Virus record (IMG/VR): IMGVR_UViG_3300031758_000073
Span: 1 to 61,155 of that record
Direction: 5' to 3' (one strand)
From: a virus
Length of the DNA: 61,155 nt
Below the pieces are notes generated by a model. It made no database searches. It had not been told where the DNA came from and saw nothing but the letters and a program-made list of their open reading frames with translations. Positions 1 to 61,155 of the stretch are shown here, piece after piece. How positions within the stretch are numbered: position 1 is the first letter of the stretch; every line of letters starts with the position of its first letter. The translations under genes were made by a program, and so were the position numbers.

Positions 1-110
1 TACAATATCTCCGGGGGTATTGCTGTTTTACCTATACGAACAATGTGTGGTCCATACGTTGGTTCCACCAATGCCATCAAACATCCTTTTTCTACATGAC
101 GATTACTCAT
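1..110 (-). CDS. Partial hypothetical protein, cut by the window edge
   Basis: The minus strand opens with an ATG at 110 and stays open for 36 codons to the window edge, so only the N-terminus (MSNRHVEKGCLMALVEPTYG...) is visible. The start lies 5 nt after the stop codon of the gene ending at 115, the tight spacing expected inside the head operon. I do not recognise the family. It is downstream of the capsid gene in transcription, so a head-related role is possible but is only inferred from position. Confidence 0.5.
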   Translation of the reverse strand, partial: MSNRHVEKGCLMALVEPTYGPHIVRIGKTAIPPEIL

Positions 111-114
111 AAAA

Positions 115-705
115 TTACCAGTATCTACCTTTGCCTTTGGTTCCCAAACTCTTGATACGATGACTACGGCAACTCCAATATCCAGCTGTAGTTCTATCTT
201 TCTTTTGACTACATTTGTGACGTGCTCTAAAACTCTTTCTACGAGCTTTACTACTTGCACGTATTCTCATTTTTGGATCACCAAATGATACCTTTTTAAT
301 ATTACCATTCTTACCTCTTACATACACCGCAAACTTCTTTGCACCACCGGGAGTTCTAAATGGACGATTCAAATGAACTGTACGACCACGGTGTTTAACT
401 TCCAATATCTGATCTTCATCTTCTTCAATAGGAGCGTCCAAGTATACTTCACGACCTTCATACAAACCAGTAGCACCAAGATCACTTTCGATTAGTTCTA
501 CGTCTTCATCGTTAAGTTCAATAAAATCAAGATCGTATAAACTACGAACTTCACTGATCAATTCAAAATACTTTTCACTATATGTACGAAATACATTTTC
601 GGTCAATGACAATCCCTTTTCCAAGTGAAACCGTAACTCTGCTGAGATCATAGCATCTGGACGAGTCAATTTCATTGGTTCTGGATCATAGTTTTCACCA
701 GACAT
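115..705 (-). CDS. Conserved phage head-cluster protein with basic Cys/Trp C-terminus
   Basis: The protein is about 196 residues. Its N-terminal half is acidic (EDVELIESDLG, EEDEDQ) and its C-terminal 90 residues are strongly basic, ending in an R-x-R-H-x-C segment followed by GYWSC and a second basic patch. The CSQKKDR...GYWSC layout (two Cys, aromatic) looks like a small metal-binding or nucleic-acid-binding tail. An ATG at 726 is possible, but AAAGGA sits just before the ATG at 705, so I chose 705. It is the first gene after the capsid terminator and has its own TACTTATA element. Similar basic YWSC tails occur near capsid genes of other large phages as I recall them. The function is unknown. 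Confidence 0.7.
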   Translation of the reverse strand: MSGENYDPEPMKLTRPDAMISAELRFHLEKGLSLTENVFRTYSEKYFELISEVRSLYDLDFIELNDEDVELIESDLGATGLYEGREVYLDAPIEEDEDQILEVKHRGRTVHLNRPFRTPGGAKKFAVYVRGKNGNIKKVSFGDPKMRIRASSKARRKSFRARHKCSQKKDRTTAGYWSCRSHRIKSLGTKGKGRYW

Positions 706-729
706 TATTCCTTTTAGTTTGATCATAAG

Positions 730-737
730 TATAAGTA
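730..737 (-). promoter_or_regulatory. Phage promoter-like element TACTTATA
   Basis: The minus strand reads TACTTATA 25 nt before the chosen start at 705, with an AAAGGA ribosome site between them. It is one of a family of TATTTATA or TACTTATA elements placed ahead of structural genes in this window. Confidence 0.45.
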
Positions 738-754
738 TTAACTATTAAATAAAA

Positions 755-778
755 AACCCCACTCTTTCGAGTGGGGTT
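755..778. terminator. Bidirectional intrinsic terminator after the capsid gene
   Basis: AACCCCACTC and GAGTGGGGTT form a 10-bp stem with a 4-nt loop, followed on the minus strand by a T-run. It lies about 30 nt after the capsid stop codon, so it should end the main head transcript and insulate the next gene, which has its own promoter element. Confidence 0.85.
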
Positions 779-806
779 TCGTTTAGACTTTATCGTCTAC
801 TCAAGA

Positions 807-2432
807 TTATACTTGATCGAGATCACCGACAAGAATCTTGCCGTAGAACTCTGGACGCACAATCTTCTTGGCGTAGCGAGTCATCACACCACGACGTGGG
901 GTGAAGTTCACTGGATCATAGACCAATGGGGTTTGTACGAGTGGGATGTATGGAGCATACACTGCACCGGTTTCGAGGAAGTTGTTTCCACGGAAACCAA
1001 CCAAGATGGTGTTTTCAACCATGTATGGGTTCTTGTAGACTTGGAAACGACTTGCGAAGTTACCAACCTTGCTTACACCCATTGCGAACTTGGCGCTGTC
1101 ACCATCAGTGTTGACAACGAAGCCTGGAATTGACTCCAAGATTGTTGCAACGTCTGGTGAACAGACGAGGAAGTTAGCACCACCACGGAGGGTCAATTGG
1201 TGAATCTTGTTGCTGACCTTTTGGATCTTGTTACCAAGAGTTTGGAACCAAGTTGACTTGGTGTAGTATCCACCGGTACCAGCGGTTGTGGTATCAGTGA
1301 TGACTCCACTGTCGCTGATTTCACGGTTGATCTTAGCGCTCCAACGTGAGGTGGTTACGCTTGGAACGTTGGTGATCAACATGTCAAGGATTTCGAGGTC
1401 GATTTCCATTGATACGTACTCACTCAAGAGAGCAGTCAATTCTGCCTCTGCGTCGATGCTGTGGTAAGCATTCAAGTCTTGAGCAAGTTCAGGTGTCCAA
1501 ACGGCCTTCAACTTACGGGTCTTGGCAACGATTGGCTCACTCTTCAACTCAAGGTTAACTTCAGGGATACCGATTGAGCTCAAGCTGTCGGTTGTGGTCT
1601 TGTCTTCGAAATCACCACGATTGCTGTCCTTAGGTTGTACACTGTAGTTAACGGTCAAGCTAGCAGAAGCTGGGTTTGAACCGGAAACAACGAAGGTTAC
1701 TTCTGAACCATTGATTGAGGTCAATGATGGGAAGTAGGTGTTGATGCTACCTGCGGTGATGGTGAATGAACGAACACCGTTGGCGTCGAACACGTTACCA
1801 GCAGCACTTGAAGCACTGTACAAGTTGGTGGTGGTCAAAGTGAAAACTTCGCCAGCAGCAACAGATGCACTGAAGGTTGCGTCATAGTTAACGCCACTCA
1901 AACTTGACACAGCAGCGCGGGTAGCGGTGATGTGATTGATTGATTGATCGTTAATTGAGTAACCGAAACGACCTGCACCGTAGAGACCACCAGTTGCACT
2001 ATCGGTTGAACCGAGCTTGGTGCCGGTACCGCCGAAGAGTGAACTATAGTTGTTTGATGCATCCTTAGTGAAAGCACCGTTGTTGGTACCATACTTGAAG
2101 TCTAAATAGAAGATAAGACCGCTTGGGAGGTTCATTGGTTGAACGCTCACAAACTCCTTAGCAGCGATTTCAGCAAACACACGGCGAACGAGTGGGAGAG
2201 CAACGCCTGCCCATTGTTCACTGTTTGATGAAGTACCGGTTGCGGTAGCTTCGTCAAGAAGTTGCTTTGCTTGGTTTTCAAGAAGGATTGACATGTTTGC
2301 CTTCTCGACGCCATTTAGGCCTTCGAGCAAACCAGTTTGATCCCACTTTGATTGTAGTCCACGGGTCTTGGCCATAAGCTCTGCCTGTGGATTCATATTT
2401 GTTGTTAGAAGTGACTTTACATCAGCACTCAT
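807..2432 (-). CDS. Major capsid protein, gp23-like
   Basis: This 541-residue protein builds the icosahedral head lattice. It matches T4 gp23 in several stretches: the N-terminal ENQAK-containing helix region, VRRVFAEIAAKEFVSVQPMN (compare VRRAIPNLIAFDICGVQPMN of T4), the AKTRKLKA...ELAQDL block near residues 305-320, and the C-terminal VYAPYIPL...RRGVMTRYAKK. Residues about 150-285 form a Ser/Thr/Ala-rich insertion-like domain with beta-type sequence, differing from T4. The start has AGGAAT upstream. It directly follows the scaffold-like gene, as in T4 (22 then 23), and is closed by a strong terminator. The N-terminus is probably trimmed by the prohead protease. Confidence 0.95.
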   Translation of the reverse strand: MSADVKSLLTTNMNPQAELMAKTRGLQSKWDQTGLLEGLNGVEKANMSILLENQAKQLLDEATATGTSSNSEQWAGVALPLVRRVFAEIAAKEFVSVQPMNLPSGLIFYLDFKYGTNNGAFTKDASNNYSSLFGGTGTKLGSTDSATGGLYGAGRFGYSINDQSINHITATRAAVSSLSGVNYDATFSASVAAGEVFTLTTTNLYSASSAAGNVFDANGVRSFTITAGSINTYFPSLTSINGSEVTFVVSGSNPASASLTVNYSVQPKDSNRGDFEDKTTTDSLSSIGIPEVNLELKSEPIVAKTRKLKAVWTPELAQDLNAYHSIDAEAELTALLSEYVSMEIDLEILDMLITNVPSVTTSRWSAKINREISDSGVITDTTTAGTGGYYTKSTWFQTLGNKIQKVSNKIHQLTLRGGANFLVCSPDVATILESIPGFVVNTDGDSAKFAMGVSKVGNFASRFQVYKNPYMVENTILVGFRGNNFLETGAVYAPYIPLVQTPLVYDPVNFTPRRGVMTRYAKKIVRPEFYGKILVGDLDQV

Positions 2433-2474
2433 AATATTATTCCTGTTTGTTTAATTTGTTGTTATCAGACTTTA

Positions 2475-3542
2475 TTACTTCTTAATGCCAGCGAGCGTCT
2501 TGAATCTCTCTGCCATTTGGTTACCACCAGCAACAATTGGTTGTGATGGTTTTGTACTTGCAACTGCCTTACTTGCCAAACCTTCGGTGATAGTAGTTGC
2601 AGTTGTATTTTTCTTCTTAACAACTGATCCACCCAAATTAAACGATTCGGCCATAATAGCATAGGTTAATTTAACCTCACGTACACTCGTAGTGAGATCA
2701 AAGTTTTCGACAACCTTCATCTTTTGTTCATTGTTCAAACTAAATTGCTTGAACAACTTGTTGGTATAAAGCAACTTGGCATTCAACAAGTTAACTTCAT
2801 TGATTTGGCTGCGCAAAATTTCAACGGTCTTCATTGCTTCATCACGTTGTGCGGTGACTTCTGCAATTTGTTCCTCATAAACGGACTCATCCTTTTCAGA
2901 GTCGTCGTCATTCTTTTCCTTTTCTTCTGCCTCACCATCTTCCTTCTTGGCTTCACTTAGACCCTCTTCGGATTCAAGTTCAGCGAGAAGTTCGTCAAGA
3001 GAAATCTCTTCGATTTCTTCTGCGGCAGGAGCAGCTGCGGCATCAGGAGCAGGTGCTGGAGCAGGAGCAGCTGCGGCATTAGGATCCGCAGGAGCGGCTG
3101 GTGCAGCGGCCATTGGGGTATCAGACACAGGAGCAGCTGGAGCAGGTGTGTCAGACACAGGAGCAGGAGCAGGTGCTGGAACAGCAGTTGGATCTGCTGG
3201 TGCAGCAGGAGCAGCCATCATGTTTGGATCGGCTGGAGCTGGTTCACCTTCTTCTTCCATTGCATCCTTTTCGAGTTCGGCAATAATTTCTTCCAATTCA
3301 GCATCACTGATTTGGTCTTCTTGTGCCATACCATCTTCTGATGGTTGTGTCATAGTGTCGTTTGAAGAAATAGCATTACCAGATGACATACCTTCATCTG
3401 CGGCTTCTTCCTTTAGTCTTTCTGCGAACAATGCTTGCACACGTTCACCGAAGGCTTCTTCAAGTGCTACCTTTGCATTTGCAAGAGCGGTAGCACGAAC
3501 TGCCTTAGCGTCCGCAAGCGCTTCTTTTAATAGATCTGACAT
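2475..3542 (-). CDS. Probable prohead core scaffolding protein, gp22-like
   Basis: The protein is 355 residues. A charged helical N-terminus (MSDLLKEALADAKAVRATA...) is followed by an acidic segment and a long Ala/Pro-rich linker (APAAPADPNAAAAPAPAPAP, about residues 100-170). A second acidic coiled-coil region follows (EEKEKNDDDSEKDESVYEEQ), and a basic tail ends in FKTLAGIKK. Acidic, helical, low-complexity composition and the position between the prohead protease and the capsid gene fit a scaffold that is degraded during maturation. No specific motif proves it. AAGGAA precedes the start. The Ala/Pro stretch produces a long open frame on the other strand that is not a gene. Confidence 0.75.
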   Translation of the reverse strand: MSDLLKEALADAKAVRATALANAKVALEEAFGERVQALFAERLKEEAADEGMSSGNAISSNDTMTQPSEDGMAQEDQISDAELEEIIAELEKDAMEEEGEPAPADPNMMAAPAAPADPTAVPAPAPAPVSDTPAPAAPVSDTPMAAAPAAPADPNAAAAPAPAPAPDAAAAPAAEEIEEISLDELLAELESEEGLSEAKKEDGEAEEKEKNDDDSEKDESVYEEQIAEVTAQRDEAMKTVEILRSQINEVNLLNAKLLYTNKLFKQFSLNNEQKMKVVENFDLTTSVREVKLTYAIMAESFNLGGSVVKKKNTTATTITEGLASKAVASTKPSQPIVAGGNQMAERFKTLAGIKK

Positions 3543-3634
3543 ATTATATTTTCCTTGTGGTTCTGAAGTTATTGAGGAGGAACTTCAATCGAATTTTTTA
3601 TTATTGTGGCAGCAAAGACTTTGCCGCATTTGAA

Positions 3635-3705
3635 TATAAATATATACGTTTTTTTTAAAACATATAAAAATCTTCATGTTTGTATGGTATTAACGTCTAT
3701 TTATA
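3635..3705. promoter_or_regulatory. Paired TATTTATA elements between divergent genes
   Basis: Two copies of TATTTATA point in opposite directions. One is on the minus strand (3642-3635), 93 nt ahead of the scaffold gene. The other is on the plus strand (3698-3705), 15 nt ahead of the plus-strand gene at 3720. Each is in the sense orientation for its gene, which helps fix the polarity of the motif in this phage. If both are promoters, the two transcripts diverge without overlapping. Confidence 0.55.
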
Positions 3706-3719
3706 TAGCATCGTAATTT

Positions 3720-4235
3720 ATGTCTAAAGATTCAAAAACACAGCTTAAAACACTCATTAAGAAGTTGATATATGAGGTGTTAGATGAAGCTGAACGTGAA
3801 ACTATCGTTGATAAAAAGGAGATTCAGTTGAATCCTCCTAATACATTTGAATCATATTTGAAACAAAACGTGGGTGTTTCATTTACAAATGAAGAAAGAG
3901 TAGCATCTACAGTTCCAAACATACGTACTCCCTTTTCACGTACCCAATTTGAAATTCGTTATAAAAGTACCGAAGATATTTTAAACGGTGGTAAAATGGA
4001 AAAGATTAACAAAACCACCGTAGTTAAAAAGATTCGTTCTGGAAACTTGTTGGCATATAAGAGTTTTACTTTGATTGAACCAACACAAAAACCTGAATCC
4101 CCCGATCCAAAAAAGCCAGAACCAATCAAAGTGACAATTATTACATCTGACAGTTTCACTAATATCAAAGGTGATACACAACTGTTACCAGATTTCCTTC
4201 AGAAAATAAATGACGCTGGCAATATAGGACTATAA
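3720..4235 (+). CDS. Hypothetical protein, first gene of a plus-strand pair
   Basis: The protein is 171 residues and is not recognised. It begins with a Lys-rich helix (MSKDSKTQLKTLIKKLIYEV) like the N-termini of other small head or tail proteins in this genome, then a mixed alpha/beta region with a Lys-rich centre and no membrane segment. It is one of very few plus-strand genes and has TATTTATA 15 nt upstream. It ends one base before the ATG of the next plus-strand gene, so the two are probably co-expressed. Its location inside the head cluster suggests a structural or assembly role, by position only. Confidence 0.75.
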   Translation: MSKDSKTQLKTLIKKLIYEVLDEAERETIVDKKEIQLNPPNTFESYLKQNVGVSFTNEERVASTVPNIRTPFSRTQFEIRYKSTEDILNGGKMEKINKTTVVKKIRSGNLLAYKSFTLIEPTQKPESPDPKKPEPIKVTIITSDSFTNIKGDTQLLPDFLQKINDAGNIGL

Positions 4236-4236
4236 T

Positions 4237-5184
4237 ATGGACAAAATCAGTGGAATAGTACAAACACACAATCCAAATAAAGAAGGTAAACATCCGCATT
4301 TGATCAATCGATCAAAAGCAAGTCACATGTTGAACCCACAGAAAGTGGAAGATACAGATACCAATTTGGTTCCTCTTAAAGATTGGAAACCCGGTGATAT
4401 TGAAATGTTTGCAAGTATGGGGTTCTCAGGAGTAAACTCCGGAGACGAAGGATATCACATGGAAGAAGACAGTCTTCCTACAGAACTTGCAGATGAAAAG
4501 AAGTTTACACGACGTATATCCAGAACCAAAGATCATAAATGGGTACTCGAAAAGAAAAGTTTTTCAGAACCAAATGGTTCTTACAAATTAGAAAAAGTAT
4601 ATGGTAAACTAATGGGTACCGATAAAAATCCCGGTCTATTAGATTATTTTGATACATTAACAAACGAATTGACAGAAAATCTATATTTATACAAAAGTAT
4701 GAAATTAAAATCTATCATAGAAAACCTTCCAGCATCAAAGATGTCACCACCTCAATCTGACATCACCGCAGTAAGTAAACACGCTGTTGCTGAAACTACA
4801 CACCCAGAACCAGTCGCACAAGCACCAGTGGTTCAACGTGGTCTATCCAAAGAACAAAAGAAGATGCTTCAAGAGTTGGTGTTTGAATATAACAAATACA
4901 ATGAAGTGTTGGAAGCACGTAAAACTTTGATGGAAGTCGCCAATAAGATGGGAAACATCGGTGAACTATCAGAAGCATACTTGGTAGAAAAACTTCATGA
5001 AGGTAACAAAGAAGAAAACGCATGGTTCGAAGAAAAGACCATTCGTAAACATACTAACGAAATCAAAAAGATGACCACCGAATTCAAGAAGATGGCAGCT
5101 GACTGTGAATCAAAAATGAGAGAAATGCAAGGTCTATATCAAGAATGTGGCATGATGTTGGAACGTTATTTCCACATGGAATAA
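4237..5184 (+). CDS. Hypothetical coiled-coil protein, plus-strand partner gene
   Basis: The protein is 315 residues. The N-terminal 190 residues are polar and hydrophilic, with basic patches (KKFTRRISRTKDHKWVLEKK). The C-terminal 110 residues form a Lys/Glu-rich, Met-containing predicted coiled coil (EQKKMLQELVFEYNKYNEVL through MREMQGLYQECGMMLERYF). No enzyme motif is visible. TATAGGACTATAAT precedes the ATG. A bidirectional terminator at 5207-5228 closes this pair and the long minus-strand gene coming from the other side. Function is unknown; a virion or assembly protein is possible given its neighbours. Confidence 0.75.
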   Translation: MDKISGIVQTHNPNKEGKHPHLINRSKASHMLNPQKVEDTDTNLVPLKDWKPGDIEMFASMGFSGVNSGDEGYHMEEDSLPTELADEKKFTRRISRTKDHKWVLEKKSFSEPNGSYKLEKVYGKLMGTDKNPGLLDYFDTLTNELTENLYLYKSMKLKSIIENLPASKMSPPQSDITAVSKHAVAETTHPEPVAQAPVVQRGLSKEQKKMLQELVFEYNKYNEVLEARKTLMEVANKMGNIGELSEAYLVEKLHEGNKEENAWFEEKTIRKHTNEIKKMTTEFKKMAADCESKMREMQGLYQECGMMLERYFHME

Positions 5185-5190
5185 TTAATG

Positions 5191-5198
5191 TATAAATA
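5191..5198 (-). promoter_or_regulatory. TATTTATA element facing antisense to the plus-strand pair
   Basis: The minus strand carries TATTTATA immediately past the terminator at 5207-5228, pointing into the 3' end of the gene at 4237-5184. If active it would make RNA antisense to both plus-strand genes. It may be chance in AT-rich DNA. Confidence 0.25.
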
Positions 5199-5206
5199 AA
5201 AAAAGA

Positions 5207-5228
5207 AACCCACTCGAAAGAGTGGGTT
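5207..5228. terminator. Bidirectional terminator between convergent genes
   Basis: AACCCACTC and GAGTGGGTT form a 9-bp stem with a GAAA loop. It has a T-run on the plus side and a T-rich run on the minus side, as expected between the convergent genes ending at 5184 and 5250. Confidence 0.85.
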
Positions 5229-5249
5229 TTTTGTTGTTCAGGTTAAGTA

Positions 5250-8222
5250 TCAGAAGTAATTCTTGTAATCAGATTTGAAGTTTTCTTCGAACTTAGATTT
5301 GTCGAATGACAACGGCTCGCCAGGTTTGACAATATCAGAACCGGTCTTTGGTGTTGCCTTAGCTCTTGTACCAGCTGCGGCCGACTTTGTTCTTTCAATT
5401 CCAGCCTTCCTATCCTTTTCAGCAGCGGCCTTGTCATCATCCGCTTTCTTGAGCTTAGCTTGTTCCTCGTCACTGTCTTTTTTGGCCTTATCTACCTTTG
5501 CCTTTTCTTCATCATCCTTTTGAATCTGAGCCGTGTCGTCTTGACCATTCTTTGCGAGAGCAGTTAATTGATCAAAGATTTCTTTACCTCTTTTCTCATT
5601 TGGATTGACTGTAACAAATGTTCCGTCTTTTTGTCTATGACTCCACGCACCTTTTTCAAACTTGAAAATATTTGGAACGTTTCCAAGTTTTACTTTTAAC
5701 ATCAAACCATCCTTGATATTAACAGTTGGGGTCAAATCAATGTCTTTAAACAAGGCTTCCACTTGTGCATCAACCTTCATACCAGAAACAAGTTTTCCAT
5801 TAATAATATCAAAGATATCAAGAATATCCTTGATCACAGGCTTAACTTGTTCTTTTGTTGGACTTGCCACATTCAATGCTTTTAATGAAACTGATAATTG
5901 ATTAAGTTTAGTCAAAAACGCTTTAATCAACTTCAAATCCTTTTCATTAACATTTGGATCCGCAGCAACATTTTTCTCACCACGACCTTCAATGCCAGGT
6001 TGTGCATAAGTTGCATCCTCAGTAACAGGTGTTGCTGGAGTTTTTGGTAAACGAGGATTCATCACCTGACGTAATCCATAAGTAATGTTTACCAACAATG
6101 GTATTAACGCCCCCAACTCCTTAGCAAATGTATTAATATCTGCCGAAGTCATTGCTTCTTTAACCAATTCTTTTCTCAACTGTTCAACATTACCACCCAA
6201 TTGTTTTTGAATAGATGCTTTGTTAAGATTACTCAATGCAACTGATTTAATTTTTTGAAGTAATGCTTTTGCATACTTAGCATCAGCAGGATTTGACATC
6301 TTCAACGTTGACATCGTTTTAATACGATTAGCCAAACCGCCTGCAACCAATGGATTTTGTTTTACAGAAGTTAATTGTTTAGTCAAAACCGGAGTCAAAT
6401 TAATTGGAGTACCACCGGCAAGTTTTGGCTCAGGTGTACCGGGCTTCGCTGGTTCTGGTTCTCCTGGCTTTGTTGGCTCAGGTTCACCGGGCTTCGCTGG
6501 TTCAGGTGTGCCTGGCTTCGTTGGCTCGGGTGTACTTGGAGTTGTTGGATCAGGTGTGCCTGGCTTTGGTTTTGGTGTTTTGCCACCGCCTCCACCGCCA
6601 CCGCCTGGTGCGGTTCCACCGCCACCGCCTCCACCGCCTGGTGCGGTTCCACCGCCACCGCCTCCACCGCCTGGTGCGGTTCCACCGCCACCACCTCCAC
6701 CGCCACCACCTCCACCGCCTGGTGCGGTTCCACCGCCACCACCACCGCCTGGTGTAGCTGGGGTTGGAGGTGTTGAAGCTTCTTTATCATCTACAACAAC
6801 ATCTTTAGGAAATTCCAATTTATATTTTGGAAACTCTGCCATCAAACTTTCAATGATATCAACAGCAGTTTTTGCTTGTGGAATTTTCTTTAAATTGTCC
6901 ACCAACTCTGAGGTTGATGCACCTTTTACTTTAAATGTCTTTGCAACATCTTTTAGATATGTTGAAATTTCTTTTCCAATGTTAAACTTAAGATTCTCAA
7001 CTGCTTTAAGTTGATTTGGATTCAATGTAGGTGCAGATGGAGTAACAGGAGTCGTTGGTGCTGTTGCAGGAGCAGATGTTGCCGGATCCGCTTCAGATAA
7101 AATATCTTGTACGATATTAGACAACATCAAAGATTCATTTTTAATTGAAGGAATTGCTCCTACAGTGGCTCCCACCGGAGCACCACCAGCTAAAGTTGCA
7201 ACACCGGTTTTAACGCCAGCTCCAACGGATGCTGATGCGCTTTCACCCTTTAACAAACCTAGACCTGTACGTAAAACAAAACTGACAGCCGTGGCAAGAA
7301 TAAACACTTGTGAAGAAGCTAATACACCAAGACCCAATGTTCCTGCACTGATAGCTGCTGCAAAAGTTAACAAACCAATAATGATACCAGATTTAATTGG
7401 ATTTTCACGTCCATATTTTCCTAATGCATCGATGGTACTAAGAATGGTAGAAGTTTCTTTACCAGATGAATCTATCTTTGATAGTTTATCACGAAGCAAC
7501 TTTTTCTTTACTTCAAACAAACGATCAAAATCTTGTACTGGTTGAAGGTTTTGAAGTTTTGCCCATTGTGCATCAAATACTTCATTTAATTTACGTGCCA
7601 ACTTTTCAACACCACCGACACCAGCAAAAGCAGTTCCGGTCAACATTGCTGGAGTTAAAAGTGTACCAGCAAATGCTAAATCACCTGCACCACTTGCAAT
7701 TTGTTTACCCTTCTGCCAAATTCCACCGGCCCATCCACTCATCTTGACTGGAACAGAACCAACTTTATCAGGTATAGATTTATCAAATGTCTTGAGTTGA
7801 CCTAAATAATCCCCCAAACTTCTTGTGAAGTTTTGGTTTCTGGCTTTAAGATATGCTTCGTTTCCTGCATCAGTTGTGGAACCTTTAACACCAAATTTAT
7901 TTTGTACCCAATTGCCAAGTGTACCACCCAACTTACCACCGGTGGCTAACTTGTTGATACCAGCTCTAGCTTTTGCTCCCAAACCGGCAGCTTTTGCTGC
8001 AAATTGATCACCAAACTTTTCTTGAATAAGTTGTTCGGTAATCTCAAGATTTTCCAACTGAAGAATCAATTCTTTTTGAGCAGACAGTCCGTCAATATAG
8101 TGTTGAAAAAACTCTTTGGTTCTATCGCCAAAAAGTGATTCGTATTGATCAAAAAAAGCAACTTCCTCGGAAAGAAGTTGCTTGAAATATAAATTTTCAA
8201 TTATCAGTTGAGTGTTGTTCAT
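5250..8222 (-). CDS. Large head-cluster protein with poly-Gly and Pro-repeat linker
   Basis: This is a 990-residue protein of unknown function. Residues 1-240 are helical, with an amphipathic N-terminus (MNNTQLIIENLYFKQLLSEE). Residues about 285-345 contain hydrophobic stretches (GIIIGLLTFAAAISAGTLGLGVL) that could be membrane-active. Residues about 487-545 are runs of 8-13 glycines separated by TAP, then about 50 residues of PEPxKPG-type repeats. A folded region follows, and the C-terminus is a Lys/Asp/Ala-rich coiled coil. It sits between the prohead protease and scaffold genes, so an internal head, core or ejected protein is plausible. T4 has no protein of this size here. The antisense poly-proline frames are shadows. 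Confidence 0.8.
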   Translation of the reverse strand: MNNTQLIIENLYFKQLLSEEVAFFDQYESLFGDRTKEFFQHYIDGLSAQKELILQLENLEITEQLIQEKFGDQFAAKAAGLGAKARAGINKLATGGKLGGTLGNWVQNKFGVKGSTTDAGNEAYLKARNQNFTRSLGDYLGQLKTFDKSIPDKVGSVPVKMSGWAGGIWQKGKQIASGAGDLAFAGTLLTPAMLTGTAFAGVGGVEKLARKLNEVFDAQWAKLQNLQPVQDFDRLFEVKKKLLRDKLSKIDSSGKETSTILSTIDALGKYGRENPIKSGIIIGLLTFAAAISAGTLGLGVLASSQVFILATAVSFVLRTGLGLLKGESASASVGAGVKTGVATLAGGAPVGATVGAIPSIKNESLMLSNIVQDILSEADPATSAPATAPTTPVTPSAPTLNPNQLKAVENLKFNIGKEISTYLKDVAKTFKVKGASTSELVDNLKKIPQAKTAVDIIESLMAEFPKYKLEFPKDVVVDDKEASTPPTPATPGGGGGGGTAPGGGGGGGGGGGGGTAPGGGGGGGGTAPGGGGGGGGTAPGGGGGGGGKTPKPKPGTPDPTTPSTPEPTKPGTPEPAKPGEPEPTKPGEPEPAKPGTPEPKLAGGTPINLTPVLTKQLTSVKQNPLVAGGLANRIKTMSTLKMSNPADAKYAKALLQKIKSVALSNLNKASIQKQLGGNVEQLRKELVKEAMTSADINTFAKELGALIPLLVNITYGLRQVMNPRLPKTPATPVTEDATYAQPGIEGRGEKNVAADPNVNEKDLKLIKAFLTKLNQLSVSLKALNVASPTKEQVKPVIKDILDIFDIINGKLVSGMKVDAQVEALFKDIDLTPTVNIKDGLMLKVKLGNVPNIFKFEKGAWSHRQKDGTFVTVNPNEKRGKEIFDQLTALAKNGQDDTAQIQKDDEEKAKVDKAKKDSDEEQAKLKKADDDKAAAEKDRKAGIERTKSAAAGTRAKATPKTGSDIVKPGEPLSFDKSKFEENFKSDYKNYF
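6420..6765. repeat. In-frame tandem repeats coding Gly-tracts and PEPxKPG units
   Basis: From 6585 to 6760, units of CCACCGCCACCGCCT ending in GGTGCGGTT repeat with few changes; on the minus strand they code glycine runs broken by TAP. From 6420 to 6560, a longer degenerate unit codes PEPxKPG-type repeats. The region is GC-rich compared with the rest of the window. Slippage here would change linker length without a frameshift when whole units are lost or gained. Confidence 0.85.
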
Positions 8223-8225
8223 ATT

Positions 8226-8837
8226 TTATTTAACTTCAGAGATTATATCGTGAATCAACGATTCAATTTTTGCGTATTTGTTTACAGTAGTATTTTGTAC
8301 AGACTCATTCAATGCACCAGTTGGAAATAAAAATGCTCCTCTGGTCGATGGATTACTTACAAAATCAAATGCAATAAGTTCAAAATCGTCTTGAACTTCA
8401 TCTGCATTTTCTCTTACATTTTTACGTACACTTCCTAAACCACGACTACTAATACCCAACTTAATACCGGCCTTAAAAAGTGCTTTTAAAATATTACCAC
8501 TTGGTGTAGGAAGTATTTCTACTTTACCAACCAAATCATCACCATTCCACATCATTTCAACAACGTTATGACTGACGTTTTGAAGATTGACAACGCTACT
8601 GTCCGGATGGTCAAGTTCACCCAATGCACGGCGTTCTTTTACGAAGTTGTCTTCATACTTCTTGACTTCACGTTCCAAAATATCTTTTGGATATACACGA
8701 CCGTTTTGATTCTTTGCGTTTGCACGTTGAAGAACACCTTGCACGATCATAGATTTTGATGGATCGTCAGTTGCTTCATTCAACTGTCCACCAATTGGTT
8801 CAAAGAAAATCCAACCTGTTTGTACTGTTTTATCCAT
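8226..8837 (-). CDS. Prohead maturation protease, gp21-like
   Basis: The protein is 203 residues and is predicted to cleave capsid and core proteins inside the prohead. It has the hallmarks of the T4 gp21 serine protease family. The N-terminal beta region has NGRVYPKDILEREV, then ALGELDHPDSS with the likely catalytic His, and a KLGISSRGLGSV segment near residue 130 with the likely catalytic Ser. EIIAFDFVSNPS-like sequence (ELIAFDFVSNPSTRGAF) then completes the core. It ends 4 nt before the next gene, and the 179-residue gene lies 3 nt upstream, so this is a tight operon. Spacing and motif order match the family, and its size is close to T4 gp21. Confidence 0.93.
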   Translation of the reverse strand: MDKTVQTGWIFFEPIGGQLNEATDDPSKSMIVQGVLQRANAKNQNGRVYPKDILEREVKKYEDNFVKERRALGELDHPDSSVVNLQNVSHNVVEMMWNGDDLVGKVEILPTPSGNILKALFKAGIKLGISSRGLGSVRKNVRENADEVQDDFELIAFDFVSNPSTRGAFLFPTGALNESVQNTTVNKYAKIESLIHDIISEVK

Positions 8838-8839
8838 AA

Positions 8840-9379
8840 TTAAGCTTGTTTTTTCTGTTGTGGTTGTGCAACGTATTGTGTTTGTGGCATTGGCTTAGCG
8901 GTTTGAATTGCAACTTGTCCACCTTTTGTTGTTGCTTTTGTTCCCGGTTCAGCAGTTTTTGGTTCTTTAGGCTTTTCTATCTTTAATGGTTCACCTTGAC
9001 CCAAAATTGTAATCTTGAATCCGGGCTTCAAAAAGTATTCCTTATCATCCTCGTCACGTAGAATTACTACATAACGATCATAAAAATAGTCAAGACTGGT
9101 ACTTGTTACTGAGATTTCATAATCACGAACAGGTTGACCGTATCCTTTGGATGCTTGTATTGATACCTTCTTACCCAAAACTCTATTGTTCAAATTTTGT
9201 AAGAATGCTGCTTTTGATTCAGCCGTTGTTCTTGCAATCTTTGCTTCAAAATCACTAAAATCTGAACTAACATTATAGTCTACAGAAGTAGCAGGCAATG
9301 GTTGACCGCCCGCAGTCGATGTACCAAAATGTTGAGGATCGTTTTCGTCCTCGGTAAGTAATTTGACAAGTGAAATCAT
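8840..9379 (-). CDS. Hypothetical head-cluster protein
   Basis: The protein is 179 residues. The central part (about residues 30-135) looks like a small beta-rich fold (VLGKKVSIQASKGYG, YEISVTSTSLDYFYDRYVVILRDEDDKEYFLKPGFKITILG). It is followed by a Lys/Pro/Gln-rich low-complexity tail. No known motif is recognised. It lies in a run of tightly packed genes between the portal and prohead protease genes, and in many T4-like phages this interval codes prohead core proteins. The role is inferred from position only. Confidence 0.75.
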   Translation of the reverse strand: MISLVKLLTEDENDPQHFGTSTAGGQPLPATSVDYNVSSDFSDFEAKIARTTAESKAAFLQNLNNRVLGKKVSIQASKGYGQPVRDYEISVTSTSLDYFYDRYVVILRDEDDKEYFLKPGFKITILGQGEPLKIEKPKEPKTAEPGTKATTKGGQVAIQTAKPMPQTQYVAQPQQKKQA

Positions 9380-9380
9380 A

Positions 9381-10118
9381 TTATTGTATTTTTCTTAGTT
9401 TTTCACCAATAGACTTGAGTCTAGCTTTGATTTCAGCCATTCTATCAGATGTACGTTTCCACAAAGTTTCATTTGGAACTTCCATCTCAGTCTTAAGTTT
9501 ATGGTTAACACTCATTAAAAAGTCTACTTCTCTAAGCATCTTTGTGATTTCTTGAGTAATCAAAGAAACCTTATAAGAATTCTTCTTAGGATTTTCTTTC
9601 AAACGAATATAACGAGATACCGCCTCGTTTAACTTACTTTCCTTTTCAGTAAGATCTTTAATGCCCTTGGTTATTGTTCTAATAAACTTGGTCTTTTGAT
9701 CTGGTGTTGCTTTTGAAATTTTCTTTTCAAAGTCAGCGTCATCTTTACCGGGATGTTTATCAGCCCAATCAGGAACACCGTCACCATCTGCATCTGGCTT
9801 TTTCTTCTTAACTTCCTTCTTTTTCTTTGGTGCCTTCTTTTCGTCAAGTTCTTCTTCTTTTTCTGCAAGCTTTGAACCGGGATTTTGTTTCAATGTAGCC
9901 TTAGTTGCACTATTACTACCACGTTGTCCAGGCGCTGCAAAAGCACGTGGAGTTTTAATGCCATCAATTCCACCAGTTCCACCAGTTCCACTAGTTGTTG
10001 ATGTTTCATCAAGATCTTGTAGTTCTTGTTTAATCAATTTCTTGATAAGTTCTTTCAACTTGGCTTCATCTTCTCCGGTAATCAAATTTGGAGTCTCTGG
10101 TTTCTTTTCTTTACTCAT
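9381..10118 (-). CDS. Head-cluster protein with a DADGDGVPDW calcium-type loop
   Basis: The protein is 245 residues. It begins with a Lys-rich helix (EDEAKLKELIKKLIKQELQ) and has a Lys/Glu-rich linker. Near residue 110 is a short loop, DADGDGVPDWADKHPG, resembling calcium-binding thrombospondin type 3 or EF-like loops. The C-terminal half is predicted helical (ITKMLREVDFLMSVNHKLKTEMEV...). It is packed within 2-3 nt of both neighbours in the portal-to-protease interval. Composition resembles a prohead core or internal protein. The loop may bind Ca2+, but one copy is weak evidence. Confidence 0.7.
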   Translation of the reverse strand: MSKEKKPETPNLITGEDEAKLKELIKKLIKQELQDLDETSTTSGTGGTGGIDGIKTPRAFAAPGQRGSNSATKATLKQNPGSKLAEKEEELDEKKAPKKKKEVKKKKPDADGDGVPDWADKHPGKDDADFEKKISKATPDQKTKFIRTITKGIKDLTEKESKLNEAVSRYIRLKENPKKNSYKVSLITQEITKMLREVDFLMSVNHKLKTEMEVPNETLWKRTSDRMAEIKARLKSIGEKLRKIQ

Positions 10119-10119
10119 A

Positions 10120-10983
10120 TTATTTCAAGTTATTAAGTTCTTTGACCAATTCATATGACAATAATAATGCCATAATATGATTGTCTTTGACAACAGTAGA
10201 AGGTTTTACTTTATCCAAAACATTAGTGATTTCTGTAAGTTTAATATAAACAACTTGATTATCTTTAATCTTGGATGTAGAATCTGATATAATTTTCTTA
10301 ATCTTTTCAATTTCTTCACAAACGTATTTGGAAAGAGAATTGGTATTTGATACGTTAAGAATGTATTCACGAATAAGGTTCTTTTGATTGTCATCAAAAT
10401 CCTTATACTTGGTATTCATACCTTCCAACAACAATTTGTATGCGAGAAGACGAATATCCTCGCTTTGTTGTTTATAGTATTCCAACAATCCTTCATCATT
10501 ATCAGACTTTTTAGTTACTGTTTTGCACAAAGACTCAATGATGGATTCTCTGGATTGAACTACTTCTTTAACGTCAAACTTGGATGATGTCTTATTTTCG
10601 AAGACTTTATAAATGGATGCAAAAATACGATAATTCTTGATATTGGCTTTTAAGAAACTATCAATTGGATAGATTTCTTTTATCTCACGGATCAAATCGT
10701 ACTTTTGTTGTGCTAGTCGTTTGTCATCTAATTGTGCCCGTGATTCCAATACCACACTGATTATTCTTTCAGCGTGAGAGGCATCTCTAGCTTTTTCGTT
10801 TAGTAGGAAATTGTATAGTTGATACTCTTTACCTAATTCGGTATTCTCAGAAAAATACTTAAAAAGAATTTGTTTGGCAGCTGATTCATCCTTACCCCCA
10901 ATAATATCTGCTGTTATTTGACGGGTAAGCAGCTCAAACAAAATTCCCGTATTTTTGAACTTTGAATGCTTCGCTTTGTGCAT
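10120..10983 (-). CDS. Hypothetical all-helical head-cluster protein next to the portal
   Basis: The protein is 287 residues and almost entirely helical by sequence. It opens with MHKAKHSKFKNTGILFELLT and has long charged helices (AERIISVVLESRAQLDDKRL, EYYKQQSEDIRLLAYKLLLE). It contains no enzymatic motif and no membrane segment. It follows the portal gene in transcription with a small gap carrying a TATTTATA element. Equivalents next to the portal occur in other T4-like phages as I recall, but I cannot name a function. A core or portal-associated assembly factor is the simplest guess. Confidence 0.72.
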   Translation of the reverse strand: MHKAKHSKFKNTGILFELLTRQITADIIGGKDESAAKQILFKYFSENTELGKEYQLYNFLLNEKARDASHAERIISVVLESRAQLDDKRLAQQKYDLIREIKEIYPIDSFLKANIKNYRIFASIYKVFENKTSSKFDVKEVVQSRESIIESLCKTVTKKSDNDEGLLEYYKQQSEDIRLLAYKLLLEGMNTKYKDFDDNQKNLIREYILNVSNTNSLSKYVCEEIEKIKKIISDSTSKIKDNQVVYIKLTEITNVLDKVKPSTVVKDNHIMALLLSYELVKELNNLK

Positions 10984-10999
10984 ATTAGTAGTTATAATT

Positions 11000-11007
11000 T
11001 ATAAATA
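11000..11007 (-). promoter_or_regulatory. TATTTATA promoter-like element
   Basis: The minus strand reads ATATTTATAAATTATAAC, with the element ending 17 nt before the ATG at 10983. The orientation matches the other copies of the motif. Confidence 0.45.
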
Positions 11008-11039
11008 TATCAATTTTTGATGAAACTCCCATAATTGTA

Positions 11040-12947
11040 TTATTCTAGTATGTTAGATTCATCCATCATGGATTTTTGTTTATTTTCGGAAATCAATGTT
11101 TGTTTTTCTTGTTTTGCAGTCTTGAGATATGAGTCTAAAGTAGTCAATTCCTTATTGATACTTTCAAGACTAAACGGTGAAGATCCTGTGAACTTATGAT
11201 TTGGGGATCTATCTGCTTTAAAATCCCTATTCATTTCAAGATGACCGAGTGGATCTTCTCCGAATGGATAATTACTGGCCTTTTTCAATCCTTTTTGAGA
11301 CGGACGTTCATAGTCTGGCTTTGACTTTTCCTTCAATGTAGGAATTTCTGCACCACCAGCTTCTCCTCCACCAGCAGGAGCGGATTCACCGCCAGCTTCT
11401 CCACCGGTTTCACCGCCTCCACCACCGCCACCGCCACCGCCTTCTTCTGGACTAACTTTTTGGAATGACTTGGCAGGATCATTACCTTCTTCTTCAATCT
11501 GTTTAAATCTGTATGTCTGTTTTGCGTCATCAACAATATCGTTTTTGATATTGTTCATGTCATCATCTGACATATGGAAAATTTCGTTGTATACCCACTT
11601 TTTACTAAACAACTTATTATCCAACATGTCTTTAGCGACAGATACCTTATTTGACCAAATGTCGATCTTTTCCTTTTCAAATACCGTTGATGGATTGGTA
11701 AGTTCCAAACTAAAATCAACCAAACTTGAATCTCTGTATCCTTGTGCATACAAGTGTACAATACCAATCTTGGTCAATTCACTGATAAGAATTTGTTGAA
11801 TACGTTGAATTGTACGAGAAAAACGAACATCTTCTTGTGCCAATGTAGCTTTACCACTCAAATCTTCATCATAACTCAAGAACGCCTTAGGTATCTTGAG
11901 AGCAGCCATCATTTTCTTACGCAGATATTCAATATCGTCCGTGCCAGTGAATTCCATGCCACTAAGAGATTCAATGCTGGTACCACTATCACCACCACGA
12001 ACAGGAAGATAAAAATCTTCAACCATGTTTTGAAGATTGAAACGAAGATTGTAATCACCACTTTTTTCATCGATATATGGTACCTTTTTGGTTTTAGCAA
12101 TCAACTTTTCCATATATGAGTCAATCTCGTTTGGAGGAATATTACCAACGTCAATCTTGAAAATACGTTTTTCAGGAGCACGCATAATACGATGAATCAA
12201 CATTGCGTCTTCCATCAAACTCAATTGTTTCCAAACGCGACGAGCACCTTCCAACATACTCTTACCATATGGCAAGAAGTTACTATCACTCAATAAACGA
12301 AAATGTGCTACTTGATAGTTTTCAAGATCTTCGACCTTACCACCGTCAGGTAGGTTGACTTGAAATTTGATATAGTTCTTATTATACAAATCACTGTTTT
12401 CAACACGGGTTACATTATAAGCACTAATTGGCTCAATCATATAAACTCCGTACTCGGGACTGATATAAAGTCTAAGATAAAAATCGCCGTACTTACACAT
12501 GTTACGAACATAACTCCAAAGGTTAAATTCGATATTCATGATATCATAATACAAGTTACGAAGTATCTGTTTGATATTATCATTTGGTGTATTGATCACC
12601 AAAACATCTCCCATTTCGTTACGTGTCAATGATTCATCCGCGTAAATATCCAATGCAGAACTAAGAATTGGATCCATGTCCATCGTATCATAATCTCTGA
12701 ATAATTCGATACGAGCGGCTTGATAACTAAGGGTGAAATCTCTACTATACTGATTGTACGCAGAAGTACGAATACGATTAAAACGGTCACGTAGTGTGTT
12801 TCTATCCGTAGCGTATGCTACTTCATCGGTATCTACTACCTTTAACTTTTTACCACCAACGTTACGTACAATAACGTCTGTAGAGAAAAGTCTCTTAAGA
12901 CGAGCAAATAGTGATCTGCTCTTTAAATCTGTCGGTTGATCTGCCAT
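11040..12947 (-). CDS. Portal vertex protein, gp20-like
   Basis: The protein is 635 residues and is predicted to form the dodecameric DNA channel at one head vertex and dock the terminase. The N-terminal region has the T4-portal-like run RDFTLSYQAARIELFRDYDT, then MDMDPILSSALDIYADE. The core contains GTDDIEYLRKKMMAALKIPK and SYDEDLSGKATLAQEDVRFS, where T4-type portals have equivalent text. A poly-Gly run (about residues 500-510) and a Gly/Glu/Ala linker precede a hydrophilic tail, an extension not typical of T4 gp20. It lies directly after the terminase gene in transcription. Confidence 0.95.
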   Translation of the reverse strand: MADQPTDLKSRSLFARLKRLFSTDVIVRNVGGKKLKVVDTDEVAYATDRNTLRDRFNRIRTSAYNQYSRDFTLSYQAARIELFRDYDTMDMDPILSSALDIYADESLTRNEMGDVLVINTPNDNIKQILRNLYYDIMNIEFNLWSYVRNMCKYGDFYLRLYISPEYGVYMIEPISAYNVTRVENSDLYNKNYIKFQVNLPDGGKVEDLENYQVAHFRLLSDSNFLPYGKSMLEGARRVWKQLSLMEDAMLIHRIMRAPEKRIFKIDVGNIPPNEIDSYMEKLIAKTKKVPYIDEKSGDYNLRFNLQNMVEDFYLPVRGGDSGTSIESLSGMEFTGTDDIEYLRKKMMAALKIPKAFLSYDEDLSGKATLAQEDVRFSRTIQRIQQILISELTKIGIVHLYAQGYRDSSLVDFSLELTNPSTVFEKEKIDIWSNKVSVAKDMLDNKLFSKKWVYNEIFHMSDDDMNNIKNDIVDDAKQTYRFKQIEEEGNDPAKSFQKVSPEEGGGGGGGGGGETGGEAGGESAPAGGGEAGGAEIPTLKEKSKPDYERPSQKGLKKASNYPFGEDPLGHLEMNRDFKADRSPNHKFTGSSPFSLESINKELTTLDSYLKTAKQEKQTLISENKQKSMMDESNILE

Positions 12948-12968
12948 ACAATTGTATTATATTTCGTA

Positions 12969-12976
12969 AATAAATA
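12969..12976 (-). promoter_or_regulatory. TATTTATT promoter-like element before the portal gene
   Basis: The minus strand reads CTATTTATTTACG, ending 22 nt before the portal ATG. It is a one-base variant of the TATTTATA family. Confidence 0.4.
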
Positions 12977-12987
12977 GTGAAAGATCG

Positions 12988-14586
12988 TTATAATAACCAA
13001 GTTAAACTCTCTTTTTGATCTTTTAGTCCGGTAGGCATTTCCCACGACTGTTGTGCATTTGCGTTTTTTGTAGTATACACAGGAGAGCTTTGTTGTTCAG
13101 ATCTATTGATACTACCCAACATATTACGAGTCATATCTATTGATTGTTGACGTAATTTCAAAGCGGTATCACGTACCCACAATCCAATTGCAAATGACAT
13201 TACCAAATCATCATTGTAATTCTTCATTGCCTCGGCTTTACCATTATTCCAAATAAACGTATACAATTCATCAATTGTACGTGTTGACTGAATATTTATG
13301 GTCTTTTCACGCATATAACTTTCTAATCGTGAAATAATCAACTGTCTTGTTACAGATGTTGTAGTAAACCCCGGAGTCATCTTCTTTTCGACAGAATGGA
13401 TTCGATTGGTCATTTGATGTTCCACGTCTACATATTTTAAATCAGCACTACTATAAAACAAATTAGGATATTTTCTATCCAAGATTTGTTGAATTGTGCC
13501 CCAACCAATATTTAAATTTTCTACAATCAACAAGGCGTTGTTATATTCTGTAGCAACATTGACCAACATATTGCCATAATCTTTGGTTCCAATTTGTCCT
13601 TTGTATTCCGCAACCTGCGTAAAACTTTCAATATCAATTACGTGAAATGCACTATAGTCGCCTCCATCACCACGAGCAACGTCCGCACATACCAAATATG
13701 AACGTGTATAGTCTGGATATTCCCACAACCACAACAATTTATCCATACCTCTAGTTTCGACAGGAGCACGTACTTTTGTCTGTTTATAGAAATCAAGAAT
13801 CGGCACATCAACTACAGTATTACCTGATGTAGCAAAGTCACAATCACATTCTTGTGCGGCCATCTTTGGACCAAGCAATTTTGTTTGTTCATCTCTCCAA
13901 GTTTGATCACGTTCAGGATGAAGATGCCATGGCAAACGTATCGTGTGAAACTTATTCTTTTTACCTTCAGCTTCTACCCAAGTTTTATGAAAAAAGTTAC
14001 CAACACCGTTTGGTGTTGATAACACGATTGCTTTACCACCAGTTGATAGTGTCGATTGTGCCGATGTCCAAATTTCATCGATGTTATCAATAAATGCGGC
14101 CTCGTCAATAATCAACATTGATAGTGCGGCCGAACGACCAGCGGTACCAGAAGATGATACGGCTTTAATTTGTGAACCATTCTTAAGACGCAATGATAGA
14201 CGATTATCTTCGACACATGGAACTTTCAACCAACTTGGAAGATTGTCATTGGCAAAACGTACACGGGTAACAATTTCTTTAGATGTTTCTTGTGTAATAC
14301 TGATACACAAAATATTTTTGTCACTATTAAATACCATCAACCACAAACTATACGCACTACACAATGTGGTAATACCAAGCTGACGACTTTTTAAAATAAT
14401 GTTATAGTCGTTATCAATAATCTCCTGTAGAGAATCATCTTGAAAAGGATATAATTCAAATGGTATTGTACCTCGTTTAGGATGTTGAATCTTGACGTAC
14501 TTCTTCATAAAGTACATCGGGTTTTCAAGACACTTTTTATATTCTGCCTTGATGATATCTCTTAACGATTTTTGATCATTCGACAT
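12988..14586 (-). CDS. Terminase large subunit, gp17-like
   Basis: The protein is 532 residues: the ATP-driven DNA packaging motor and headful nuclease. In the N-terminal ATPase, ILKSRQLGITT near residues 60-70 is the deviant Walker A. LSMLIIDEAAFID near 155-165 is Walker B with its catalytic Glu. VLSTPNGVGNFFH is the coupling motif. In the C-terminal RNase H-like nuclease, CADVARGDGGDYSAF supplies the first Asp, LLIVENLNIGWG the Glu region and NDDLVMSFAIGLW the last Asp pair. The gene overlaps the upstream 202-residue gene by 11 nt, suggesting coupled translation. The length is slightly shorter than T4 gp17 (610). Confidence 0.96.
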   Translation of the reverse strand: MSNDQKSLRDIIKAEYKKCLENPMYFMKKYVKIQHPKRGTIPFELYPFQDDSLQEIIDNDYNIILKSRQLGITTLCSAYSLWLMVFNSDKNILCISITQETSKEIVTRVRFANDNLPSWLKVPCVEDNRLSLRLKNGSQIKAVSSSGTAGRSAALSMLIIDEAAFIDNIDEIWTSAQSTLSTGGKAIVLSTPNGVGNFFHKTWVEAEGKKNKFHTIRLPWHLHPERDQTWRDEQTKLLGPKMAAQECDCDFATSGNTVVDVPILDFYKQTKVRAPVETRGMDKLLWLWEYPDYTRSYLVCADVARGDGGDYSAFHVIDIESFTQVAEYKGQIGTKDYGNMLVNVATEYNNALLIVENLNIGWGTIQQILDRKYPNLFYSSADLKYVDVEHQMTNRIHSVEKKMTPGFTTTSVTRQLIISRLESYMREKTINIQSTRTIDELYTFIWNNGKAEAMKNYNDDLVMSFAIGLWVRDTALKLRQQSIDMTRNMLGSINRSEQQSSPVYTTKNANAQQSWEMPTGLKDQKESLTWLL

Positions 14587-15184
14587 GACTTAACTTCTCC
14601 AATTTCTTTTCAATCTTGAGAATCTGTTTATCAATCTTTTTCAAATCGGCTTTCAGATCTTTCAAAATATTTTCTCTACGTTCAATCGTCCATTCATCCA
14701 AAGTTCCATCACCGTTTGGAAACGATATCTTTTGATGAGAAGATACAAAATCAAAACTTTCCTGCACCTTGGTACGAAACTCTTTGGCTTGACTCAATTG
14801 ATTACGCAATAGTTTGTTTTGTTCATAATCATCATACTTTCCTTCTACACGTAACTTGGTTTCAAACTTTGCAAGACATTCTTGACAACGACCGGTCTTA
14901 TTATAAAGAATTTCATCATAACGATTGCCCCACCGAATATCCATATTACAATCTTTACAATGACGTTTGGTAGATTCAATCGTAGACGAACTGACATTGT
15001 TAATAGCACGTTTGGTGCCATTTTTCTTTATCCACTTTTTACCATTTACGTCCTCCCAAATTTCACCCTCTTTACGAGATGCAAAATCGGAATCTGCAGT
15101 ATAACCAACTTGAATAAAAGGACGTTCACCATTGAGATAGTCCCTAACGATTGCCAAATTACTTTTTCCTGACGCTTTTTTCAT
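14576..15184 (-). CDS. Zinc-finger protein upstream of terminase, possible small subunit
   Basis: The protein is 202 residues. The N-terminus (NLAIVRDYLNGERPFIQVGY) is followed by two CxxC pairs, CKDCNMDI near residue 76 and CQECLAKF near 98, forming a probable zinc finger. The C-terminal third is a long Lys/Glu coiled coil (RRENILKDLKADLKKIDKQI). It overlaps the large terminase gene by 11 nt. In T4-like phages the small terminase gene lies directly upstream of the large one and its product is helical. Position and coiled coil fit that role, but a zinc finger is not a feature of T4 gp16, so this is an inference. Confidence 0.7.
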   Translation of the reverse strand: MKKASGKSNLAIVRDYLNGERPFIQVGYTADSDFASRKEGEIWEDVNGKKWIKKNGTKRAINNVSSSTIESTKRHCKDCNMDIRWGNRYDEILYNKTGRCQECLAKFETKLRVEGKYDDYEQNKLLRNQLSQAKEFRTKVQESFDFVSSHQKISFPNGDGTLDEWTIERRENILKDLKADLKKIDKQILKIEKKLEKLSHVE

Positions 15185-15205
15185 AACTTATATTTGTTTA
15201 ATTAT

Positions 15206-15961
15206 TCATTCGATGAATGTATCATCAAAAACTTTAATAGCTTTCGAGTATGATTTTTTGGTTTCATCACTGACGTTATCTGTATATTGCCAGTTCCAAA
15301 ATAACTCTTGTGGAGTATTAAATCCGTAAAATTCCAGTACAGCTTTTTGTGTTTGTGTAACATCTTTTCCATTCCAGTTTTGACCAATAGCAATAACACC
15401 AGCATCAATATTCTTAACAATATTGGATTCACCAAGGGTTGAATGACGGTTTTCAATCCACGTCAAACGTTCTATTAGTTTCTGATAAATACTGTTGGTC
15501 TGTCCCCAACGTATAGATGTAAAAAATAAAACTACATCACTCTCAAATAATGGTTTGCTAATCTTCCAAAGTTCATCTGATTTGTTATTGATACTTGCCC
15601 AACAACGATGATATCCAGTTGGATCTTTTTCTTTATCTTTTAACACCGCACCTTTTTCTCCACAATGATTGCCCCACTTGGATGACACATTTCCTTCACA
15701 TACAAAAATATTGAGTTTGCTTGCATCAATAAATTCACACTTATCACTACCCAATCTTTCACAAACTAACTTAGCCAATTTAGTTGACTTTGCTTCATCG
15801 TCCTTATGACCTTCCCAACGATTTGATGTGCCAATCAACAACACTTTCTTTTTGGTTTGAAGATACTTGATTGTGTTATCTAGCCGCAATTCATTTTTTT
15901 CCATGTCTTTTTGACTGGAATTCGCAGCAGCTTCAACCAAAAAATCGGAGAGTTTTACCAT
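15206..15961 (-). CDS. Flavodoxin-fold NAD(P)H-dependent reductase-like protein
   Basis: The protein is 251 residues. After about 35 residues a flavodoxin-like fold begins: KKVLLIGTSNR, with a phosphate-binding loop typical of NADPH-dependent FMN reductases. TKLAKLVCERL and FIDASKLNIFVCEGN follow, then a Cys-containing insert (HCGEKG, HRCWASI). SDVVLFFTSIRWGQTNSIYQKLIER provides the second FMN loop. The three or four spaced cysteines resemble iron-sulfur flavoproteins, though no CxxC cluster is complete. The expected role is redox chemistry with FMN in the cytoplasm. It lies between the tail-fibre-like gene and the packaging genes and has its own TATTTATA element with an AGGA ribosome site. 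Confidence 0.75.
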   Translation of the reverse strand: MVKLSDFLVEAAANSSQKDMEKNELRLDNTIKYLQTKKKVLLIGTSNRWEGHKDDEAKSTKLAKLVCERLGSDKCEFIDASKLNIFVCEGNVSSKWGNHCGEKGAVLKDKEKDPTGYHRCWASINNKSDELWKISKPLFESDVVLFFTSIRWGQTNSIYQKLIERLTWIENRHSTLGESNIVKNIDAGVIAIGQNWNGKDVTQTQKAVLEFYGFNTPQELFWNWQYTDNVSDETKKSYSKAIKVFDDTFIE

Positions 15962-15968
15962 ATCGTCC

Positions 15969-15976
15969 TATAAATA
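15969..15976 (-). promoter_or_regulatory. TATTTATA promoter-like element
   Basis: The minus strand reads TTATATTTATAGGACGAT directly before the ATG at 15961. The element and the AGGA ribosome site overlap closely, so the transcript may begin very near the start codon, or the element may act otherwise. Confidence 0.45.
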
Positions 15977-16002
15977 TAATACAACAAGTCGTTTTTGTAT
16001 TA

Positions 16003-18318
16003 TTAATTGTAATACGGCACCCTCTTGCCATTGATCGATAACCAGCCATCCGGTGCTTTTAATGGACAAACCACATCAACGGTACCGGGAGTTGACGCCA
16101 ATGTTGTACTAGTAACAGTCGCACTAACAGTTGCAGGTGCAGTAGTTGTAGGAACAGTAGCGGAGTCAGTAGCTTCCAAATCAGTAAACTTGCCTTTTTT
16201 ATGATTTGTCCCATCTTGACCAATATCAACATTGTTAATATTACCCACCGCCGTTGGTTTAATTTCCAATACGGTACTTGGGTTAATATAAACTTTTCCA
16301 CCAATACCACCATCTGCCTGCGGACTAATACTTACAGTTCCTTTTTTAATATGAAACGTTGCATCGTTTGCAGTATGTGCGCCACTACCACTAACATCAA
16401 ACTCGAAACGAGCTGCGTTTAACATGTACAAACCTTGTTTTGGATTAGTTTGTTCGGTGGTAATAATCAAGTTGAATACTTTTAACCCATTAGTAGTATC
16501 GGATGAAATAACACCGGGAATAAGTTTATTCAAAGATGATCCAGACGGATCAAACGACGTGATCGTTCTTAAATCAGAATATACTAAATTAGAGTTAACA
16601 TCAAACAATTCTGATTTTATTTCAAACTGTTCACCCGCAACAGTTACAGGAAATGGTATACGAGACGTAAATATTTCAGGAGAAAAAGATGGTTCCGAAT
16701 ATGTCGATAACTGTAAGTCAGATAATGTGGATACACAATTTTTAGTGTATATTACCATCGTTCCATTAAACTGTTTACCAAATCGACTATAAAATGTATG
16801 AGGGTCTGGATGATACAACGACGATGACCGTTCATCCAAATAAATTTCTCCGACCTTAACTCCACGAACATTATCAAAATTTGGATCACCATTAACTTCG
16901 TTGATCAAAGAAGATGTTATGTAAAAACTAACACTTGCAGGTTGAGTTGTATCTGATTTGATAATTTTGGATCTGACTGAAAACTTATATGTAACATCTG
17001 GATAAAACCGCATGAAGTTACTGTCATATGCCATTCCAGATTCATTCAACACCGAAGTTTGATCATATGGGGTGTATTCATGTGTAACACTTCCACCATT
17101 GGTATCATTTTTTACAATAATGTATTGTTCATTATTAGTGCTATTTGTAATAACCATTGCGTCCATCAAATATGATGAATCTCTAGTAAAACTGATTGTA
17201 TTGGAACTACTAAACCAATAGTGATGTAAATGTGTTGGGTTTGGAAATGATCCTAGACTTTTATAATAACTGTTTGGTGTGGCTGAATCTACTAAAGCCT
17301 GTGAATCAACAAAAGGTTCGTCTGCAATAATCTCAAAATCACCGGCTGCACTTAAACTTCTACGATACAATTTGTGACGATAAATGTTACCAGAAAAAGT
17401 CTTTAGGTTAGTATATGTTACAAATGCAACCGATTGATTGTATGATGAACTTGTAATAAATCTACCATCATACTTAACGTTTGTAATATTAGCAGACAAA
17501 GTACCATCTACAATATTTGAAATTATTTTCTTGTTTTTATTATCGACGTAATAAATTGGGTTCTTCAACTTGACCGTGTTTTCACTCAATACATCGGTAA
17601 TAACGTTTGATGATGTTAAACTGGTTACAATATCACCATCCAATTTAGTTGCATAGATATCTACCAATGCGTTTTTCATTGAAGATGAAACAACCAATGA
17701 ACCATCTAAAAAAGTAAGACGATAATCAATTGGAGTTGACCCGATATCAAACAATCCATAATCATCATTTTTCTTGGGGGTTACCGCATAAGTTGTAATT
17801 GGAGTATTATTAATAACTGTCAAATACCCCGAAGAATTGTCTGATGTAATTGGAACGAAAGTCGATGTTACTGACAATATGGGAGATTTATAAAATATGA
17901 CCTTCGATGTATTTTGTACAGATGGATTGATTTGAATATTACCAATCCAACGTATCAGTTTGTTTGTCTTTTCACGACCAACAATAATAACTTTACCAAC
18001 ACCATAAGGAGTATCGTTATAAACGTATACCGATATTCTAACCGCGCCACCTTCCTTATAGGCGATGTTGTTGGTCTTAGCCACCTCAACATACAATGAC
18101 CGACCCTGACTGTCTAAAACCTCAATTTGAATAGGACTATTAACTGCAAGTTTATCGGACCCATTTAACAAAAAAGTATTCTTACCAGCAGTAAACTTGG
18201 GTGAGTATTCCGATAATATAAAATACTCGGACAAAAACGAACTATCTTCAATATCGACTCGTAAATCAGATAAGTTCAGCTTTTGTCCGGTATTTCTTGC
18301 ATTTGATATTAAAGCCAT
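16003..18318 (-). CDS. Large virion structural protein, tail-fibre-like
   Basis: The protein is 771 residues from the ATG at 18318; a TTG six codons upstream is less likely. The N-terminus (MALISNARNTGQKLNLSDLR) is followed by many beta-strand segments rich in Ser, Thr, Asn and Val, without enzymatic motifs. The C-terminus has a repetitive region of stacked short strands (INPSTVLEIKPTAVGNINNV), then a Thr/Ala/Val/Pro stretch and a compact end, APDGWLSINGKRVPYYN, as in tips of phage fibres. It sits beside the other giant tail proteins. A perfect inverted repeat covers its start. Receptor binding is plausible but not shown. Confidence 0.8.
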   Translation of the reverse strand: MALISNARNTGQKLNLSDLRVDIEDSSFLSEYFILSEYSPKFTAGKNTFLLNGSDKLAVNSPIQIEVLDSQGRSLYVEVAKTNNIAYKEGGAVRISVYVYNDTPYGVGKVIIVGREKTNKLIRWIGNIQINPSVQNTSKVIFYKSPILSVTSTFVPITSDNSSGYLTVINNTPITTYAVTPKKNDDYGLFDIGSTPIDYRLTFLDGSLVVSSSMKNALVDIYATKLDGDIVTSLTSSNVITDVLSENTVKLKNPIYYVDNKNKKIISNIVDGTLSANITNVKYDGRFITSSSYNQSVAFVTYTNLKTFSGNIYRHKLYRRSLSAAGDFEIIADEPFVDSQALVDSATPNSYYKSLGSFPNPTHLHHYWFSSSNTISFTRDSSYLMDAMVITNSTNNEQYIIVKNDTNGGSVTHEYTPYDQTSVLNESGMAYDSNFMRFYPDVTYKFSVRSKIIKSDTTQPASVSFYITSSLINEVNGDPNFDNVRGVKVGEIYLDERSSSLYHPDPHTFYSRFGKQFNGTMVIYTKNCVSTLSDLQLSTYSEPSFSPEIFTSRIPFPVTVAGEQFEIKSELFDVNSNLVYSDLRTITSFDPSGSSLNKLIPGVISSDTTNGLKVFNLIITTEQTNPKQGLYMLNAARFEFDVSGSGAHTANDATFHIKKGTVSISPQADGGIGGKVYINPSTVLEIKPTAVGNINNVDIGQDGTNHKKGKFTDLEATDSATVPTTTAPATVSATVTSTTLASTPGTVDVVCPLKAPDGWLSINGKRVPYYN

Positions 18319-18343
18319 ATGTATTGTAATTAACAATACATAT
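18317..18343. repeat. Perfect inverted repeat over a start codon
   Basis: ATATGTATTGT and ACAATACATAT form 11-bp arms around a 5-nt spacer. The ATG at 18318 lies in the 3' arm on the minus-strand mRNA, so folding would hide the start codon. As DNA it could bind a dimeric regulator. The 13-mer ACAATACATATAG at its right edge recurs at 58304-58316. Confidence 0.7.
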
Positions 18344-18348
18344 AGAAA

Positions 18349-21300
18349 TCACTGGAAATTAATCCGTGAAAACCCAGCATCTTTGACGATCTCAAGACGG
18401 GTATCAACCATGTCTTTGAGTACATCCAAGTGACTAACAACCCAAACAAAGTCAAAATTACTCTTCAAGAATGAGAACAAATTAGCCATGGCAGACAAAT
18501 GATCACTATCAGCACATCCAAACCCCTCATCAATAGCAATAAAGTTAGGACGTGGTAGATTGGATACATTGATCAACGCAACTCTAATAGCCAACGAACT
18601 CACAAACTTCTCTAACCCACTTGCCAATTCCAAAGGCCACTTCTTGTCATCGTAAACAATGTATGCCATAATGTTCTTGCCATCAGTCTGAAACGAAACG
18701 GTAAACTCAACAATCTGATTAAGTATGTTGTTAACCTCAGATTCAATACCAGGCAACGCCTTAGAGATAATTTGATACTGAAGTCCATCTCTGGAAACGG
18801 CATCCACATAATAAGTGTAAGCATTATGAATCTTTTCAGTCTCCTTCATTTCAGCAATCTTGGCTTCAATCTGAGACTTCTGATAGGTCCAATTGTTGAT
18901 CTTACTCTTGGTGTCGGTAATATTAGAGTTAACATTACGAATGTTAAAGTCGATGTTCTTAATGTTTGCCTTAATGTCATCAATCGCCTTTTGAACCTTA
19001 AGATTCGATTCAATAGCGTCCTTTGCATCATAATATTCTTTAATCTTAACTTCAATCGATTCCAACAAGTTCTTTTCCTTTACAATCGTATTCTCACGTT
19101 GTAATTGAAGATTTTCAAGATTAGAAATATTCTTGGTTAACGTTGTTAGACTGTTAAGAAGATTTCTATACTCCTGAAATTGATTAGCAACAGTTTCAAC
19201 GACACCCAACTTGTTTTTCACAGTAGTCAGTTTTTCAATCAGACCTTTAGCTTCAATCTTATCATTTTCAAGATCTTCTTTAGTCTTGATTGCATCTTGA
19301 ACAAACACGTTGTTAACACAGAATGTACAATTTGGATCATACTTGTGGTTTTCAAGTTTCTTCAACTTATCCAACTTATTTGTAACAATCAACTTCTTAC
19401 GTTCCAACTGTCCTTCAATGTTAGACGCTTCCAATTTCAAAGTATTATACTCCGAATACTTGGACTCAATATCATCAGACTTGAACTTTTCAACCTTGTC
19501 ATTGATTGGCTTGATGTCATTCTTCAACTTCTCAATGTTGGGAACCTCGGTATCATACTTCAACTGTTCACTGACGATTTTTCTGTCGGTATTAATACGT
19601 TGTGTTTCCAATCCACTTATATCAGTAGTTGTGACATTCACCTTGATCAACTGCTTAGTTGTCTCAGCAATCTTCTCATTTTCAACTTCACGACTATCCG
19701 TTAATGTTTTTAGTTCTTCGTCCTTTAAACGAATAACAGATTCAGCATTATTGATATTGGTAGTCAATGTCTCCAACTCTGCGTTGTAATCGGTCTTGGC
19801 AAAGTTCTTCATCAAGATTGCCCATTCACGCATCTTGTCATTTGCCAGTCCGTGCAACTTATCAAATATAGTAAGTCCCATAAACTGTGCCAATAGATCC
19901 TTACGTTCAGTCTGACCAAGATCAATGAAAGAACCAGTCTTACTGTTCTGAATACTCAATACAGTTAAAATAAAGTCATCATAAGTTCCAACATAATCAC
20001 GAATCAAATCGTTAGTATTACGACGTGCTTCACCGTTGAGTTCAATTACTTGACCCTTTTCTTCTTTCCAAAAACGTACATCAACCTTGACGCTTCCTTT
20101 TTTATCAGCGTGACCAATACGTTCAATAAAGTAATCAACCTTATCAATTTCAAAGTTAAACTTACACTTGAACGACATCTTTTGTGTATTCATTACGTGA
20201 ACGGCTTTAAAAGCACGATCACACTTGTCAAATATACAAAAGGATAATGCCGAAAGAATACTGGATTTGCCACTTGCGTTTGCAGCAAATAGTCCCACAA
20301 CGTCTTTCATTTTGCTAAAATCAATTACATTACCTTCGCCGTAACTGAACATATTATCAAACTCAAACCGTTTTGGCTTCCATCGAATATTCTTAGCGGT
20401 TAAATCCTTGACAATTTGATCATTCAACTCCTTGTTGATCTTTTCAACCTCACGAATCAAAGAGTCAGGAATATTAGTATGTTTATCTTGAAGATATTCC
20501 GCAATCAATTTGTTCTGATACGAAATATTTGAAAGACCGTGAATATTCAAATTTGGAACCGTTGAATTGTTCACACTTGAGGCCAACTGGTCCACACGTA
20601 GATAATTGATATCAACAATCTCAGTATGTTCACGAATCTGTGAGATGACCGTCTTGAGTTCAGTTGCAACCGACTCAAATGCTTTGATTCGAAGCGTGGT
20701 TTTCTTTGGAATATCCGTCAAATCGGTAATCAAAGTTCCTTTGTTAACCTCGACAGTAAAATATCCATGGTCGTTCTTTACCTCAACGTGTTTGAATTTG
20801 AGAGTCTTCAAATCCCAATAAACAAACCCATGACCTTTCAATTCTTCACCATGGTTCTGTTGAATCAATGAACCAGAATACACAACCACGGGTTTACGAA
20901 TCTTTTCATCAATAACGTGATAGTTCTGAAGAATCTGATGACGATGAATATCACCCAACAAAATAATTTGATGTCCATCAAACAGTTCGTTTTTGGTGTT
21001 ACTCGTAACTTTATACCCAATGTCAGTTACAGCACTATCAACTGGTCCATGATATAGTCCAATATGATAAGAAGTGTTATTAACATAAATCTTGGGAATC
21101 TTTTCAAACTTAATATAATTCTCAGGTGAATGTTCATCAAATACCGAGAAGTTATTGAACAAGATATCACCCAACTGATACACACCAGTATCCTTTAGAT
21201 AAAAAAGATTTGGGTGTTTAAGAGCGTTAACAATAGGACTCAAACTATCCAACCTGTTTTTGTTGGTTAGAGTTGCGTCATGGTTTCCAGCAGTAAGTAT

Positions 21301-21558
21301 GGTTGGACGACGATCTGCCAAGTTTTTTAGAAACTGAGACGCAATTTCTACGCACTCAGGACTAAGATCACTCTTGTTGTGAAACACGTCACCCACCACA
21401 CAAATAGCAGTGGTCTCGGGTGTCTTTTCAATTGCCTTATATAGGTTCTTGAACACCTCTGTATATTCCGCATGACGTTTAGTTAACAAAATATGAATGT
21501 CTGCCACGTGCAGAATATTCGTAAAGTTTGAAACGTCACAATTTAGTTTTGTAATCAT
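18349..21558 (-). CDS. Mre11-Rad50 (gp47-gp46 / SbcD-SbcC) single-chain fusion
   Basis: The protein is 1069 residues with both halves of the recombination nuclease complex in one chain. Residues 1-390 are the metallophosphatase: HVADIH, GDVFHNKS, AGNHDA, GLYHGP and LLGDIHRHQ supply the five metal-binding motifs in order. Residues 395-1069 are the SMC-type ATPase: GLFAANASGKSSI near 427-440 is Walker A, long coiled coils flank a CTFC zinc hook near 741-744, LASGLEKFVSSLA is the signature region, and FIAIDEGFG near 1010 is Walker B. T4 codes these as separate genes 47 and 46. The frame is uninterrupted. It likely resects DNA ends in recombination-dependent replication, and lies next to primase and a resolvase. 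Confidence 0.93.
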   Translation of the reverse strand: MITKLNCDVSNFTNILHVADIHILLTKRHAEYTEVFKNLYKAIEKTPETTAICVVGDVFHNKSDLSPECVEIASQFLKNLADRRPTILTAGNHDATLTNKNRLDSLSPIVNALKHPNLFYLKDTGVYQLGDILFNNFSVFDEHSPENYIKFEKIPKIYVNNTSYHIGLYHGPVDSAVTDIGYKVTSNTKNELFDGHQIILLGDIHRHQILQNYHVIDEKIRKPVVVYSGSLIQQNHGEELKGHGFVYWDLKTLKFKHVEVKNDHGYFTVEVNKGTLITDLTDIPKKTTLRIKAFESVATELKTVISQIREHTEIVDINYLRVDQLASSVNNSTVPNLNIHGLSNISYQNKLIAEYLQDKHTNIPDSLIREVEKINKELNDQIVKDLTAKNIRWKPKRFEFDNMFSYGEGNVIDFSKMKDVVGLFAANASGKSSILSALSFCIFDKCDRAFKAVHVMNTQKMSFKCKFNFEIDKVDYFIERIGHADKKGSVKVDVRFWKEEKGQVIELNGEARRNTNDLIRDYVGTYDDFILTVLSIQNSKTGSFIDLGQTERKDLLAQFMGLTIFDKLHGLANDKMREWAILMKNFAKTDYNAELETLTTNINNAESVIRLKDEELKTLTDSREVENEKIAETTKQLIKVNVTTTDISGLETQRINTDRKIVSEQLKYDTEVPNIEKLKNDIKPINDKVEKFKSDDIESKYSEYNTLKLEASNIEGQLERKKLIVTNKLDKLKKLENHKYDPNCTFCVNNVFVQDAIKTKEDLENDKIEAKGLIEKLTTVKNKLGVVETVANQFQEYRNLLNSLTTLTKNISNLENLQLQRENTIVKEKNLLESIEVKIKEYYDAKDAIESNLKVQKAIDDIKANIKNIDFNIRNVNSNITDTKSKINNWTYQKSQIEAKIAEMKETEKIHNAYTYYVDAVSRDGLQYQIISKALPGIESEVNNILNQIVEFTVSFQTDGKNIMAYIVYDDKKWPLELASGLEKFVSSLAIRVALINVSNLPRPNFIAIDEGFGCADSDHLSAMANLFSFLKSNFDFVWVVSHLDVLKDMVDTRLEIVKDAGFSRINFQ

Positions 21559-21563
21559 ATATT

Positions 21564-22526
21564 TTATAAATTTATCTTCAAACGAAACAAAGATTCGAAA
21601 TCTAAAACGGGAGAGTTATTTATAACTTCCCAAGTCTTTTCAAATCCGATTTCCGATGGATCTTTACCATCAAGTTTTACCAACTTTGTTTCAATACTGT
21701 TCTTCAACAAAAACTCACTTATTCTAATGGAGTCTGATAAAGCATCATTGTCCAAAACAATATTAACACTTTGTACTTTATTACTGATCAACGCAGATTT
21801 CAACTTATTTGAAAGTGTTTTTCCAAACAAAGGAATAGCGTTATTACGAATCGAAATTGCATCAAATGCACCTTCGACTAATGTAATCGGTTGGTTGTAA
21901 TCTACAAACATCTCAAATCCGATAATGTCTTTTGAGCCAAAACTGTTTACATATTTCATTTTAGCATCTTCAAAAATGCTACGAGTTGAGTAAAAGTTTA
22001 ATTGACCAGATGCATCATATGATGGAATTAAAACTCTTCCATGAAATTGACCACCCTCACAGTACCCAATATTATATCTCAATACATCATATTTGGTAAT
22101 GTTTCTCGACTTTAAGTACTGAAGTGCATGTCTACCAATCAAAGTAAGTTCGTCATCATAAAATGATCGATATTCTTTTGGAAGAACCAAGGGTACAACA
22201 GAAATACTCTTCTTCTCAGAAAAGATTTCCAAAATAGCGTTAATATCGTTCTGAGGAAGTTTTCGGTACGTCTCGGTATTTTTATAGATTTGACCAAGAT
22301 ATTCACCAGACAGTCCAAGTTTCTTGAACAACGTTTTCAGAGATGTCCCAGATAACCCACACACCCAACAATGATATTTGCCGGTAACTGTATTTATTTC
22401 CAACTTTCGTTTGTAGTGTTTACAGACGGGACAATAATAAACCGCGTCAGTACCCTTACGAATCTTCGCAGATTGTTTGAGCGCTTTATTTAGAATTGTT
22501 ACGACTTCCGTCTGATACAACAACAT
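21564..22526 (-). CDS. DNA primase, zinc finger plus TOPRIM
   Basis: The protein is 320 residues, predicted to make RNA primers for lagging-strand synthesis. The N-terminal zinc-binding region has YYCPVCKHYKRKLEINTV followed by YHCWVCGLSG (CxxC...H...CxxC, about residues 30-60). The TOPRIM fold begins near residue 210 with ITLVEGAFDAIS, where E is the catalytic acid, and continues to VNIVLDNDALSDS, where the D-x-D acids bind metal. Size and layout resemble T4 gp61 and short DnaG-type primases. It is 5 nt upstream of the Mre11-Rad50 gene and part of a small replication and recombination block set among tail genes. The start is the only ATG ahead of the zinc finger. Confidence 0.92.
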   Translation of the reverse strand: MLLYQTEVVTILNKALKQSAKIRKGTDAVYYCPVCKHYKRKLEINTVTGKYHCWVCGLSGTSLKTLFKKLGLSGEYLGQIYKNTETYRKLPQNDINAILEIFSEKKSISVVPLVLPKEYRSFYDDELTLIGRHALQYLKSRNITKYDVLRYNIGYCEGGQFHGRVLIPSYDASGQLNFYSTRSIFEDAKMKYVNSFGSKDIIGFEMFVDYNQPITLVEGAFDAISIRNNAIPLFGKTLSNKLKSALISNKVQSVNIVLDNDALSDSIRISEFLLKNSIETKLVKLDGKDPSEIGFEKTWEVINNSPVLDFESLFRLKINL

Positions 22527-22566
22527 GGGTATACTGTATCAGATACCAAGTCCAAATCAACTTATT

Positions 22567-23070
22567 TTAAGGTTTAAATAAAGCGCATACCACGGCATCG
22601 TACATGTCACCGTTACGTTCGTCCCAACTTCCCTTTTTCTTTTTCTTGTCATATTTGTCAACTTCTAAGAAATTGACGATGTTGGCTTTAACGAACTCCT
22701 TGGATTTCATGCCTTTGATTCTGGCTTTACCAAAAAGTTGTTTACGCATGGTGTTAACATTACATAGGTTAATTTTAACACCCATTTCTTCGGAAAGAAT
22801 ATACTCAAAAACCGCATTGAATCTTGCCAATTTGATGATGGTTTGTTGAGTTGTACGACCACCCATAAATCCACTCAACGCGGCTTCCATATTAACAGAT
22901 GTGATAACATCGTAATATTTGGTTGATTCCAGAAACTTTAAAACAAAAAAAGACTTCTCTTTGGAAGTCTCTAAATGTGATATATCTAAAAAGCCAGCGT
23001 CAATTATTTTACCGTTTTCTGAAACTGCCCATCCAACGGTAGACGTACTAGCGTCTAATCCTAATGTCAT
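22567..23070 (-). CDS. RuvC-like Holliday junction resolvase
   Basis: The protein is 167 residues with an RNase H-like fold. GLDASTSTVGWAV at the N-terminus gives the first catalytic Asp; VNMEAALSGF near residue 62 gives the Glu; and RNGDMYDAVVCAL at the C-terminus gives the last acidic pair. The central Lys-rich loop would contact DNA. This type of enzyme resolves branched DNA before packaging, the job of T4 gp49, which has an unrelated fold. It lies next to primase and the Mre11-Rad50 fusion, supporting a role in recombination-dependent replication. Confidence 0.88.
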   Translation of the reverse strand: MTLGLDASTSTVGWAVSENGKIIDAGFLDISHLETSKEKSFFVLKFLESTKYYDVITSVNMEAALSGFMGGRTTQQTIIKLARFNAVFEYILSEEMGVKINLCNVNTMRKQLFGKARIKGMKSKEFVKANIVNFLEVDKYDKKKKKGSWDERNGDMYDAVVCALFKP

Positions 23071-23088
23071 AACTTATTTTTTGTTTGA

Positions 23089-23385
23089 TTATGGCTTGTA
23101 CTTTGTAGTATCTTTTACTCTGTAAAATCCCTCGCCTGGATTTTTTGCATCACCCAAAACTTTGTCTTTGAAGTTCTCTTTTTTGTTGGTAGCCATACCA
23201 ATTGTAAATCCCGGTTCAATGGTCAAATCTATAGAAAGTTTTGAATATCCAAAATCTCCCTGAAGACCGAGAATAGCAGTGTTTGTACCAGCTTTCTTGG
23301 CATCAAATGCTCCACCAGTTTTGTCAGAAGCGTATCTTTGTTCAAGACTCTTTGTTAAAGAGGTTCTTTTGATTTGTTCGGCCAT
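23089..23385 (-). CDS. Small hypothetical protein
   Basis: The protein is 98 residues and not recognised. The text (MAEQIKRTSLTKSLEQRY... SKLSIDLTIEPGFTIGMA) suggests a short helix and a few strands, with no Cys and no membrane segment. It has a TATTTATA element upstream and is the first gene after the adhesin-like block, so it may be a small virion or assembly protein. Confidence 0.7.
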   Translation of the reverse strand: MAEQIKRTSLTKSLEQRYASDKTGGAFDAKKAGTNTAILGLQGDFGYSKLSIDLTIEPGFTIGMATNKKENFKDKVLGDAKNPGEGFYRVKDTTKYKP

Positions 23386-23405
23386 AAATTTAGTCTATTG
23401 TTTAT

Positions 23406-23413
23406 TATAAATA
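23406..23413 (-). promoter_or_regulatory. TATTTATA promoter-like element
   Basis: The minus strand reads CATATTTATAATAAAC, 20 nt ahead of the ATG at 23385, in the sense orientation shared by the other copies. Confidence 0.45.
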
Positions 23414-23416
23414 TGA

Positions 23417-25756
23417 TTATACGTCCCATTTAACCAAAAAATTTAGTGGATATTCACCAGTGTTTTTGATTGGAGACGACAATTTGGCTACTGCGACAAG
23501 ATCAGACCCACTATATAGACCAATTGTTGTAATGTAGGGTGCCAAGTAAGATCCTGTAATATCCAATGAGGAACTTTCTTGATATGACAAGAAATCAGAC
23601 TTAATACTAGGTATTCCATTTGTGTTAACATATTTTGATGTCTTTGATGTTATATATGAAACTACATCCGAAAGAGTTGTTCTTGTTGAAAATGGATTAA
23701 TTAAATTATTGTATGCATCAAGACTCAATGATCCTATAAAGAACTTCCATAGAATCTTAGCGTCTTCGATACTCACTTTTCCATCACCGTCAAAATCAAA
23801 CTGTGATTCAAGACTAAACAATCGTGGTCTTAAAGAAGCATATTGTTGTTTCAAAGTATACTGTCCGTATTCATAATACGTTTTATAATATTCAAACAAA
23901 CTACGTTCTGCACTATTTTCAATAACGTATTCATCCCAGAAAGTATCATCCTGTTCAAAATTAGGATTGCCCGGAGTGTTGATATCGACAATATACAACA
24001 AAATCAAATTGATGTCTCTAAAGTCAACATCACCGTTACCCAACAAATCAAATGTAGGTTTAATAACATCTAATGCGGTAGGATTGGTACTAATATTAAA
24101 CTCACCAGAATCAACAACACAAATAACCGACTTTTCATTGATTGTGTATTTACTACTATAGTTGATATCATACTTGTATTCGTTTGTATCAGTAGTTTTC
24201 AATACATTCGTAAATTGTGAACCGGTGTTTGAAAATACGATTTCACCGTTCTTGTAAAAGATGTTACCAGCATGGTAATTTGTTCTTAATGAACTTAATG
24301 TAGAAATATAAGCATGTCCACGCATGTTTTGTAGCGTTGACTGTGCAACCGATGGACTTACAACAAACGAATTGCTTGATGTAAAATCAGACATAATAAA
24401 CGGAGAACCAACAACAATTGCAGTATCACTGATTGCTACATCATATCCATATGACATGTAAGGATATCCAATCGCCTTCTTTTTATAATCATATGTTACC
24501 GGTACAACATTCGAACCGGTTCTTTCAAACAATATAAATTGTCCGTTAATGACTTGAGTGTCATCGTAAGATTGACTAATTGAACTAGATACGGTTGATT
24601 TTACAGCTAATGGATTACTTGACGATACACATCCAACAATAATCTTGTTATTAAACGTATCAACCGATAATCCCAATTTATTTTGTTTGAGAGTATTTTT
24701 ATCACCAATATACTTCTCAACCAAATCCCAATAAACTTGTCCACTGTCAGCATAAATACCATTAGCTTCGGCAGTATTTAATGCACACTCGGTTTTCTTA
24801 TAAATGTATACGGCACCTCTGTCATATTGTGTTGTGGATCCACTAAACTCATAATAACTTGCATCATACGGCGCACCAATTACAATTGTATCACCGTTAA
24901 TTTGCATGTCAGTACCAAAACCATCCGCCGACTTCTTAACATACTGATACGAGTTTACATCGTCAAACGGTACCTTTTGTGACCCCGTAATTGATGAAAA
25001 TGTATGTGTCAATGACCATCCACCAGATTGACTTTCAAATAAATAAACCTTAGGATTTTGTATTGTTGGATCTTCTGATATCAAAATTGAATTGGTTCCA
25101 GATTTATCAATTTTAACTAACGATCCAAAAGAATTACCAGCGGTGACCGCATCAATGTAAGTCGTTGGAGATCCGGGTATCGATATACTATTTGATCCTG
25201 TAGTATAACTGTAAACATATACTCGGTCATATGCATTTGCACTCACCGTGATATATTTAGAATTAATCGCAACTGAATGACCAAAACTATTGTAAGACGT
25301 ATTAATAGGTGATGGTATCTTTGATACACTTAACAATGACGCTGCCAAAGTGCTGGCATTAGATGAAGATTGATTTAACAAATATACATCGGCCAAACTA
25401 GTATGAGAATATGGCGAACCACCATATGACCCAGTAAAATTTTCATTACCAATTATAAAAATGTTATTACAAACATCAAACGCCAATCCATATGTATCTT
25501 TTGTAATTACACCAAATCCGCCGGTTCCACTGCTACCTCCAGTTCCACCTGTACCAGATGTACCATATGCTTTCATGGACTGTGCAGTTCCATAGTAAGT
25601 ATACACACCCTGTGTCGAATTAAATCGGTATAAATCGATACTACCTGTTCCTGCCTGTGACGCATATTGTGGATTTGGATTTCCAATTGCAGCAAACTTA
25701 CCGTGTGCTTCAACTTTATATCCAAACATTGTTACTGGTCCAATAGTTCCATTCAT
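23417..25756 (-). CDS. Tail-associated beta-propeller protein with dockerin-like pair
   Basis: The protein is 779 residues. Residues 1-500 hold about six repeats of the FG-GAP/integrin propeller type: FGHSVAINSKYITVSANAYD, FGTDMQINGDTIVIGAPYD, LGLSVDTFNNKIIVGC and YGYDVAISDTAIVVGSPF show the pattern. Residues about 568-590 (DLLGNGDVDFRDINLILLYI) and 648-668 (DFDGDGKVSIEDAKILWKFF) are two calcium-loop helices arranged like a type I dockerin. The C-terminus (ITTIGLYSGSDLVAVAKLSS then LVKWDV) matches the end of the protein at 28623-29879. An extracellular virion adhesin with a Ca2+-dependent docking module is the likely meaning; the dockerin partner is not in view. Confidence 0.8.
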   Translation of the reverse strand: MNGTIGPVTMFGYKVEAHGKFAAIGNPNPQYASQAGTGSIDLYRFNSTQGVYTYYGTAQSMKAYGTSGTGGTGGSSGTGGFGVITKDTYGLAFDVCNNIFIIGNENFTGSYGGSPYSHTSLADVYLLNQSSSNASTLAASLLSVSKIPSPINTSYNSFGHSVAINSKYITVSANAYDRVYVYSYTTGSNSISIPGSPTTYIDAVTAGNSFGSLVKIDKSGTNSILISEDPTIQNPKVYLFESQSGGWSLTHTFSSITGSQKVPFDDVNSYQYVKKSADGFGTDMQINGDTIVIGAPYDASYYEFSGSTTQYDRGAVYIYKKTECALNTAEANGIYADSGQVYWDLVEKYIGDKNTLKQNKLGLSVDTFNNKIIVGCVSSSNPLAVKSTVSSSISQSYDDTQVINGQFILFERTGSNVVPVTYDYKKKAIGYPYMSYGYDVAISDTAIVVGSPFIMSDFTSSNSFVVSPSVAQSTLQNMRGHAYISTLSSLRTNYHAGNIFYKNGEIVFSNTGSQFTNVLKTTDTNEYKYDINYSSKYTINEKSVICVVDSGEFNISTNPTALDVIKPTFDLLGNGDVDFRDINLILLYIVDINTPGNPNFEQDDTFWDEYVIENSAERSLFEYYKTYYEYGQYTLKQQYASLRPRLFSLESQFDFDGDGKVSIEDAKILWKFFIGSLSLDAYNNLINPFSTRTTLSDVVSYITSKTSKYVNTNGIPSIKSDFLSYQESSSLDITGSYLAPYITTIGLYSGSDLVAVAKLSSPIKNTGEYPLNFLVKWDV

Positions 25757-25760
25757 AATA

Positions 25761-28556
25761 TCAATTTGTTGTCACATTCCAACCTTTAGCAATTAGGTTA
25801 GTTTTTGCAGTAATACCCGCACCTGTAGGTGTAGCATTTGTTCCACCATCTAGTTTGATTATATAATTATTTGTTACCAATTGTGTATTGGATACTCCAT
25901 TTGCATCCAATTTAATAAGTATGTCATTAATTGCGGCAGCAGTTAAACCACAACCGTCGGCATACATCATTGTAGTATTTGACAATGTAGCAGGAAGATT
26001 CAAAGTTGTTACACTCGGTGAACTACGAATATAAATCCACTCAAGTTTTGTACACGTACTCAAATTCACCGAAGGTAAAGATGTATTACCAGCGCTGACT
26101 TTTTTCAAATTGAGGAATGGTGTACAATCAAAAGGAACAGTAACATTACAGTTATACATATCGACCCATTCCAAATCGGTCAATCCACTAAACCCTGTTG
26201 GTAACGCCAATCCTGTGTTTGCGTAAAGTAACAACGTTTTCAACTTGATATTGTTTGTCAAATTCAATGTAGTCAATGAATTTCCGTTTGCAGCCAATAT
26301 AGTTAGTCCTGTATTATTTGTTACATCCAATGTGGACAAATTATCATCTTGACAATACAATTCTCTCAAAACTGTATTGTTGGTTACGTCGAGCGTAGAT
26401 AGGTTGGAATTTCCACTTATTTGTAAAATAACCAGAGCAGTTAATGCACTAATATCAAAAGTTGCACCAACCAAATTACAGTTCCAAACTTGTAATACAT
26501 TCATAGCAGTACAAGTATTCAATCCGGTAATTACAGTTAGATTAGAATTCAAGTACGTATACAATGTTGTCAATCCAGTATTACCAGTAACATTTAATGA
26601 TGCAATATTGTTATCAGCGACGGTCAACAATAACAACGGTGTACGTGAACTCAAATTTAATGTTCCGGACAAATTATTGTTTCTGAAACTTATAATTTCC
26701 AAATTTGGAAGATCAGATATTGTGATTGAACTCAACGATGGATTATCCTCCAAAAGTAAATTCTTTAAGTTAGTAACTCCAATACCACTAATAGATGTCA
26801 ATGATTGATTTGAAATCAGTAAACTTTCCAACGCCGTATAGTAATTGGTGTTTGATATCGTGGTGATTGGATTCGTAGTAGAATTAATTTGTATTGCTTT
26901 GATATTTGACACATCTATCAAAGTCTTGAAATCCGCAAGAGTTACATTTGGATTTGAAAATAAAATTGTACCACCATCTGTACCCCAATTCATTAATTGT
27001 GTTGAAGGAGAATAATCCAATCTATCCGCTGGATCAGATGCAATAATAGTCTTGGTTTCAGTATCAGATCCCGCAGTGTTTGTAGCAGTCAATGTAACAT
27101 CATATGTTCCCTTGACCGTAAATGAGTATGGATTAGGCGACGGATTTGTTGTTGTTTGCGCACCGGTGCCATCATCCAAATCCCACGAATATGTTAACGT
27201 ACCAATTCCCGTGCTAGTGTTGGTAAACGTTACACCCAATGGGATGTCACCTGAAGATTTATCGATTGTGAAATTAGCAACAGGAATCGTTACGGCTGCA
27301 ATTGTTACATATCCGGTCTTTGTATGTGTTGCACTACCACCGGCATTTGTAGCAGTTAAAGAAACAGTATATGTTCCAGGCGAACTATATGTTTTGGTTG
27401 GATTTTGTGATGTGCTTGTGGTACTATCACCAAAATCCCATGCCCATGAAGTGACTGGATATGATGGATTACTTACTGTAGTACCATCAATAAACGACAA
27501 CGAAGTTATTGTAGCATATCCAGTATTTGGTGTGGCAATAAAGTTTGGAGATGGTAACGGTATGGCAACAACTTCAATACAGTTAACTTTTGTTGTTGTA
27601 CGTATTCCACCGCCACCGGTACCTGTGAGTGATACGGTATATATACCAGATGTACTGTATGTTTTGGTTGGATTTGCAGACGTACTTGTTGTTCCATCAC
27701 CAAAGTCCCACAGATACGAATCGACATTTGTTGTAATGCTTGTGAAGGTTACAGTCAATGGAGTGTATCCATCAGGAGGAGTAAACGAAAAGTCAACTGT
27801 AGGTACTGGAATAACAGCATTAGCAACCACATAATTTGTACGAGTTCTTGTTGTTGTGCCACCAAACCCAGTTACAGTTAAAGAAATCGTATATGTTCCC
27901 GGTTCTGTATAAACATGAGTAAATGTTGTAGATGATGTAGATGTATTACCGTCACCCAAATTCCACAAATACTCTGTGGCATTACCTTGTACGGCAGGAG
28001 TGAATACAACTGACAGTGGAGAAAATCCAGACAATGGTGAACCAGTAAAATTCACAGTTGGTGGGGAATATACATTTGAAGTCAAATCAACATAATTGAT
28101 GAAATGAGTACCATCCACATACAAGTTGCCATATGTGTCATCAAAGAAAGTATAAACTTTATCCTTAGAATAATCCGTAATAACAACAGAATCTCTCAAA
28201 ATAGAGTCACCAAAATAAACTCTTGGTAAAGTTATTCTGATGCAAGTGTTCTGTAATATTTTGAATACCTTATCGGTATCAGTTGTTTCCAATCCAAAGT
28301 TCTGAGCAATGTTTGGATTGTAATAAGAATTTTTAACTAATTGATAAACAAGTCTCTTATAAGATCCGTTGGAGTTTTGTTCAGCTGCAGTAAAACCATA
28401 CAACGCCGCCGAAGCGGAGTCATAAAAGTTATAACTACTACTTACAAAATAACCTTCTTCCACCGTTTGTATCGAACCACTGGAATTTAATGACCATGAC
28501 TTGTTCGAAGTAAACGGTGTGCTAAAAATTTCATTCGTCTGAATGTTCTTGATCAT
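25761..28556 (-). CDS. Giant virion adhesin with PKD domains and leucine-rich repeats
   Basis: The protein is 931 residues. Residues 1-155 are an anchor-like region (SYNFYDSASAALYGF...RVYFGDSILRDSVVITDYSK). Residues about 160-510 hold four PKD beta-sandwich domains; each has a PLxVxFT strand, a WDFGDGT or WNLGDGN turn, and a YxxPGTYTVSLT-type strand. Residues about 540-920 are leucine-rich repeats (LKNLLLEDNPSLSSITISDL, LTTLDVTNN-like units). There is no signal peptide, so it is probably assembled on the virion. PKD and LRR domains usually mediate extracellular binding, suggesting a host-contact fibre. It sits between two other tail proteins. An antisense open frame at 27052-27834 is a shadow. 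Confidence 0.85.
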   Translation of the reverse strand: MIKNIQTNEIFSTPFTSNKSWSLNSSGSIQTVEEGYFVSSSYNFYDSASAALYGFTAAEQNSNGSYKRLVYQLVKNSYYNPNIAQNFGLETTDTDKVFKILQNTCIRITLPRVYFGDSILRDSVVITDYSKDKVYTFFDDTYGNLYVDGTHFINYVDLTSNVYSPPTVNFTGSPLSGFSPLSVVFTPAVQGNATEYLWNLGDGNTSTSSTTFTHVYTEPGTYTISLTVTGFGGTTTRTRTNYVVANAVIPVPTVDFSFTPPDGYTPLTVTFTSITTNVDSYLWDFGDGTTSTSANPTKTYSTSGIYTVSLTGTGGGGIRTTTKVNCIEVVAIPLPSPNFIATPNTGYATITSLSFIDGTTVSNPSYPVTSWAWDFGDSTTSTSQNPTKTYSSPGTYTVSLTATNAGGSATHTKTGYVTIAAVTIPVANFTIDKSSGDIPLGVTFTNTSTGIGTLTYSWDLDDGTGAQTTTNPSPNPYSFTVKGTYDVTLTATNTAGSDTETKTIIASDPADRLDYSPSTQLMNWGTDGGTILFSNPNVTLADFKTLIDVSNIKAIQINSTTNPITTISNTNYYTALESLLISNQSLTSISGIGVTNLKNLLLEDNPSLSSITISDLPNLEIISFRNNNLSGTLNLSSRTPLLLLTVADNNIASLNVTGNTGLTTLYTYLNSNLTVITGLNTCTAMNVLQVWNCNLVGATFDISALTALVILQISGNSNLSTLDVTNNTVLRELYCQDDNLSTLDVTNNTGLTILAANGNSLTTLNLTNNIKLKTLLLYANTGLALPTGFSGLTDLEWVDMYNCNVTVPFDCTPFLNLKKVSAGNTSLPSVNLSTCTKLEWIYIRSSPSVTTLNLPATLSNTTMMYADGCGLTAAAINDILIKLDANGVSNTQLVTNNYIIKLDGGTNATPTGAGITAKTNLIAKGWNVTTN

Positions 28557-28563
28557 CTTCCAT

Positions 28564-28571
28564 TATAAGTA
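28564..28571 (-). promoter_or_regulatory. TACTTATA promoter-like element
   Basis: The minus strand reads TTATACTTATAATGGAAG immediately before the ATG at 28556. It shares TACTTATA with the elements near 730 and 30527. Confidence 0.45.
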
Positions 28572-28622
28572 TAATCCAACAATGGATTTGATCACAATCC
28601 GATTGGATTTTAAACTAAACGA

Positions 28623-29879
28623 TTAAAAATCAAGTCTGACTTTAATCAAAAGTTCATTGGAAAATGTCTTTTGAGCAGGTCTACTTAATTTAGCAATCGC
28701 TACCAATTCGTTATTGTTGTTATACAATCCAACGGAAGTTGGATAAACCTTAGGATCAGTTAAAAACTCTGTCTGTATAATATCACCACGTTGACGAATT
28801 TCACCGGTCACTTGATCGTCTTGTGCACGTTGATATGAGAACGTAGGATTGTTTGTATAATTGAAATCACGGTTCTTCACACGTACAAAGTAATGACGTG
28901 ATGGAACGTATTCACTACGTCTTACACGCATGTTGTCGCCTGAAGATTTAATTGCGTTATATACGGCTTCTTTATACAATGCATTTGAAGTAGCAGGTAC
29001 TACATTTCCAACAGGAGCAGTTGTTCTTGTTGCAGAATTAGGAATTGTAATTAAAGCATTTGAACTAGCAAGACCACCGCCCCCAGTGTTGGTCAAAACA
29101 TCATTCAAAAAGTCACAATTCAAAATCACAATACCAGACTTTGGAAATACAAGGCCAATTCCCGTAGTTGGATGATATTGTGCATCCGATTTAGATCCAG
29201 TATAGTTGTTACTGGATGAAAGGAATCCGTTTGATGTTGCCATTGTACCGGTATAAGGACAATATGATGCTTCACCAGTAGTCTCACTATATTGACCCAA
29301 AATCAAATTATAATATGCAGCAGATCCACTTTGTGTGGTGATACTGGAATCATCAATTAAACGAACAAATTGATTACTTACATCATTTTTCAAAGTTATT
29401 TGAAATTGACCCGGATCAATACCATCTCTGATCTTCTGAGAATTGTAAGATAGTACAATAAAGTCACTGCTCAAACTCACACTTGTTACACTAGATGCGG
29501 GAGTACTTTGTGATTTAACAGAAAAGTCTTCACCGTTATTGATAGCATTTACGTATTGTGTATAAATAGCCTTTGTTGGTGAAACTTTGATGTTGGTATA
29601 TTCGTCGTAACTGGTTCCATACCCGTTCTTATTTCCATATGCAACACTTAGAATAAGATCGTTGGAACTAGATGTGGCTGCCAAACTTGGATATACGTCC
29701 AAATAATAGTAACCGTTATATACATCATATCTGTTAGAACCAGAAATGGTAGCTTGCAAACTGCCTGATGCAACCGCACTTTGAGTTTGATAGACAGATC
29801 CGTTACTGAAAATACCCGTGGATACTTTTGTAGATCTTCCTACTACAATATCAGACTGTTCAAATTGTTTATAGATCAT
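28623..29879 (-). CDS. Virion structural protein with shared C-terminal module
   Basis: The protein is 418 residues, Ser/Tyr/Asn-rich and beta-type throughout, starting MIYKQFEQSDIVVGRSTKVS. The C-terminal 30 residues (TSVGLYNNNNELVAIAKLSR then LLIKVRLDF) match the C-terminus of the propeller-dockerin protein, suggesting a common docking or fold-closing module. It has no catalytic motif. It is 3 nt downstream of the 210-residue gene in transcription. It probably belongs to the tail or neck; exact place unknown. Confidence 0.78.
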   Translation of the reverse strand: MIYKQFEQSDIVVGRSTKVSTGIFSNGSVYQTQSAVASGSLQATISGSNRYDVYNGYYYLDVYPSLAATSSSNDLILSVAYGNKNGYGTSYDEYTNIKVSPTKAIYTQYVNAINNGEDFSVKSQSTPASSVTSVSLSSDFIVLSYNSQKIRDGIDPGQFQITLKNDVSNQFVRLIDDSSITTQSGSAAYYNLILGQYSETTGEASYCPYTGTMATSNGFLSSSNNYTGSKSDAQYHPTTGIGLVFPKSGIVILNCDFLNDVLTNTGGGGLASSNALITIPNSATRTTAPVGNVVPATSNALYKEAVYNAIKSSGDNMRVRRSEYVPSRHYFVRVKNRDFNYTNNPTFSYQRAQDDQVTGEIRQRGDIIQTEFLTDPKVYPTSVGLYNNNNELVAIAKLSRPAQKTFSNELLIKVRLDF

Positions 29880-29882
29880 ATG

Positions 29883-30515
29883 TTAGGAAATTCTTACAGT
29901 GACAGGAATAACAACGGTACCGCCGCTTTCATTACCAACCACAGTAATTGTTGCGGAGGTTGTTACTGTCAATGATGTATTTGGCACAAACTTAAAACGG
30001 TTACCGACAACTACCTGTGAACTTGTACTAATCAAATCATTAGCAAAAGATGGAACTGTACTAGTAGTTGTATTTGCAGCATTGGTTTGATCAACAATCA
30101 AAGTACCAATCTTCTTATTGGACAAAATGGCAGTGTATCCAAGTGTAAGATTATATGCTGGGTTGGTTGTTGGAGAAATAATATTGTCAGACTTGTTATC
30201 CTTTTGAACGTCGATGGATTGAATATTCAAACTGATTACTGGTATAGATGTCACGCCTTGAGCAAGAGTGACCAACTTATACTTCATTGATTGAGTTTCG
30301 TCAGACAAAGGTTGAAACACTGGCGTATTTCTGATAGCAATATCATAATATGCACTACCCTGTGGATGGTTTGGATTATATAGACTGTAATCAACTTCAT
30401 CATCTGCCAATGCAAATGATGTAATATTTAGATTGCCAGTCTGAGCCAAAAGCTCTCTACCCCTCTTTGTAAGGACCGCATCTACAGTGATTGATTTGTT
30501 ATCGACGTATGCCAT
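29883..30515 (-). CDS. Conserved virion protein, tail/baseplate cluster
   Basis: The protein is 210 residues. The N-terminal half has a distinctive sequence (SITVDAVLTKRGRELLAQ, then ITSFALADDEVDYSLY) that I recall from structural proteins of other large myoviruses, without an established function. The C-terminal half is a Thr/Val-rich beta domain (TVTTSATITVVGNESGGTVV). A TACTTATA element lies upstream. Tight spacing to the next structural gene supports a virion role. Confidence 0.75.
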   Translation of the reverse strand: MAYVDNKSITVDAVLTKRGRELLAQTGNLNITSFALADDEVDYSLYNPNHPQGSAYYDIAIRNTPVFQPLSDETQSMKYKLVTLAQGVTSIPVISLNIQSIDVQKDNKSDNIISPTTNPAYNLTLGYTAILSNKKIGTLIVDQTNAANTTTSTVPSFANDLISTSSQVVVGNRFKFVPNTSLTVTTSATITVVGNESGGTVVIPVTVRIS

Positions 30516-30526
30516 ATGTGTTTGTC

Positions 30527-30534
30527 TATAAGTA
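30527..30534 (-). promoter_or_regulatory. TACTTATA promoter-like element
   Basis: The minus strand reads CAATACTTATAGACAAACAC, with the element ending 11 nt before the ATG at 30515. Same orientation and type as the copies at 730 and 28564. Confidence 0.45.
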
Positions 30535-30565
30535 TTGTTTTAACTGTCTTTTTGTTTATTATTTT

Positions 30566-33500
30566 TTATTGAACTGTCAAAACTCCGTTGTTTCCAGTAG
30601 ATACAGATGTATTGGTTACAACTGTACTGGTTACTGGAAGACTTTTATCTGGATTACCACATTCATCTACTGTGTAATTAACAGTTTGTTTTGATTTTAC
30701 AAAATATCCATATTTGACACTATCATCGGAAATTACCTTAAATAAATCCCAACGGATAGGATTGTGTCTAGTTCCAAGGAAATTCTGAGTGGATCCTCTA
30801 AATGGAGTTGCTAACTCATATGGATACAAATCATATGCTTTCTTTGGAGTTACAATCAATTTGTTGAGAACTTTAGTATAATATTGAATTGACCCATTGT
30901 AATCATACTCAGCCACAGATGAACTATATGGCAACATCCAAGTAAAATGAGGTACCGATTCCGATACTTCAGTTCCCCTAGAACTGCTTAAAATATCAAA
31001 GTACATAATACCAAACGATGTACCCGTATAAAGATCACTACTAACCCATAATTCTTCATCAGAGGTAACGTCGTTAATATAAGAATATCCCGCTTGGAAA
31101 TTCTGGAAATTGTTGTTTATCAACAATGATTGAGAAATAGGAACTGTAGAAATCGGTTTCTTATCAATGTACTGTTGATACAAACTAGAATTCTCAGTTT
31201 GATACTGATCATTTCTCCAAACGGTTATGTTTGCAGCCGAACAAGACTGTATTAAATTGGAGTACTGAACCGAATCTTCTATAATTTCAGAACGGATCGG
31301 TTTTGTAGGAAACTTAATACGTTCCAGAATAGTTGGCTCAATCAAAATACCGTTCAACAAAATATTACGAGCAGCAATAACGTTTCGAATGGATTCAAAT
31401 ATACTTGAATCAAAATACAATTTGTAAATACTTGTAAATTCTTGATACAAAATTCTACCACTTGCTGTAGGTGAACCGTCTGCGTAATACGAAGCACGCA
31501 TGTCTTCAAGAATATCATAACTTGATGAAAATTCTTGACGTGGATCTCCCAATTCACTCAATACATTTTTATCACCAAAATATCTTAAAATCTCTTCGTT
31601 TTTACTTGAAACGGGTGACATGAAAATACCAACCAAAGGAGAATCAGTATCACTGTCAAATGGAGTACTCTTATCAAAAGGCGTTAACGCTGATACGGGT
31701 TGATGATCTTTGATCGAAATCTTGTTGTTCCACAACAAGTTAGGACCATAGTTAGACAACCTGTAAGATTGATTAACATTGTATTGAATGAAGTTATATG
31801 GGAACGCTGATGACGTTACTCCCAAACAAACGTTTGCGTATGGATACAACGAACTGGTTGAATAACTTCCAGAATACATTGATCGAATAACCAATGTATC
31901 GTCATATAAATCAGGGTTATTCTCAATCGAACTATATGTTGTTTCTGCGCCAATTGATTTGGTTGGAAGATTATACAAATAGCAAATCAAAGTTCCTGAC
32001 TTTGATTGATATTGATAGGTTTCAACCGAAGTACTTAACTGTCTTGGATAATTGTATGCCAATCGTAAATACAAATTATTTCGGATATCATCGTAATCCG
32101 ACTCATAGTATGAATCAAAATTATTTGCGTGTTCCTTGAAATTATCATCGGTAATAGGAACTGTCCACAAATTAATTTTATCAATAGATCCACTAAACTG
32201 CGTTGATCCAAATCTTAAAAACTTTGAAGACCCCTCACTAAATGCAACGTTTTGATCGTATTCAAATATATCAGATTTAGAAGAAATCAATCGAGCATCT
32301 CCATTTTCATTGATTTCAACAAACAAATCATACTTTGTAGGTATATGATTGATATTTGATGACCCAGTATACAATGAAGAAATGTCATTTCTACGAATCA
32401 TCACACTATAAACATTACCATCAAAAATTGGCAACAAATCAGAAGACAGTTCAGCATCTCCAATTTCAAATACGATTCGACCATTATTACTTAGAGATTC
32501 CTTGTACGCATAAACTCTATAATCATAATCAGATGATGAATCTGGGAACTTTCTCAACAAATCAATTTGATTCTGTTGTGCGTAAGTTTTGCTGTAATTA
32601 TTACTGAACGCAAACTTAAACTCGACAGTTTGTATCGAACTTGTATATGGTGTTAAAACATATGACTGAGGTGACAAGTTTAACAAATATTCGTGTCTAT
32701 CAAAAGTGTACAATGATTGTGAAATATCAGAGTAAGCACCAAACTCACGAACACTGATAATATCTTGAGGAACACCATAACAAGCCAACAACAACTTCAC
32801 ACCTTCAATGGTGCCTTTTGCCTTCAATATTGCAGGAAGACTATTCAAGATACGATTATTGATGATATTTGTTTTATCCGCAATAGATGCGTAATTTGTT
32901 CCAGCAATATAATTGTTGTTCAAACTCACATCGTTTACCGAAGATTGCATTTTCCAACCAAATGATGATAACATTCCGTCCAAAATTTTGTTTGGAATTA
33001 CAGCATCGTTTCCAGTCACATTGTATGACAACATTGGAAACTTGTCGATGTAGATATAAATGTTATCAAAGTGATGACCGATCATTGACAAAAAGATCAA
33101 GAAATCATCGTTATTTGAATCCGACAACAAATATGTTGGTAGGTTATTTATTAAACTGTCACGGTTGTTTCTATCGTATTCATCCGCCTCATCTTCATAT
33201 GACTGAGGGAATCTATCTACATTGTTGTATAAACTATTTGTAAACAAGTAGTACTCATATCCATCAAACGACAATTTGATATCGTTAATTTCTTTTGTTA
33301 ACAATTCAATTTTATCGGTGATATATTGATCAGAATATGTAGACGCATTTAGTGAATCCAATGAAGATTGTTTTATCTTGATCGACTTGAGTTTGTTCTT
33401 GTAAATGACAATTCTTGTTTTTGCAGAAGAATAAATTACAAAGTTTTCAAAGTTAGTATAATCCACATCAATTGTAGAAAATCTTTGTTTTAAGATAAGA

Positions 33501-34831
33501 TCAATATCTTCTGCATTTGATGCGTCAGATTGAGAATAGTTAACAGACAAAGATGTACGTTTATCATTAACCTTCAAATTAGTATTTGCTGGTTTGATTG
33601 TGAACGTATTGTACTTTGGAGTTGTAGTTAAAACAATGTTCTGTACGATTGGAGCGAGTGACGTATTGGTAATCCAAAACGTACTGTTAACTCCGATTGT
33701 ATTTGGCAACTGGTCTTGTAGTTTTAACACCAACGTGCCATCCGAGAAGACCTTAAATGACAAAATCTTGATCATCAAGTTTTGTCCAAAATTAATTGAA
33801 TTTTTCAACGGACCAACATACTTTTTATCGTACTCTGTTTTAATGTCAATAAAGTACTGTTGAATCTGTTGATTGAAAATCGTATACAAGTAAGAGTAAC
33901 AAATCAATGTGTCATTGTTATCAACATCATGAATATTCTTGAGTCTAATCTTAATTGTCTCAGATACAATCGTATCCAATATTTTTGAATATTGTTCCGA
34001 TGTATAACACTCTGCATAATTTTCATACAAGAATGTTTTGATATAATCGGCAATACCAATAAATCGAATATCCTTAGACAAGTTATTGACAGAATTGGCC
34101 GGAATGACGAAACCATTATATATTTCGTTCATCAACTTATACAATCCATCACCGCCGATGACTGCATATGCTTTATCGAATGTGTTTAAAATATCATCTG
34201 GAGTGCTGTTAACAAAATTAAGCAAATAAGTTTGTTTGAGATAATATTCAAAATATGGAATAACATCTCTGGCTTCAATTTTTCCGGTTACATAACAATC
34301 ATATTCGCTCTGAAAATCAATTCGGTCTTGGTTATTAAAATTTTCCTTTTCAAGGATCAATGATGTTTTGATTTCCTTACGTGACGGTGAAATCTGTTTT
34401 ATAACAAAACACTGTTTGTCATGTGTACCAACAATGTTTGACAAAAAGTTGTATACAACTCTATAACTGCCATTTTGTATACCGTATCTTGCCAAATCCA
34501 AACGTGGATCCAACAAAATCTTTGCATTCTCATACAACGTAAATGTTGGAATAAACTCGTCGTATGTAACAGAAATTGTATTATTTTGAATGTCTTGATA
34601 CTCTAAAGTACGAGACTGAAACGTTTCATCTTGATAAATTGGTTGCCAAAGATTGAGATTTTCTTGTGAATCGAACACTGACAATTCAATATAATCATCA
34701 ATCTGTGATCCGTAAAACCTTTCTGGTGACGGTGGAACCTTCTTCATTAAAGAAGAAATCTCATCAGGAAAATAAGATGAACTATTTACCTGATCAACAT
34801 AATCTGTTGTGGTTGGAAAAGGATATGCCAT
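30566..34831 (-). CDS. Giant baseplate/tail protein with gpI-like and LamG-like regions
   Basis: The protein is 1421 residues and the largest in the window. Near residues 560-690 it has a segment like phage tail protein I family members (LPTYLLSDSN...FLIFLSMIGHHFDNIYIYID, then ILNSLPAILKAKGTIEGVKL and LLACYGVPQD). This family connects baseplate and fibres. Residues about 700-900 resemble a LamG-type lectin sandwich (VEFKFAFSNN...FSGSIDKINLWTVPI). The rest is beta-rich structural sequence. It begins with MAYPFPTTTDYVDQVNSSSY and contains no TM segment. Its place between baseplate genes and adhesins supports a wedge or fibre-connector role. Confidence 0.82.
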   Translation of the reverse strand: MAYPFPTTTDYVDQVNSSSYFPDEISSLMKKVPPSPERFYGSQIDDYIELSVFDSQENLNLWQPIYQDETFQSRTLEYQDIQNNTISVTYDEFIPTFTLYENAKILLDPRLDLARYGIQNGSYRVVYNFLSNIVGTHDKQCFVIKQISPSRKEIKTSLILEKENFNNQDRIDFQSEYDCYVTGKIEARDVIPYFEYYLKQTYLLNFVNSTPDDILNTFDKAYAVIGGDGLYKLMNEIYNGFVIPANSVNNLSKDIRFIGIADYIKTFLYENYAECYTSEQYSKILDTIVSETIKIRLKNIHDVDNNDTLICYSYLYTIFNQQIQQYFIDIKTEYDKKYVGPLKNSINFGQNLMIKILSFKVFSDGTLVLKLQDQLPNTIGVNSTFWITNTSLAPIVQNIVLTTTPKYNTFTIKPANTNLKVNDKRTSLSVNYSQSDASNAEDIDLILKQRFSTIDVDYTNFENFVIYSSAKTRIVIYKNKLKSIKIKQSSLDSLNASTYSDQYITDKIELLTKEINDIKLSFDGYEYYLFTNSLYNNVDRFPQSYEDEADEYDRNNRDSLINNLPTYLLSDSNNDDFLIFLSMIGHHFDNIYIYIDKFPMLSYNVTGNDAVIPNKILDGMLSSFGWKMQSSVNDVSLNNNYIAGTNYASIADKTNIINNRILNSLPAILKAKGTIEGVKLLLACYGVPQDIISVREFGAYSDISQSLYTFDRHEYLLNLSPQSYVLTPYTSSIQTVEFKFAFSNNYSKTYAQQNQIDLLRKFPDSSSDYDYRVYAYKESLSNNGRIVFEIGDAELSSDLLPIFDGNVYSVMIRRNDISSLYTGSSNINHIPTKYDLFVEINENGDARLISSKSDIFEYDQNVAFSEGSSKFLRFGSTQFSGSIDKINLWTVPITDDNFKEHANNFDSYYESDYDDIRNNLYLRLAYNYPRQLSTSVETYQYQSKSGTLICYLYNLPTKSIGAETTYSSIENNPDLYDDTLVIRSMYSGSYSTSSLYPYANVCLGVTSSAFPYNFIQYNVNQSYRLSNYGPNLLWNNKISIKDHQPVSALTPFDKSTPFDSDTDSPLVGIFMSPVSSKNEEILRYFGDKNVLSELGDPRQEFSSSYDILEDMRASYYADGSPTASGRILYQEFTSIYKLYFDSSIFESIRNVIAARNILLNGILIEPTILERIKFPTKPIRSEIIEDSVQYSNLIQSCSAANITVWRNDQYQTENSSLYQQYIDKKPISTVPISQSLLINNNFQNFQAGYSYINDVTSDEELWVSSDLYTGTSFGIMYFDILSSSRGTEVSESVPHFTWMLPYSSSVAEYDYNGSIQYYTKVLNKLIVTPKKAYDLYPYELATPFRGSTQNFLGTRHNPIRWDLFKVISDDSVKYGYFVKSKQTVNYTVDECGNPDKSLPVTSTVVTNTSVSTGNNGVLTVQ

Positions 34832-34848
34832 ATGACTATCAATATATA

Positions 34849-36486
34849 TTACCGAAGACGGGTAATCTGTATATTTGGTCCACCACCAAAAAACTGATTT
34901 CTTCCACCACCACTTGCGGATGACAATGAAGATGCGGTTACACCATATGCAGTCTGATTACTTTCATTAAGTGCTTTTCTAACCGTAATAGGTTGTGAAC
35001 ACTTTAACTGTAATACTTCCAGATTATATGTACCTTCACCACCTTTACCGTCAAATATGTCAATTATCGCAGTATAGTTATTTGAAGAATTTGGTTGTTG
35101 ACTGATTTGTACAGATCCACGTCCGGTCCACTTGATACTCAAATTGGTATTGTATGGACCAACACCGTTATTTGAAAACTCACTTACAGTACGTGGTAAT
35201 GTACCATGATACTGTTCATTAGAATACGTTACGGAAGTTCCACGTAACGTAATACGTAAGGTATGATCAACATTACCAGCAAACTTAAATATGGTCGTTG
35301 GATTAACGCAGTCTTCATTAGGTGTAACCGCCTGAACATTCATAATTGTGGGTTGAATACTTACCGGACATCTCATTGTAAATTCCCACCCGGTTCCATT
35401 AATAGGAGCCAATACAGTAACAGTTGCTACTGATGGTGTTGATTTTGTTTTCTGGAAAGTAATTGTGGAAGCACCTTTACCCAAAATTTTAGCATCAGGT
35501 AATCCATCTTGTTGTAAAGCGTTTTTCAAATCATTTGAATAAAGAGTATCATCACCACGATATCCTGTATCAGCTACTATATTGTTATCCCATTCAACAA
35601 TAAATCTATCCGGCACACCACGTGCATCACTGTTAAATGTAACTTCACCTATATCAGTTCCAAGATCAACGTATATAACGTATCTTCCTTTACTAAATTT
35701 TTTATTCGTTACAAATCCACCACATTTAACATATTGTTCTTCAACTAGTTTCAGTATATTAACACTAGAAACGGGAGTTGTAGATACAACCTTTGCCGTT
35801 TGTATTATTGACAATTGTTGGGCCGGTAGTACAGAAGGTGGTGGAGGTGGTGGTACAGGCGCAGGTGGTAAATATGTAACAAATTCCAACGGTGGTGAAA
35901 ATTGAATATCCGCCTGACGTACACATTGTTGTGGAGAAGGTATTAATCCTTTTTGAGCACCAACCAATGTAGTTGATTGCGTAGAACTATTATTAGTAAC
36001 TGTTGTGGAATTATTTGCGGTACCAGATCCCAATCCCGTTGATGATGCGTCCGATTGTACTGCTTCTGATGATTTCAATGGCAAATAAGGAAATACAGTA
36101 TTGAAATCGGAAGGCAATTTTCCTTCACCCGCTTTAATACGTAATCCAATGATGATATCTTTACTTGCAGAAATCAAAGCGTCTTTACCAGACGAGTTGG
36201 CCATGTTTGACAACTCGGATGTTAAAGTGTCAATCTGAGATTGTAATTTTGTTTTCTCAGATTTTAATGTTGACACAACCGCATCTTCTTTAACTGGAAT
36301 ATCTTTGAACTCTTCAATATCAACTGTATATATGTTTGATACTGAAGTATTTTCGTATACTTCTCTTGTTAATGTGACAGACAAATACTTCTCAGTTGAA
36401 TCAACAATAACCAAATTACCAAACTCGTCAAACTGATTAGCATATGATCCATCACGTTTAAATGTACTTTGTGTTTCTGTAATCAT
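34849..36486 (-). CDS. Virion structural protein with coiled coil and Pro-rich linker
   Basis: The protein is 545 residues. The N-terminal 75 residues are beta-type, followed by a coiled coil (STLKSEKTKLQSQIDTLTSE, about residues 65-90). After a Ser/Thr-rich region there is a proline tract near residue 210 (LPPAPVPPPPPPSVLPAQQ), then mixed beta domains to the C-terminus. It overlaps the upstream gene by 4 nt (ATGA), so translation is coupled. TACTTATT lies within the upstream gene, 14 nt before the ATG. It is part of the baseplate-proximal tail cluster; no specific homology recognised. Confidence 0.75.
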   Translation of the reverse strand: MITETQSTFKRDGSYANQFDEFGNLVIVDSTEKYLSVTLTREVYENTSVSNIYTVDIEEFKDIPVKEDAVVSTLKSEKTKLQSQIDTLTSELSNMANSSGKDALISASKDIIIGLRIKAGEGKLPSDFNTVFPYLPLKSSEAVQSDASSTGLGSGTANNSTTVTNNSSTQSTTLVGAQKGLIPSPQQCVRQADIQFSPPLEFVTYLPPAPVPPPPPPSVLPAQQLSIIQTAKVVSTTPVSSVNILKLVEEQYVKCGGFVTNKKFSKGRYVIYVDLGTDIGEVTFNSDARGVPDRFIVEWDNNIVADTGYRGDDTLYSNDLKNALQQDGLPDAKILGKGASTITFQKTKSTPSVATVTVLAPINGTGWEFTMRCPVSIQPTIMNVQAVTPNEDCVNPTTIFKFAGNVDHTLRITLRGTSVTYSNEQYHGTLPRTVSEFSNNGVGPYNTNLSIKWTGRGSVQISQQPNSSNNYTAIIDIFDGKGGEGTYNLEVLQLKCSQPITVRKALNESNQTAYGVTASSLSSASGGGRNQFFGGGPNIQITRLR

Positions 36487-38153
36487 CTTATTACTTTAAA
36501 ATAAGTATTGTTGTCAAACACTTCTACAGCACCATTTACTTCGGTCTTGATTAAAATCTTGAAATATCTTTCTTGTGGCAAAGATGACATGTCCAGCATA
36601 AAATAATTACCGTATGCGTCACAACTCAACTTTGTACCTTCATCAAAATCAATAATAACTTCCTCGGTTTCAGTGTCCTTGATTGAATACTGAGAGTCAG
36701 TTGGTAAATATTTTGGTGTTAAAAATGCAGTTTGTTGTGTTGCTTTAGTAAAATTCTTTAGAGGAAAACGTTCTCTTGCAAACACGTTAATTCTAGCAAC
36801 GCTGTCACTCTTGTATTGTTTCTTGACATTCTTTAATATCACTGACAATTGTACATCATTTGTGATTGGACTTAGACTTCCTGTCGTATATACACTATCA
36901 TCATATACCACGTCCAAATAAGGTGTATAAATCGTATTAGTTTCTTTACTGTAGAAGCCTAGGTTTCCATTTGAAATATTTTGGGTGTTAAGTTCTTCAG
37001 ACGTTAACAAAATGAATCCTTCATTTGGAATACATCCACACATCCAAGACTTAACAATTGGAGTTACATCCATTTTAATGTCAGATGCTTCATATCCAAA
37101 ACTCTGTGATGTAATCAAAGAACTTCCAGTTGTCAACGTAGAACAAAAACTTGATGTGGGAACCGTTGTCGTATTTGGAACCGAATAATACCACGTACCA
37201 CCACCATTACCAAATGCAATTGATTTATTAGACTCATTAGTCAAATAATCATACAAATCAACGCTTGGGTTTGAAGGATACCAACGTGTACCGTCTGTAT
37301 AATCTCTATAATTCCAACTTGCACCGGTTGTAGATCCGTTGTCAGCAAATCTTCCATCACCCATTTCCCAACTTTGACTAATTGGATATGAATAAATTGT
37401 GTATTCTAATGGAAGTTCCTGTTGTTTCAGAACCTTCATATTGAGTACAAATTTAGGATCGGTAATATCCCCGGATGAAATAGAGCTTGATACATCAGAT
37501 ACATCAAACTTTAACATTGCTCGACTAAACTTTGAATAACTTGTAAATGCAAACTTGGGGTTATAATAAGAATAACTACCAGATATATCACCGTCTAAAT
37601 TTCCAGACACACCATACAAACTACCAGAAAAAACGGTTACAATACCGGTCAAACTTCCTGATACTGTTCCACTCACAGAAGATCCAGATAAACTTCCAGA
37701 CAAATTAGTTACGCTTCCACTTACGGATGTTAAAGATACTGTCTGAGTAGTATACGAGGCACCGTTCAAAGTGGCACTTGATACATATCCAGACACGCTC
37801 CCAGTTACATTTCCGGTAAATTGTGATGTGGTGAAATTAGCACACGACGATGTTACATTGACAGATCCAACCATATTTCCATAAACCACCGTAGAACTAT
37901 CAGAATCATCTGACAAAATTACGTTGGTAGTACTGCCAGAAAAGTATCCAATCAACGACCCATAAAAGTTTATGGTATTGTTAAGAAGGTTGTCGTTGGA
38001 ATCCAAACTGCCAGATTGATAATTGGTTACAGATCGGCTACGAGCGGCAACACAACTAATATTAACCAACTCATCAATACCAAAATTCTTATTTTCAGAA
38101 TTTGATAAATTGGTTATGTATGTGTCTTTAGATGGATAGATAAAAATATGCAT
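36483..38153 (-). CDS. Tail/baseplate structural protein with Ser-Gly repeat insert
   Basis: The protein is 556 residues. The start MHIFIYPSKDTYITNLS and the later FSRAMLKFDVSDVSS plus LPLEYTIYSYPISQSWEMG resemble DNRLRE-type beta domains found in phage and surface proteins (FDVS after a PSKDTYI opening). Residues about 90-190 are a low-complexity Ser/Gly/Val region (VSGSVTNLSGSLSGSSVSGT), a likely flexible or beta-solenoid insert. It is encoded 1 nt downstream of the gp6-like gene and overlaps the next gene by 4 nt. A baseplate component is likely. Confidence 0.75.
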   Translation of the reverse strand: MHIFIYPSKDTYITNLSNSENKNFGIDELVNISCVAARSRSVTNYQSGSLDSNDNLLNNTINFYGSLIGYFSGSTTNVILSDDSDSSTVVYGNMVGSVNVTSSCANFTTSQFTGNVTGSVSGYVSSATLNGASYTTQTVSLTSVSGSVTNLSGSLSGSSVSGTVSGSLTGIVTVFSGSLYGVSGNLDGDISGSYSYYNPKFAFTSYSKFSRAMLKFDVSDVSSSISSGDITDPKFVLNMKVLKQQELPLEYTIYSYPISQSWEMGDGRFADNGSTTGASWNYRDYTDGTRWYPSNPSVDLYDYLTNESNKSIAFGNGGGTWYYSVPNTTTVPTSSFCSTLTTGSSLITSQSFGYEASDIKMDVTPIVKSWMCGCIPNEGFILLTSEELNTQNISNGNLGFYSKETNTIYTPYLDVVYDDSVYTTGSLSPITNDVQLSVILKNVKKQYKSDSVARINVFARERFPLKNFTKATQQTAFLTPKYLPTDSQYSIKDTETEEVIIDFDEGTKLSCDAYGNYFMLDMSSLPQERYFKILIKTEVNGAVEVFDNNTYFKVIR

Positions 38154-38154
38154 A

Positions 38155-40110
38155 TTATACGGCTGTTGCTTTAATGTCTACGTCTGGAAACTTCAACTCA
38201 AACACACACGGATCAAGTGATGGATATACAATTTTATTGACCGTTGCCGCATCAATGTTGTATTCAACATCCGAATAATTACCGTTTCTGGATGTTAAGT
38301 TGTTAATCCTCAGTTGTGCAACCGACTGTACACCTTCGATTCTAGCAATCTCCAATTCTAACTGACTCAAATTGATGGGTTGATTGAATCCCCACAAATC
38401 AATATTAAAAAAGTCTTTTACTGCCTGAACGCAATTCGATAAAACTTCTTTCTTATTGAAATTGTTGTATGTTACAATCTTAAATTCAACTCCAACATTG
38501 ATGATATATCCATCAATCAAATTAATACCGTCAGTCATCATACGATAACGACTCAAGTATTGACGGAGATTATACAACAAAGCTGAATTTGGTTTCGTTA
38601 AGTTTTTATTTACGTCATAACTTAACAAGTAAACATTAACTGAAAATGGATTTTTTAGGTTGCCACTAATTTGTCTATTACTTAACACTTCATTTTGTTG
38701 TGTCAACTCACCATCCACAATGGAATTTGCATTGAGATTGTTATCAGAAATTACAGTGGCTTTTGCTACAGATCCAAACTTGGATGGCATAGCGTAACAA
38801 CGTGCGATATAATCGTCTGCGGTCACTACACGATTTTGTGCAGCAAAAAATGCAGTGGCATTTTGTTTAATTTCGTCATTTGATTCTGGTCCATCACCAC
38901 CGACAGCAGGTATATTGTTTTCGGCTGCCAAAGAGTTTCTGACCACTTGAAACAAATTCTGTTCTGCGGTAGACATCACGGAAATGTCGTTTTCATACTC
39001 AACACTGACAATTTTGTTGATATCTCCAGTTTGACTATTAGATTCTACACCACCACCAACCAAATATTTGACAGTGAATTGCGTTCCTTGTCTAGGATAT
39101 ACACCAAATGAGTCTGAATTGACAATGTTTGATGGATCAATGTTGGCATTTAAATTACCAAGATTTGATAAACTAACTCCTAAAATTTCTGCGGAAGGTA
39201 TAATTATTTCGTCATTAACACCATCATTACCGGGACCAAATTCAAGATAAGTCAAATTGTTTTGATCAATATTGGTGACAAACTTACGTTGAGTCCGTAA
39301 CAACTTAACAATATTTGGAACAGAGGATTGATATTGAATAAAACGATCATCATTCAAAGATGTATTCTCATACGATGTTAACACAATATCTTGTGCGAGA
39401 TATTCAACTTCATACCAAGAAACATTATCCTGATCACGTACATCTAAAATTTCCAAGACATTCGATTCATCCAAAAACAATTTGTAGTAAGGAACATTCT
39501 CATTGACAACAAATGTCTTTGTTACAATTTGTCCAGAAATGCCATTTGCAGTTTTCTTAATCAAAAAGAACTGTGGAATTCCAAAATCATCTCTGGAACT
39601 AACTGTGATTTCTCTTGGTGAATTGGACGTATCAACTGAAAAGTCAATGACATCTGTTGTTACAAATCCTAATCCATTACTGTTAATAAGTTGCATTCCA
39701 GCCTTAATTCTAAGGGTATATTTTTCATCTGGAATGTAATCACCGTCGTTAGTTTTTATTGCCGGTACCAACTGATATACATCAAGGTTTGTCAAAGACG
39801 GACGAGAAACCTTGGGTTTATAGCCAAGAAACTTAGATAATGCCAATACATTCTTACGTTCCTCAGTGTATGGAAACAGACTTTCTTTGAACTGTTGATC
39901 CAAATAAAAAGACAAAACATCACCAACATACGCTGCCATATCGATGAAGATTGTTCCCGGTGAAGAATCAGAAAAGTCCTGATAATTCTTTGGAAAATAC
40001 GTCTTGGTATAGTCGATAAGATTTTTCTTGAACTGTGAAAAATCCCTGTTCAAATAAGATATGTCCTTATTTGTCAACGGTTTAAACGTTTTCTGTGTTG
40101 TTGATGCCAT
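38155..40110 (-). CDS. Baseplate wedge protein, gp6-like (Baseplate J family)
   Basis: The protein is 651 residues. The N-terminus is typical of gp6-type wedge proteins: LTNKDISYLNRDFSQFKKNL, then SPGTIFIDMAAYVGDVLSFY and a following LDQQFKESLFPYTEERKNVL. The C-terminal half has the Baseplate J pattern with a VVTADDYIARCYAMPSKFGS block, then LLYNLRQYLSRYRMMTDGIN and a gpV-like VGVEFKIVTYNNFNKKEVLS domain. Length and order fit T4 gp6 (660). It connects the baseplate inner hub with the periphery and is 2 nt downstream of the gp25-like gene, the T4 pairing. Confidence 0.93.
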   Translation of the reverse strand: MASTTQKTFKPLTNKDISYLNRDFSQFKKNLIDYTKTYFPKNYQDFSDSSPGTIFIDMAAYVGDVLSFYLDQQFKESLFPYTEERKNVLALSKFLGYKPKVSRPSLTNLDVYQLVPAIKTNDGDYIPDEKYTLRIKAGMQLINSNGLGFVTTDVIDFSVDTSNSPREITVSSRDDFGIPQFFLIKKTANGISGQIVTKTFVVNENVPYYKLFLDESNVLEILDVRDQDNVSWYEVEYLAQDIVLTSYENTSLNDDRFIQYQSSVPNIVKLLRTQRKFVTNIDQNNLTYLEFGPGNDGVNDEIIIPSAEILGVSLSNLGNLNANIDPSNIVNSDSFGVYPRQGTQFTVKYLVGGGVESNSQTGDINKIVSVEYENDISVMSTAEQNLFQVVRNSLAAENNIPAVGGDGPESNDEIKQNATAFFAAQNRVVTADDYIARCYAMPSKFGSVAKATVISDNNLNANSIVDGELTQQNEVLSNRQISGNLKNPFSVNVYLLSYDVNKNLTKPNSALLYNLRQYLSRYRMMTDGINLIDGYIINVGVEFKIVTYNNFNKKEVLSNCVQAVKDFFNIDLWGFNQPINLSQLELEIARIEGVQSVAQLRINNLTSRNGNYSDVEYNIDAATVNKIVYPSLDPCVFELKFPDVDIKATAV

Positions 40111-40112
40111 AA

Positions 40113-40502
40113 TTAGTTATTTTCCAAAAACATTTCAATTTGTGTCTGATCATTATTCACAGAAATAGTCAAATTGATGTATAGTCTATAAATATCGACA
40201 TCTTCTCTTTTTAAAACCTTAACATCAATATTGTCTATTGTTGCCATCGGAATCCAAAAATTAATGTCGCTAGTCAATGATTGTTTAACCCGTTGAGATA
40301 AAGTCGTATCGTTTGGATCAAATACAAAACTATTCAATGAGTGACCAAATGTAGGTTGCATACGACGCTCTCCCTTCTTGGTACTCAATAAATTACGAAT
40401 GTTGTTCTTTACCTGTTCTAACGTATATATGGTTTGATTAAAAAATCCCCCACTTCCGTTTTGAATGGGTAACGTCAACCCAATTGGATACAACGTAGTC
40501 AT
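40113..40502 (-). CDS. Baseplate wedge protein, gp25-like
   Basis: The protein is 129 residues, the usual length of T4 gp25. It has the family opening around IYTLEQVKNNIRNLLSTKKG, followed by ERRMQPTFGHSLNSFVFDPN, where the R-M-x-P-x-F-G motif is diagnostic, and a C-terminal beta sheet. In T4 it helps nucleate sheath assembly on the baseplate. It lies directly upstream of the gp6-like gene. A TATTTATA element at 40194-40187 inside it points toward that gene. Confidence 0.93.
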   Translation of the reverse strand: MTTLYPIGLTLPIQNGSGGFFNQTIYTLEQVKNNIRNLLSTKKGERRMQPTFGHSLNSFVFDPNDTTLSQRVKQSLTSDINFWIPMATIDNIDVKVLKREDVDIYRLYINLTISVNNDQTQIEMFLENN

Positions 40503-40503
40503 A

Positions 40504-40923
40504 TTACATCATTGATACTGAAGCAGATGTTGTTGTACCACCAGACTTCTTTTTATCAATCGCCTTCATCAATGCAGAATAATTTTTTGTCAAAGCTTGT
40601 GCCACCGGAGCAGGTGCATGATCCAAATTGTCCATCACAGATGGTGGTGACGATAATGACGATGCAACCATGTCACCTTCTCTTGGAATACCACCCACAG
40701 TTTCATTCAATGCTTTGTTTAAAAGTTCATTTTGTGTGTACTTTTTGAACTCTCTTTTGACTGGCTGTTCCTTAACAATCGGTTTCTTCGATGCACTAAC
40801 CGTTGTTTCTGTGACTTTCTGACTCTTTTGAGTGAAAATCTCAGCCATGACTTCTGGTAACGCGGCACGGACTTCTTCCTGTACCATCTCTCTTATTAGT
40901 TGTCTCAATGATTCTTTTGTCAT
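40504..40923 (-). CDS. Small helical baseplate-cluster protein
   Basis: The protein is 139 residues from the ATG at 40923; a TTG at 40941 would add six residues and is less likely. The N-terminus is a strong amphipathic helix (MTKESLRQLIREMVQEEVRA) resembling those of several small proteins in this genome. The rest is Lys/Ser/Thr-rich and mostly disordered. It lies 1 nt before the gp25-like gene in transcription. An assembly chaperone or minor virion component is possible, without direct evidence. Confidence 0.65.
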   Translation of the reverse strand: MTKESLRQLIREMVQEEVRAALPEVMAEIFTQKSQKVTETTVSASKKPIVKEQPVKREFKKYTQNELLNKALNETVGGIPREGDMVASSLSSPPSVMDNLDHAPAPVAQALTKNYSALMKAIDKKKSGGTTTSASVSMM

Positions 40924-40961
40924 AGTAATATTAAATATCAAATTTGATAGTGTAAAATGAC

Positions 40962-42677
40962 TTATATTTGAATTTGACTTATATCGGAAACTTGTCTTCC
41001 ACGTCTGTCAAAATTGTTAAATCCACCCGGAACACCCTCGCCTGTTTCAGTATTGATACTAACAGGTTCGGCACCATCAGTTATTTTACCACCATTTTGA
41101 CCCGGCGCATATCCACCACCAGTCAAAAATACACGTCTACTCAATAATGTTGAAAGTCTTTTTTGGAGTTCTTCCAAATCAAATAACTGAACCGGTACTT
41201 GTGTAAAAGGTAAAACTGCCCCTCCAGCATCAGGATGTGAGTGATAGTACCAATGAACGTGAGTTTTTAACCACTCACACAAGTCAAATAACCAATCAAC
41301 AGCGGTTTGTCCAAGTAACGCTGGTTCATTAGTTTCGTTATATTGACCCAAATAAATAGCAGGACTGTTAATTACTGTTTTTGTATTTGTACTAATCACT
41401 ACCTGTTCATGTGCATCTACGGTATATTCGCTGTCGGTAACAATAGCATATCTCTTCTTAGAAAAATGAAACGTTTCGGCAAATCTACTACTTAAGATTA
41501 TACGATCCGTGTTAAGGACATATTGGTCCTTGTTCAATATTGGATAAGAAAACGTAGTGGCATTATTAGGAGCAAACGCAGTTACTTCTTCTCCCGTTTG
41601 ATCTCCTGACACTCCAAACATCTTTTTGTAACATGTGGTTACATATTTTGAAATCGTACAACCGGACGTAATATGAATCGATGTACCGTCATTGTTAATA
41701 TCCTCCAACAAATAACCACCAGTATTTCTTTCTGGGTGAGTTAAATCATCTTCATCAATTGGAGTAATTTTAGGTAATTTTGGATGTAATTGAATTTCTT
41801 CTGTCTTTTTTAACGGACGTTGACGGTTCCTAAAAATAATCATAGGATTACCACCACCGACTTCATATTTGTTGTTAAAAAAATTATTCTTTTTCTTATT
41901 ACCTATGTTATAATCAAAATATCCATTTTTAAAATTGTGTGCGGGATTGTTATCATATGCTTTATCATTTTCACGATTATCGTCATATGCACCAAATCTT
42001 ATTGATTGTCCAAACCTACTCTCTATTACGGTATCGCCTTCAAATCGTCTCAATGATCTGATATTTGGATTATGAAGAAAGTATCTTCCCAATGCTCCTT
42101 CAAATCCATATCCACCCTGAGCACGTAACTTACTTACTGGTCCTTTATAATCAATAAACGGATCCGTATCGCTTTTGTATTCCTCACGGTTACCCATATT
42201 GGCACCATAAGTCAATTCAAACGCTATATCAGCGTTGTTGTTTACAAAGTTCTTATAGTTTATTTTGCGGGTGTAATACAGATTGTTATTGTACTTAACC
42301 ACACCCACAATTTCATTAACCAACGGATATTCAGAGATATTATTCTCCAAAGGCATTGCCCATGACAATCCTTCCTTAGGCAAGGTTGTTTGAGAATTCA
42401 ATAGACGTACTTTTACACGTCCTATCCATGTATAATCATAATCATCAATAGAAGGTTTTTGACCGATGTAATTTTCAGGCCATTGATCCGGATCCAAATA
42501 GTGTCCATTTTCTATAATCTCAGGATGAGATTCGTCCAAAATAATATCCAACACCACCGCTGGTTCATATTGAGGAGTGGATGCAACATCTGTTAACAAA
42601 AATTTAAGATCACGTTTTGTTGCCAAAAGATTTACATCTTTTGACTGATCCATTGCGATTGGAGAGTTTGTACTCAT
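40962..42677 (-). CDS. Baseplate hub/spike protein, gp5-like
   Basis: The protein is 571 residues. Near residues 55-120 is an OB-fold-like segment (YTWIGRVKVRLLNSQTTLPK then GLSWAMPL and NEIVGVVKY), typical of gp5/VgrG-type spikes. The middle has the FGQSIRFGAYD block and a long charged loop. Residues about 390-460 form short repeated strands (IILSSRFAETFHFSKKRYAI, TVDAHEQVVISTNTKTVI), as in the triple-helical needle of gp5. No lysozyme catalytic motif is visible, unlike T4 gp5. A WYYHSHPDAGGAV segment near residue 480 is His-rich and could bind metal. Neighbours gp25 and gp6 support the hub role. Confidence 0.82.
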   Translation of the reverse strand: MSTNSPIAMDQSKDVNLLATKRDLKFLLTDVASTPQYEPAVVLDIILDESHPEIIENGHYLDPDQWPENYIGQKPSIDDYDYTWIGRVKVRLLNSQTTLPKEGLSWAMPLENNISEYPLVNEIVGVVKYNNNLYYTRKINYKNFVNNNADIAFELTYGANMGNREEYKSDTDPFIDYKGPVSKLRAQGGYGFEGALGRYFLHNPNIRSLRRFEGDTVIESRFGQSIRFGAYDDNRENDKAYDNNPAHNFKNGYFDYNIGNKKKNNFFNNKYEVGGGNPMIIFRNRQRPLKKTEEIQLHPKLPKITPIDEDDLTHPERNTGGYLLEDINNDGTSIHITSGCTISKYVTTCYKKMFGVSGDQTGEEVTAFAPNNATTFSYPILNKDQYVLNTDRIILSSRFAETFHFSKKRYAIVTDSEYTVDAHEQVVISTNTKTVINSPAIYLGQYNETNEPALLGQTAVDWLFDLCEWLKTHVHWYYHSHPDAGGAVLPFTQVPVQLFDLEELQKRLSTLLSRRVFLTGGGYAPGQNGGKITDGAEPVSINTETGEGVPGGFNNFDRRGRQVSDISQIQI

Positions 42678-42678
42678 A

Positions 42679-43047
42679 TCAAGATTTGTTTATATTTATT
42701 TGACCGCCTGATTTTTCAATCACTTTAATTTCTTGCATAATCTGACGTTTTTCTTCTTCGGTCAAAAACCCTGTCATTTCTCCGTCTGCACCAACTGTTT
42801 GTCGGCTCATGATACGTTGAATAACCGCAGCTAACTTAACTAATTGTTCGTCATTTTTTACTTGAACATCCAAATATTCCTTTATCAAAGGAACAATCAT
42901 CAAAGCATCATTTGCAGTTTTAATCATCGAACGCAAATCACTGATCAATATGTCAAGTTGATCCCGATTGTTCTCAGAATTCTTAACTATATCCTTACAC
43001 AAATCAGAAAATTTCTTGTTTTTGTATATTTCAATATCATTGTCCAT
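42679..43047 (-). CDS. Small helical hypothetical protein
   Basis: The protein is 122 residues and almost entirely helical (DIEIYKNKKFSDLCKDIVKN, LIKEYLDVQVKNDEQLVKLA), with an acidic C-terminal half (TEEEKRQIMQEIKVIEK). No motif is recognised. It is one nt upstream of the gp5-like gene and has its own TATTTATA element behind a terminator, so it leads the baseplate transcript. A baseplate assembly role is inferred from position. Confidence 0.7.
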   Translation of the reverse strand: MDNDIEIYKNKKFSDLCKDIVKNSENNRDQLDILISDLRSMIKTANDALMIVPLIKEYLDVQVKNDEQLVKLAAVIQRIMSRQTVGADGEMTGFLTEEEKRQIMQEIKVIEKSGGQININKS

Positions 43048-43063
43048 ATTCAGTACTTACTGT

Positions 43064-43071
43064 TATAAATA
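43064..43071 (-). promoter_or_regulatory. TATTTATA element opening the baseplate transcript
   Basis: The minus strand reads TTCTATTTATAACAGTAAGT, with the element ending 16 nt before the ATG at 43047. It lies just past the terminator at 43077-43096, so a new transcript can start here. Confidence 0.5.
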
Positions 43072-43076
43072 GAAAA

Positions 43077-43096
43077 ACCACCCCTTTTGGAGTGGT
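43077..43096. terminator. Terminator after the late sigma factor gene
   Basis: ACCACCCC and GGAGTGGT form an 8-bp stem (one G-T pair) around TTTT, followed on the minus strand by a T-run. It is 26 nt after the sigma gene stop. Confidence 0.75.
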
Positions 43097-43122
43097 TTTC
43101 CTTATTTTATTTTAGCAGACTA

Positions 43123-44019
43123 CTAGAGGTTGCCATTATTTACATACGACTTGGTGATATTGTTCTGATAGTTTTTCATTCGATTAATCACCTTAGTAAT
43201 CTGTTGCGTCTTACATGAAGAAATCTCACGAATGTACAAGTACAATGCCTTTTTGTTAAAGGCATCAATACGATCACTGTTGCGGAAAAGTTCAATCACC
43301 GCATTAGCAATATTGATATCACGTTGTTTGGTAAAAATCTTACCCACATTCTTTTCCCAATAGTTCACCATTAGTTGAAGAAACTCACGGTTTTCTTCTT
43401 CTCTATAGTGACAATCTTCGTGTTGCAACTTGTAAGTATTTTCACCGTTATCATCGCCTATTTCAACATGTTGGTTGAATCGTTTGTAATTACTATTATT
43501 CTGAAAAATCAGATAGTTCTTAGCAATAATACTGAAATAACTAAACGCCTTACCTTTACCGCTCTCAAACTTATGAATATTGGCAACCAAATGAGCAACA
43601 GTTTCCTTTTGTACTTCCAAAGGACTTGTCTCAAAATAACAGAACTTAAACGTGTTAAACACGTTTTCAACTAACTTTTCAAACGCATACTTGATCTTAG
43701 TATTGTAGATTTCATCACGTTGTGATTGATCATCACTGGTATTATATTCGATAATTGCGTCCTCAGTCTCGGATGTAAAATACATCTTTTCCTTGGGTTT
43801 ACGAACCCTCTTTGTTTTCTTAGTTTTTGTGGTTTCGATAATCGGTGTTTCCGCAATAGTAACAACTGGGGTCTTAATTTTTGCGGAACGAATCTTCTTT
43901 GTCTTCTTTTTTACAACCTTGGTTACAGAACGAACTGGTGTTCGTTTGGTTTTCTTCTTTATGATCTTAGTATTCTTCTTGACTGTCTTTTTATTAGTTT
44001 GTTTCTTTGTCTTGAACAT
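43123..44019 (-). CDS. Late sigma factor, gp55-like, with basic N-terminal tail
   Basis: The protein is 298 residues, predicted to direct host RNA polymerase to late promoters. Residues about 105-285 match gp55-type factors: KFCYFETSPLEVQKETVAHL then NIHKFESGKGKAFSYFSIIA and KNYLIFQNNSNYKRFNQHVE correspond to sigma region 2. A helical C-terminus with ALYLYIREISSCKTQQITKV follows. The first 80 residues are extremely Lys/Thr/Arg-rich (KKTVKKNTKIIKKKTKRTPV), like a histone H1 tail; T4 gp55 is only 185 residues and lacks this. It overlaps the upstream membrane-protein gene and is closed by a terminator. Its operon has a sigma70-type promoter with a palindrome at the start site. Confidence 0.87.
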   Translation of the reverse strand: MFKTKKQTNKKTVKKNTKIIKKKTKRTPVRSVTKVVKKKTKKIRSAKIKTPVVTIAETPIIETTKTKKTKRVRKPKEKMYFTSETEDAIIEYNTSDDQSQRDEIYNTKIKYAFEKLVENVFNTFKFCYFETSPLEVQKETVAHLVANIHKFESGKGKAFSYFSIIAKNYLIFQNNSNYKRFNQHVEIGDDNGENTYKLQHEDCHYREEENREFLQLMVNYWEKNVGKIFTKQRDINIANAVIELFRNSDRIDAFNKKALYLYIREISSCKTQQITKVINRMKNYQNNITKSYVNNGNL

Positions 44020-44278
44020 TGGAGTTAGTCCTTTGATTGAGTTTTTCTAGTATCAAATATAAATCAGAAAAGACTCCGCCTACATCGTCGTCCTTTTCAA
44101 AAATCTGTTTATCATCAACCAACTTTATTTGACGATACACCTCATTTATATCATCCTTGAATTCTACTATCCAACTCTCATATATGTCAATTTTATTTTG
44201 ACAATTATATGTCACATAACCAAGTATCACAGTTGTTGCAACAAATAGTCCCAACAACAAACTTAAAATAATAATCAT
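43994..44278 (-). CDS. Small single-pass membrane protein
   Basis: The protein is 94 residues from the ATG at 44278. A transmembrane helix occupies residues 2-25 (IIILSLLLGLFVATTVILGY), followed by an acidic cytosolic or periplasmic tail with coiled-coil character. A longer frame that begins at 44323 only reads the tail of the neighbouring 47-residue gene in another phase and was not used; GAGGAAGAAG upstream of 44278 supports the shorter form. It overlaps the sigma gene by 26 nt. A lysis or spanin role cannot be supported: no lipobox or holin pattern. Confidence 0.65.
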   Translation of the reverse strand: MIIILSLLLGLFVATTVILGYVTYNCQNKIDIYESWIVEFKDDINEVYRQIKLVDDKQIFEKDDDVGGVFSDLYLILEKLNQRTNSNVQDKETN

Positions 44279-44283
44279 AACTT

Positions 44284-44427
44284 TTATTCTTCTTCCTCGT
44301 TCTCGTCTTCTTCTTCCGTACAATAGTTTGTTAAATAGATCAACGCTTCATCAACTAAATCCCAATCTTTTGTAGTTTTGGCTTCTTTTAGAATTTGAAC
44401 GATTTCGCAGGTTTCTTCTTGACTCAT
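44284..44427 (-). CDS. Tiny acidic protein, leader of the sigma operon
   Basis: The protein is 47 residues: MSQEETCEIVQILKEAKTT and a helix (LVDEALIYLTNY), ending in a run of Glu and Asp (EEEDENEEEE). It ends 5 nt before the membrane-protein start and leads the operon that ends with the late sigma gene. It may bind a basic partner, such as the Lys-rich tail of that sigma factor, but this is speculation. The coding pattern and the tight fit between the promoter and the next gene support it as real. Confidence 0.6.
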   Translation of the reverse strand: MSQEETCEIVQILKEAKTTKDWDLVDEALIYLTNYCTEEEDENEEEE

Positions 44428-44452
44428 ATACTGTTAACAAAATTATTTTTAA

Positions 44453-44506
44453 GTCTGTACGTTTATACAGACAAAATTAAATAGTATTAATGAATGTAAA
44501 CGTCAA
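44453..44506 (-). promoter_or_regulatory. Sigma70-type promoter with start-site palindrome
   Basis: On the minus strand TTGACG (44506-44501), a 17-nt spacer and TATTTA (44483-44478) form a host-type promoter. Directly after it GTCTGTA and TACAGAC make a perfect 7-bp inverted repeat around 6 nt (44472-44453), covering the expected start site. A repressor bound here would block transcription of the acidic protein, membrane protein and late sigma factor. As RNA the palindrome could alternatively terminate the upstream gene weakly. Confidence 0.55.
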
Positions 44507-44517
44507 AAAAAATTGAT

Positions 44518-45576
44518 TTATCTCTGTACGAAATATCTCTTAAAGAAGTCATCGCCCTGATTATCCATCTTTTTGAGTTCTTCTTTAGTTATATTTTGCA
44601 ATTCAGTTTCGTCGATTTTACCGTCGTTATTTGTATCGTATTTTTCAACGATTTGAGTTGCCTCTTGTGTGTTTACTGGTTCGATTGGTGTAATAGACTG
44701 TTCAACAACAGGTGTGGTTACAATCTTTTTGGGTGGCTCTTCAATTGGTTTTGGTGTCTGTTTCTTATCGTCCGGAATATAAATAGCGTATTCTTTACTA
44801 ACTGCCATGTTGTATGCCAATATCAACGCAACCGCTAGTGGATCGAATACAAAAATCAATACTAGAATAAACCATTTGACGACTGTATTTAAGTTCATAT
44901 TCAGCTCGTCCGCAACAAATTTGAAAGTCTGAATGTCTTTATTAGATGCAGTGTTCAACTTAAGATCTGCAATCTTTTTGTCAATAGTATCTATCGTGGC
45001 AGAATACCCGGATGACTTATCATTCTCCGTTTTAATGTTTTTGTCCGTTTGATCAATCAATTCCATAGTCTGATCTTGTACCTGACGAAACTGGATTGGA
45101 TTACGTGCCAATAACGCATTTGTATTGATCTCACTTAATCTGGACTCCTGTGTTTTTCTTAATGCTGATAATGAATCAATACGTAATTTAACTTCATTGA
45201 TTTTTGATTGTTCTTGTTTCTTTTGATCTTCCAACAATTTGATACTGTCCATCATCATAGTGTATTTGATAGAAGACTGTTGATATGCACTGGTAAGATA
45301 TCCAAATATACCCAACGACGTAATCAACATAAGAATGAATACCGCACCACATAAATAAGATTTTAACATCCATTGGGACTTTTTCCAAAATCTATATAAG
45401 AATGATGTTGCAACCAATTTACCCAATTCAAGCGAAGAAGCCATCACCATAGCGGCAATAGACGCACCGGAAAACAATAATCCGATACCCCAAATGGAGA
45501 AAAAAGCGGCACATCCAGCAATGAATAATGCTGAAAAGCCAAGTAACAGATTAAAGTTCAGTATGTTTCTGTTCAT
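44518..45576 (-). CDS. Multi-pass membrane protein with coiled coil and EF-hand
   Basis: The protein is 352 residues. Hydrophobic helices lie near residues 5-50 (LLGFSALFIAGCAAFFSIWG, GIGLLFSGASIAAMVMASSL) and 72-95, then a long coiled coil near 105-215 (LLEDQKKQEQSKINEVKLRI). A further helix near 232-258 (VVKWFILVLIFVFDPLAVAL) follows. The soluble C-terminus carries DTNNDGKIDETEL near residue 318, a canonical EF-hand calcium loop. The function is unknown. A phage protein that senses Ca2+ at the host membrane would fit the domains, but this is inference. It has its own TATTTATA element 4 nt from the start and follows the hsp20 terminator. Confidence 0.78.
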   Translation of the reverse strand: MNRNILNFNLLLGFSALFIAGCAAFFSIWGIGLLFSGASIAAMVMASSLELGKLVATSFLYRFWKKSQWMLKSYLCGAVFILMLITSLGIFGYLTSAYQQSSIKYTMMMDSIKLLEDQKKQEQSKINEVKLRIDSLSALRKTQESRLSEINTNALLARNPIQFRQVQDQTMELIDQTDKNIKTENDKSSGYSATIDTIDKKIADLKLNTASNKDIQTFKFVADELNMNLNTVVKWFILVLIFVFDPLAVALILAYNMAVSKEYAIYIPDDKKQTPKPIEEPPKKIVTTPVVEQSITPIEPVNTQEATQIVEKYDTNNDGKIDETELQNITKEELKKMDNQGDDFFKRYFVQR

Positions 45577-45580
45577 AGTA

Positions 45581-45588
45581 TATAAATA
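45581..45588 (-). promoter_or_regulatory. TATTTATA promoter-like element
   Basis: The minus strand reads GATATTTATATACTATG, so the element ends 4 nt before the start codon at 45576. Either the transcript is nearly leaderless or the element is not a minus-10 box here. Confidence 0.4.
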
Positions 45589-45605
45589 TCAAACAAAGTA
45601 AAAAA

Positions 45606-45627
45606 CCCCCACCTATTAGGGTGGGGG
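45606..45627. terminator. Terminator after hsp20
   Basis: CCCCCACC and GGTGGGGG form an 8-bp GC-rich stem with a 6-nt loop, followed on the minus strand by TTTTTT. It is 22 nt after the Hsp20 stop codon. Confidence 0.88.
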
Positions 45628-45648
45628 TCACATAACTTATTTGTTTAT

Positions 45649-46137
45649 TCACTTCACAGTGATCTTTTTGACATCTGGCTTAACCGGCTTAACCTTAGGT
45701 AACGTAATGGTTAACATACCATTTTGAAACTCGGCTTCAACCTTGTCTTTAGAAATATTATCACCCAAAGTAAAACTTCGACGAAAACTTGAACGTTTCA
45801 ACTCACGACGTATGTACGTTCCAGTTTCACCAGAAACCTTATCTGGTACGGTTAACTTGTTTCCTACAACAGTCAAGACGTTAGCTTCAAGTTCGACATT
45901 TACATCCGATTTATCCAGACCGGGAATTTCAGCTTCAATTACCACACGATCTGAAAAATCAATAACATTTACCTTTGGATACGATCCCTTTTCAAAAAAG
46001 TCCACACCAAAATCTTGCGTGAAGTTAGGGACGTTAGCAGCGAAGAATTCATCGAAGATTCTATCAAATGGAGTTAAAAACTCATCACGATGAACTGCAC
46101 GAAGTGCATTTTTATTGATCTTACTTAGATTACTCAT
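45649..46137 (-). CDS. Hsp20-family small heat-shock protein
   Basis: The protein is 162 residues, an ATP-independent chaperone that holds unfolding proteins. The alpha-crystallin domain spans about residues 50-150: YPKVNVIDFSDRVVIEAEIP, LDKSDVNVELEANVLTVVG, RRSFTLGDNI and the diagnostic NGMLTITLPK at the end. A short N-terminal arm (LTPFDRIFDEFFAANVP) is typical for oligomer assembly. Small Hsp genes also occur in marine T4-like phages. The start has the leader TAACGAAAGGAAATA, also found before the outer-membrane protein gene, with two hairpins further upstream. Monocistronic, with a strong terminator. Confidence 0.95.
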   Translation of the reverse strand: MSNLSKINKNALRAVHRDEFLTPFDRIFDEFFAANVPNFTQDFGVDFFEKGSYPKVNVIDFSDRVVIEAEIPGLDKSDVNVELEANVLTVVGNKLTVPDKVSGETGTYIRRELKRSSFRRSFTLGDNISKDKVEAEFQNGMLTITLPKVKPVKPDVKKITVK

Positions 46138-46155
46138 ATTATATTTCCTTTCGTT

Positions 46156-46202
46156 AATAGTCCTTTTGGACCTATTATCTCTTAATCTTTTGGACTTAAG
46201 AG
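46156..46202 (-). promoter_or_regulatory. Tandem hairpins in the hsp20 leader
   Basis: On the minus strand CTCTTAA and TTAAGAG pair around a 10-nt loop (46202-46179). AATAG(G)TCC and GGACTATT then pair around AAAA (46176-46156), with TCCAAAAG in both loop regions. They precede the GAAAGGAA ribosome site without covering it. A U-run is absent, so simple termination is unlikely. A temperature- or protein-responsive leader is possible. Confidence 0.45.
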
Positions 46203-46243
46203 GGTAAAACGCTTTGTCTTACCAAACAATATATAGTGAAAAC

Positions 46244-46954
46244 CTAGATAAAATATTCAGTTTTGTTGGAAAAATCAAACTCTGGAATCCATATATTCAT
46301 AGGACCATGTACCCCAAACGTATTTCTTTGTAGGTTCATATCCACTGTACATTCTCTTGAGAATTTACACGCAACTTCGTATGGTGCAAATACACACCCA
46401 TGTTTTTCATACAATAACGCATTGTGAACACATATAACAAGATCCTCAGCACAGTAACCATTGTTGTGATGTTTATAGTAATCACCATGCGTTGTGGCAA
46501 CAAAAGGAACATATTCTTTTGTAGGAACTTCCAAAAGTCTCTTTGATCTAAAAGAAAATCCTCCATTTCCAACACGTCGTGTGACTCCACTCGGATCTAA
46601 AAAATGACCTTCAATTAAAGGCCATGGTGCACCAATATAATCATAATTGTAAAAATTATCATCCCAAGCATCGGCATTAACAATAAATCCATCTGTCTGA
46701 ACTATTAAACAATATTTGGTATCAATGTATCGATGCAAGTCATAAATCATAAAATGACTATATGCCTCCGTGGATGTTAAATGTGGACAGTGTTCTACTT
46801 TAATCCCGTCTTCATCAGAAACAGTATATTCATGTGTAATGAATTTTGCATCTGCAAATTCCATTTGATTCATACAATATCGCATAGACATCAACGATTG
46901 TTGAAGTCGTACTGAAGACACACACACCAAAGTTACATCGTTCAACTTTTTCAT
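46244..46954 (-). CDS. DUF5672-type glycosyltransferase-like protein
   Basis: The protein is 236 residues. It has the pattern of the DUF5672 family: KYCLIVQTDGFIVNADAWDD with a DxD-like QTDG site, YDYIGAPWP, a VGNGGFSFRSKRLLEVP block and a C-terminal AEDLVICVHN acidic site. Family members lie in glycan biosynthesis clusters and are thought to act as glycosyltransferases; the donor and acceptor are unknown. It overlaps the upstream glycosyltransferase gene by 4 nt, so the two are co-translated and may act on the same acceptor. Confidence 0.82.
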   Translation of the reverse strand: MKKLNDVTLVCVSSVRLQQSLMSMRYCMNQMEFADAKFITHEYTVSDEDGIKVEHCPHLTSTEAYSHFMIYDLHRYIDTKYCLIVQTDGFIVNADAWDDNFYNYDYIGAPWPLIEGHFLDPSGVTRRVGNGGFSFRSKRLLEVPTKEYVPFVATTHGDYYKHHNNGYCAEDLVICVHNALLYEKHGCVFAPYEVACKFSRECTVDMNLQRNTFGVHGPMNIWIPEFDFSNKTEYFI

Positions 46955-48231
46955 AAATTATTTTGCATTTGATGTATAGTTCTATCAAATTCATCCAAAA
47001 TATACAATTTACAATAATATGACTCTTGCGTTATTACACTAAAATTAACAGAGACACTTGGAGAAGATGGTTGTTTCAATAACGTCTCAATTAAATTTTT
47101 TTCTAAAATTTGAGACACCATTAGTTTATGTTTTGAATTATATATTTCAACTCTCAAAGAGTGTGTATTATCACGATATAATACAGATGTATCAATAACA
47201 ACGTTCTTGGTTATAGTTTTTAAATCGGAATAACTATTGGTTTTTCCACACACATAATTTTGATTATATGGTGTTGGTGCATTTTTTCCAGATAATGTAT
47301 GTACAGAAACAGTCCGATCTAGAAAATTAATACCGGAATACCTTTCGTAATCTCTAATCGATCTAACTGATCCCATTTGATATGTCTTAGGAATAGATAC
47401 ATTCACGTCATCTTCCATCTGAAATAACACTCTGTTTCTCTTATGCGATTGATTGTCACGTTCCCACCAAGATTTTTCTACAACCGAGTGTTTTGTTAAA
47501 TCGTGATCATCCCAATGTTTTATTCTAGCAGACCGTGTATATTCGTGCCACAAAACAACCTTATGTGGATGATACAAATCATAACCATGAGTGAACGCAC
47601 GAACAGCAATGCTTATTTCTTCGCCATAAAAATAATACTCAGGATCATGTGGAACTTCATCACAAAAAGATCCATCAGTAAATGCAAAATGAGCAGAATA
47701 GAATCTTGCAGGAATAGGCCGAGTTAGTTTATCATGATCTGTAATCGGATTTGGTACGAATATTACAGTGCCTTCATCTGTAAACGTATGAAAGTCCATT
47801 TTCCAAGGAACTTGTTCAAAAGATTCTTTGAGTTCAAATGGATCAAATGCAGGCGCATATGTGGTGATAATAGGCTTCTTACTTCCCATATCAACACACT
47901 GCGCATACATTTCTTTTAATAAGGTATCCCATCCCTGTACAAACCTGTGATGAGAGTCTAATTGTAATGTGTATCTTTCTCCGTTATAGTAACGTTGAAT
48001 CAAATTTCTTGCCCAACATGCCCCTTTACTTTTATAGTAAGGAACATCGATGATATTGATGTTTGGATAGTTCTGTAAAAAACTTAAATTTTCAACATCA
48101 TCATGTTGCCAACAAATACAGAGATTTAAATTTTCTGGATTATTGGCAGTTTCAAACATATCCACAATGGTTGGTACCAATTCTGGATCTCTATAAGAGG
48201 CTATTTGTACAAAAATTGATTCATCGTTCAT
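46951..48231 (-). CDS. GlcNAc-transferase-like protein (GT60-type)
   Basis: The protein is 426 residues. The first 270 residues resemble the GlcNAc-transferase family (Skp1-type, GT60): FVQIASYRDPELVPTIVDMF at the start, KGACWARNLIQRYYNGERYT, then LQLDSHHRFVQGWD with the DSH metal site, and FAFTDGSFCDEVPHDPEYYF followed by GEEISIAVRAFTHGYDLYHP. The C-terminal 150 residues are an extra beta-rich region. It likely transfers GlcNAc or a related sugar to a protein or glycan. It is 3 nt from the HD-domain gene and overlaps the DUF5672 gene. Confidence 0.85.
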   Translation of the reverse strand: MNDESIFVQIASYRDPELVPTIVDMFETANNPENLNLCICWQHDDVENLSFLQNYPNINIIDVPYYKSKGACWARNLIQRYYNGERYTLQLDSHHRFVQGWDTLLKEMYAQCVDMGSKKPIITTYAPAFDPFELKESFEQVPWKMDFHTFTDEGTVIFVPNPITDHDKLTRPIPARFYSAHFAFTDGSFCDEVPHDPEYYFYGEEISIAVRAFTHGYDLYHPHKVVLWHEYTRSARIKHWDDHDLTKHSVVEKSWWERDNQSHKRNRVLFQMEDDVNVSIPKTYQMGSVRSIRDYERYSGINFLDRTVSVHTLSGKNAPTPYNQNYVCGKTNSYSDLKTITKNVVIDTSVLYRDNTHSLRVEIYNSKHKLMVSQILEKNLIETLLKQPSSPSVSVNFSVITQESYYCKLYILDEFDRTIHQMQNNL

Positions 48232-48234
48232 AAC

Positions 48235-48894
48235 TTAATTTTCGAGCTTCCACATATCATATTCACATCTACATGATATATAGTCAGCAACGTGAAGTAG
48301 ACGCGGCAAATTTGTCTTCAGTTCATGTTCTGGATTATATGACTTCAAATATGAAGAGTTAGCTTCATGGTACAAACCATCAGACAACTTGATTGCCAAT
48401 GTCTCCTTCCAAGTACAAGGAATTTGATATTGTTGTAGAATGAACAACGCACGATCAACCACGTCCATATATTGTAGATTGGGGTTGAACTTAAAAATCT
48501 CACCACGATTCTTTCGATGCCAATCGCTCTCTTGAATCTGATAATACTCGCCCTGTTCCTTGTCACCCAACTTTCCAAGATCATGATGGATGGCAGAAAA
48601 CGCCAACTCTTCATCAGTGAAGTCGATAGTACCACCACGGGCTTCATACAACTTCTTGACACCAAAGGAAGTAGTCAAAACATTCATGATGTGGTCAAGG
48701 TAACCACCAACATAAGCGTTGTGGAAATGTTCCTTTGCGCTCGCAGGTGCCATGATGGCACGATAACCGTACTCATTCTCACTATACAGGTATTGCAACT
48801 TTTGAAGTCGTTCACCGGAGAAGAATTTTTCGAGTTGTTTTAGAAATTTTTCGTAATTAGCAAAAAGCTCTTTTTCAGTATAAGATTTTGTCAT
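48235..48894 (-). CDS. HD-domain phosphohydrolase
   Basis: The protein is 219 residues from the ATG at 48894; the TTG at 48930 lies in the promoter. The HD motif set is clear: HFHNAYVGGYLDHIMNV has the first His residues, and FSAIHHDLGKLGD holds the central HD pair, with a later acidic helix. Such enzymes cleave phosphate esters of nucleotides or second messengers. Substrate is unknown; dNTP or cyclic-nucleotide turnover are options. A 15-bp perfect inverted repeat brackets its start codon and overlaps its promoter, indicating tight control. It precedes the two glycosyltransferase-like genes. Confidence 0.85.
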   Translation of the reverse strand: MTKSYTEKELFANYEKFLKQLEKFFSGERLQKLQYLYSENEYGYRAIMAPASAKEHFHNAYVGGYLDHIMNVLTTSFGVKKLYEARGGTIDFTDEELAFSAIHHDLGKLGDKEQGEYYQIQESDWHRKNRGEIFKFNPNLQYMDVVDRALFILQQYQIPCTWKETLAIKLSDGLYHEANSSYLKSYNPEHELKTNLPRLLHVADYISCRCEYDMWKLEN

Positions 48895-48930
48895 GAAATA
48901 CATCCTATACTGAAAAAGAGAATAAGTCAA
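48868..48930 (-). promoter_or_regulatory. Promoter and 15-bp inverted repeat around the HD-gene start
   Basis: CTCTTTTTCAGTATA (48868-48882) and TATACTGAAAAAGAG (48906-48920) are perfect complements around a 23-nt spacer. In the mRNA the loop contains GGATG and the ATG at 48894. On DNA, TTGACT (48930-48925), 17 nt and TAGGAT form a sigma70-like promoter with one repeat arm inside the spacer. Either a translational switch or a two-site operator fits. Confidence 0.65.
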
Positions 48931-48945
48931 TTTTTTATTTACGTG

Positions 48946-49734
48946 TTATAAAATTGCAACACTGCTCGTAAATTCAGCAGACCCGTATGGCGTAGTTAAT
49001 AAAACTGATGTAATTACATCGTTCACGTTGATTTTAGAAAATCCCCCAGACGTTGTAGTATAAACAAAAACGTTAACGGTCTTATTATCATCATATGTTA
49101 ATGTAGTTTGGTCATTTACAAATTGTGTACCATCGACATATACCCAATTAGAACTTGAATCTGGATGATCACGTAAATTAGTAACCGTTGGTGTTACCGT
49201 TGCTGGTGCAAAAACATACTCAATACTACTTGTGAATTCGCCATCCGATGTTACAACTGTAAAAGTTCCATTTGTATTTACATCGGTTGGAATAGAAAAT
49301 CCAATTTGATTATTGTTATATACATAAACCGGATCACATTTTGATGTATTAAAATATATTTGTGTATCACCTGTAATAAAGTGAGTTCCAAACATGTATA
49401 TCCATTGACCAGATGGTCCAGATGTTGGAGCAAATGATGTAATTGTAGGGGTGACAGGGGATGGTGGAACTGGTGTATTAACCGTTAATGTGGCAATATC
49501 ACTTGTAGTAGTACCGTCAACATTAGTTACAGTTGCATTATAATTGCCAGCGTCATTCAATGTAGTCGTTTGAATAATATAAGTATTACCCGTGGCGCCT
49601 ACGATTTCGACATTATCTTTGAACCACTGATAACTAAGTGGACCTTCATCTGAAACGTTAACATTAAATACAGCACCATCGCCCAGTAAAATTGTTTGAC
49701 TGGATGGTTGTTCGATAATTATAGGAGTTGGCAT
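48946..49734 (-). CDS. Ig-like and IPT/TIG domain virion decoration protein
   Basis: The protein is 262 residues with three beta-sandwich domains. Residues 1-90 are an I-set Ig domain: PIIIEQPSSQTILLGDGAVF, then LSYQWFKDN with the core Trp, and LNDAGNYNATVTN with the Tyr corner. Residues about 95-175 are an IPT/TIG domain (PTITSFAPTSGPSGQWIYMF). Residues about 180-262 are a second IPT-like domain (GTQFVNDQTTLTYDD). T4 Hoc is also built of Ig-like domains, so an outer decoration or fibre protein is likely. No signal peptide. TATTTATA lies upstream. Confidence 0.82.
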   Translation of the reverse strand: MPTPIIIEQPSSQTILLGDGAVFNVNVSDEGPLSYQWFKDNVEIVGATGNTYIIQTTTLNDAGNYNATVTNVDGTTTSDIATLTVNTPVPPSPVTPTITSFAPTSGPSGQWIYMFGTHFITGDTQIYFNTSKCDPVYVYNNNQIGFSIPTDVNTNGTFTVVTSDGEFTSSIEYVFAPATVTPTVTNLRDHPDSSSNWVYVDGTQFVNDQTTLTYDDNKTVNVFVYTTTSGGFSKINVNDVITSVLLTTPYGSAEFTSSVAIL

Positions 49735-49741
49735 ATTTTAA

Positions 49742-49749
49742 TATAAATA
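49742..49749 (-). promoter_or_regulatory. TATTTATA promoter-like element
   Basis: The minus strand reads CTAGTATTTATATTAAAAT just before the ATG at 49734, in the same orientation as other copies. Confidence 0.45.
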
Positions 49750-49755
49750 CTAGTT

Positions 49756-50481
49756 TTATGTAGATCTTTTCAATTTTTTTATGATGAATCGAACTAAAGC
49801 ACTTCTTACAATATCATCTTCATCAAACTTAAATGTATAAATTCCATTTTCACAACTTTCTTGGTCGTCAAATGAATTCATCATTTTTAAAAACCCACTT
49901 TTTCCATTTATATCACTTTGATCCGGATCGCCCAATATAAATACTTTGCTAAATTCACCAACACGTGTAACAAGGGTCACCAGTTCTTTGTATGTCATGT
50001 TTTGAGATTCGTCTGCGATAATACATCTAGCATTCCAATTTAATCCTCTCAAAAATCCAATGGGGATACTATCAATTCGTTGTTCTTTTTGAAGAGAATC
50101 AATACTGGCTTTATTCGTCAACTCAGACAACTTTTCAAGAAGTGGTTGAATGTATGGCGCCATCTTTTCATCAGCTTCACCTGGCAAAAAGCCAAGTTTA
50201 CTATCAGAACTTTCAACGGCACTTCTCAAATATAAAAGATCACTAACTCGTTTTTGATTGAGTAATAGTAACGAAGATAATATCGCCATATATGTTTTTG
50301 AAGTGCCGGCCGGACCACTTACAAACATCAATTTGGTGTTTTTGTCTAATGCGATATCTAAAAATTGTTTCTGTTTGGTTGTTAACTCTCGTTGATATAT
50401 TTCAATCTCATTCTTAATTTTATGTTTTTGAGGGACTATTGGACTCTTATCTTCACCGGGTTGTTTTTTATTCTTTTTCAT
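49756..50481 (-). CDS. PhoH-like ATPase
   Basis: The protein is 241 residues. FVSGPAGTSKTYMAILSSLL near residues 53-72 is Walker A. VSDLLYLRSAVESSDSKLGF and PGEADEKMAPYIQPL are PhoH signatures, ARCIIADESQNMTYKELVTL is Walker B, and KVFILGDPDQSDI is motif III. PhoH genes are widespread in marine and freshwater phages; the biochemical role (RNA or ribosome-associated helicase-type ATPase) is not settled. Lys-rich N-terminal 25 residues. It overlaps the upstream 111-residue gene by 14 nt. Confidence 0.93.
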   Translation of the reverse strand: MKKNKKQPGEDKSPIVPQKHKIKNEIEIYQRELTTKQKQFLDIALDKNTKLMFVSGPAGTSKTYMAILSSLLLLNQKRVSDLLYLRSAVESSDSKLGFLPGEADEKMAPYIQPLLEKLSELTNKASIDSLQKEQRIDSIPIGFLRGLNWNARCIIADESQNMTYKELVTLVTRVGEFSKVFILGDPDQSDINGKSGFLKMMNSFDDQESCENGIYTFKFDEDDIVRSALVRFIIKKLKRST

Positions 50482-50803
50482 TCAGTTTTTTAGGTTTAAC
50501 TGCATTATCCAATAACATTTCGACATGTTTTACTCGTCCACACAATTCATATTTTTCTTCTTGAAGATAAAAATTGTAAACATTTTGAATATTATCTCGA
50601 AATGCTTCTCGGGAAATAGTAATTACAAAATCGGAATTTTTAAAATTAAATACTTCTACCATCGGTAGATTTTTTTGAATCGCAAACTCAATAGATGATA
50701 TAACACGTTCAGTTAAGTCCGTTTTATTAGACTGAACATACAACTCCAATTCTTTGAAATCAGAGGGCAACACAAATGGTTTATATTTTGTTTTACCTGC
50801 CAT
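50468..50803 (-). CDS. Hypothetical protein upstream of PhoH
   Basis: The protein is 111 residues, not recognised. It is alpha/beta with FVLPSDFKELELYVQSNKTD, a helix (DLTERVISSIEFAIQK) and a short strand (DFVITISREAFRDNI). No Cys pairs and no membrane helix. It overlaps the PhoH gene by 14 nt, so translation may be coupled and the products may work together. TATTTATT precedes it. Confidence 0.7.
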   Translation of the reverse strand: MAGKTKYKPFVLPSDFKELELYVQSNKTDLTERVISSIEFAIQKNLPMVEVFNFKNSDFVITISREAFRDNIQNVYNFYLQEEKYELCGRVKHVEMLLDNAVKPKKLNEKE

Positions 50804-50811
50804 ATAACACT

Positions 50812-50819
50812 AATAAATA
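50812..50819 (-). promoter_or_regulatory. TATTTATT promoter-like element
   Basis: The minus strand reads GGATATTTATTAGTG, with the element ending 8 nt before the ATG at 50803. It follows the terminator at 50849-50870. Confidence 0.4.
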
Positions 50820-50848
50820 TCCTTACGCGTCAGATAAAACCAATAAAA

Positions 50849-50870
50849 AACGCCATCGTAAGATGGCGTT
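50849..50870. terminator. Terminator after two small genes
   Basis: AACGCCATC and GATGGCGTT form a 9-bp stem with a 4-nt loop, followed on the minus strand by TTTTTT. It is about 28 nt after the stop of the 71-residue gene. Confidence 0.88.
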
Positions 50871-50898
50871 TGTAAATCGTAGTAGTTTTACTTGTTGT

Positions 50899-51114
50899 TT
50901 AGTTCTTCTTAACCTTAGTCTTAGTTTTGACACTAAGATCAGGAGCGGTTTGTGCCGGAATCAGATTGCTCAACTCAACGATTCGGAACTTGGCAGTAGA
51001 CTTCCAAGAATTCTTTGTTCTATCTGAAGCGTACTCAAAGGTCTTACTCTTTGCGATCAAATCATTGATCTCCGCAACAGATCCAGCGTTCTTAATTTGT
51101 TCACGTAGTCCCAT
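50899..51114 (-). CDS. Small hypothetical protein
   Basis: The protein is 71 residues: a helical N-terminus (MGLREQIKNAGSVAEINDLI) and a basic tail (VKTKTKVKKN). Not recognised. It is 5 nt downstream of the 59-residue gene, sharing its sigma70-type promoter at 51349-51376 and closed by a terminator, so the two form a short early-type operon. Confidence 0.65.
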   Translation of the reverse strand: MGLREQIKNAGSVAEINDLIAKSKTFEYASDRTKNSWKSTAKFRIVELSNLIPAQTAPDLSVKTKTKVKKN

Positions 51115-51119
51115 AACTT

Positions 51120-51299
51120 TTACCAGATACGATGCTTCTTATCATCCTTTTCAACCACCTCGACAACTGAGCCATCAGGCCAGCGTTTGACGATTGACTT
51201 CCAGTGCATCAGTTCCTCGGACGCATCTGCGGGGGTATCATACTCCGTATCAGACACTCGGAGACCACTACGTACAACTACATACTTCTTCTTTTCCAT
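51120..51299 (-). CDS. Small hypothetical protein, first gene of an early-type pair
   Basis: The protein is 59 residues, with strands MEKKKYVVVRSGLRVSD and PDGSVVEVVEKDDKKHRIW around a short helix. No known motif. Coding-like composition, an ATG 43 nt after the predicted transcription start and 5-nt spacing to the next gene support it. It is short enough to be missed by simple gene callers. Confidence 0.6.
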   Translation of the reverse strand: MEKKKYVVVRSGLRVSDTEYDTPADASEELMHWKSIVKRWPDGSVVEVVEKDDKKHRIW

Positions 51300-51348
51300 A
51301 TGTGTAACTTCTTTATTTGTTAATGTTTGTACTACGACTTACACCATC

Positions 51349-51376
51349 ATCATATCTCAGAATTTAAAAATGTCAA
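51349..51376 (-). promoter_or_regulatory. Sigma70-type promoter TTGACA-16-TATGAT
   Basis: On the minus strand TTGACA (51376-51371), a 16-nt spacer and TATGAT (51354-51349) lie about 50 nt ahead of the gene starting at 51299. Full minus-35 match and five of six at minus-10. Confidence 0.7.
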
Positions 51377-51383
51377 CATCTTT

Positions 51384-51698
51384 TTACCAAACTCGATGAT
51401 TTTCTCTGATGACTTCGTATCCATCACGTTCCGATAGATGCCAATGTCTAACAACTCTTCCCATTTCATCTATTGTTTCAAGATCGTCAGGTACTGTTAA
51501 CACTCTCAAATCCGCTCCTTCACCATTGACACGTTCCTGAAGGAATTCGACCGCATGAATTAATTCTGGCAATGTCCGGTCTTCATAACAATAATATGAA
51601 TGTGGTTCATCAACATTTAGCAATTCACATGCTATGGTAGACAGTTTATATCCACAATTTATTCCTCTTGAACGATTTACGACAATCTTCATATACAT
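51384..51698 (-). CDS. Hypothetical protein
   Basis: The protein is 104 residues (or 102 from the second ATG, MKIVVNRSRGINCGYKLS). It contains a small alpha/beta pattern with LIHAVEFLQERVNGEGADLR and a C-terminal WHLSERDGYEVIRENHRVW. No family recognised and no metal-site pattern despite two Cys. TATTTATG precedes it. It stands alone between two transcripts. Confidence 0.65.
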   Translation of the reverse strand: MYMKIVVNRSRGINCGYKLSTIACELLNVDEPHSYYCYEDRTLPELIHAVEFLQERVNGEGADLRVLTVPDDLETIDEMGRVVRHWHLSERDGYEVIRENHRVW

Positions 51699-51717
51699 AA
51701 ATATATAATTATTTCAA

Positions 51718-52122
51718 TTATGTTTGAAATTTATAAGAACCACCATCAGGATGAATGACCACACTTTCATAATAAAAGGATTGCATAATATCATCCGTCG
51801 CATTATAGATAGTTACTCCGCCAATCGGCCAACTCATTTCATCTGGTGTATGTGTCTTATAAAGATAAAGTTTGTAATAATCTGGATATTTGGCAACTAA
51901 AACTCTCGTACCTTTCAACGTAAATCGGTCAACCTTACTATCATCTTTTACATCCAAAAATATCCAATGTTCTGTACTTGAAGTCTTTGTGACCGTCCGT
52001 TGTACCGATTTGAAATATTTACTATTTCCTACATCATATACAGGTTCATTTGCCTTTTGTTTTGGTTTTCTAGTAACCTTCTTAGGTTTATCTTTGTTTT
52101 TAGTTTTTACTGGTTTCTTCAT
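51718..52122 (-). CDS. Hypothetical protein with basic N-terminal tail
   Basis: The protein is 134 residues. The first 30 residues are Lys/Pro-rich (KTKNKDKPKKVTRKPKQK), like the sigma factor tail. The rest is a beta-rich domain (TEHWIFLDVKDDSKVDRFTL, GTRVLVAKYPDYYKLYLYKT, SVVIHPDGGSYKF). Not recognised; nucleic-acid binding through the tail is possible. Confidence 0.65.
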   Translation of the reverse strand: MKKPVKTKNKDKPKKVTRKPKQKANEPVYDVGNSKYFKSVQRTVTKTSSTEHWIFLDVKDDSKVDRFTLKGTRVLVAKYPDYYKLYLYKTHTPDEMSWPIGGVTIYNATDDIMQSFYYESVVIHPDGGSYKFQT

Positions 52123-52221
52123 TTTTAGTGCTTAGTAAAAAATTGATAATTAGTAATAATTCGATCTTAACAATTGCGTTGAATACAATTTTAATAGTTC
52201 AATTTCGAATAACAGTTTGAA

Positions 52222-52229
52222 TATAAGTA
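52222..52229 (-). promoter_or_regulatory. TACTTATA element, distant from a start
   Basis: The minus strand reads GGAGGTACTTATATTC about 100 nt ahead of the ATG at 52122 and just past the terminator at 52246-52271. The leader of about 90 nt shows no clear structure. Confidence 0.35.
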
Positions 52230-52245
52230 CCTCCGTAAAACAAAA

Positions 52246-52271
52246 AAACCAAAAACTTTCGTTTGTGGTTT
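52246..52271. terminator. Terminator after the 69-residue gene
   Basis: On the minus strand AAACCA and TGGTTT plus an inner AAAC/GTTT pairing form an imperfect stem with a GAAA loop, followed by a T-run. It lies about 28 nt after the stop at 52299. Confidence 0.6.
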
Positions 52272-52298
52272 GAATTTTCTATTTTGATAAATTAATTA

Positions 52299-52508
52299 CT
52301 ATTCTGTCTCTACATCAGCCGCCAATGGAAGTCCTCCAGCATCTTCCACAACCGCTTTGATTTCATTTTCCAACTCCTTGATGCGTTCCTTATATCCAGC
52401 TGCTACATCCTTAAAATCCTTCTTGGTATGTAGTAGTTTTTCAGTAAGTTCGTATACTTTCTTCTGTGCTTCTTGCTTTGATAATTTGATGTTACTCATA
52501 ACAAACAT
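52299..52508 (-). CDS. Small helical hypothetical protein
   Basis: The protein is 69 residues, or 66 from an in-frame ATG at 52499. It is a single charged helix or coiled coil (SKQEAQKKVYELTEKLLHTK, YKERIKELENEIKAVVED) with an acidic tail. It diverges from the plus-strand gene at 52525. Function unknown. Confidence 0.6.
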   Translation of the reverse strand: MFVMSNIKLSKQEAQKKVYELTEKLLHTKKDFKDVAAGYKERIKELENEIKAVVEDAGGLPLAADVETE

Positions 52509-52524
52509 ACATATGTATTGTGGT

Positions 52525-52746
52525 ATGGAAGAGGTAAATTTTCACGATATAAATATTCACAACCATCGTATCACAATCTGGGCAGATCGATTCGTTGTAC
52601 TACGTCACCCAGAAAAATGTGATCTATACGAAGATGAAACTTGTCGTGAGAAAATGATCAAGTACCTAACCGACGAAGGTTACATTGATCCCGAAAAACA
52701 TAACTGTATCGTAATTGATAGTTACATCGACTTTGAACCGGAATAA
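52525..52746 (+). CDS. Small hypothetical protein on the plus strand
   Basis: The protein is 73 residues (77 from an upstream ATG at 52513). It is a compact alpha/beta sequence: EEVNFHDINIHNHRITIWAD, FVVLRHPEKCDLYEDETCRE, then an acidic C-terminus (CIVIDSYIDFEPE). It has protein-like composition and no overlap with the divergent minus gene. It ends 3 nt before the tmRNA 3' end, so the two converge with no space for a terminator. Not recognised. Confidence 0.55.
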   Translation: MEEVNFHDINIHNHRITIWADRFVVLRHPEKCDLYEDETCREKMIKYLTDEGYIDPEKHNCIVIDSYIDFEPE

Positions 52747-52749
52747 AAA

Positions 52750-53149
52750 TGGTGGACGTGGGCGGAGTCGAACCGCCGTCTTCAAAAATCGTTATACATC
52801 AGACTACACGCTTAGATACTTTTCGTTACGTCAACACACATCTAAAATATCAAACTGTGTATGATCGGTGTTTGGAAAGATTTAAATGACAATCCCAAAC
52901 GTATTGTCATCGTGCCTGATAGTTTACACTCATCACAATTATCAGACATCATTGCAATGAATGTGCAGCAACTTAGGCTGCGAGTGCCAAACCACTCTTC
53001 TTAGAGGTCTTCTTAGAAGTGAAGTTGTAGCTGATTACCTTGCTCTTCTTATTAGCAGTTAATTTTTTGATAGATGATTTAAGAGGCCAACTATCGTCCT
53101 CTACGTGCCTAACGTACACTAACTCCTGAATCGAAACCAGTACACGCCC
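52750..53149 (-). ncRNA. ssrA: Phage-encoded tmRNA (transfer-messenger RNA)
   Basis: This 400-nt RNA rescues ribosomes stalled on broken messages. The tRNA-like part joins both ends: the 5' GGGCGTG pairs with the 3' CACGTCC, which is followed by ACCA, and the T arm reads GGCGGTTCGACTCCGCC. Near the 5' end ACTGGTTTCGAT matches the conserved tmRNA start. Pseudoknot 1 is visible (AGAGG...CCTCT interleaved with GATAG...CTATC), followed by AAAAAAT and the resume codon GCT. The tag frame runs 27 codons, ANKKSKVISY... to ...KKSGLALAA, and stops at TAA. The LALAA end is a ClpXP-type degron. Bacterial tags are usually shorter, near 10 residues. CCA is encoded. SmpB is not in this window. Confidence 0.95.
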
Positions 53150-53164
53150 ATGAAAAAGAACACA

Positions 53165-53172
53165 AATAAATA
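53165..53172 (-). promoter_or_regulatory. TATTTATT element ahead of the tmRNA
   Basis: The minus strand reads GATATTTATTTGTG, ending 15 nt before the mature 5' end of the tmRNA. If it is a phage promoter of the TATTTATA class, the tmRNA would be made late. Confidence 0.4.
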
Positions 53173-53802
53173 TCAGATAAATTCTCTCTGATATCCAAAT
53201 TCATTAAATACATCTTTGTATAGATCCCACACAAAATCAAGTTCTTTTTGAGTATAATAACTTTTATAATCTGTCATTTGTGAATTCTTCGGATCCCGTC
53301 GCAATTCAAACGTTTGAGAATTGCCTTCAAACTGATAATTATTAGTAGTCAATCCATTTACCAAAGTGTTTGTGTGCGGATCTGTAAAATCTAAAAATGG
53401 CAATTTGTGCAAATCTTCAATCATATGTTCAACACGTATGTAAAAATCAGGTTTACTACTGTGTCTAATGATAAAATGTTCTTCAGACCTATCGTTACAC
53501 TCTTCATTAAGATATTCTGAAAATGGTTTTTTTGCAACATAATTTCCAGTTTCTGGATCCTCTCCAAAATGACGTAAATGCCATGTTGATACTATTTTTG
53601 CATAAGGATTTCTTATATTGCATACTAACGTATAATTATCACACCCCGGTGGGATATCTGTTTCGTGTGTATATGACTCAGTAACCGGTATATTTAATCT
53701 ATAATTATAGAATTTATAGTATGCAAGAATTTCAGATACAGATCGACTAGCAGTTCGGGTTGGTAACCACCATACTACTTTTAAGTCGTGATTGACATTC
53801 AT
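53173..53802 (-). CDS. Sulfotransferase-family protein
   Basis: The protein is 209 residues. VVWWLPTRTASRSVSEILA near the N-terminus is a PAPS 5'-phosphosulfate loop (P-T-R-T-A-S-R-S), and TLVCNIRNPYAKIVSTWHLR is the 3'-phosphate motif with the conserved R-N-P-Y and S. Near the C-terminus YYTQKELDFVWDLYKDVFNE matches the usual end of membrane-type sulfotransferases. It would transfer sulfate from PAPS to a sugar or protein. No signal or membrane helix is seen. It lies beside the tRNA, methyltransferase and fucose genes, suggesting surface-glycan modification. Confidence 0.85.
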   Translation of the reverse strand: MNVNHDLKVVWWLPTRTASRSVSEILAYYKFYNYRLNIPVTESYTHETDIPPGCDNYTLVCNIRNPYAKIVSTWHLRHFGEDPETGNYVAKKPFSEYLNEECNDRSEEHFIIRHSSKPDFYIRVEHMIEDLHKLPFLDFTDPHTNTLVNGLTTNNYQFEGNSQTFELRRDPKNSQMTDYKSYYTQKELDFVWDLYKDVFNEFGYQREFI

Positions 53803-53810
53803 TATAATTT

Positions 53811-53884
53811 TGGAGCGGGTAGCCGGAATCGAACCGGCACATCGACCTTGGCAAGGTTGCAGGCTACCACTACATCATACCCGC
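53811..53884 (-). tRNA. tRNA-Gly (GCC)
   Basis: Acceptor GCGGGTA/TACCCGC, anticodon loop TTGCCAA, T arm CCGGTTCGATTCCGG and encoded CCA. The anticodon stem has an A-C mismatch, also present in tRNA-Gly (TCC) at 56718. Confidence 0.9.
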
Positions 53885-53896
53885 GCTCTTTAAATT

Positions 53897-53971
53897 TGGT
53901 GGACCGTAAGGGAATCGAACCCTTCCCTAAAGCTTGCAAAGCTCCTGTGCTACCACTATCACTAACAGCCC
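53897..53971 (-). tRNA. tRNA-Ala (TGC)
   Basis: Acceptor GGGCTGT pairs with ACGGTCC (two wobbles); anticodon loop TTTGCAA; T arm GGGTTCGATTCCC; CCA is encoded. Confidence 0.88.
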
Positions 53972-54020
53972 ATTAATGTCACATAAATAGTATTGATAAG
54001 TCTAAACCACAAAATTATAA

Positions 54021-55001
54021 TTAGGATTCTTTCCAACAAAATAACAATCCATAATTAGAAAAATTAGTATTACCATCAATTTTAAACCCACATCTATCAA
54101 TTTTTTTAACCATTTTATCATACATGATTTTATATTCATTAATATTCATGAAATGATATTCAATTACCATTCTATCGACATTATATTTTAAATATGACTC
54201 TTCAATTCGGTCTATAATAGAATATTCGGATCCTTCACAATCTAATTTTAGAAAATCGATTTTAGAAATATTATTGTCGAATATATATTGCATCACATCA
54301 ATCGTTTGAACACTGGTCAACTCAAATATGTCATTATCTCTAATATAATTAGAGTCTTGTTTTTTTATAGTATTGTCAAACGTTTCAAGACATGACGATA
54401 TACCATCCGATCTAATATAAAAGTTTTCAACGTGTGTTTTATTACTCAATGCAATCGTATCAACTTTTACGTTTGTGAATTTATGACTGGCAATTGTATT
54501 TGATAATTTATAATTCGGTTCTATACTATAAACAAATTTAGCACCATCATACAAAGATTTATATGTAAAAAATCCAATATTTGATCCAACATCGACCACA
54601 ACATCATTAGTTTTTACAAAACATTTAGGGTGATTATAAACACGATTACAAAAAATTTCATATAGTGGTATTGCAAGCAAATGAGTCGTCGTACATTTTA
54701 ATCCAATATCTTTAAAATATCCACGTGAGTCGATGTTACTCAGATTGATACATCCATCAAAGTTTTCAACTTTAAATAAAAGTTCATTTTCATATTCGTC
54801 ATACACTTCATATATTTTATGAACGACGTTTTGCGGAGTACGAACCCATAACAACTCATTGGGATATACATCAACTAATATATTAAAAAAAATTAACTTG
54901 GTATAACCATCCAACACTTTTACTTTAACTTTATTTGGTCTACCATCGTAAGTAAAATTTATTTTACAGCCGTTATCAGAAAAACTATGAAATGTAATCA
55001 T
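54021..55001 (-). CDS. FkbM-family methyltransferase
   Basis: The protein is 326 residues. The SAM-binding core begins near residue 130 with DVVVDVGSNIGFFTYKSLYD (motif I), followed by FVYSIEPNY and the FkbM signature IDFLKLDCEGSEYSIIDRIE. FkbM proteins O-methylate sugars or related glycans. The first 120 residues are a separate beta-rich region (GCKINFTYDGRPNKVKVKVL) of unknown role. It lies 76 nt downstream of another methyltransferase gene, and a palindromic TATTTATAAATA lies between them. Together with the fucose and sulfate enzymes it suggests decoration of a glycan. Confidence 0.88.
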   Translation of the reverse strand: MITFHSFSDNGCKINFTYDGRPNKVKVKVLDGYTKLIFFNILVDVYPNELLWVRTPQNVVHKIYEVYDEYENELLFKVENFDGCINLSNIDSRGYFKDIGLKCTTTHLLAIPLYEIFCNRVYNHPKCFVKTNDVVVDVGSNIGFFTYKSLYDGAKFVYSIEPNYKLSNTIASHKFTNVKVDTIALSNKTHVENFYIRSDGISSCLETFDNTIKKQDSNYIRDNDIFELTSVQTIDVMQYIFDNNISKIDFLKLDCEGSEYSIIDRIEESYLKYNVDRMVIEYHFMNINEYKIMYDKMVKKIDRCGFKIDGNTNFSNYGLLFCWKES

Positions 55002-55043
55002 AACAATTTATATATTATGAGTCAAACCCTTATCTTTTATTAT

Positions 55044-55055
55044 TATTTATAAATA
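55044..55055. promoter_or_regulatory. Palindromic TATTTATAAATA element
   Basis: TATTTATAAATA contains the phage motif on both strands, 43 nt ahead of the FkbM gene start. Its orientation cannot be decided from sequence. Confidence 0.35.
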
Positions 55056-55077
55056 ATTGCGTTATATACGATCAACT

Positions 55078-55812
55078 TTATGTAAATAACATCCATTGAT
55101 TATCATATACTAAAACATTATCAATCACAATAGATCCAAATAACTTATTTTCAATTTTATTACGCATTTTAATATTCAACTCAAACTGTTTTGCTGCCCG
55201 AATCACATCATGTCGTACATCGTCCCAATACCAGTCATCGCCAAACAATACCATATTAGGACGCATCAATTGTTCATAACAATCTATTATTTCATTATAA
55301 GTTTCATTCTTATAGTGTGCACTATCCAGAAAAATTATAGATGGTAAACTAGATATACGATTATGATAACGCATTCTAGCTAACAATTTTATTCCAGTAA
55401 GAGATGTACAATTAATCGGTACAATTTTATTTCGATACTCGTAAGTATTTGCTAAAAACCGTTTGTAAATCGTAGGAATACCATTTTCAAACTGTAAAAA
55501 CTTATATCCTTCACTCTTAGATTCCAAATCCCACATATTTGTGTCACCTGTAAATGGATCTATGCATACCACCGAAGAACTGTGTAATCCACATCTATTC
55601 AATGATTCAATAATCCGTATACAACTACCACCTACCATTGATCCTATTTCTAGAACTGACTCTGGTAAATATTCAGTAAACAAACTATCTAATAAAGCAG
55701 GCGTTACATTCGTGTGTGGGTATGAGTTGTCTATATATTTTATCACATCACAGTTTGTATACGGTGTGATATTATTATAAATCGTATGATTTAATTCTTT
55801 ATATATTGACAT
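55078..55812 (-). CDS. Class I SAM-dependent methyltransferase
   Basis: The protein is 244 residues. SVLEIGSMVGGSCIRIIESL is motif I with the G-rich SAM loop, VVCIDPFTGDTNMWD gives the acidic post-I position, and LPSIIFLDSAHYKNETYNEI plus VLFGDDWYWDDVRHDVIRAA are typical of the Methyltransf_24/CmcI group, with D-S-A-H and D-D-W metal-type sites. These often methylate sugars or small hydroxylated compounds. It may act with the FkbM gene that follows. Confidence 0.85.
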   Translation of the reverse strand: MSIYKELNHTIYNNITPYTNCDVIKYIDNSYPHTNVTPALLDSLFTEYLPESVLEIGSMVGGSCIRIIESLNRCGLHSSSVVCIDPFTGDTNMWDLESKSEGYKFLQFENGIPTIYKRFLANTYEYRNKIVPINCTSLTGIKLLARMRYHNRISSLPSIIFLDSAHYKNETYNEIIDCYEQLMRPNMVLFGDDWYWDDVRHDVIRAAKQFELNIKMRNKIENKLFGSIVIDNVLVYDNQWMLFT

Positions 55813-56134
55813 ACATTTTAAATATACTCAAATCAACTTCGTTAAACTTGATGTTGATTTTGTCACAACCCCAGTTGGTTGTCATGCATCTTTTTTAGCT
55901 TGATCAACAATTTTTTGTAATAAAATTGCGTGTTCCGATAATAAACCTTTCAGTGTTTATATATAGTGTACGTCAAACTAAAAATTAAATTGGATGACCA
56001 CGACTTTCGAATATACGAGGATTTCACGAAAACGTTCTTGATTATCTGTTAACAGCTACATCAATATCTATCTCGTCAACTTCAGTCTTCTCCACCTCAA
56101 CTGGTGGTGTTTTATAATTCTATATCACTAATGG
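55813..56134. other. Gene-poor stretch with coding-like fragments
   Basis: No confident gene is present. On the minus strand three short open segments have protein-like codons but no good starts (ending near 56041, 55982 and 55881). A 28-codon frame at 55885-55799 (MTTNWGCDKINIKFNEVD...) overlaps the TGA of the fragment before it (ATGA). ACAACC and GGTTGT form a hairpin at 55865-55882. This could be the remnant of a decayed gene, or an untranslated leader. Confidence 0.35.
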
Positions 56135-56344
56135 TCAAATCTTTTCAACAATAATATTGTCTGTCACCGGTTTGCCAAGACATACTCTTGTGTTACAAAC
56201 CATACAAATCAAATTATTCGTCATAACAGTTATTAAAGAACCCTTGATAATACCAAGTTCCTGCAATCTTTGACTAACAACGTTAACCTCGACTATTCGT
56301 CCTTTTTCACCAGCTTTTAATTCGGTTAACTTATATCTCTTCAT
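56135..56344 (-). CDS. FeoA-domain protein
   Basis: The protein is 69 residues and fits a stand-alone FeoA SH3-like fold: KLTELKAGEKGRIVEVN, then QRLQELGIIKGSLITVM with the typical R-L-x-x-L-G-I-x-x-G-S turn, and VCNTRVCLGKPVTDNIIVEK as the closing strands. Bacterial FeoA interacts with the ferrous iron transporter FeoB and is needed for its activity. No FeoB or iron regulator is in view. The phage version has two Cys (MVCNTRVC) uncommon in FeoA. It is set beside tRNA-Gln. Influence on host iron uptake is a hypothesis; a generic SH3-like adaptor is the alternative. Confidence 0.78.
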   Translation of the reverse strand: MKRYKLTELKAGEKGRIVEVNVVSQRLQELGIIKGSLITVMTNNLICMVCNTRVCLGKPVTDNIIVEKI

Positions 56345-56349
56345 TAAAA

Positions 56350-56423
56350 TGGTTGCCCGAACTGGATTTGAACCAATACAAAGAGAGTCAAAGTCTCTTG
56401 TGCTACCATTACACTATCGGGCA
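56350..56423 (-). tRNA. tRNA-Gln (TTG)
   Basis: Acceptor TGCCCGA/TCGGGCA, anticodon stem AGAGA/TCTCT around CTTTGAC, T loop TTCAAAT and encoded CCA. Confidence 0.9.
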
Positions 56424-56435
56424 ATTAAAATCTAC

Positions 56436-56561
56436 TTACTTCTTACGTCGATGTCCTCTAACAGTACTCGACTTCACTCTAACATAAGATGTTCCACCTT
56501 TACGACGAATCTTTCGAACCGTCGATTTTCTATGATGTGTTCTTCTCCATGTTGTTGCCAT
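56436..56561 (-). CDS. Tiny arginine/lysine-rich protein A
   Basis: The protein is 41 residues, very basic, starting MATTWRRTHHRKSTVRKIRR and ending VRVKSSTVRGHRRKK. TAAGGAAATAT gives a strong ribosome site. It shares the pattern G-T-x-x-V-R-V-K-x-S with the next gene and may be a duplicate. It probably binds nucleic acid, by composition only. Too short for ordinary gene callers. Confidence 0.65.
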   Translation of the reverse strand: MATTWRRTHHRKSTVRKIRRKGGTSYVRVKSSTVRGHRRKK

Positions 56562-56569
56562 ATATTTCC

Positions 56570-56698
56570 TTACTTAGTACGACGTTTAGCGTGAACCGTC
56601 TTCGAATGTTTGACTCGGACTGTCTTAGTTCCAGTCTTCGTCTTGATCGTCCTATTATGTCCCTTTCGGGAGTGCGCCTTAACTGATTTAGTTCCCAT
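56570..56698 (-). CDS. Tiny lysine-rich protein B
   Basis: The protein is 42 residues, starting MGTKSVKAHSRKGHNRTIKT and ending GTKTVRVKHSKTVHAKRRTK in the same style as its neighbour. AAAGGAAAATAT precedes the ATG. The two genes are separated by 8 nt and lie between tRNA-Gln and tRNA-Gly. Likely nucleic-acid binding; the role is unknown. Confidence 0.65.
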   Translation of the reverse strand: MGTKSVKAHSRKGHNRTIKTKTGTKTVRVKHSKTVHAKRRTK

Positions 56699-56717
56699 AT
56701 ATTTTCCTTTCTTAAAT

Positions 56718-56791
56718 TGGAGCGGGTAGTGAGAATCGAACTCACGCATAGGCTTTGGAAGAGCTTCAGGCTACCATTACATCATACCCGC
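56718..56791 (-). tRNA. tRNA-Gly (TCC)
   Basis: Acceptor GCGGGTA/TACCCGC, anticodon loop CTTCCAA, T arm GTGAGTTCGATTCTCAC; encoded CCA. Closely similar to tRNA-Gly (GCC) at 53811, so one may derive from the other. Confidence 0.9.
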
Positions 56792-56796
56792 AAAAT

Positions 56797-56886
56797 TGGC
56801 GGTTGGGGAAGGATTTGAACCTTCGGGGGCTTTAAGACCCCGGAGCTTTAGCAAAGCTCTGCATTAGACCACTCTGCCACCCAACC
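56797..56886 (-). tRNA. tRNA-Ser (GCT)
   Basis: A class II tRNA with a long GC-rich variable arm (CGGGGTCTT...CCCCG). Anticodon stem GAGCT/AGCTC around TTGCTAA; acceptor GGTTGGG/CCCAACC; encoded CCA with discriminator G. Confidence 0.92.
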
Positions 56887-56891
56887 ATAAA

Positions 56892-57425
56892 TCATGTTTT
56901 ATTTTGAACATTATATCCATTATGTTCAAGAACATCTTTACACAATTTAATAAAATCGTCAAGCAATAAATCTCCTTTTGCCATATTAGCATCTTTACAC
57001 GCTAAACCCAAATTGTCAATATCACATCCACCACCTTTAGATACTGGTATTATGTGATCACAATTGTAAGTTTTTGGCTCTAAAAGATCTATTTTTCTGC
57101 CTGTCAAATAACATACCGGATTGTTTGTTATTTTTGTTTCAAATTCTTTAATTGAAAAGTCTAAACTTTTTCGTTTTCCTTTTCCTATTCGTCTACCATT
57201 TACAAAACTAAAGTTATCTTTTTTCCGTCTCAATATACCTTTTAAGGTTTTTCTATTTGATTTGTTTCTTGTTTTTGTTTTTTCTTTTTGACCAACACCA
57301 CAATGGTATGAAATAGTTCCTTTTGAACACTTCAACAACTTTTGTATCTCTTTGTACGATTTGCCTTGTTTTCTCAATTCTAATATTAATGGTTTCACAT
57401 TAATATATAGTTTGGGTTCGAACAA
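56892..57425 (-). CDS. HNH endonuclease with N-terminal helix-turn-helix
   Basis: The protein is 177 residues. Residues 12-45 form a helix-turn-helix (ELRKQGKSYKEIQKLLKCSK, GTISYHCGVG) similar to resolvase or homing-enzyme DNA-binding parts. A Lys/Arg-rich linker follows. The HNH core is CYLTGRKIDLLEPKTYNCDH (H of the DH pair) with IIPVSKGGGCDIDNLGLACK (N) and AKGDLLLDDF. It is free-standing and lies between two tRNA-Ser genes, typical of mobile endonucleases. It may help spread this tRNA segment between phages. Confidence 0.88.
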   Translation of the reverse strand: MFEPKLYINVKPLILELRKQGKSYKEIQKLLKCSKGTISYHCGVGQKEKTKTRNKSNRKTLKGILRRKKDNFSFVNGRRIGKGKRKSLDFSIKEFETKITNNPVCYLTGRKIDLLEPKTYNCDHIIPVSKGGGCDIDNLGLACKDANMAKGDLLLDDFIKLCKDVLEHNGYNVQNKT

Positions 57426-57468
57426 AAATTAATAATAATTATTCGAACTCGTTTTTATTTTCAAAGAA

Positions 57469-57556
57469 TGGCGGTGAAGGAGGGATTTGAACCCCCGGTG
57501 GTTTTACCCACTGCAGTTTTCAAGACTGCTGCAATAAACCGCTCTGCCACCTCACC
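57469..57556 (-). tRNA. tRNA-Ser (TGA)
   Basis: Class II, with variable arm GTGGGTAAAACCAC. Anticodon stem GCAGT/ACTGC around CTTGAAA; acceptor GGTGAGG/CTTCACC; encoded CCA with discriminator G. Confidence 0.92.
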
Positions 57557-57562
57557 GTTTAA

Positions 57563-57658
57563 AATTGTCTACCGTTCGAAGCCGCCTTCATAGAATTACC
57601 TATGAGTCTAAGCGGAGTATATCTCCTCGTCCACCGTGTGGTTACGTTCAAACTAGCA
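57563..57658. other. Possible structured element between tRNA genes
   Basis: On the minus strand GGAG-ATATA-CTCC and CATAG-GTAATT-CTATG form clean hairpins, and CCGC pairs with GCGG around the second. A TTCGAAC loop-like sequence follows, but no acceptor pairing or CCA can be drawn, so it is not an intact tRNA. It may be a decayed tRNA or a small RNA. Confidence 0.25.
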
Positions 57659-57661
57659 AAT

Positions 57662-57745
57662 TGGTGGGCGTAGTAGGATTTGAACCTACACGGATCGCTC
57701 CATGAGTTCCTAAGACTCACGTGTCTTCCATTTCACCATACGCCC
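57662..57745 (-). tRNA. tRNA-Leu (TAG)
   Basis: Class II; anticodon stem TGAGT/ACTCA around CTTAGGA; variable arm TGGAGCGATCC; T arm GTAGGTTCAAATCCTAC; acceptor GGGCGTA/TACGCCC; encoded CCA. Confidence 0.92.
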
Positions 57746-57751
57746 GTAAAT

Positions 57752-57828
57752 TGGTCGGAGTGACAGGATTTGAACCTGCAACAACTTGCTCCCAAAGCAA
57801 GTGCTCTACCAAGTTGAGCTACACTCCG
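57752..57828 (-). tRNA. tRNA-Pro (TGG)
   Basis: Acceptor CGGAGTG/CACTCCG; anticodon stem CTTGC/GCAAG around TTTGGGA; T loop TTCAAAT; encoded CCA. Confidence 0.92.
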
Positions 57829-57838
57829 ATAAAAATTT

Positions 57839-58003
57839 TCAATGAACACCAAGAAGATCCAAATACTTTGTCTCCGGTTGTGGTAGAATTTCATCTGCCA
57901 CAGTCATAATTGCCTTATAGTAAGCATATGACGGATACTGTTCCGTAATCTTCATGTTCTTAAGATACTCGAAAAGAACTTTATTGTCAACATCAATTTC
58001 CAT
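57839..58003 (-). CDS. Small hypothetical protein inside the tRNA group
   Basis: The protein is 54 residues: MEIDVDNKVLFEYLKNMKIT, then EQYPSYAYYKAIMTVADEIL and a short tail. Acidic and helical, no known motif. AAAGAAAGAAAA precedes the ATG. It sits 10 nt from tRNA-Pro and 20 nt from tRNA-Val and likely shares their transcript. Confidence 0.6.
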   Translation of the reverse strand: MEIDVDNKVLFEYLKNMKITEQYPSYAYYKAIMTVADEILPQPETKYLDLLGVH

Positions 58004-58023
58004 ATTTTTCTTTCTTTAAAAAT

Positions 58024-58098
58024 TGGTACACGGTGAGGGATTTGAACCCCCGACAGCCACGGTGTAAACGTGGTGCTCTGCCGCTGAGCTAACCGTGC
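58024..58098 (-). tRNA. tRNA-Val (TAC)
   Basis: Acceptor GCACGGT/ACCGTGT (one wobble); anticodon stem CCACG/CGTGG around TTTACAC; encoded CCA. First tRNA after the promoter at 58116-58143. Confidence 0.92.
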
Positions 58099-58115
58099 AT
58101 CTCAATCGTTCATAC

Positions 58116-58143
58116 ATACTAACACCGAATCTGAAAATGTCAA
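58116..58143 (-). promoter_or_regulatory. Sigma70-type promoter for the tRNA group
   Basis: On the minus strand TTGACA (58143-58138), 16 nt and TAGTAT (58121-58116) lie about 18 nt before tRNA-Val. It could drive Val, the 54-residue gene, Pro, Leu and the tRNAs beyond. Confidence 0.6.
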
Positions 58144-58160
58144 TGATCTTTTCAAACAAA

Positions 58161-58288
58161 AAACCGTTGATCTTTTGGACCAACGGTTTCAAATCTGAGC
58201 AATTGTTTTTTAACCGTTAGTCTAGTTTAGCTTGCGCTAGGGAGTAGCGATGGACTTGGTTGTCCACTGGCTACACTTGACTGTACGG
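58161..58288 (-). ncRNA. Candidate small structured RNA with terminator
   Basis: Read on the minus strand, the segment can fold into a multi-branched shape. CCGT and AGTC near 58288 pair with GACT and ACGG near 58214 as a closing stem. Inside it GTAGC-CAG-TGGAC pairs with GTCCA-TC-GCTAC around AACCAA, and TAGC-GCAA-GCTA is a hairpin with a GNRA loop. It ends with AAACCGTTG/CAACGGTTT and a T-run, an intrinsic terminator at 58189-58161. No reading frame of note is inside. Size is about 130 nt. It could alternatively be the long 3' tail of the fucose-synthase mRNA. Confidence 0.5.
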
Positions 58289-58322
58289 ATAAATTCATTA
58301 TGACAATACATATAGTTAAATT

Positions 58323-59255
58323 TCACAAATGTACATTATTTTTGAACCAAAAGTAAGTTTTTTCCAAACCGTCCATCAAATTTGTACGAGGTTTCCATCC
58401 CATCGATAAGATTTTAGAACTGTCCATGATCTTACGTGGCGTACCATCAGGTTTGGCAGTATCCCATACAACTTCACCTTCATACCCCACAACTTTACAT
58501 ACAGCTTCAGTTGCCTCTTTAATGGTAATATCAGATCCATATCCCACGTTGATATGTTGATCAGCGCTGTAATTTTCCATCAAAAACACACACGCTTCCG
58601 CTAAATCATCAACATACAAAAACTCTCTCATAGGAGTTCCACTTCCCCAACAAACAACTTGAGAATCATTCTTGATTTTTGCCAAATGGAATTTACGAAT
58701 CAATGCGGGTAACACATGAGAGTTAATTGGATCGAAGTTGTCCTTGATACCATACAGATTGCATGGCATAGCACTGATAAAATCACACCCATATTGTTGA
58801 CGATACGCTTGACATGTACGTATACCGGCAATCTTTGCAAGAGCATACCACTGATTGGTTGGTTCTAATTCACCGGTTAACAGATACTCTTCCTTAATTG
58901 GTTGCTGTGCAAACTTCGGATAAATACAACTGCTACCCAAAAACAACAATTTGTTTACGTTATATACGTATGACGCATTAATGATGTTATTTTGTATCTG
59001 TAAATTATTGTATATAAAATCAGCTGGGTATGTACTGTTGGCAATAATACCGCCAACTTTTGCTGCTGCCATTATCACATACTCTGGCTTTGTAGTTTCA
59101 AAAAATTTATTTACAGATTGTTGATTGGTAAGATCCAATCCATTATGACCCACACCTATTAAATTCGTATAACCATTATTCAATAGTGTTCGCCAAATAG
59201 CAGATCCAACCATTCCGTTATGTCCGGCTACATAAATCTTCGAACCTTTATTCAT
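58323..59255 (-). CDS. fcl: GDP-L-fucose synthase
   Basis: The protein is 310 residues from the ATG at 59255. It is an NADPH-dependent short-chain epimerase/reductase converting GDP-4-keto-6-deoxymannose to GDP-L-fucose in the cytoplasm. IYVAGHNGMVGSAIWRTLLN is the Rossmann loop, VIMAAAKVGGI and LLFLGSSCIYP follow (S of the triad), NQWYALAKIAGIRTCQAYRQ is the YxxxK site, and MPCNLYGIKDNFDPINSHVL the substrate region. An ATG at 59333 would put the N-terminus through a terminator, so it was rejected. GDP-mannose dehydratase (Gmd) is not in view and may come from the host. Confidence 0.95.
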   Translation of the reverse strand: MNKGSKIYVAGHNGMVGSAIWRTLLNNGYTNLIGVGHNGLDLTNQQSVNKFFETTKPEYVIMAAAKVGGIIANSTYPADFIYNNLQIQNNIINASYVYNVNKLLFLGSSCIYPKFAQQPIKEEYLLTGELEPTNQWYALAKIAGIRTCQAYRQQYGCDFISAMPCNLYGIKDNFDPINSHVLPALIRKFHLAKIKNDSQVVCWGSGTPMREFLYVDDLAEACVFLMENYSADQHINVGYGSDITIKEATEAVCKVVGYEGEVVWDTAKPDGTPRKIMDSSKILSMGWKPRTNLMDGLEKTYFWFKNNVHL

Positions 59256-59299
59256 AGTCTTAATGGTACATATCAAATAACATATTATTAAAATGAAAA

Positions 59300-59317
59300 A
59301 ACCACCCAAAGGTGGTT
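59300..59317. terminator. Bidirectional terminator
   Basis: AACCACC and GGTGGTT form a 7-bp stem with a 4-nt loop, with T-runs on both strands. It ends the 77-residue gene on the minus strand. Confidence 0.85.
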
Positions 59318-59325
59318 TTCTTTTT

Positions 59326-59559
59326 TCATCCATTCAAACGTGGCTTGTCACAACAATTGCTAAGTTTTAGAATTTCATCAAGTGACTCTTTAACCCGAAT
59401 AGGTTCATGACGATTCTTGATAAAAATCAAACTGTGAACCTTGGACGGTTCAATGTTAATAACCATATCCAAGTTAATCAAATTTGGATTATACTCACGT
59501 TGCTTAGCGTTACCGTCATGACTAGGATCAAGTACGTTGAGTTTAATAAAGTGTGCCAT
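59326..59559 (-). CDS. Small hypothetical protein under complex promoter control
   Basis: The protein is 77 residues. It starts MAHFIKLNVLDPSHDGNAKQ and looks like a small alpha/beta domain (LINLDMVINIEPSKVHSLIF, IKNRHEPIRVKESLDEILKL) with a C-terminal NCCDKP. Not recognised. It is monocistronic: a sigma70-like promoter with a palindrome and a TATTTATA element lie upstream, and a terminator follows. Confidence 0.65.
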   Translation of the reverse strand: MAHFIKLNVLDPSHDGNAKQREYNPNLINLDMVINIEPSKVHSLIFIKNRHEPIRVKESLDEILKLSNCCDKPRLNG

Positions 59560-59569
59560 AAATTGTGTC

Positions 59570-59620
59570 TATAAATAGTTAACCGGCAATGACATTACAT
59601 CATTGCCGGTTGTTTGTCAA
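59570..59620 (-). promoter_or_regulatory. Stacked promoter elements and 12-bp palindrome
   Basis: On the minus strand TTGACA (59620-59615), 17 nt and TAATGT (59597-59592) form a host-type promoter. AACCGGCAATGA and TCATTGCCGGTT (59581-59611) are a perfect 12-bp inverted repeat around it, and TATTTATA follows at 59577-59570. The palindrome may be an operator, or the terminator of the outer-membrane gene, which ends at 59637, or both. Confidence 0.55.
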
Positions 59621-59636
59621 CTATTATCGTCTAGAA

Positions 59637-60332
59637 TTAGAAGGTCAACTTAAGACCACCGGAATAAACGACGGTTCCAGAGAACTCACGATTTGCCCAA
59701 TTATACTTGGCAGCATTGAAATCGTTATCGAACCATCCAACTTCAGCAAATGGAGTCAAAGTACCCCAAGCAAAAGTGAACGGACGAGCAACAGTGCCCT
59801 TAAAGCTAAGGGACTTGTAGTCATTAACGTATCCATACTCAGCAGCTGGGGTGACAGTCACACCATAAAACAAATTCTGAGTACGGCTAAGTCCAACGAA
59901 CACGCCTTGCTGATTAAGGTCAATATCGAATGCACCACGAACATATGGAGTAACATATGGGTTGTTCAAGGCAACCTTGGCACCAAACTCAGTAGAGTTA
60001 GGAATACCAAATCCGCCAGCTTGGTGACGAGTAACATCAGCGGTAGTACGCAATGAAAACTTCTCGGTCAAACCAAAACTCTTACCAGCACCAAGTGTCC
60101 AGTGACTCTGATCTTGATCACCAGTTGGTAGCAACACACCACCAGCATACACATCAGCATACTTTAGACTCTTGATTGCGTTGACACCAACAAACGGAGT
60201 TCCCCCAGAACGAGAAACACCATTGACCACATAGTGGTTATTATAGCCAGCTTCGACTCCAATACTAGAGTCATTAGCCTTAGCGATTAGGGCAGCACAA
60301 AGAACTGCCAATACTGCGATCATCTTCTTCAT
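59637..60332 (-). CDS. Secreted outer-membrane beta-barrel protein
   Basis: The protein is 231 residues. MKKMIAVLAVLCAALIAKAN is a standard Sec signal peptide with an AKA cleavage site. The mature part alternates hydrophobic and polar residues in strands (VYAGGVLLPTG, WTLGAGKSFGL, YVTPYVRGAFDIDL, YGVTVTPAAEYGYV, LSFKGTVARPFTFAWG) and ends in GGLKLTF with the C-terminal Phe needed for barrel insertion. It is thus destined for the outer membrane of a Gram-negative host. It has a near-consensus sigma70 promoter and shares TAACGAAAGGAAATA with hsp20. Superinfection exclusion or receptor masking are plausible roles. Confidence 0.85.
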   Translation of the reverse strand: MKKMIAVLAVLCAALIAKANDSSIGVEAGYNNHYVVNGVSRSGGTPFVGVNAIKSLKYADVYAGGVLLPTGDQDQSHWTLGAGKSFGLTEKFSLRTTADVTRHQAGGFGIPNSTEFGAKVALNNPYVTPYVRGAFDIDLNQQGVFVGLSRTQNLFYGVTVTPAAEYGYVNDYKSLSFKGTVARPFTFAWGTLTPFAEVGWFDNDFNAAKYNWANREFSGTVVYSGGLKLTF

Positions 60333-60442
60333 ATATGTTTATTTCCTTTCGTTACTACACTTTTTATAACTACCTTAACACTCATTAAGTTTGTTATAGA
60401 TTGATGTGATTCAAAGATACACATTCAATCATGTACGTGGAC

Positions 60443-60471
60443 AATATACCGTTAAACACCAAAAGTGTCAA
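60443..60471 (-). promoter_or_regulatory. Strong sigma70-type promoter TTGACA-17-TATATT
   Basis: On the minus strand TTGACA (60471-60466), an ideal 17-nt spacer and TATATT (60448-60443) lie about 110 nt ahead of the outer-membrane protein start. The leader contains CTTAA-TGAGTG-TTAAG, a small hairpin. Confidence 0.75.
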
Positions 60472-60550
60472 CGAATTTTTTCCAGTGATATATAGTTTTT
60501 ACTTTTTTGAAAACTACGACGTTTTTTAGACCATATATACGCACAAAAAA

Positions 60551-60574
60551 AGCCAAACAACTTAATGTTTGACT
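60551..60574. terminator. Terminator after the tRNA group
   Basis: AGCCAAAC and GTTTGACT pair with one mismatch around 8 nt, followed on the minus strand by TTTTTTT. It is directly after tRNA-Leu (TAA). Confidence 0.65.
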
Positions 60575-60581
60575 TTAAATT

Positions 60582-60670
60582 TGGTACCACCGGCCGGACT
60601 TGAACCGGCACAGGATTTTACTCCCTGCGGATTTTAAGTCCGCTGTGTCTGCCTATTTCACCACGGTGGC
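60582..60670 (-). tRNA. tRNA-Leu (TAA)
   Basis: Class II; anticodon stem GCGGA/TCCGC around CTTAAAA; acceptor GCCACCG/CGGTGGT (one wobble); T arm GCCGGTTCAAGTCCGGC; encoded CCA. Confidence 0.92.
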
Positions 60671-60680
60671 ACTATTAAAT

Positions 60681-60764
60681 TGGTGGGTATGGAGGGAGTC
60701 GAACCCCCACGCCTTTCGGCGGTTGATTTTGAGTCAACTACGTCTGCCATTCCGTCACATACCC
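60681..60764 (-). tRNA. tRNA-Leu (CAA)
   Basis: Class II; anticodon stem GTTGA/TCAAC around CTCAAAA; variable arm CGCCGAAAGGCG; acceptor GGGTATG/CATACCC; encoded CCA. Confidence 0.92.
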
Positions 60765-60863
60765 GTAAATCATCAAACTCATCGTGCTTCCTACCTACAC
60801 TACGCCTCCTCATTGATTTGAGAGAGTGACGGACCTTGAACCCGTCCCTATGCGTTTGAAAAA

Positions 60864-60955
60864 TGGTAGCCTCATGCAGAATCGAACTGCCCAGAACGCC
60901 AATCGAGCGATTATAGAGATTATAAGTCTCCCCATGCACCTTACATCTTGAGGCC
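60864..60955 (-). tRNA. Unusual tRNA with TAT anticodon and long variable arm
   Basis: Acceptor GGCCTCA/TGAGGCT (one wobble) and encoded CCA are clear; the anticodon stem GGAGA/TCTCT surrounds CTTATAA, giving TAT (Ile, AUA). The variable region is long (about 22 nt, with CGC/GCG), which Ile tRNAs normally lack, the D arm is very short, and the T stem has a mismatch. It may be decayed or atypical. Confidence 0.6.
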
Positions 60956-60961
60956 ACTAAA

Positions 60962-61048
60962 TGGTAGCGGGGGGAGGATTTGAACCTCCGAGGCCAAATG
61001 GCACTACGTTATGAGCGTAGCCAGATACCAGACTTCTGACACCCCGCA
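60962..61048 (-). tRNA. CAT-anticodon tRNA with class II variable arm
   Basis: Acceptor TGCGGGG/CCCCGCT has a T-T mismatch at positions 1-72, as in initiator tRNAs (which have C-A). The anticodon stem CTACG/CGTAG surrounds CTCATAA (CAT). A GCC-ATTT-GGC variable arm is present, unlike ordinary Met tRNAs; the T arm GGAGGTTCAAATCCTCC and CCA are normal. Identity could be initiator Met, elongator Met or lysidine-modified Ile. Confidence 0.75.
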
Positions 61049-61081
61049 AATTGTTTTGTTAAAGAACTAACTAAAAATCCG

Positions 61082-61105
61082 AGTGGTTTTATCTTCAAAA
61101 CCACT
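61082..61105. terminator. Hairpin, possible terminator at the window end
   Basis: AGTGGTTTT and AAAACCACT form a perfect 9-bp stem around 6 nt; on the minus strand CGGATTTTTAG follows. It lies upstream of the last tRNA in transcription and may end a transcript coming from beyond the window. Confidence 0.4.
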
Positions 61106-61155
61106 GAAAATGTAACCAGCTATCTACTGGTCGAGAGATCATTTATTATAGAAGC

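Follow-up and report, generated by a model that had tools for sequence, protein, structure and literature searches.

Our analysis indicates that the window, a linear virus record from IMG/VR spanning 61,155 bases, encodes a tmRNA that is probably functional, is a heritage of a T4-like phage lineage, and would depend on alanyl-tRNA synthetase, EF-Tu, SmpB and proteases of the host. The gene belongs to a phage family whose tags range from 19-20 residues with a charge of -5 to 27-30 residues with a charge of +7 or +8.

The original prediction, made from the letters of this DNA, placed a complete one-piece tmRNA at 52750-53149, and both an ARAGORN call and a match to the Rfam tmRNA family bear it out. 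The RF00023 covariance model matched this interval at 374 of 374 model positions, scoring 142.4 bits where the gathering threshold is 47 (E = 8.1e-56), and the whole-RNA fold beat 100 of 100 shuffled sequences (z = -3.5). The 27-residue tag with seven lysines, the GCT resume codon and the encoded CCA are all present as described, on the minus strand, which the prediction had not given. The parts of the gene and its immediate neighbors are listed in Table 1. In alignments, the Lys-rich 12-nt repeat part of the window tag is an expansion relative to relatives with 22-residue tags.

Table 1. Features of the tmRNA locus in the window.
Feature	Position	Strand	Evidence
Complete one-piece tmRNA (ssrA), 400 nt	52750..53149	-	ARAGORN; RF00023; covariation
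Tag frame, GCT resume codon to TAA, ANKKSKVISYNFTSKKTSKKSGLALAA	52973..53056	-	ARAGORN; in-frame purifying selection (family); capsid-like codons
12-nt tandem repeat TCTAAGAAGACC TCTAAGAAGAGT, Lys-rich part of tag	52994..53017	-	Direct reading; alignments
Pseudoknot PK1, directly ahead of resume codon	53069..53102	-	Stem pairing and covariation
Acceptor stem, 5' strand, bearing G3 of G3-U70	53143..53149	-	Pairing and covariation
Acceptor stem, 3' strand, followed by encoded ACCA at 52753-52750	52754..52760	-	ARAGORN; pairing
T arm	52761..52777	-	Compensatory changes, fully paired
GTTCTTT, boxA-like leader motif	53155..53161	-	Motif recurrence in family leaders
TATTTATT, promoter-like motif	53165..53172	-	Enrichment; recurrence in leaders
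209-aa gene, between tRNA-Gly and tmRNA	53173..53802	-	Adjoins tmRNA in 5/5 related loci found
tRNA-Gly(GCC) and tRNA-Ala(TGC), upstream of tmRNA	53811..53971	-	Also in many related loci

The record carries terminase, portal, major capsid and baseplate genes along with 13 tRNA genes. This phage-gene context, together with recurrence of the tmRNA in related phage records, answers the worry raised with the original prediction that the contig might be a bacterial mis-assembly. The 209-residue protein encoded next to the tmRNA had no PHROG or Pfam match. The tRNA array also contains a gene for an HNH endonuclease with a helix-turn-helix-like part (56892-57425, minus strand), a possible homing endonuclease.

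Scanning viral contigs with the first 20 nucleotides of the tmRNA (the 5' 20-mer) returned 15 stretches, all 15 with a tmRNA; 14 carry a family tag and one (L010) carries another tag. Scanning for DNA encoding the family tag core, V[VI][SA]Y[DN]F[ST], returned 95 stretches with 84 new loci. At 56 of these ARAGORN called a family tmRNA, and at 27 more the tag was readable; the remaining one (L241) matched by chance. In total ARAGORN gives 82 locus entries, with some records contributing two loci, and these hold 56 unique family tmRNAs. ARAGORN missed 27 of the 83 true tag loci (L212-L295), so ARAGORN-based counts of phage tmRNAs may be low; our tree and selection tests use the ARAGORN-found subset. 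The core also turned up by the two routes that did not use it: 11 of the 12 unique RNAs reached through the 5' end have it, as do all 7 reached through the terminase. A search with the large terminase protein (TerL) matched more than 600 stretches, of which we took the top 80; seven of these records carry a tmRNA, all of them among the 9 that are at least 60 kb long, and none of the 71 shorter records does.

The closest isolates are Microcystis phage Mel-JY01 and Flavobacterium phage immuto (Immutovirus), with 53-54% identity in TerL and 56-57% in the major capsid protein, but neither has a tmRNA, and we found none in Rhodothermus phage RM378. Given its absence from these three isolates and from two of the nine long TerL-related records (among the best 80 of more than 600), the tmRNA is not essential for such phages generally. 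Mel-JY01 (L020, PP395634.1, 22183-22410) encodes ribosomal protein bS21, as do 0 of the 18 other records searched. Shine-Dalgarno-like motifs precede 8 of 45 window genes (3 of 45 in the control stretch), compared with 1 of 50 in immuto (control 14), 22 of 50 in S-RIM14 (control 5) and 27 of 40 in Mel-JY01 (control 2). The window is thus unlike S-RIM14 and Mel-JY01 in Shine-Dalgarno use, a difference that does not name the host, and psbA, found in 0 of 19 records, does not fix the host phylum either.

The original prediction left open whether the gene was captured from the host or adapted to the phage. Our results favor adaptation and speak against recent host capture, with no donor match in the genomes searched and with divergence along a phage lineage. 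A host ssrA gene picked up as a passenger would have some precedent: prophages integrate at tmRNA genes and can contain fragments of ssrA (PMC9004378). Among 84,980 bacterial and archaeal genomes, represented by contigs of 3 kb or more, the 5' 20-mer had one match (L044), which ARAGORN did not recognize as a tmRNA, nor did Rfam in the 1.5-kb stretch around it; no tmRNA in that collection shares the 20-mer, which excludes a near-identical donor there and leaves room for a distant one. A blastn search of phage sequences with the tmRNA region and a tblastn search with the tag gave no match, although both may have left out very near records. The common neighbors and long divergence of these genes among phages also argue against recent capture, as does selection on both RNA and tag, which is unexpected for a passenger, and we regard it as scarcely credible. 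The distribution and gene content indicate that the tmRNA is inherited within a T4-like phage lineage and is no stray host gene.

We examined pairing and covariation in 28 family RNAs, chosen by hand at about one per tag type, against a structure read from one row and comprising the acceptor stem, T arm, long stem P2, PK1 and a post-stop hairpin. In this structure 95.7% of cells are paired, and 179 cells have changed on both sides, compared with 50.5 in shuffled alignments (0 of 500 shuffles reach the observed value) and at most 40 with partners slid; kinship of the rows inflates both the counts and the shuffle contrast, and the slid-partner control retains that kinship. Both stems of PK1 are paired in 28 of 28 rows, with both-side changes in 5 of 10 pairs. 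Such changes also occur in 3 of 7 acceptor-stem pairs, and the fully paired T arm has compensatory changes at 5 of 5 pairs. The middle of P2 is the weakest part (88.7% of cells paired). The alanine identity pair G3-U70 is invariant, a G-U in all 28 rows. The tmRNA structure is under selection in this phage lineage, and the compensatory changes and invariant G3-U70 support function of the RNA.

The tag peptide is likewise kept by selection in the phage family. For 23 distinct 20-residue tags, pN/pS is 0.38 in the tag frame (bootstrap range 0.22-0.59) and 0.96 and 1.05 in the shifted frames; a second run with other stop handling gave 0.88 and 0.86 for the shifted frames, with wide ranges. Many family rows were found by the tag-core DNA pattern and kept by a core regular expression, so that conservation of the core is partly by construction. 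We therefore repeated the test on nine of these tags, those found through the 5' end, the terminase or the neighbor gene, and obtained 0.24 (0.10-0.44) in frame against 1.63 and 1.85 in the shifted frames, and 0.28 in frame with the core codons removed.

The tag is also written in the codons of the major capsid gene. We scored synonymous choice, given the amino acid, as capsid-like versus other-gene usage, and found a score of 0.64 for the window tag and 0.67 for the window's major capsid gene; of 15,508 stretches of equal size from the window's other genes, none reaches the tag. When halves of the capsid gene were held out, the held-out half scored 0.53 and 0.63 and the tag 0.60 and 0.59, and both times 0 of 15,216 stretches reached the tag. 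All lysine codons are AAG in both the tag (7/7) and the capsid gene (26/26). In a related phage scored with its own capsid gene (G020), 0 of 17,318 stretches reach the tag; a further relative (G067) was left out, as its capsid gene did not turn up in the sequence examined. The effect is weaker in four acidic-tag phages, where the tag is matched or exceeded by 2.3, 3.3, 5.7 and 6.8% of stretches, and tags score 0.00-0.27 against 0.40-0.50 for the capsid genes. Other stretches of the window tmRNA score low (mean -0.80, highest 0.25). The major capsid gene itself (807-2432, minus strand) shows extreme codon bias, with 118 of 163 counted NNY codons ending in C compared with about 25% elsewhere. 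The simplest reading is that the capsid-like codons of the tag reflect translational selection, as judged from codon choice, and a constraint from RNA structure may be an alternative cause. Low in-frame pN/pS and capsid-like codons together support translation of the tag, which we infer takes place.

These observations bear on whether the RNA could instead be a decoy that titrates SmpB or blocks host trans-translation. A role of this kind has been proposed for the tRNA-like-domain-only RNA of mycobacteriophage DS6A (PMC4131195, PMC11915505), and it would fit with our finding no phage SmpB. The smpB search suggested with the original prediction detected no such gene in either of two sets, of 9 and of 18 records; IMG/VR records may be incomplete, and an SmpB gene could lie outside them. 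Yet a decoy would need neither tag frame, PK1 nor resume codon, all of which are kept, nor a tag under selection with capsid-like codons, and we consider it very improbable. We return to a working tmRNA as the preferred reading.

Extant tags can be ordered by charge from AEDNVVSYDFSYDEVVALAA (-5) through AEDNVISYNFTSRDAVALAA (-2), ANKKSKVVSYDFTSREAVALAA (+2) and ATKKSKVISYNFTSRKEVALAA (+4) to the most basic, the window tag (+7) and ATKKSKVISYNFTSKKSSKTSKKSGLALAA (+8); this series is an ordering of extant sequences, distinct from a reconstructed line of descent. In a tree built without the tag, 12 of 12 Lys-rich RNAs form one group (support 100/99), and within it the six RNAs with 27-30-residue tags nest as one group (100/97). 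This nested position fits derivation of the long basic tags from shorter ones. The tree is unrooted, with little support at its deep fork (61/85), and the FTSR tags (-2) are not neighbors of the Lys-rich group in it; that acidic tags preceded basic ones is on this tree the likelier but unproven order. Apart from VA in L005 and AV in L294, the tags keep the ...AA end.

The window tag is long without being the longest, as the same family has tags of 30 residues and ARAGORN reports tags of 31 and 32 residues on phage contigs. Among 39 non-family tags called by ARAGORN at loci of the 5'-end scan, nine have at least 20 residues, eight of those nine being acidic, and three have at least 27. Because equally long tags occur on other phage contigs, tag length alone is not unique. 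Two phage-contig tmRNAs (L050, L087) have 31-residue acidic tags, ADNIVDMAPSLAEAD(E/A)ILAK..., and make up a separate long-tag group. On a different phage contig, a GOLLD RNA (L010:2499-2883, 204.9 bits) lies near a tmRNA with a 32-residue tag.

What the lysines do, if anything, can be read in several ways. To neutral drift we give slightly less than an even chance: replication slippage of the 12-nt unit would have produced a Lys-rich expansion with no effect of its own, and only the reading frame, the core and the ...AA end would matter. Being a reading of the insert, it does not conflict with a functional tmRNA. It agrees with the obvious tandem repeat, with the 27- and 30-residue tags of close relatives, which differ by repeat units, and with the H. 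pylori tag, which can be cut to two residues with ribosome rescue intact (PMC2584231). It is harder to square with expansions that are in frame and mostly K, S or T (with one F in L291), with a charge of +7 or +8 in all four distinct tags of 27-30 residues, and with the capsid-preferred form of every lysine codon in the window tag. With six unique RNAs, selection inside the insert is poorly measurable.

The charge reversal could also re-target tagged proteins to a different protease or adaptor or change the rate of degradation, perhaps after a host switch. The shift from -5 in acidic tags to +7 or +8 in one well-supported clade favors this, and the long M. florum tag, of different length, is read by Lon and not ClpXP (PMC8138137). 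The positively charged RKH motif of ClpX reads Ala-Ala (PMC9601184), so nearby lysines could matter. We nevertheless think re-targeting unlikely, since the ...AA end is so widely kept, SspB was found in 0 of 20 records, and ClpP genes were found in one of 20, a 303-kb record. Rather doubtful, too, is that the phage operates a private tagging channel, in which a tmRNA with high-expression codons tags heavily and the basic 27-30-residue tag gives proteins a fate that host tagging does not. On balance, we see in the basic insert most probably a spacer that is tolerated or gives a mild advantage.

The original prediction took the preceding TATTTATT to suggest phage-timed expression, and the part that holds is its membership in a promoter-like motif enriched between genes on the coding strand. 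It lies on the tmRNA strand, 16 nt ahead of the tmRNA 5' end. On the minus strand, 19 of 28 matches to T[AT]TTTAT[AT] are intergenic, where 8.6% of the sequence lies; 2.8 are expected under a first-order model of the same DNA, and 0 of 300 simulations reach 19. The plus strand also shows some intergenic excess (6 of 23 matches, P = 0.012). In family leaders, TAnTTAT occurs at -40 to -12 in 14 of 51, compared with 1 of 51 in a control stretch, and in 10 of 11 in the Lys-rich clade. Sigma-70 promoter-like sites were no commoner than in shuffled sequence. TATTTAT[AT], whose reverse complement reads as the T4 late motif, also stands just upstream of several minus-strand genes (e.g., 11007, 23413, 43071 and 49749) and is a likely phage promoter.

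Between TATTTATT and the tmRNA sits GTTCTTT, which resembles the boxA of rRNA leaders. Of 51 leaders, 40 have a motif of this type in the last 30 nt before the tmRNA (21 of the 32 unique ones), compared with none at -60 to -30 and one at -90 to -60. BoxA-like leaders GTTCTTTAACAA and GTTCATTGAAAA directly precede tRNA-Met and tRNA-Pro (61049-61067 and 57829-57847, minus strand), or 2 of the 13 tRNA genes. A common antitermination leader for the stable RNAs of this phage is possible from these motifs.

We infer the following course for charging, SmpB use, tagging, proteolysis and benefit. The tmRNA would be transcribed during infection, probably from a phage promoter, and charged with alanine through its G3-U70 pair. 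Because no SmpB was found in the records searched, the RNA presumably uses host SmpB. The charged tmRNA would enter ribosomes stalled on broken or stop-less mRNAs, where alanine and the encoded tag would be added and the ribosome released at the TAA stop. ClpX reads a terminal Ala-Ala (PMC9601184), and since the tag keeps its hydrophobic ...LALAA end, tagged proteins would most likely be broken down by a host protease of the ClpXP type. For the phage, the gain would be recycled ribosomes while host RNA decays and mRNAs are cut.

Some Mycoplasma and Mesoplasma ssrA tags are, like the window tag, unusually long, at 27 residues. These mollicute tags differ in being encoded by a cellular gene and read by Lon with ClpXP absent (PMC8138137), whereas the phage tag keeps ...LAA. 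The window RNA shares its tRNA-like domain, PK1, resume codon, tag frame, CCA and hydrophobic ...LAA end with the bacterial one-piece tmRNA (RF00023), in which the commonest tag has 10 residues (PMC11915505), compared with the phage-borne, basic 27-residue tag here; the family core sets the phage tags apart as well. Phage tmRNAs as such are already known. They occur in Bacillus phage G, mycobacteriophages Bxz1 and Wildcat, and others (PMC4131195), have also been reported for Streptomyces BE phages, and make up 79 of the tmRNA database's 97,179 unique sequences (PMC11915505); tmRNAs and SmpB have been noted in huge phages (PMC7162821). Like the window tmRNA these are phage-carried, several of them by phages with many tRNA genes. 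The OM43 phage Melnitz differs in having a two-piece tmRNA, under a glutamine riboswitch, and its authors conjectured that phage tmRNA maintains the hijacked machinery or tags host proteins (PMC9004378). The phages just named belong to another lineage, and the graded, charge-reversed tags described here come from a comparison within the present family. In one 484-kb phage (LR756508.1), we observed a 112-nt tmRNA-like element (L026:1501-1612; 414804-414915) that matches both ends of RF00023 at 58 bits, is not called by ARAGORN and resembles the DS6A-type RNA; a longer tmRNA match lies at 92434-92880 of the same genome.

In a literature search that scarcely covered subscription journals, we found no account of tag evolution in such phages, and as far as that search goes the charge reversal and the capsid-like codons are new. 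Phage tmRNAs are known largely from annotation. The present lineage supplies many related copies in which both RNA and peptide tag are selected and the tag is written like a capsid gene. Its natural tags, from acidic with 20 residues to basic with 30, are matched reagents for asking whether a virus alters the effect of ribosome rescue on proteins. If the phage does run a tagging channel of its own, the fate of the tag would be another protease, slower decay, or acidic or nucleic-acid partners, and it would represent a viral takeover of ribosome rescue in which the tag evolves with the host.
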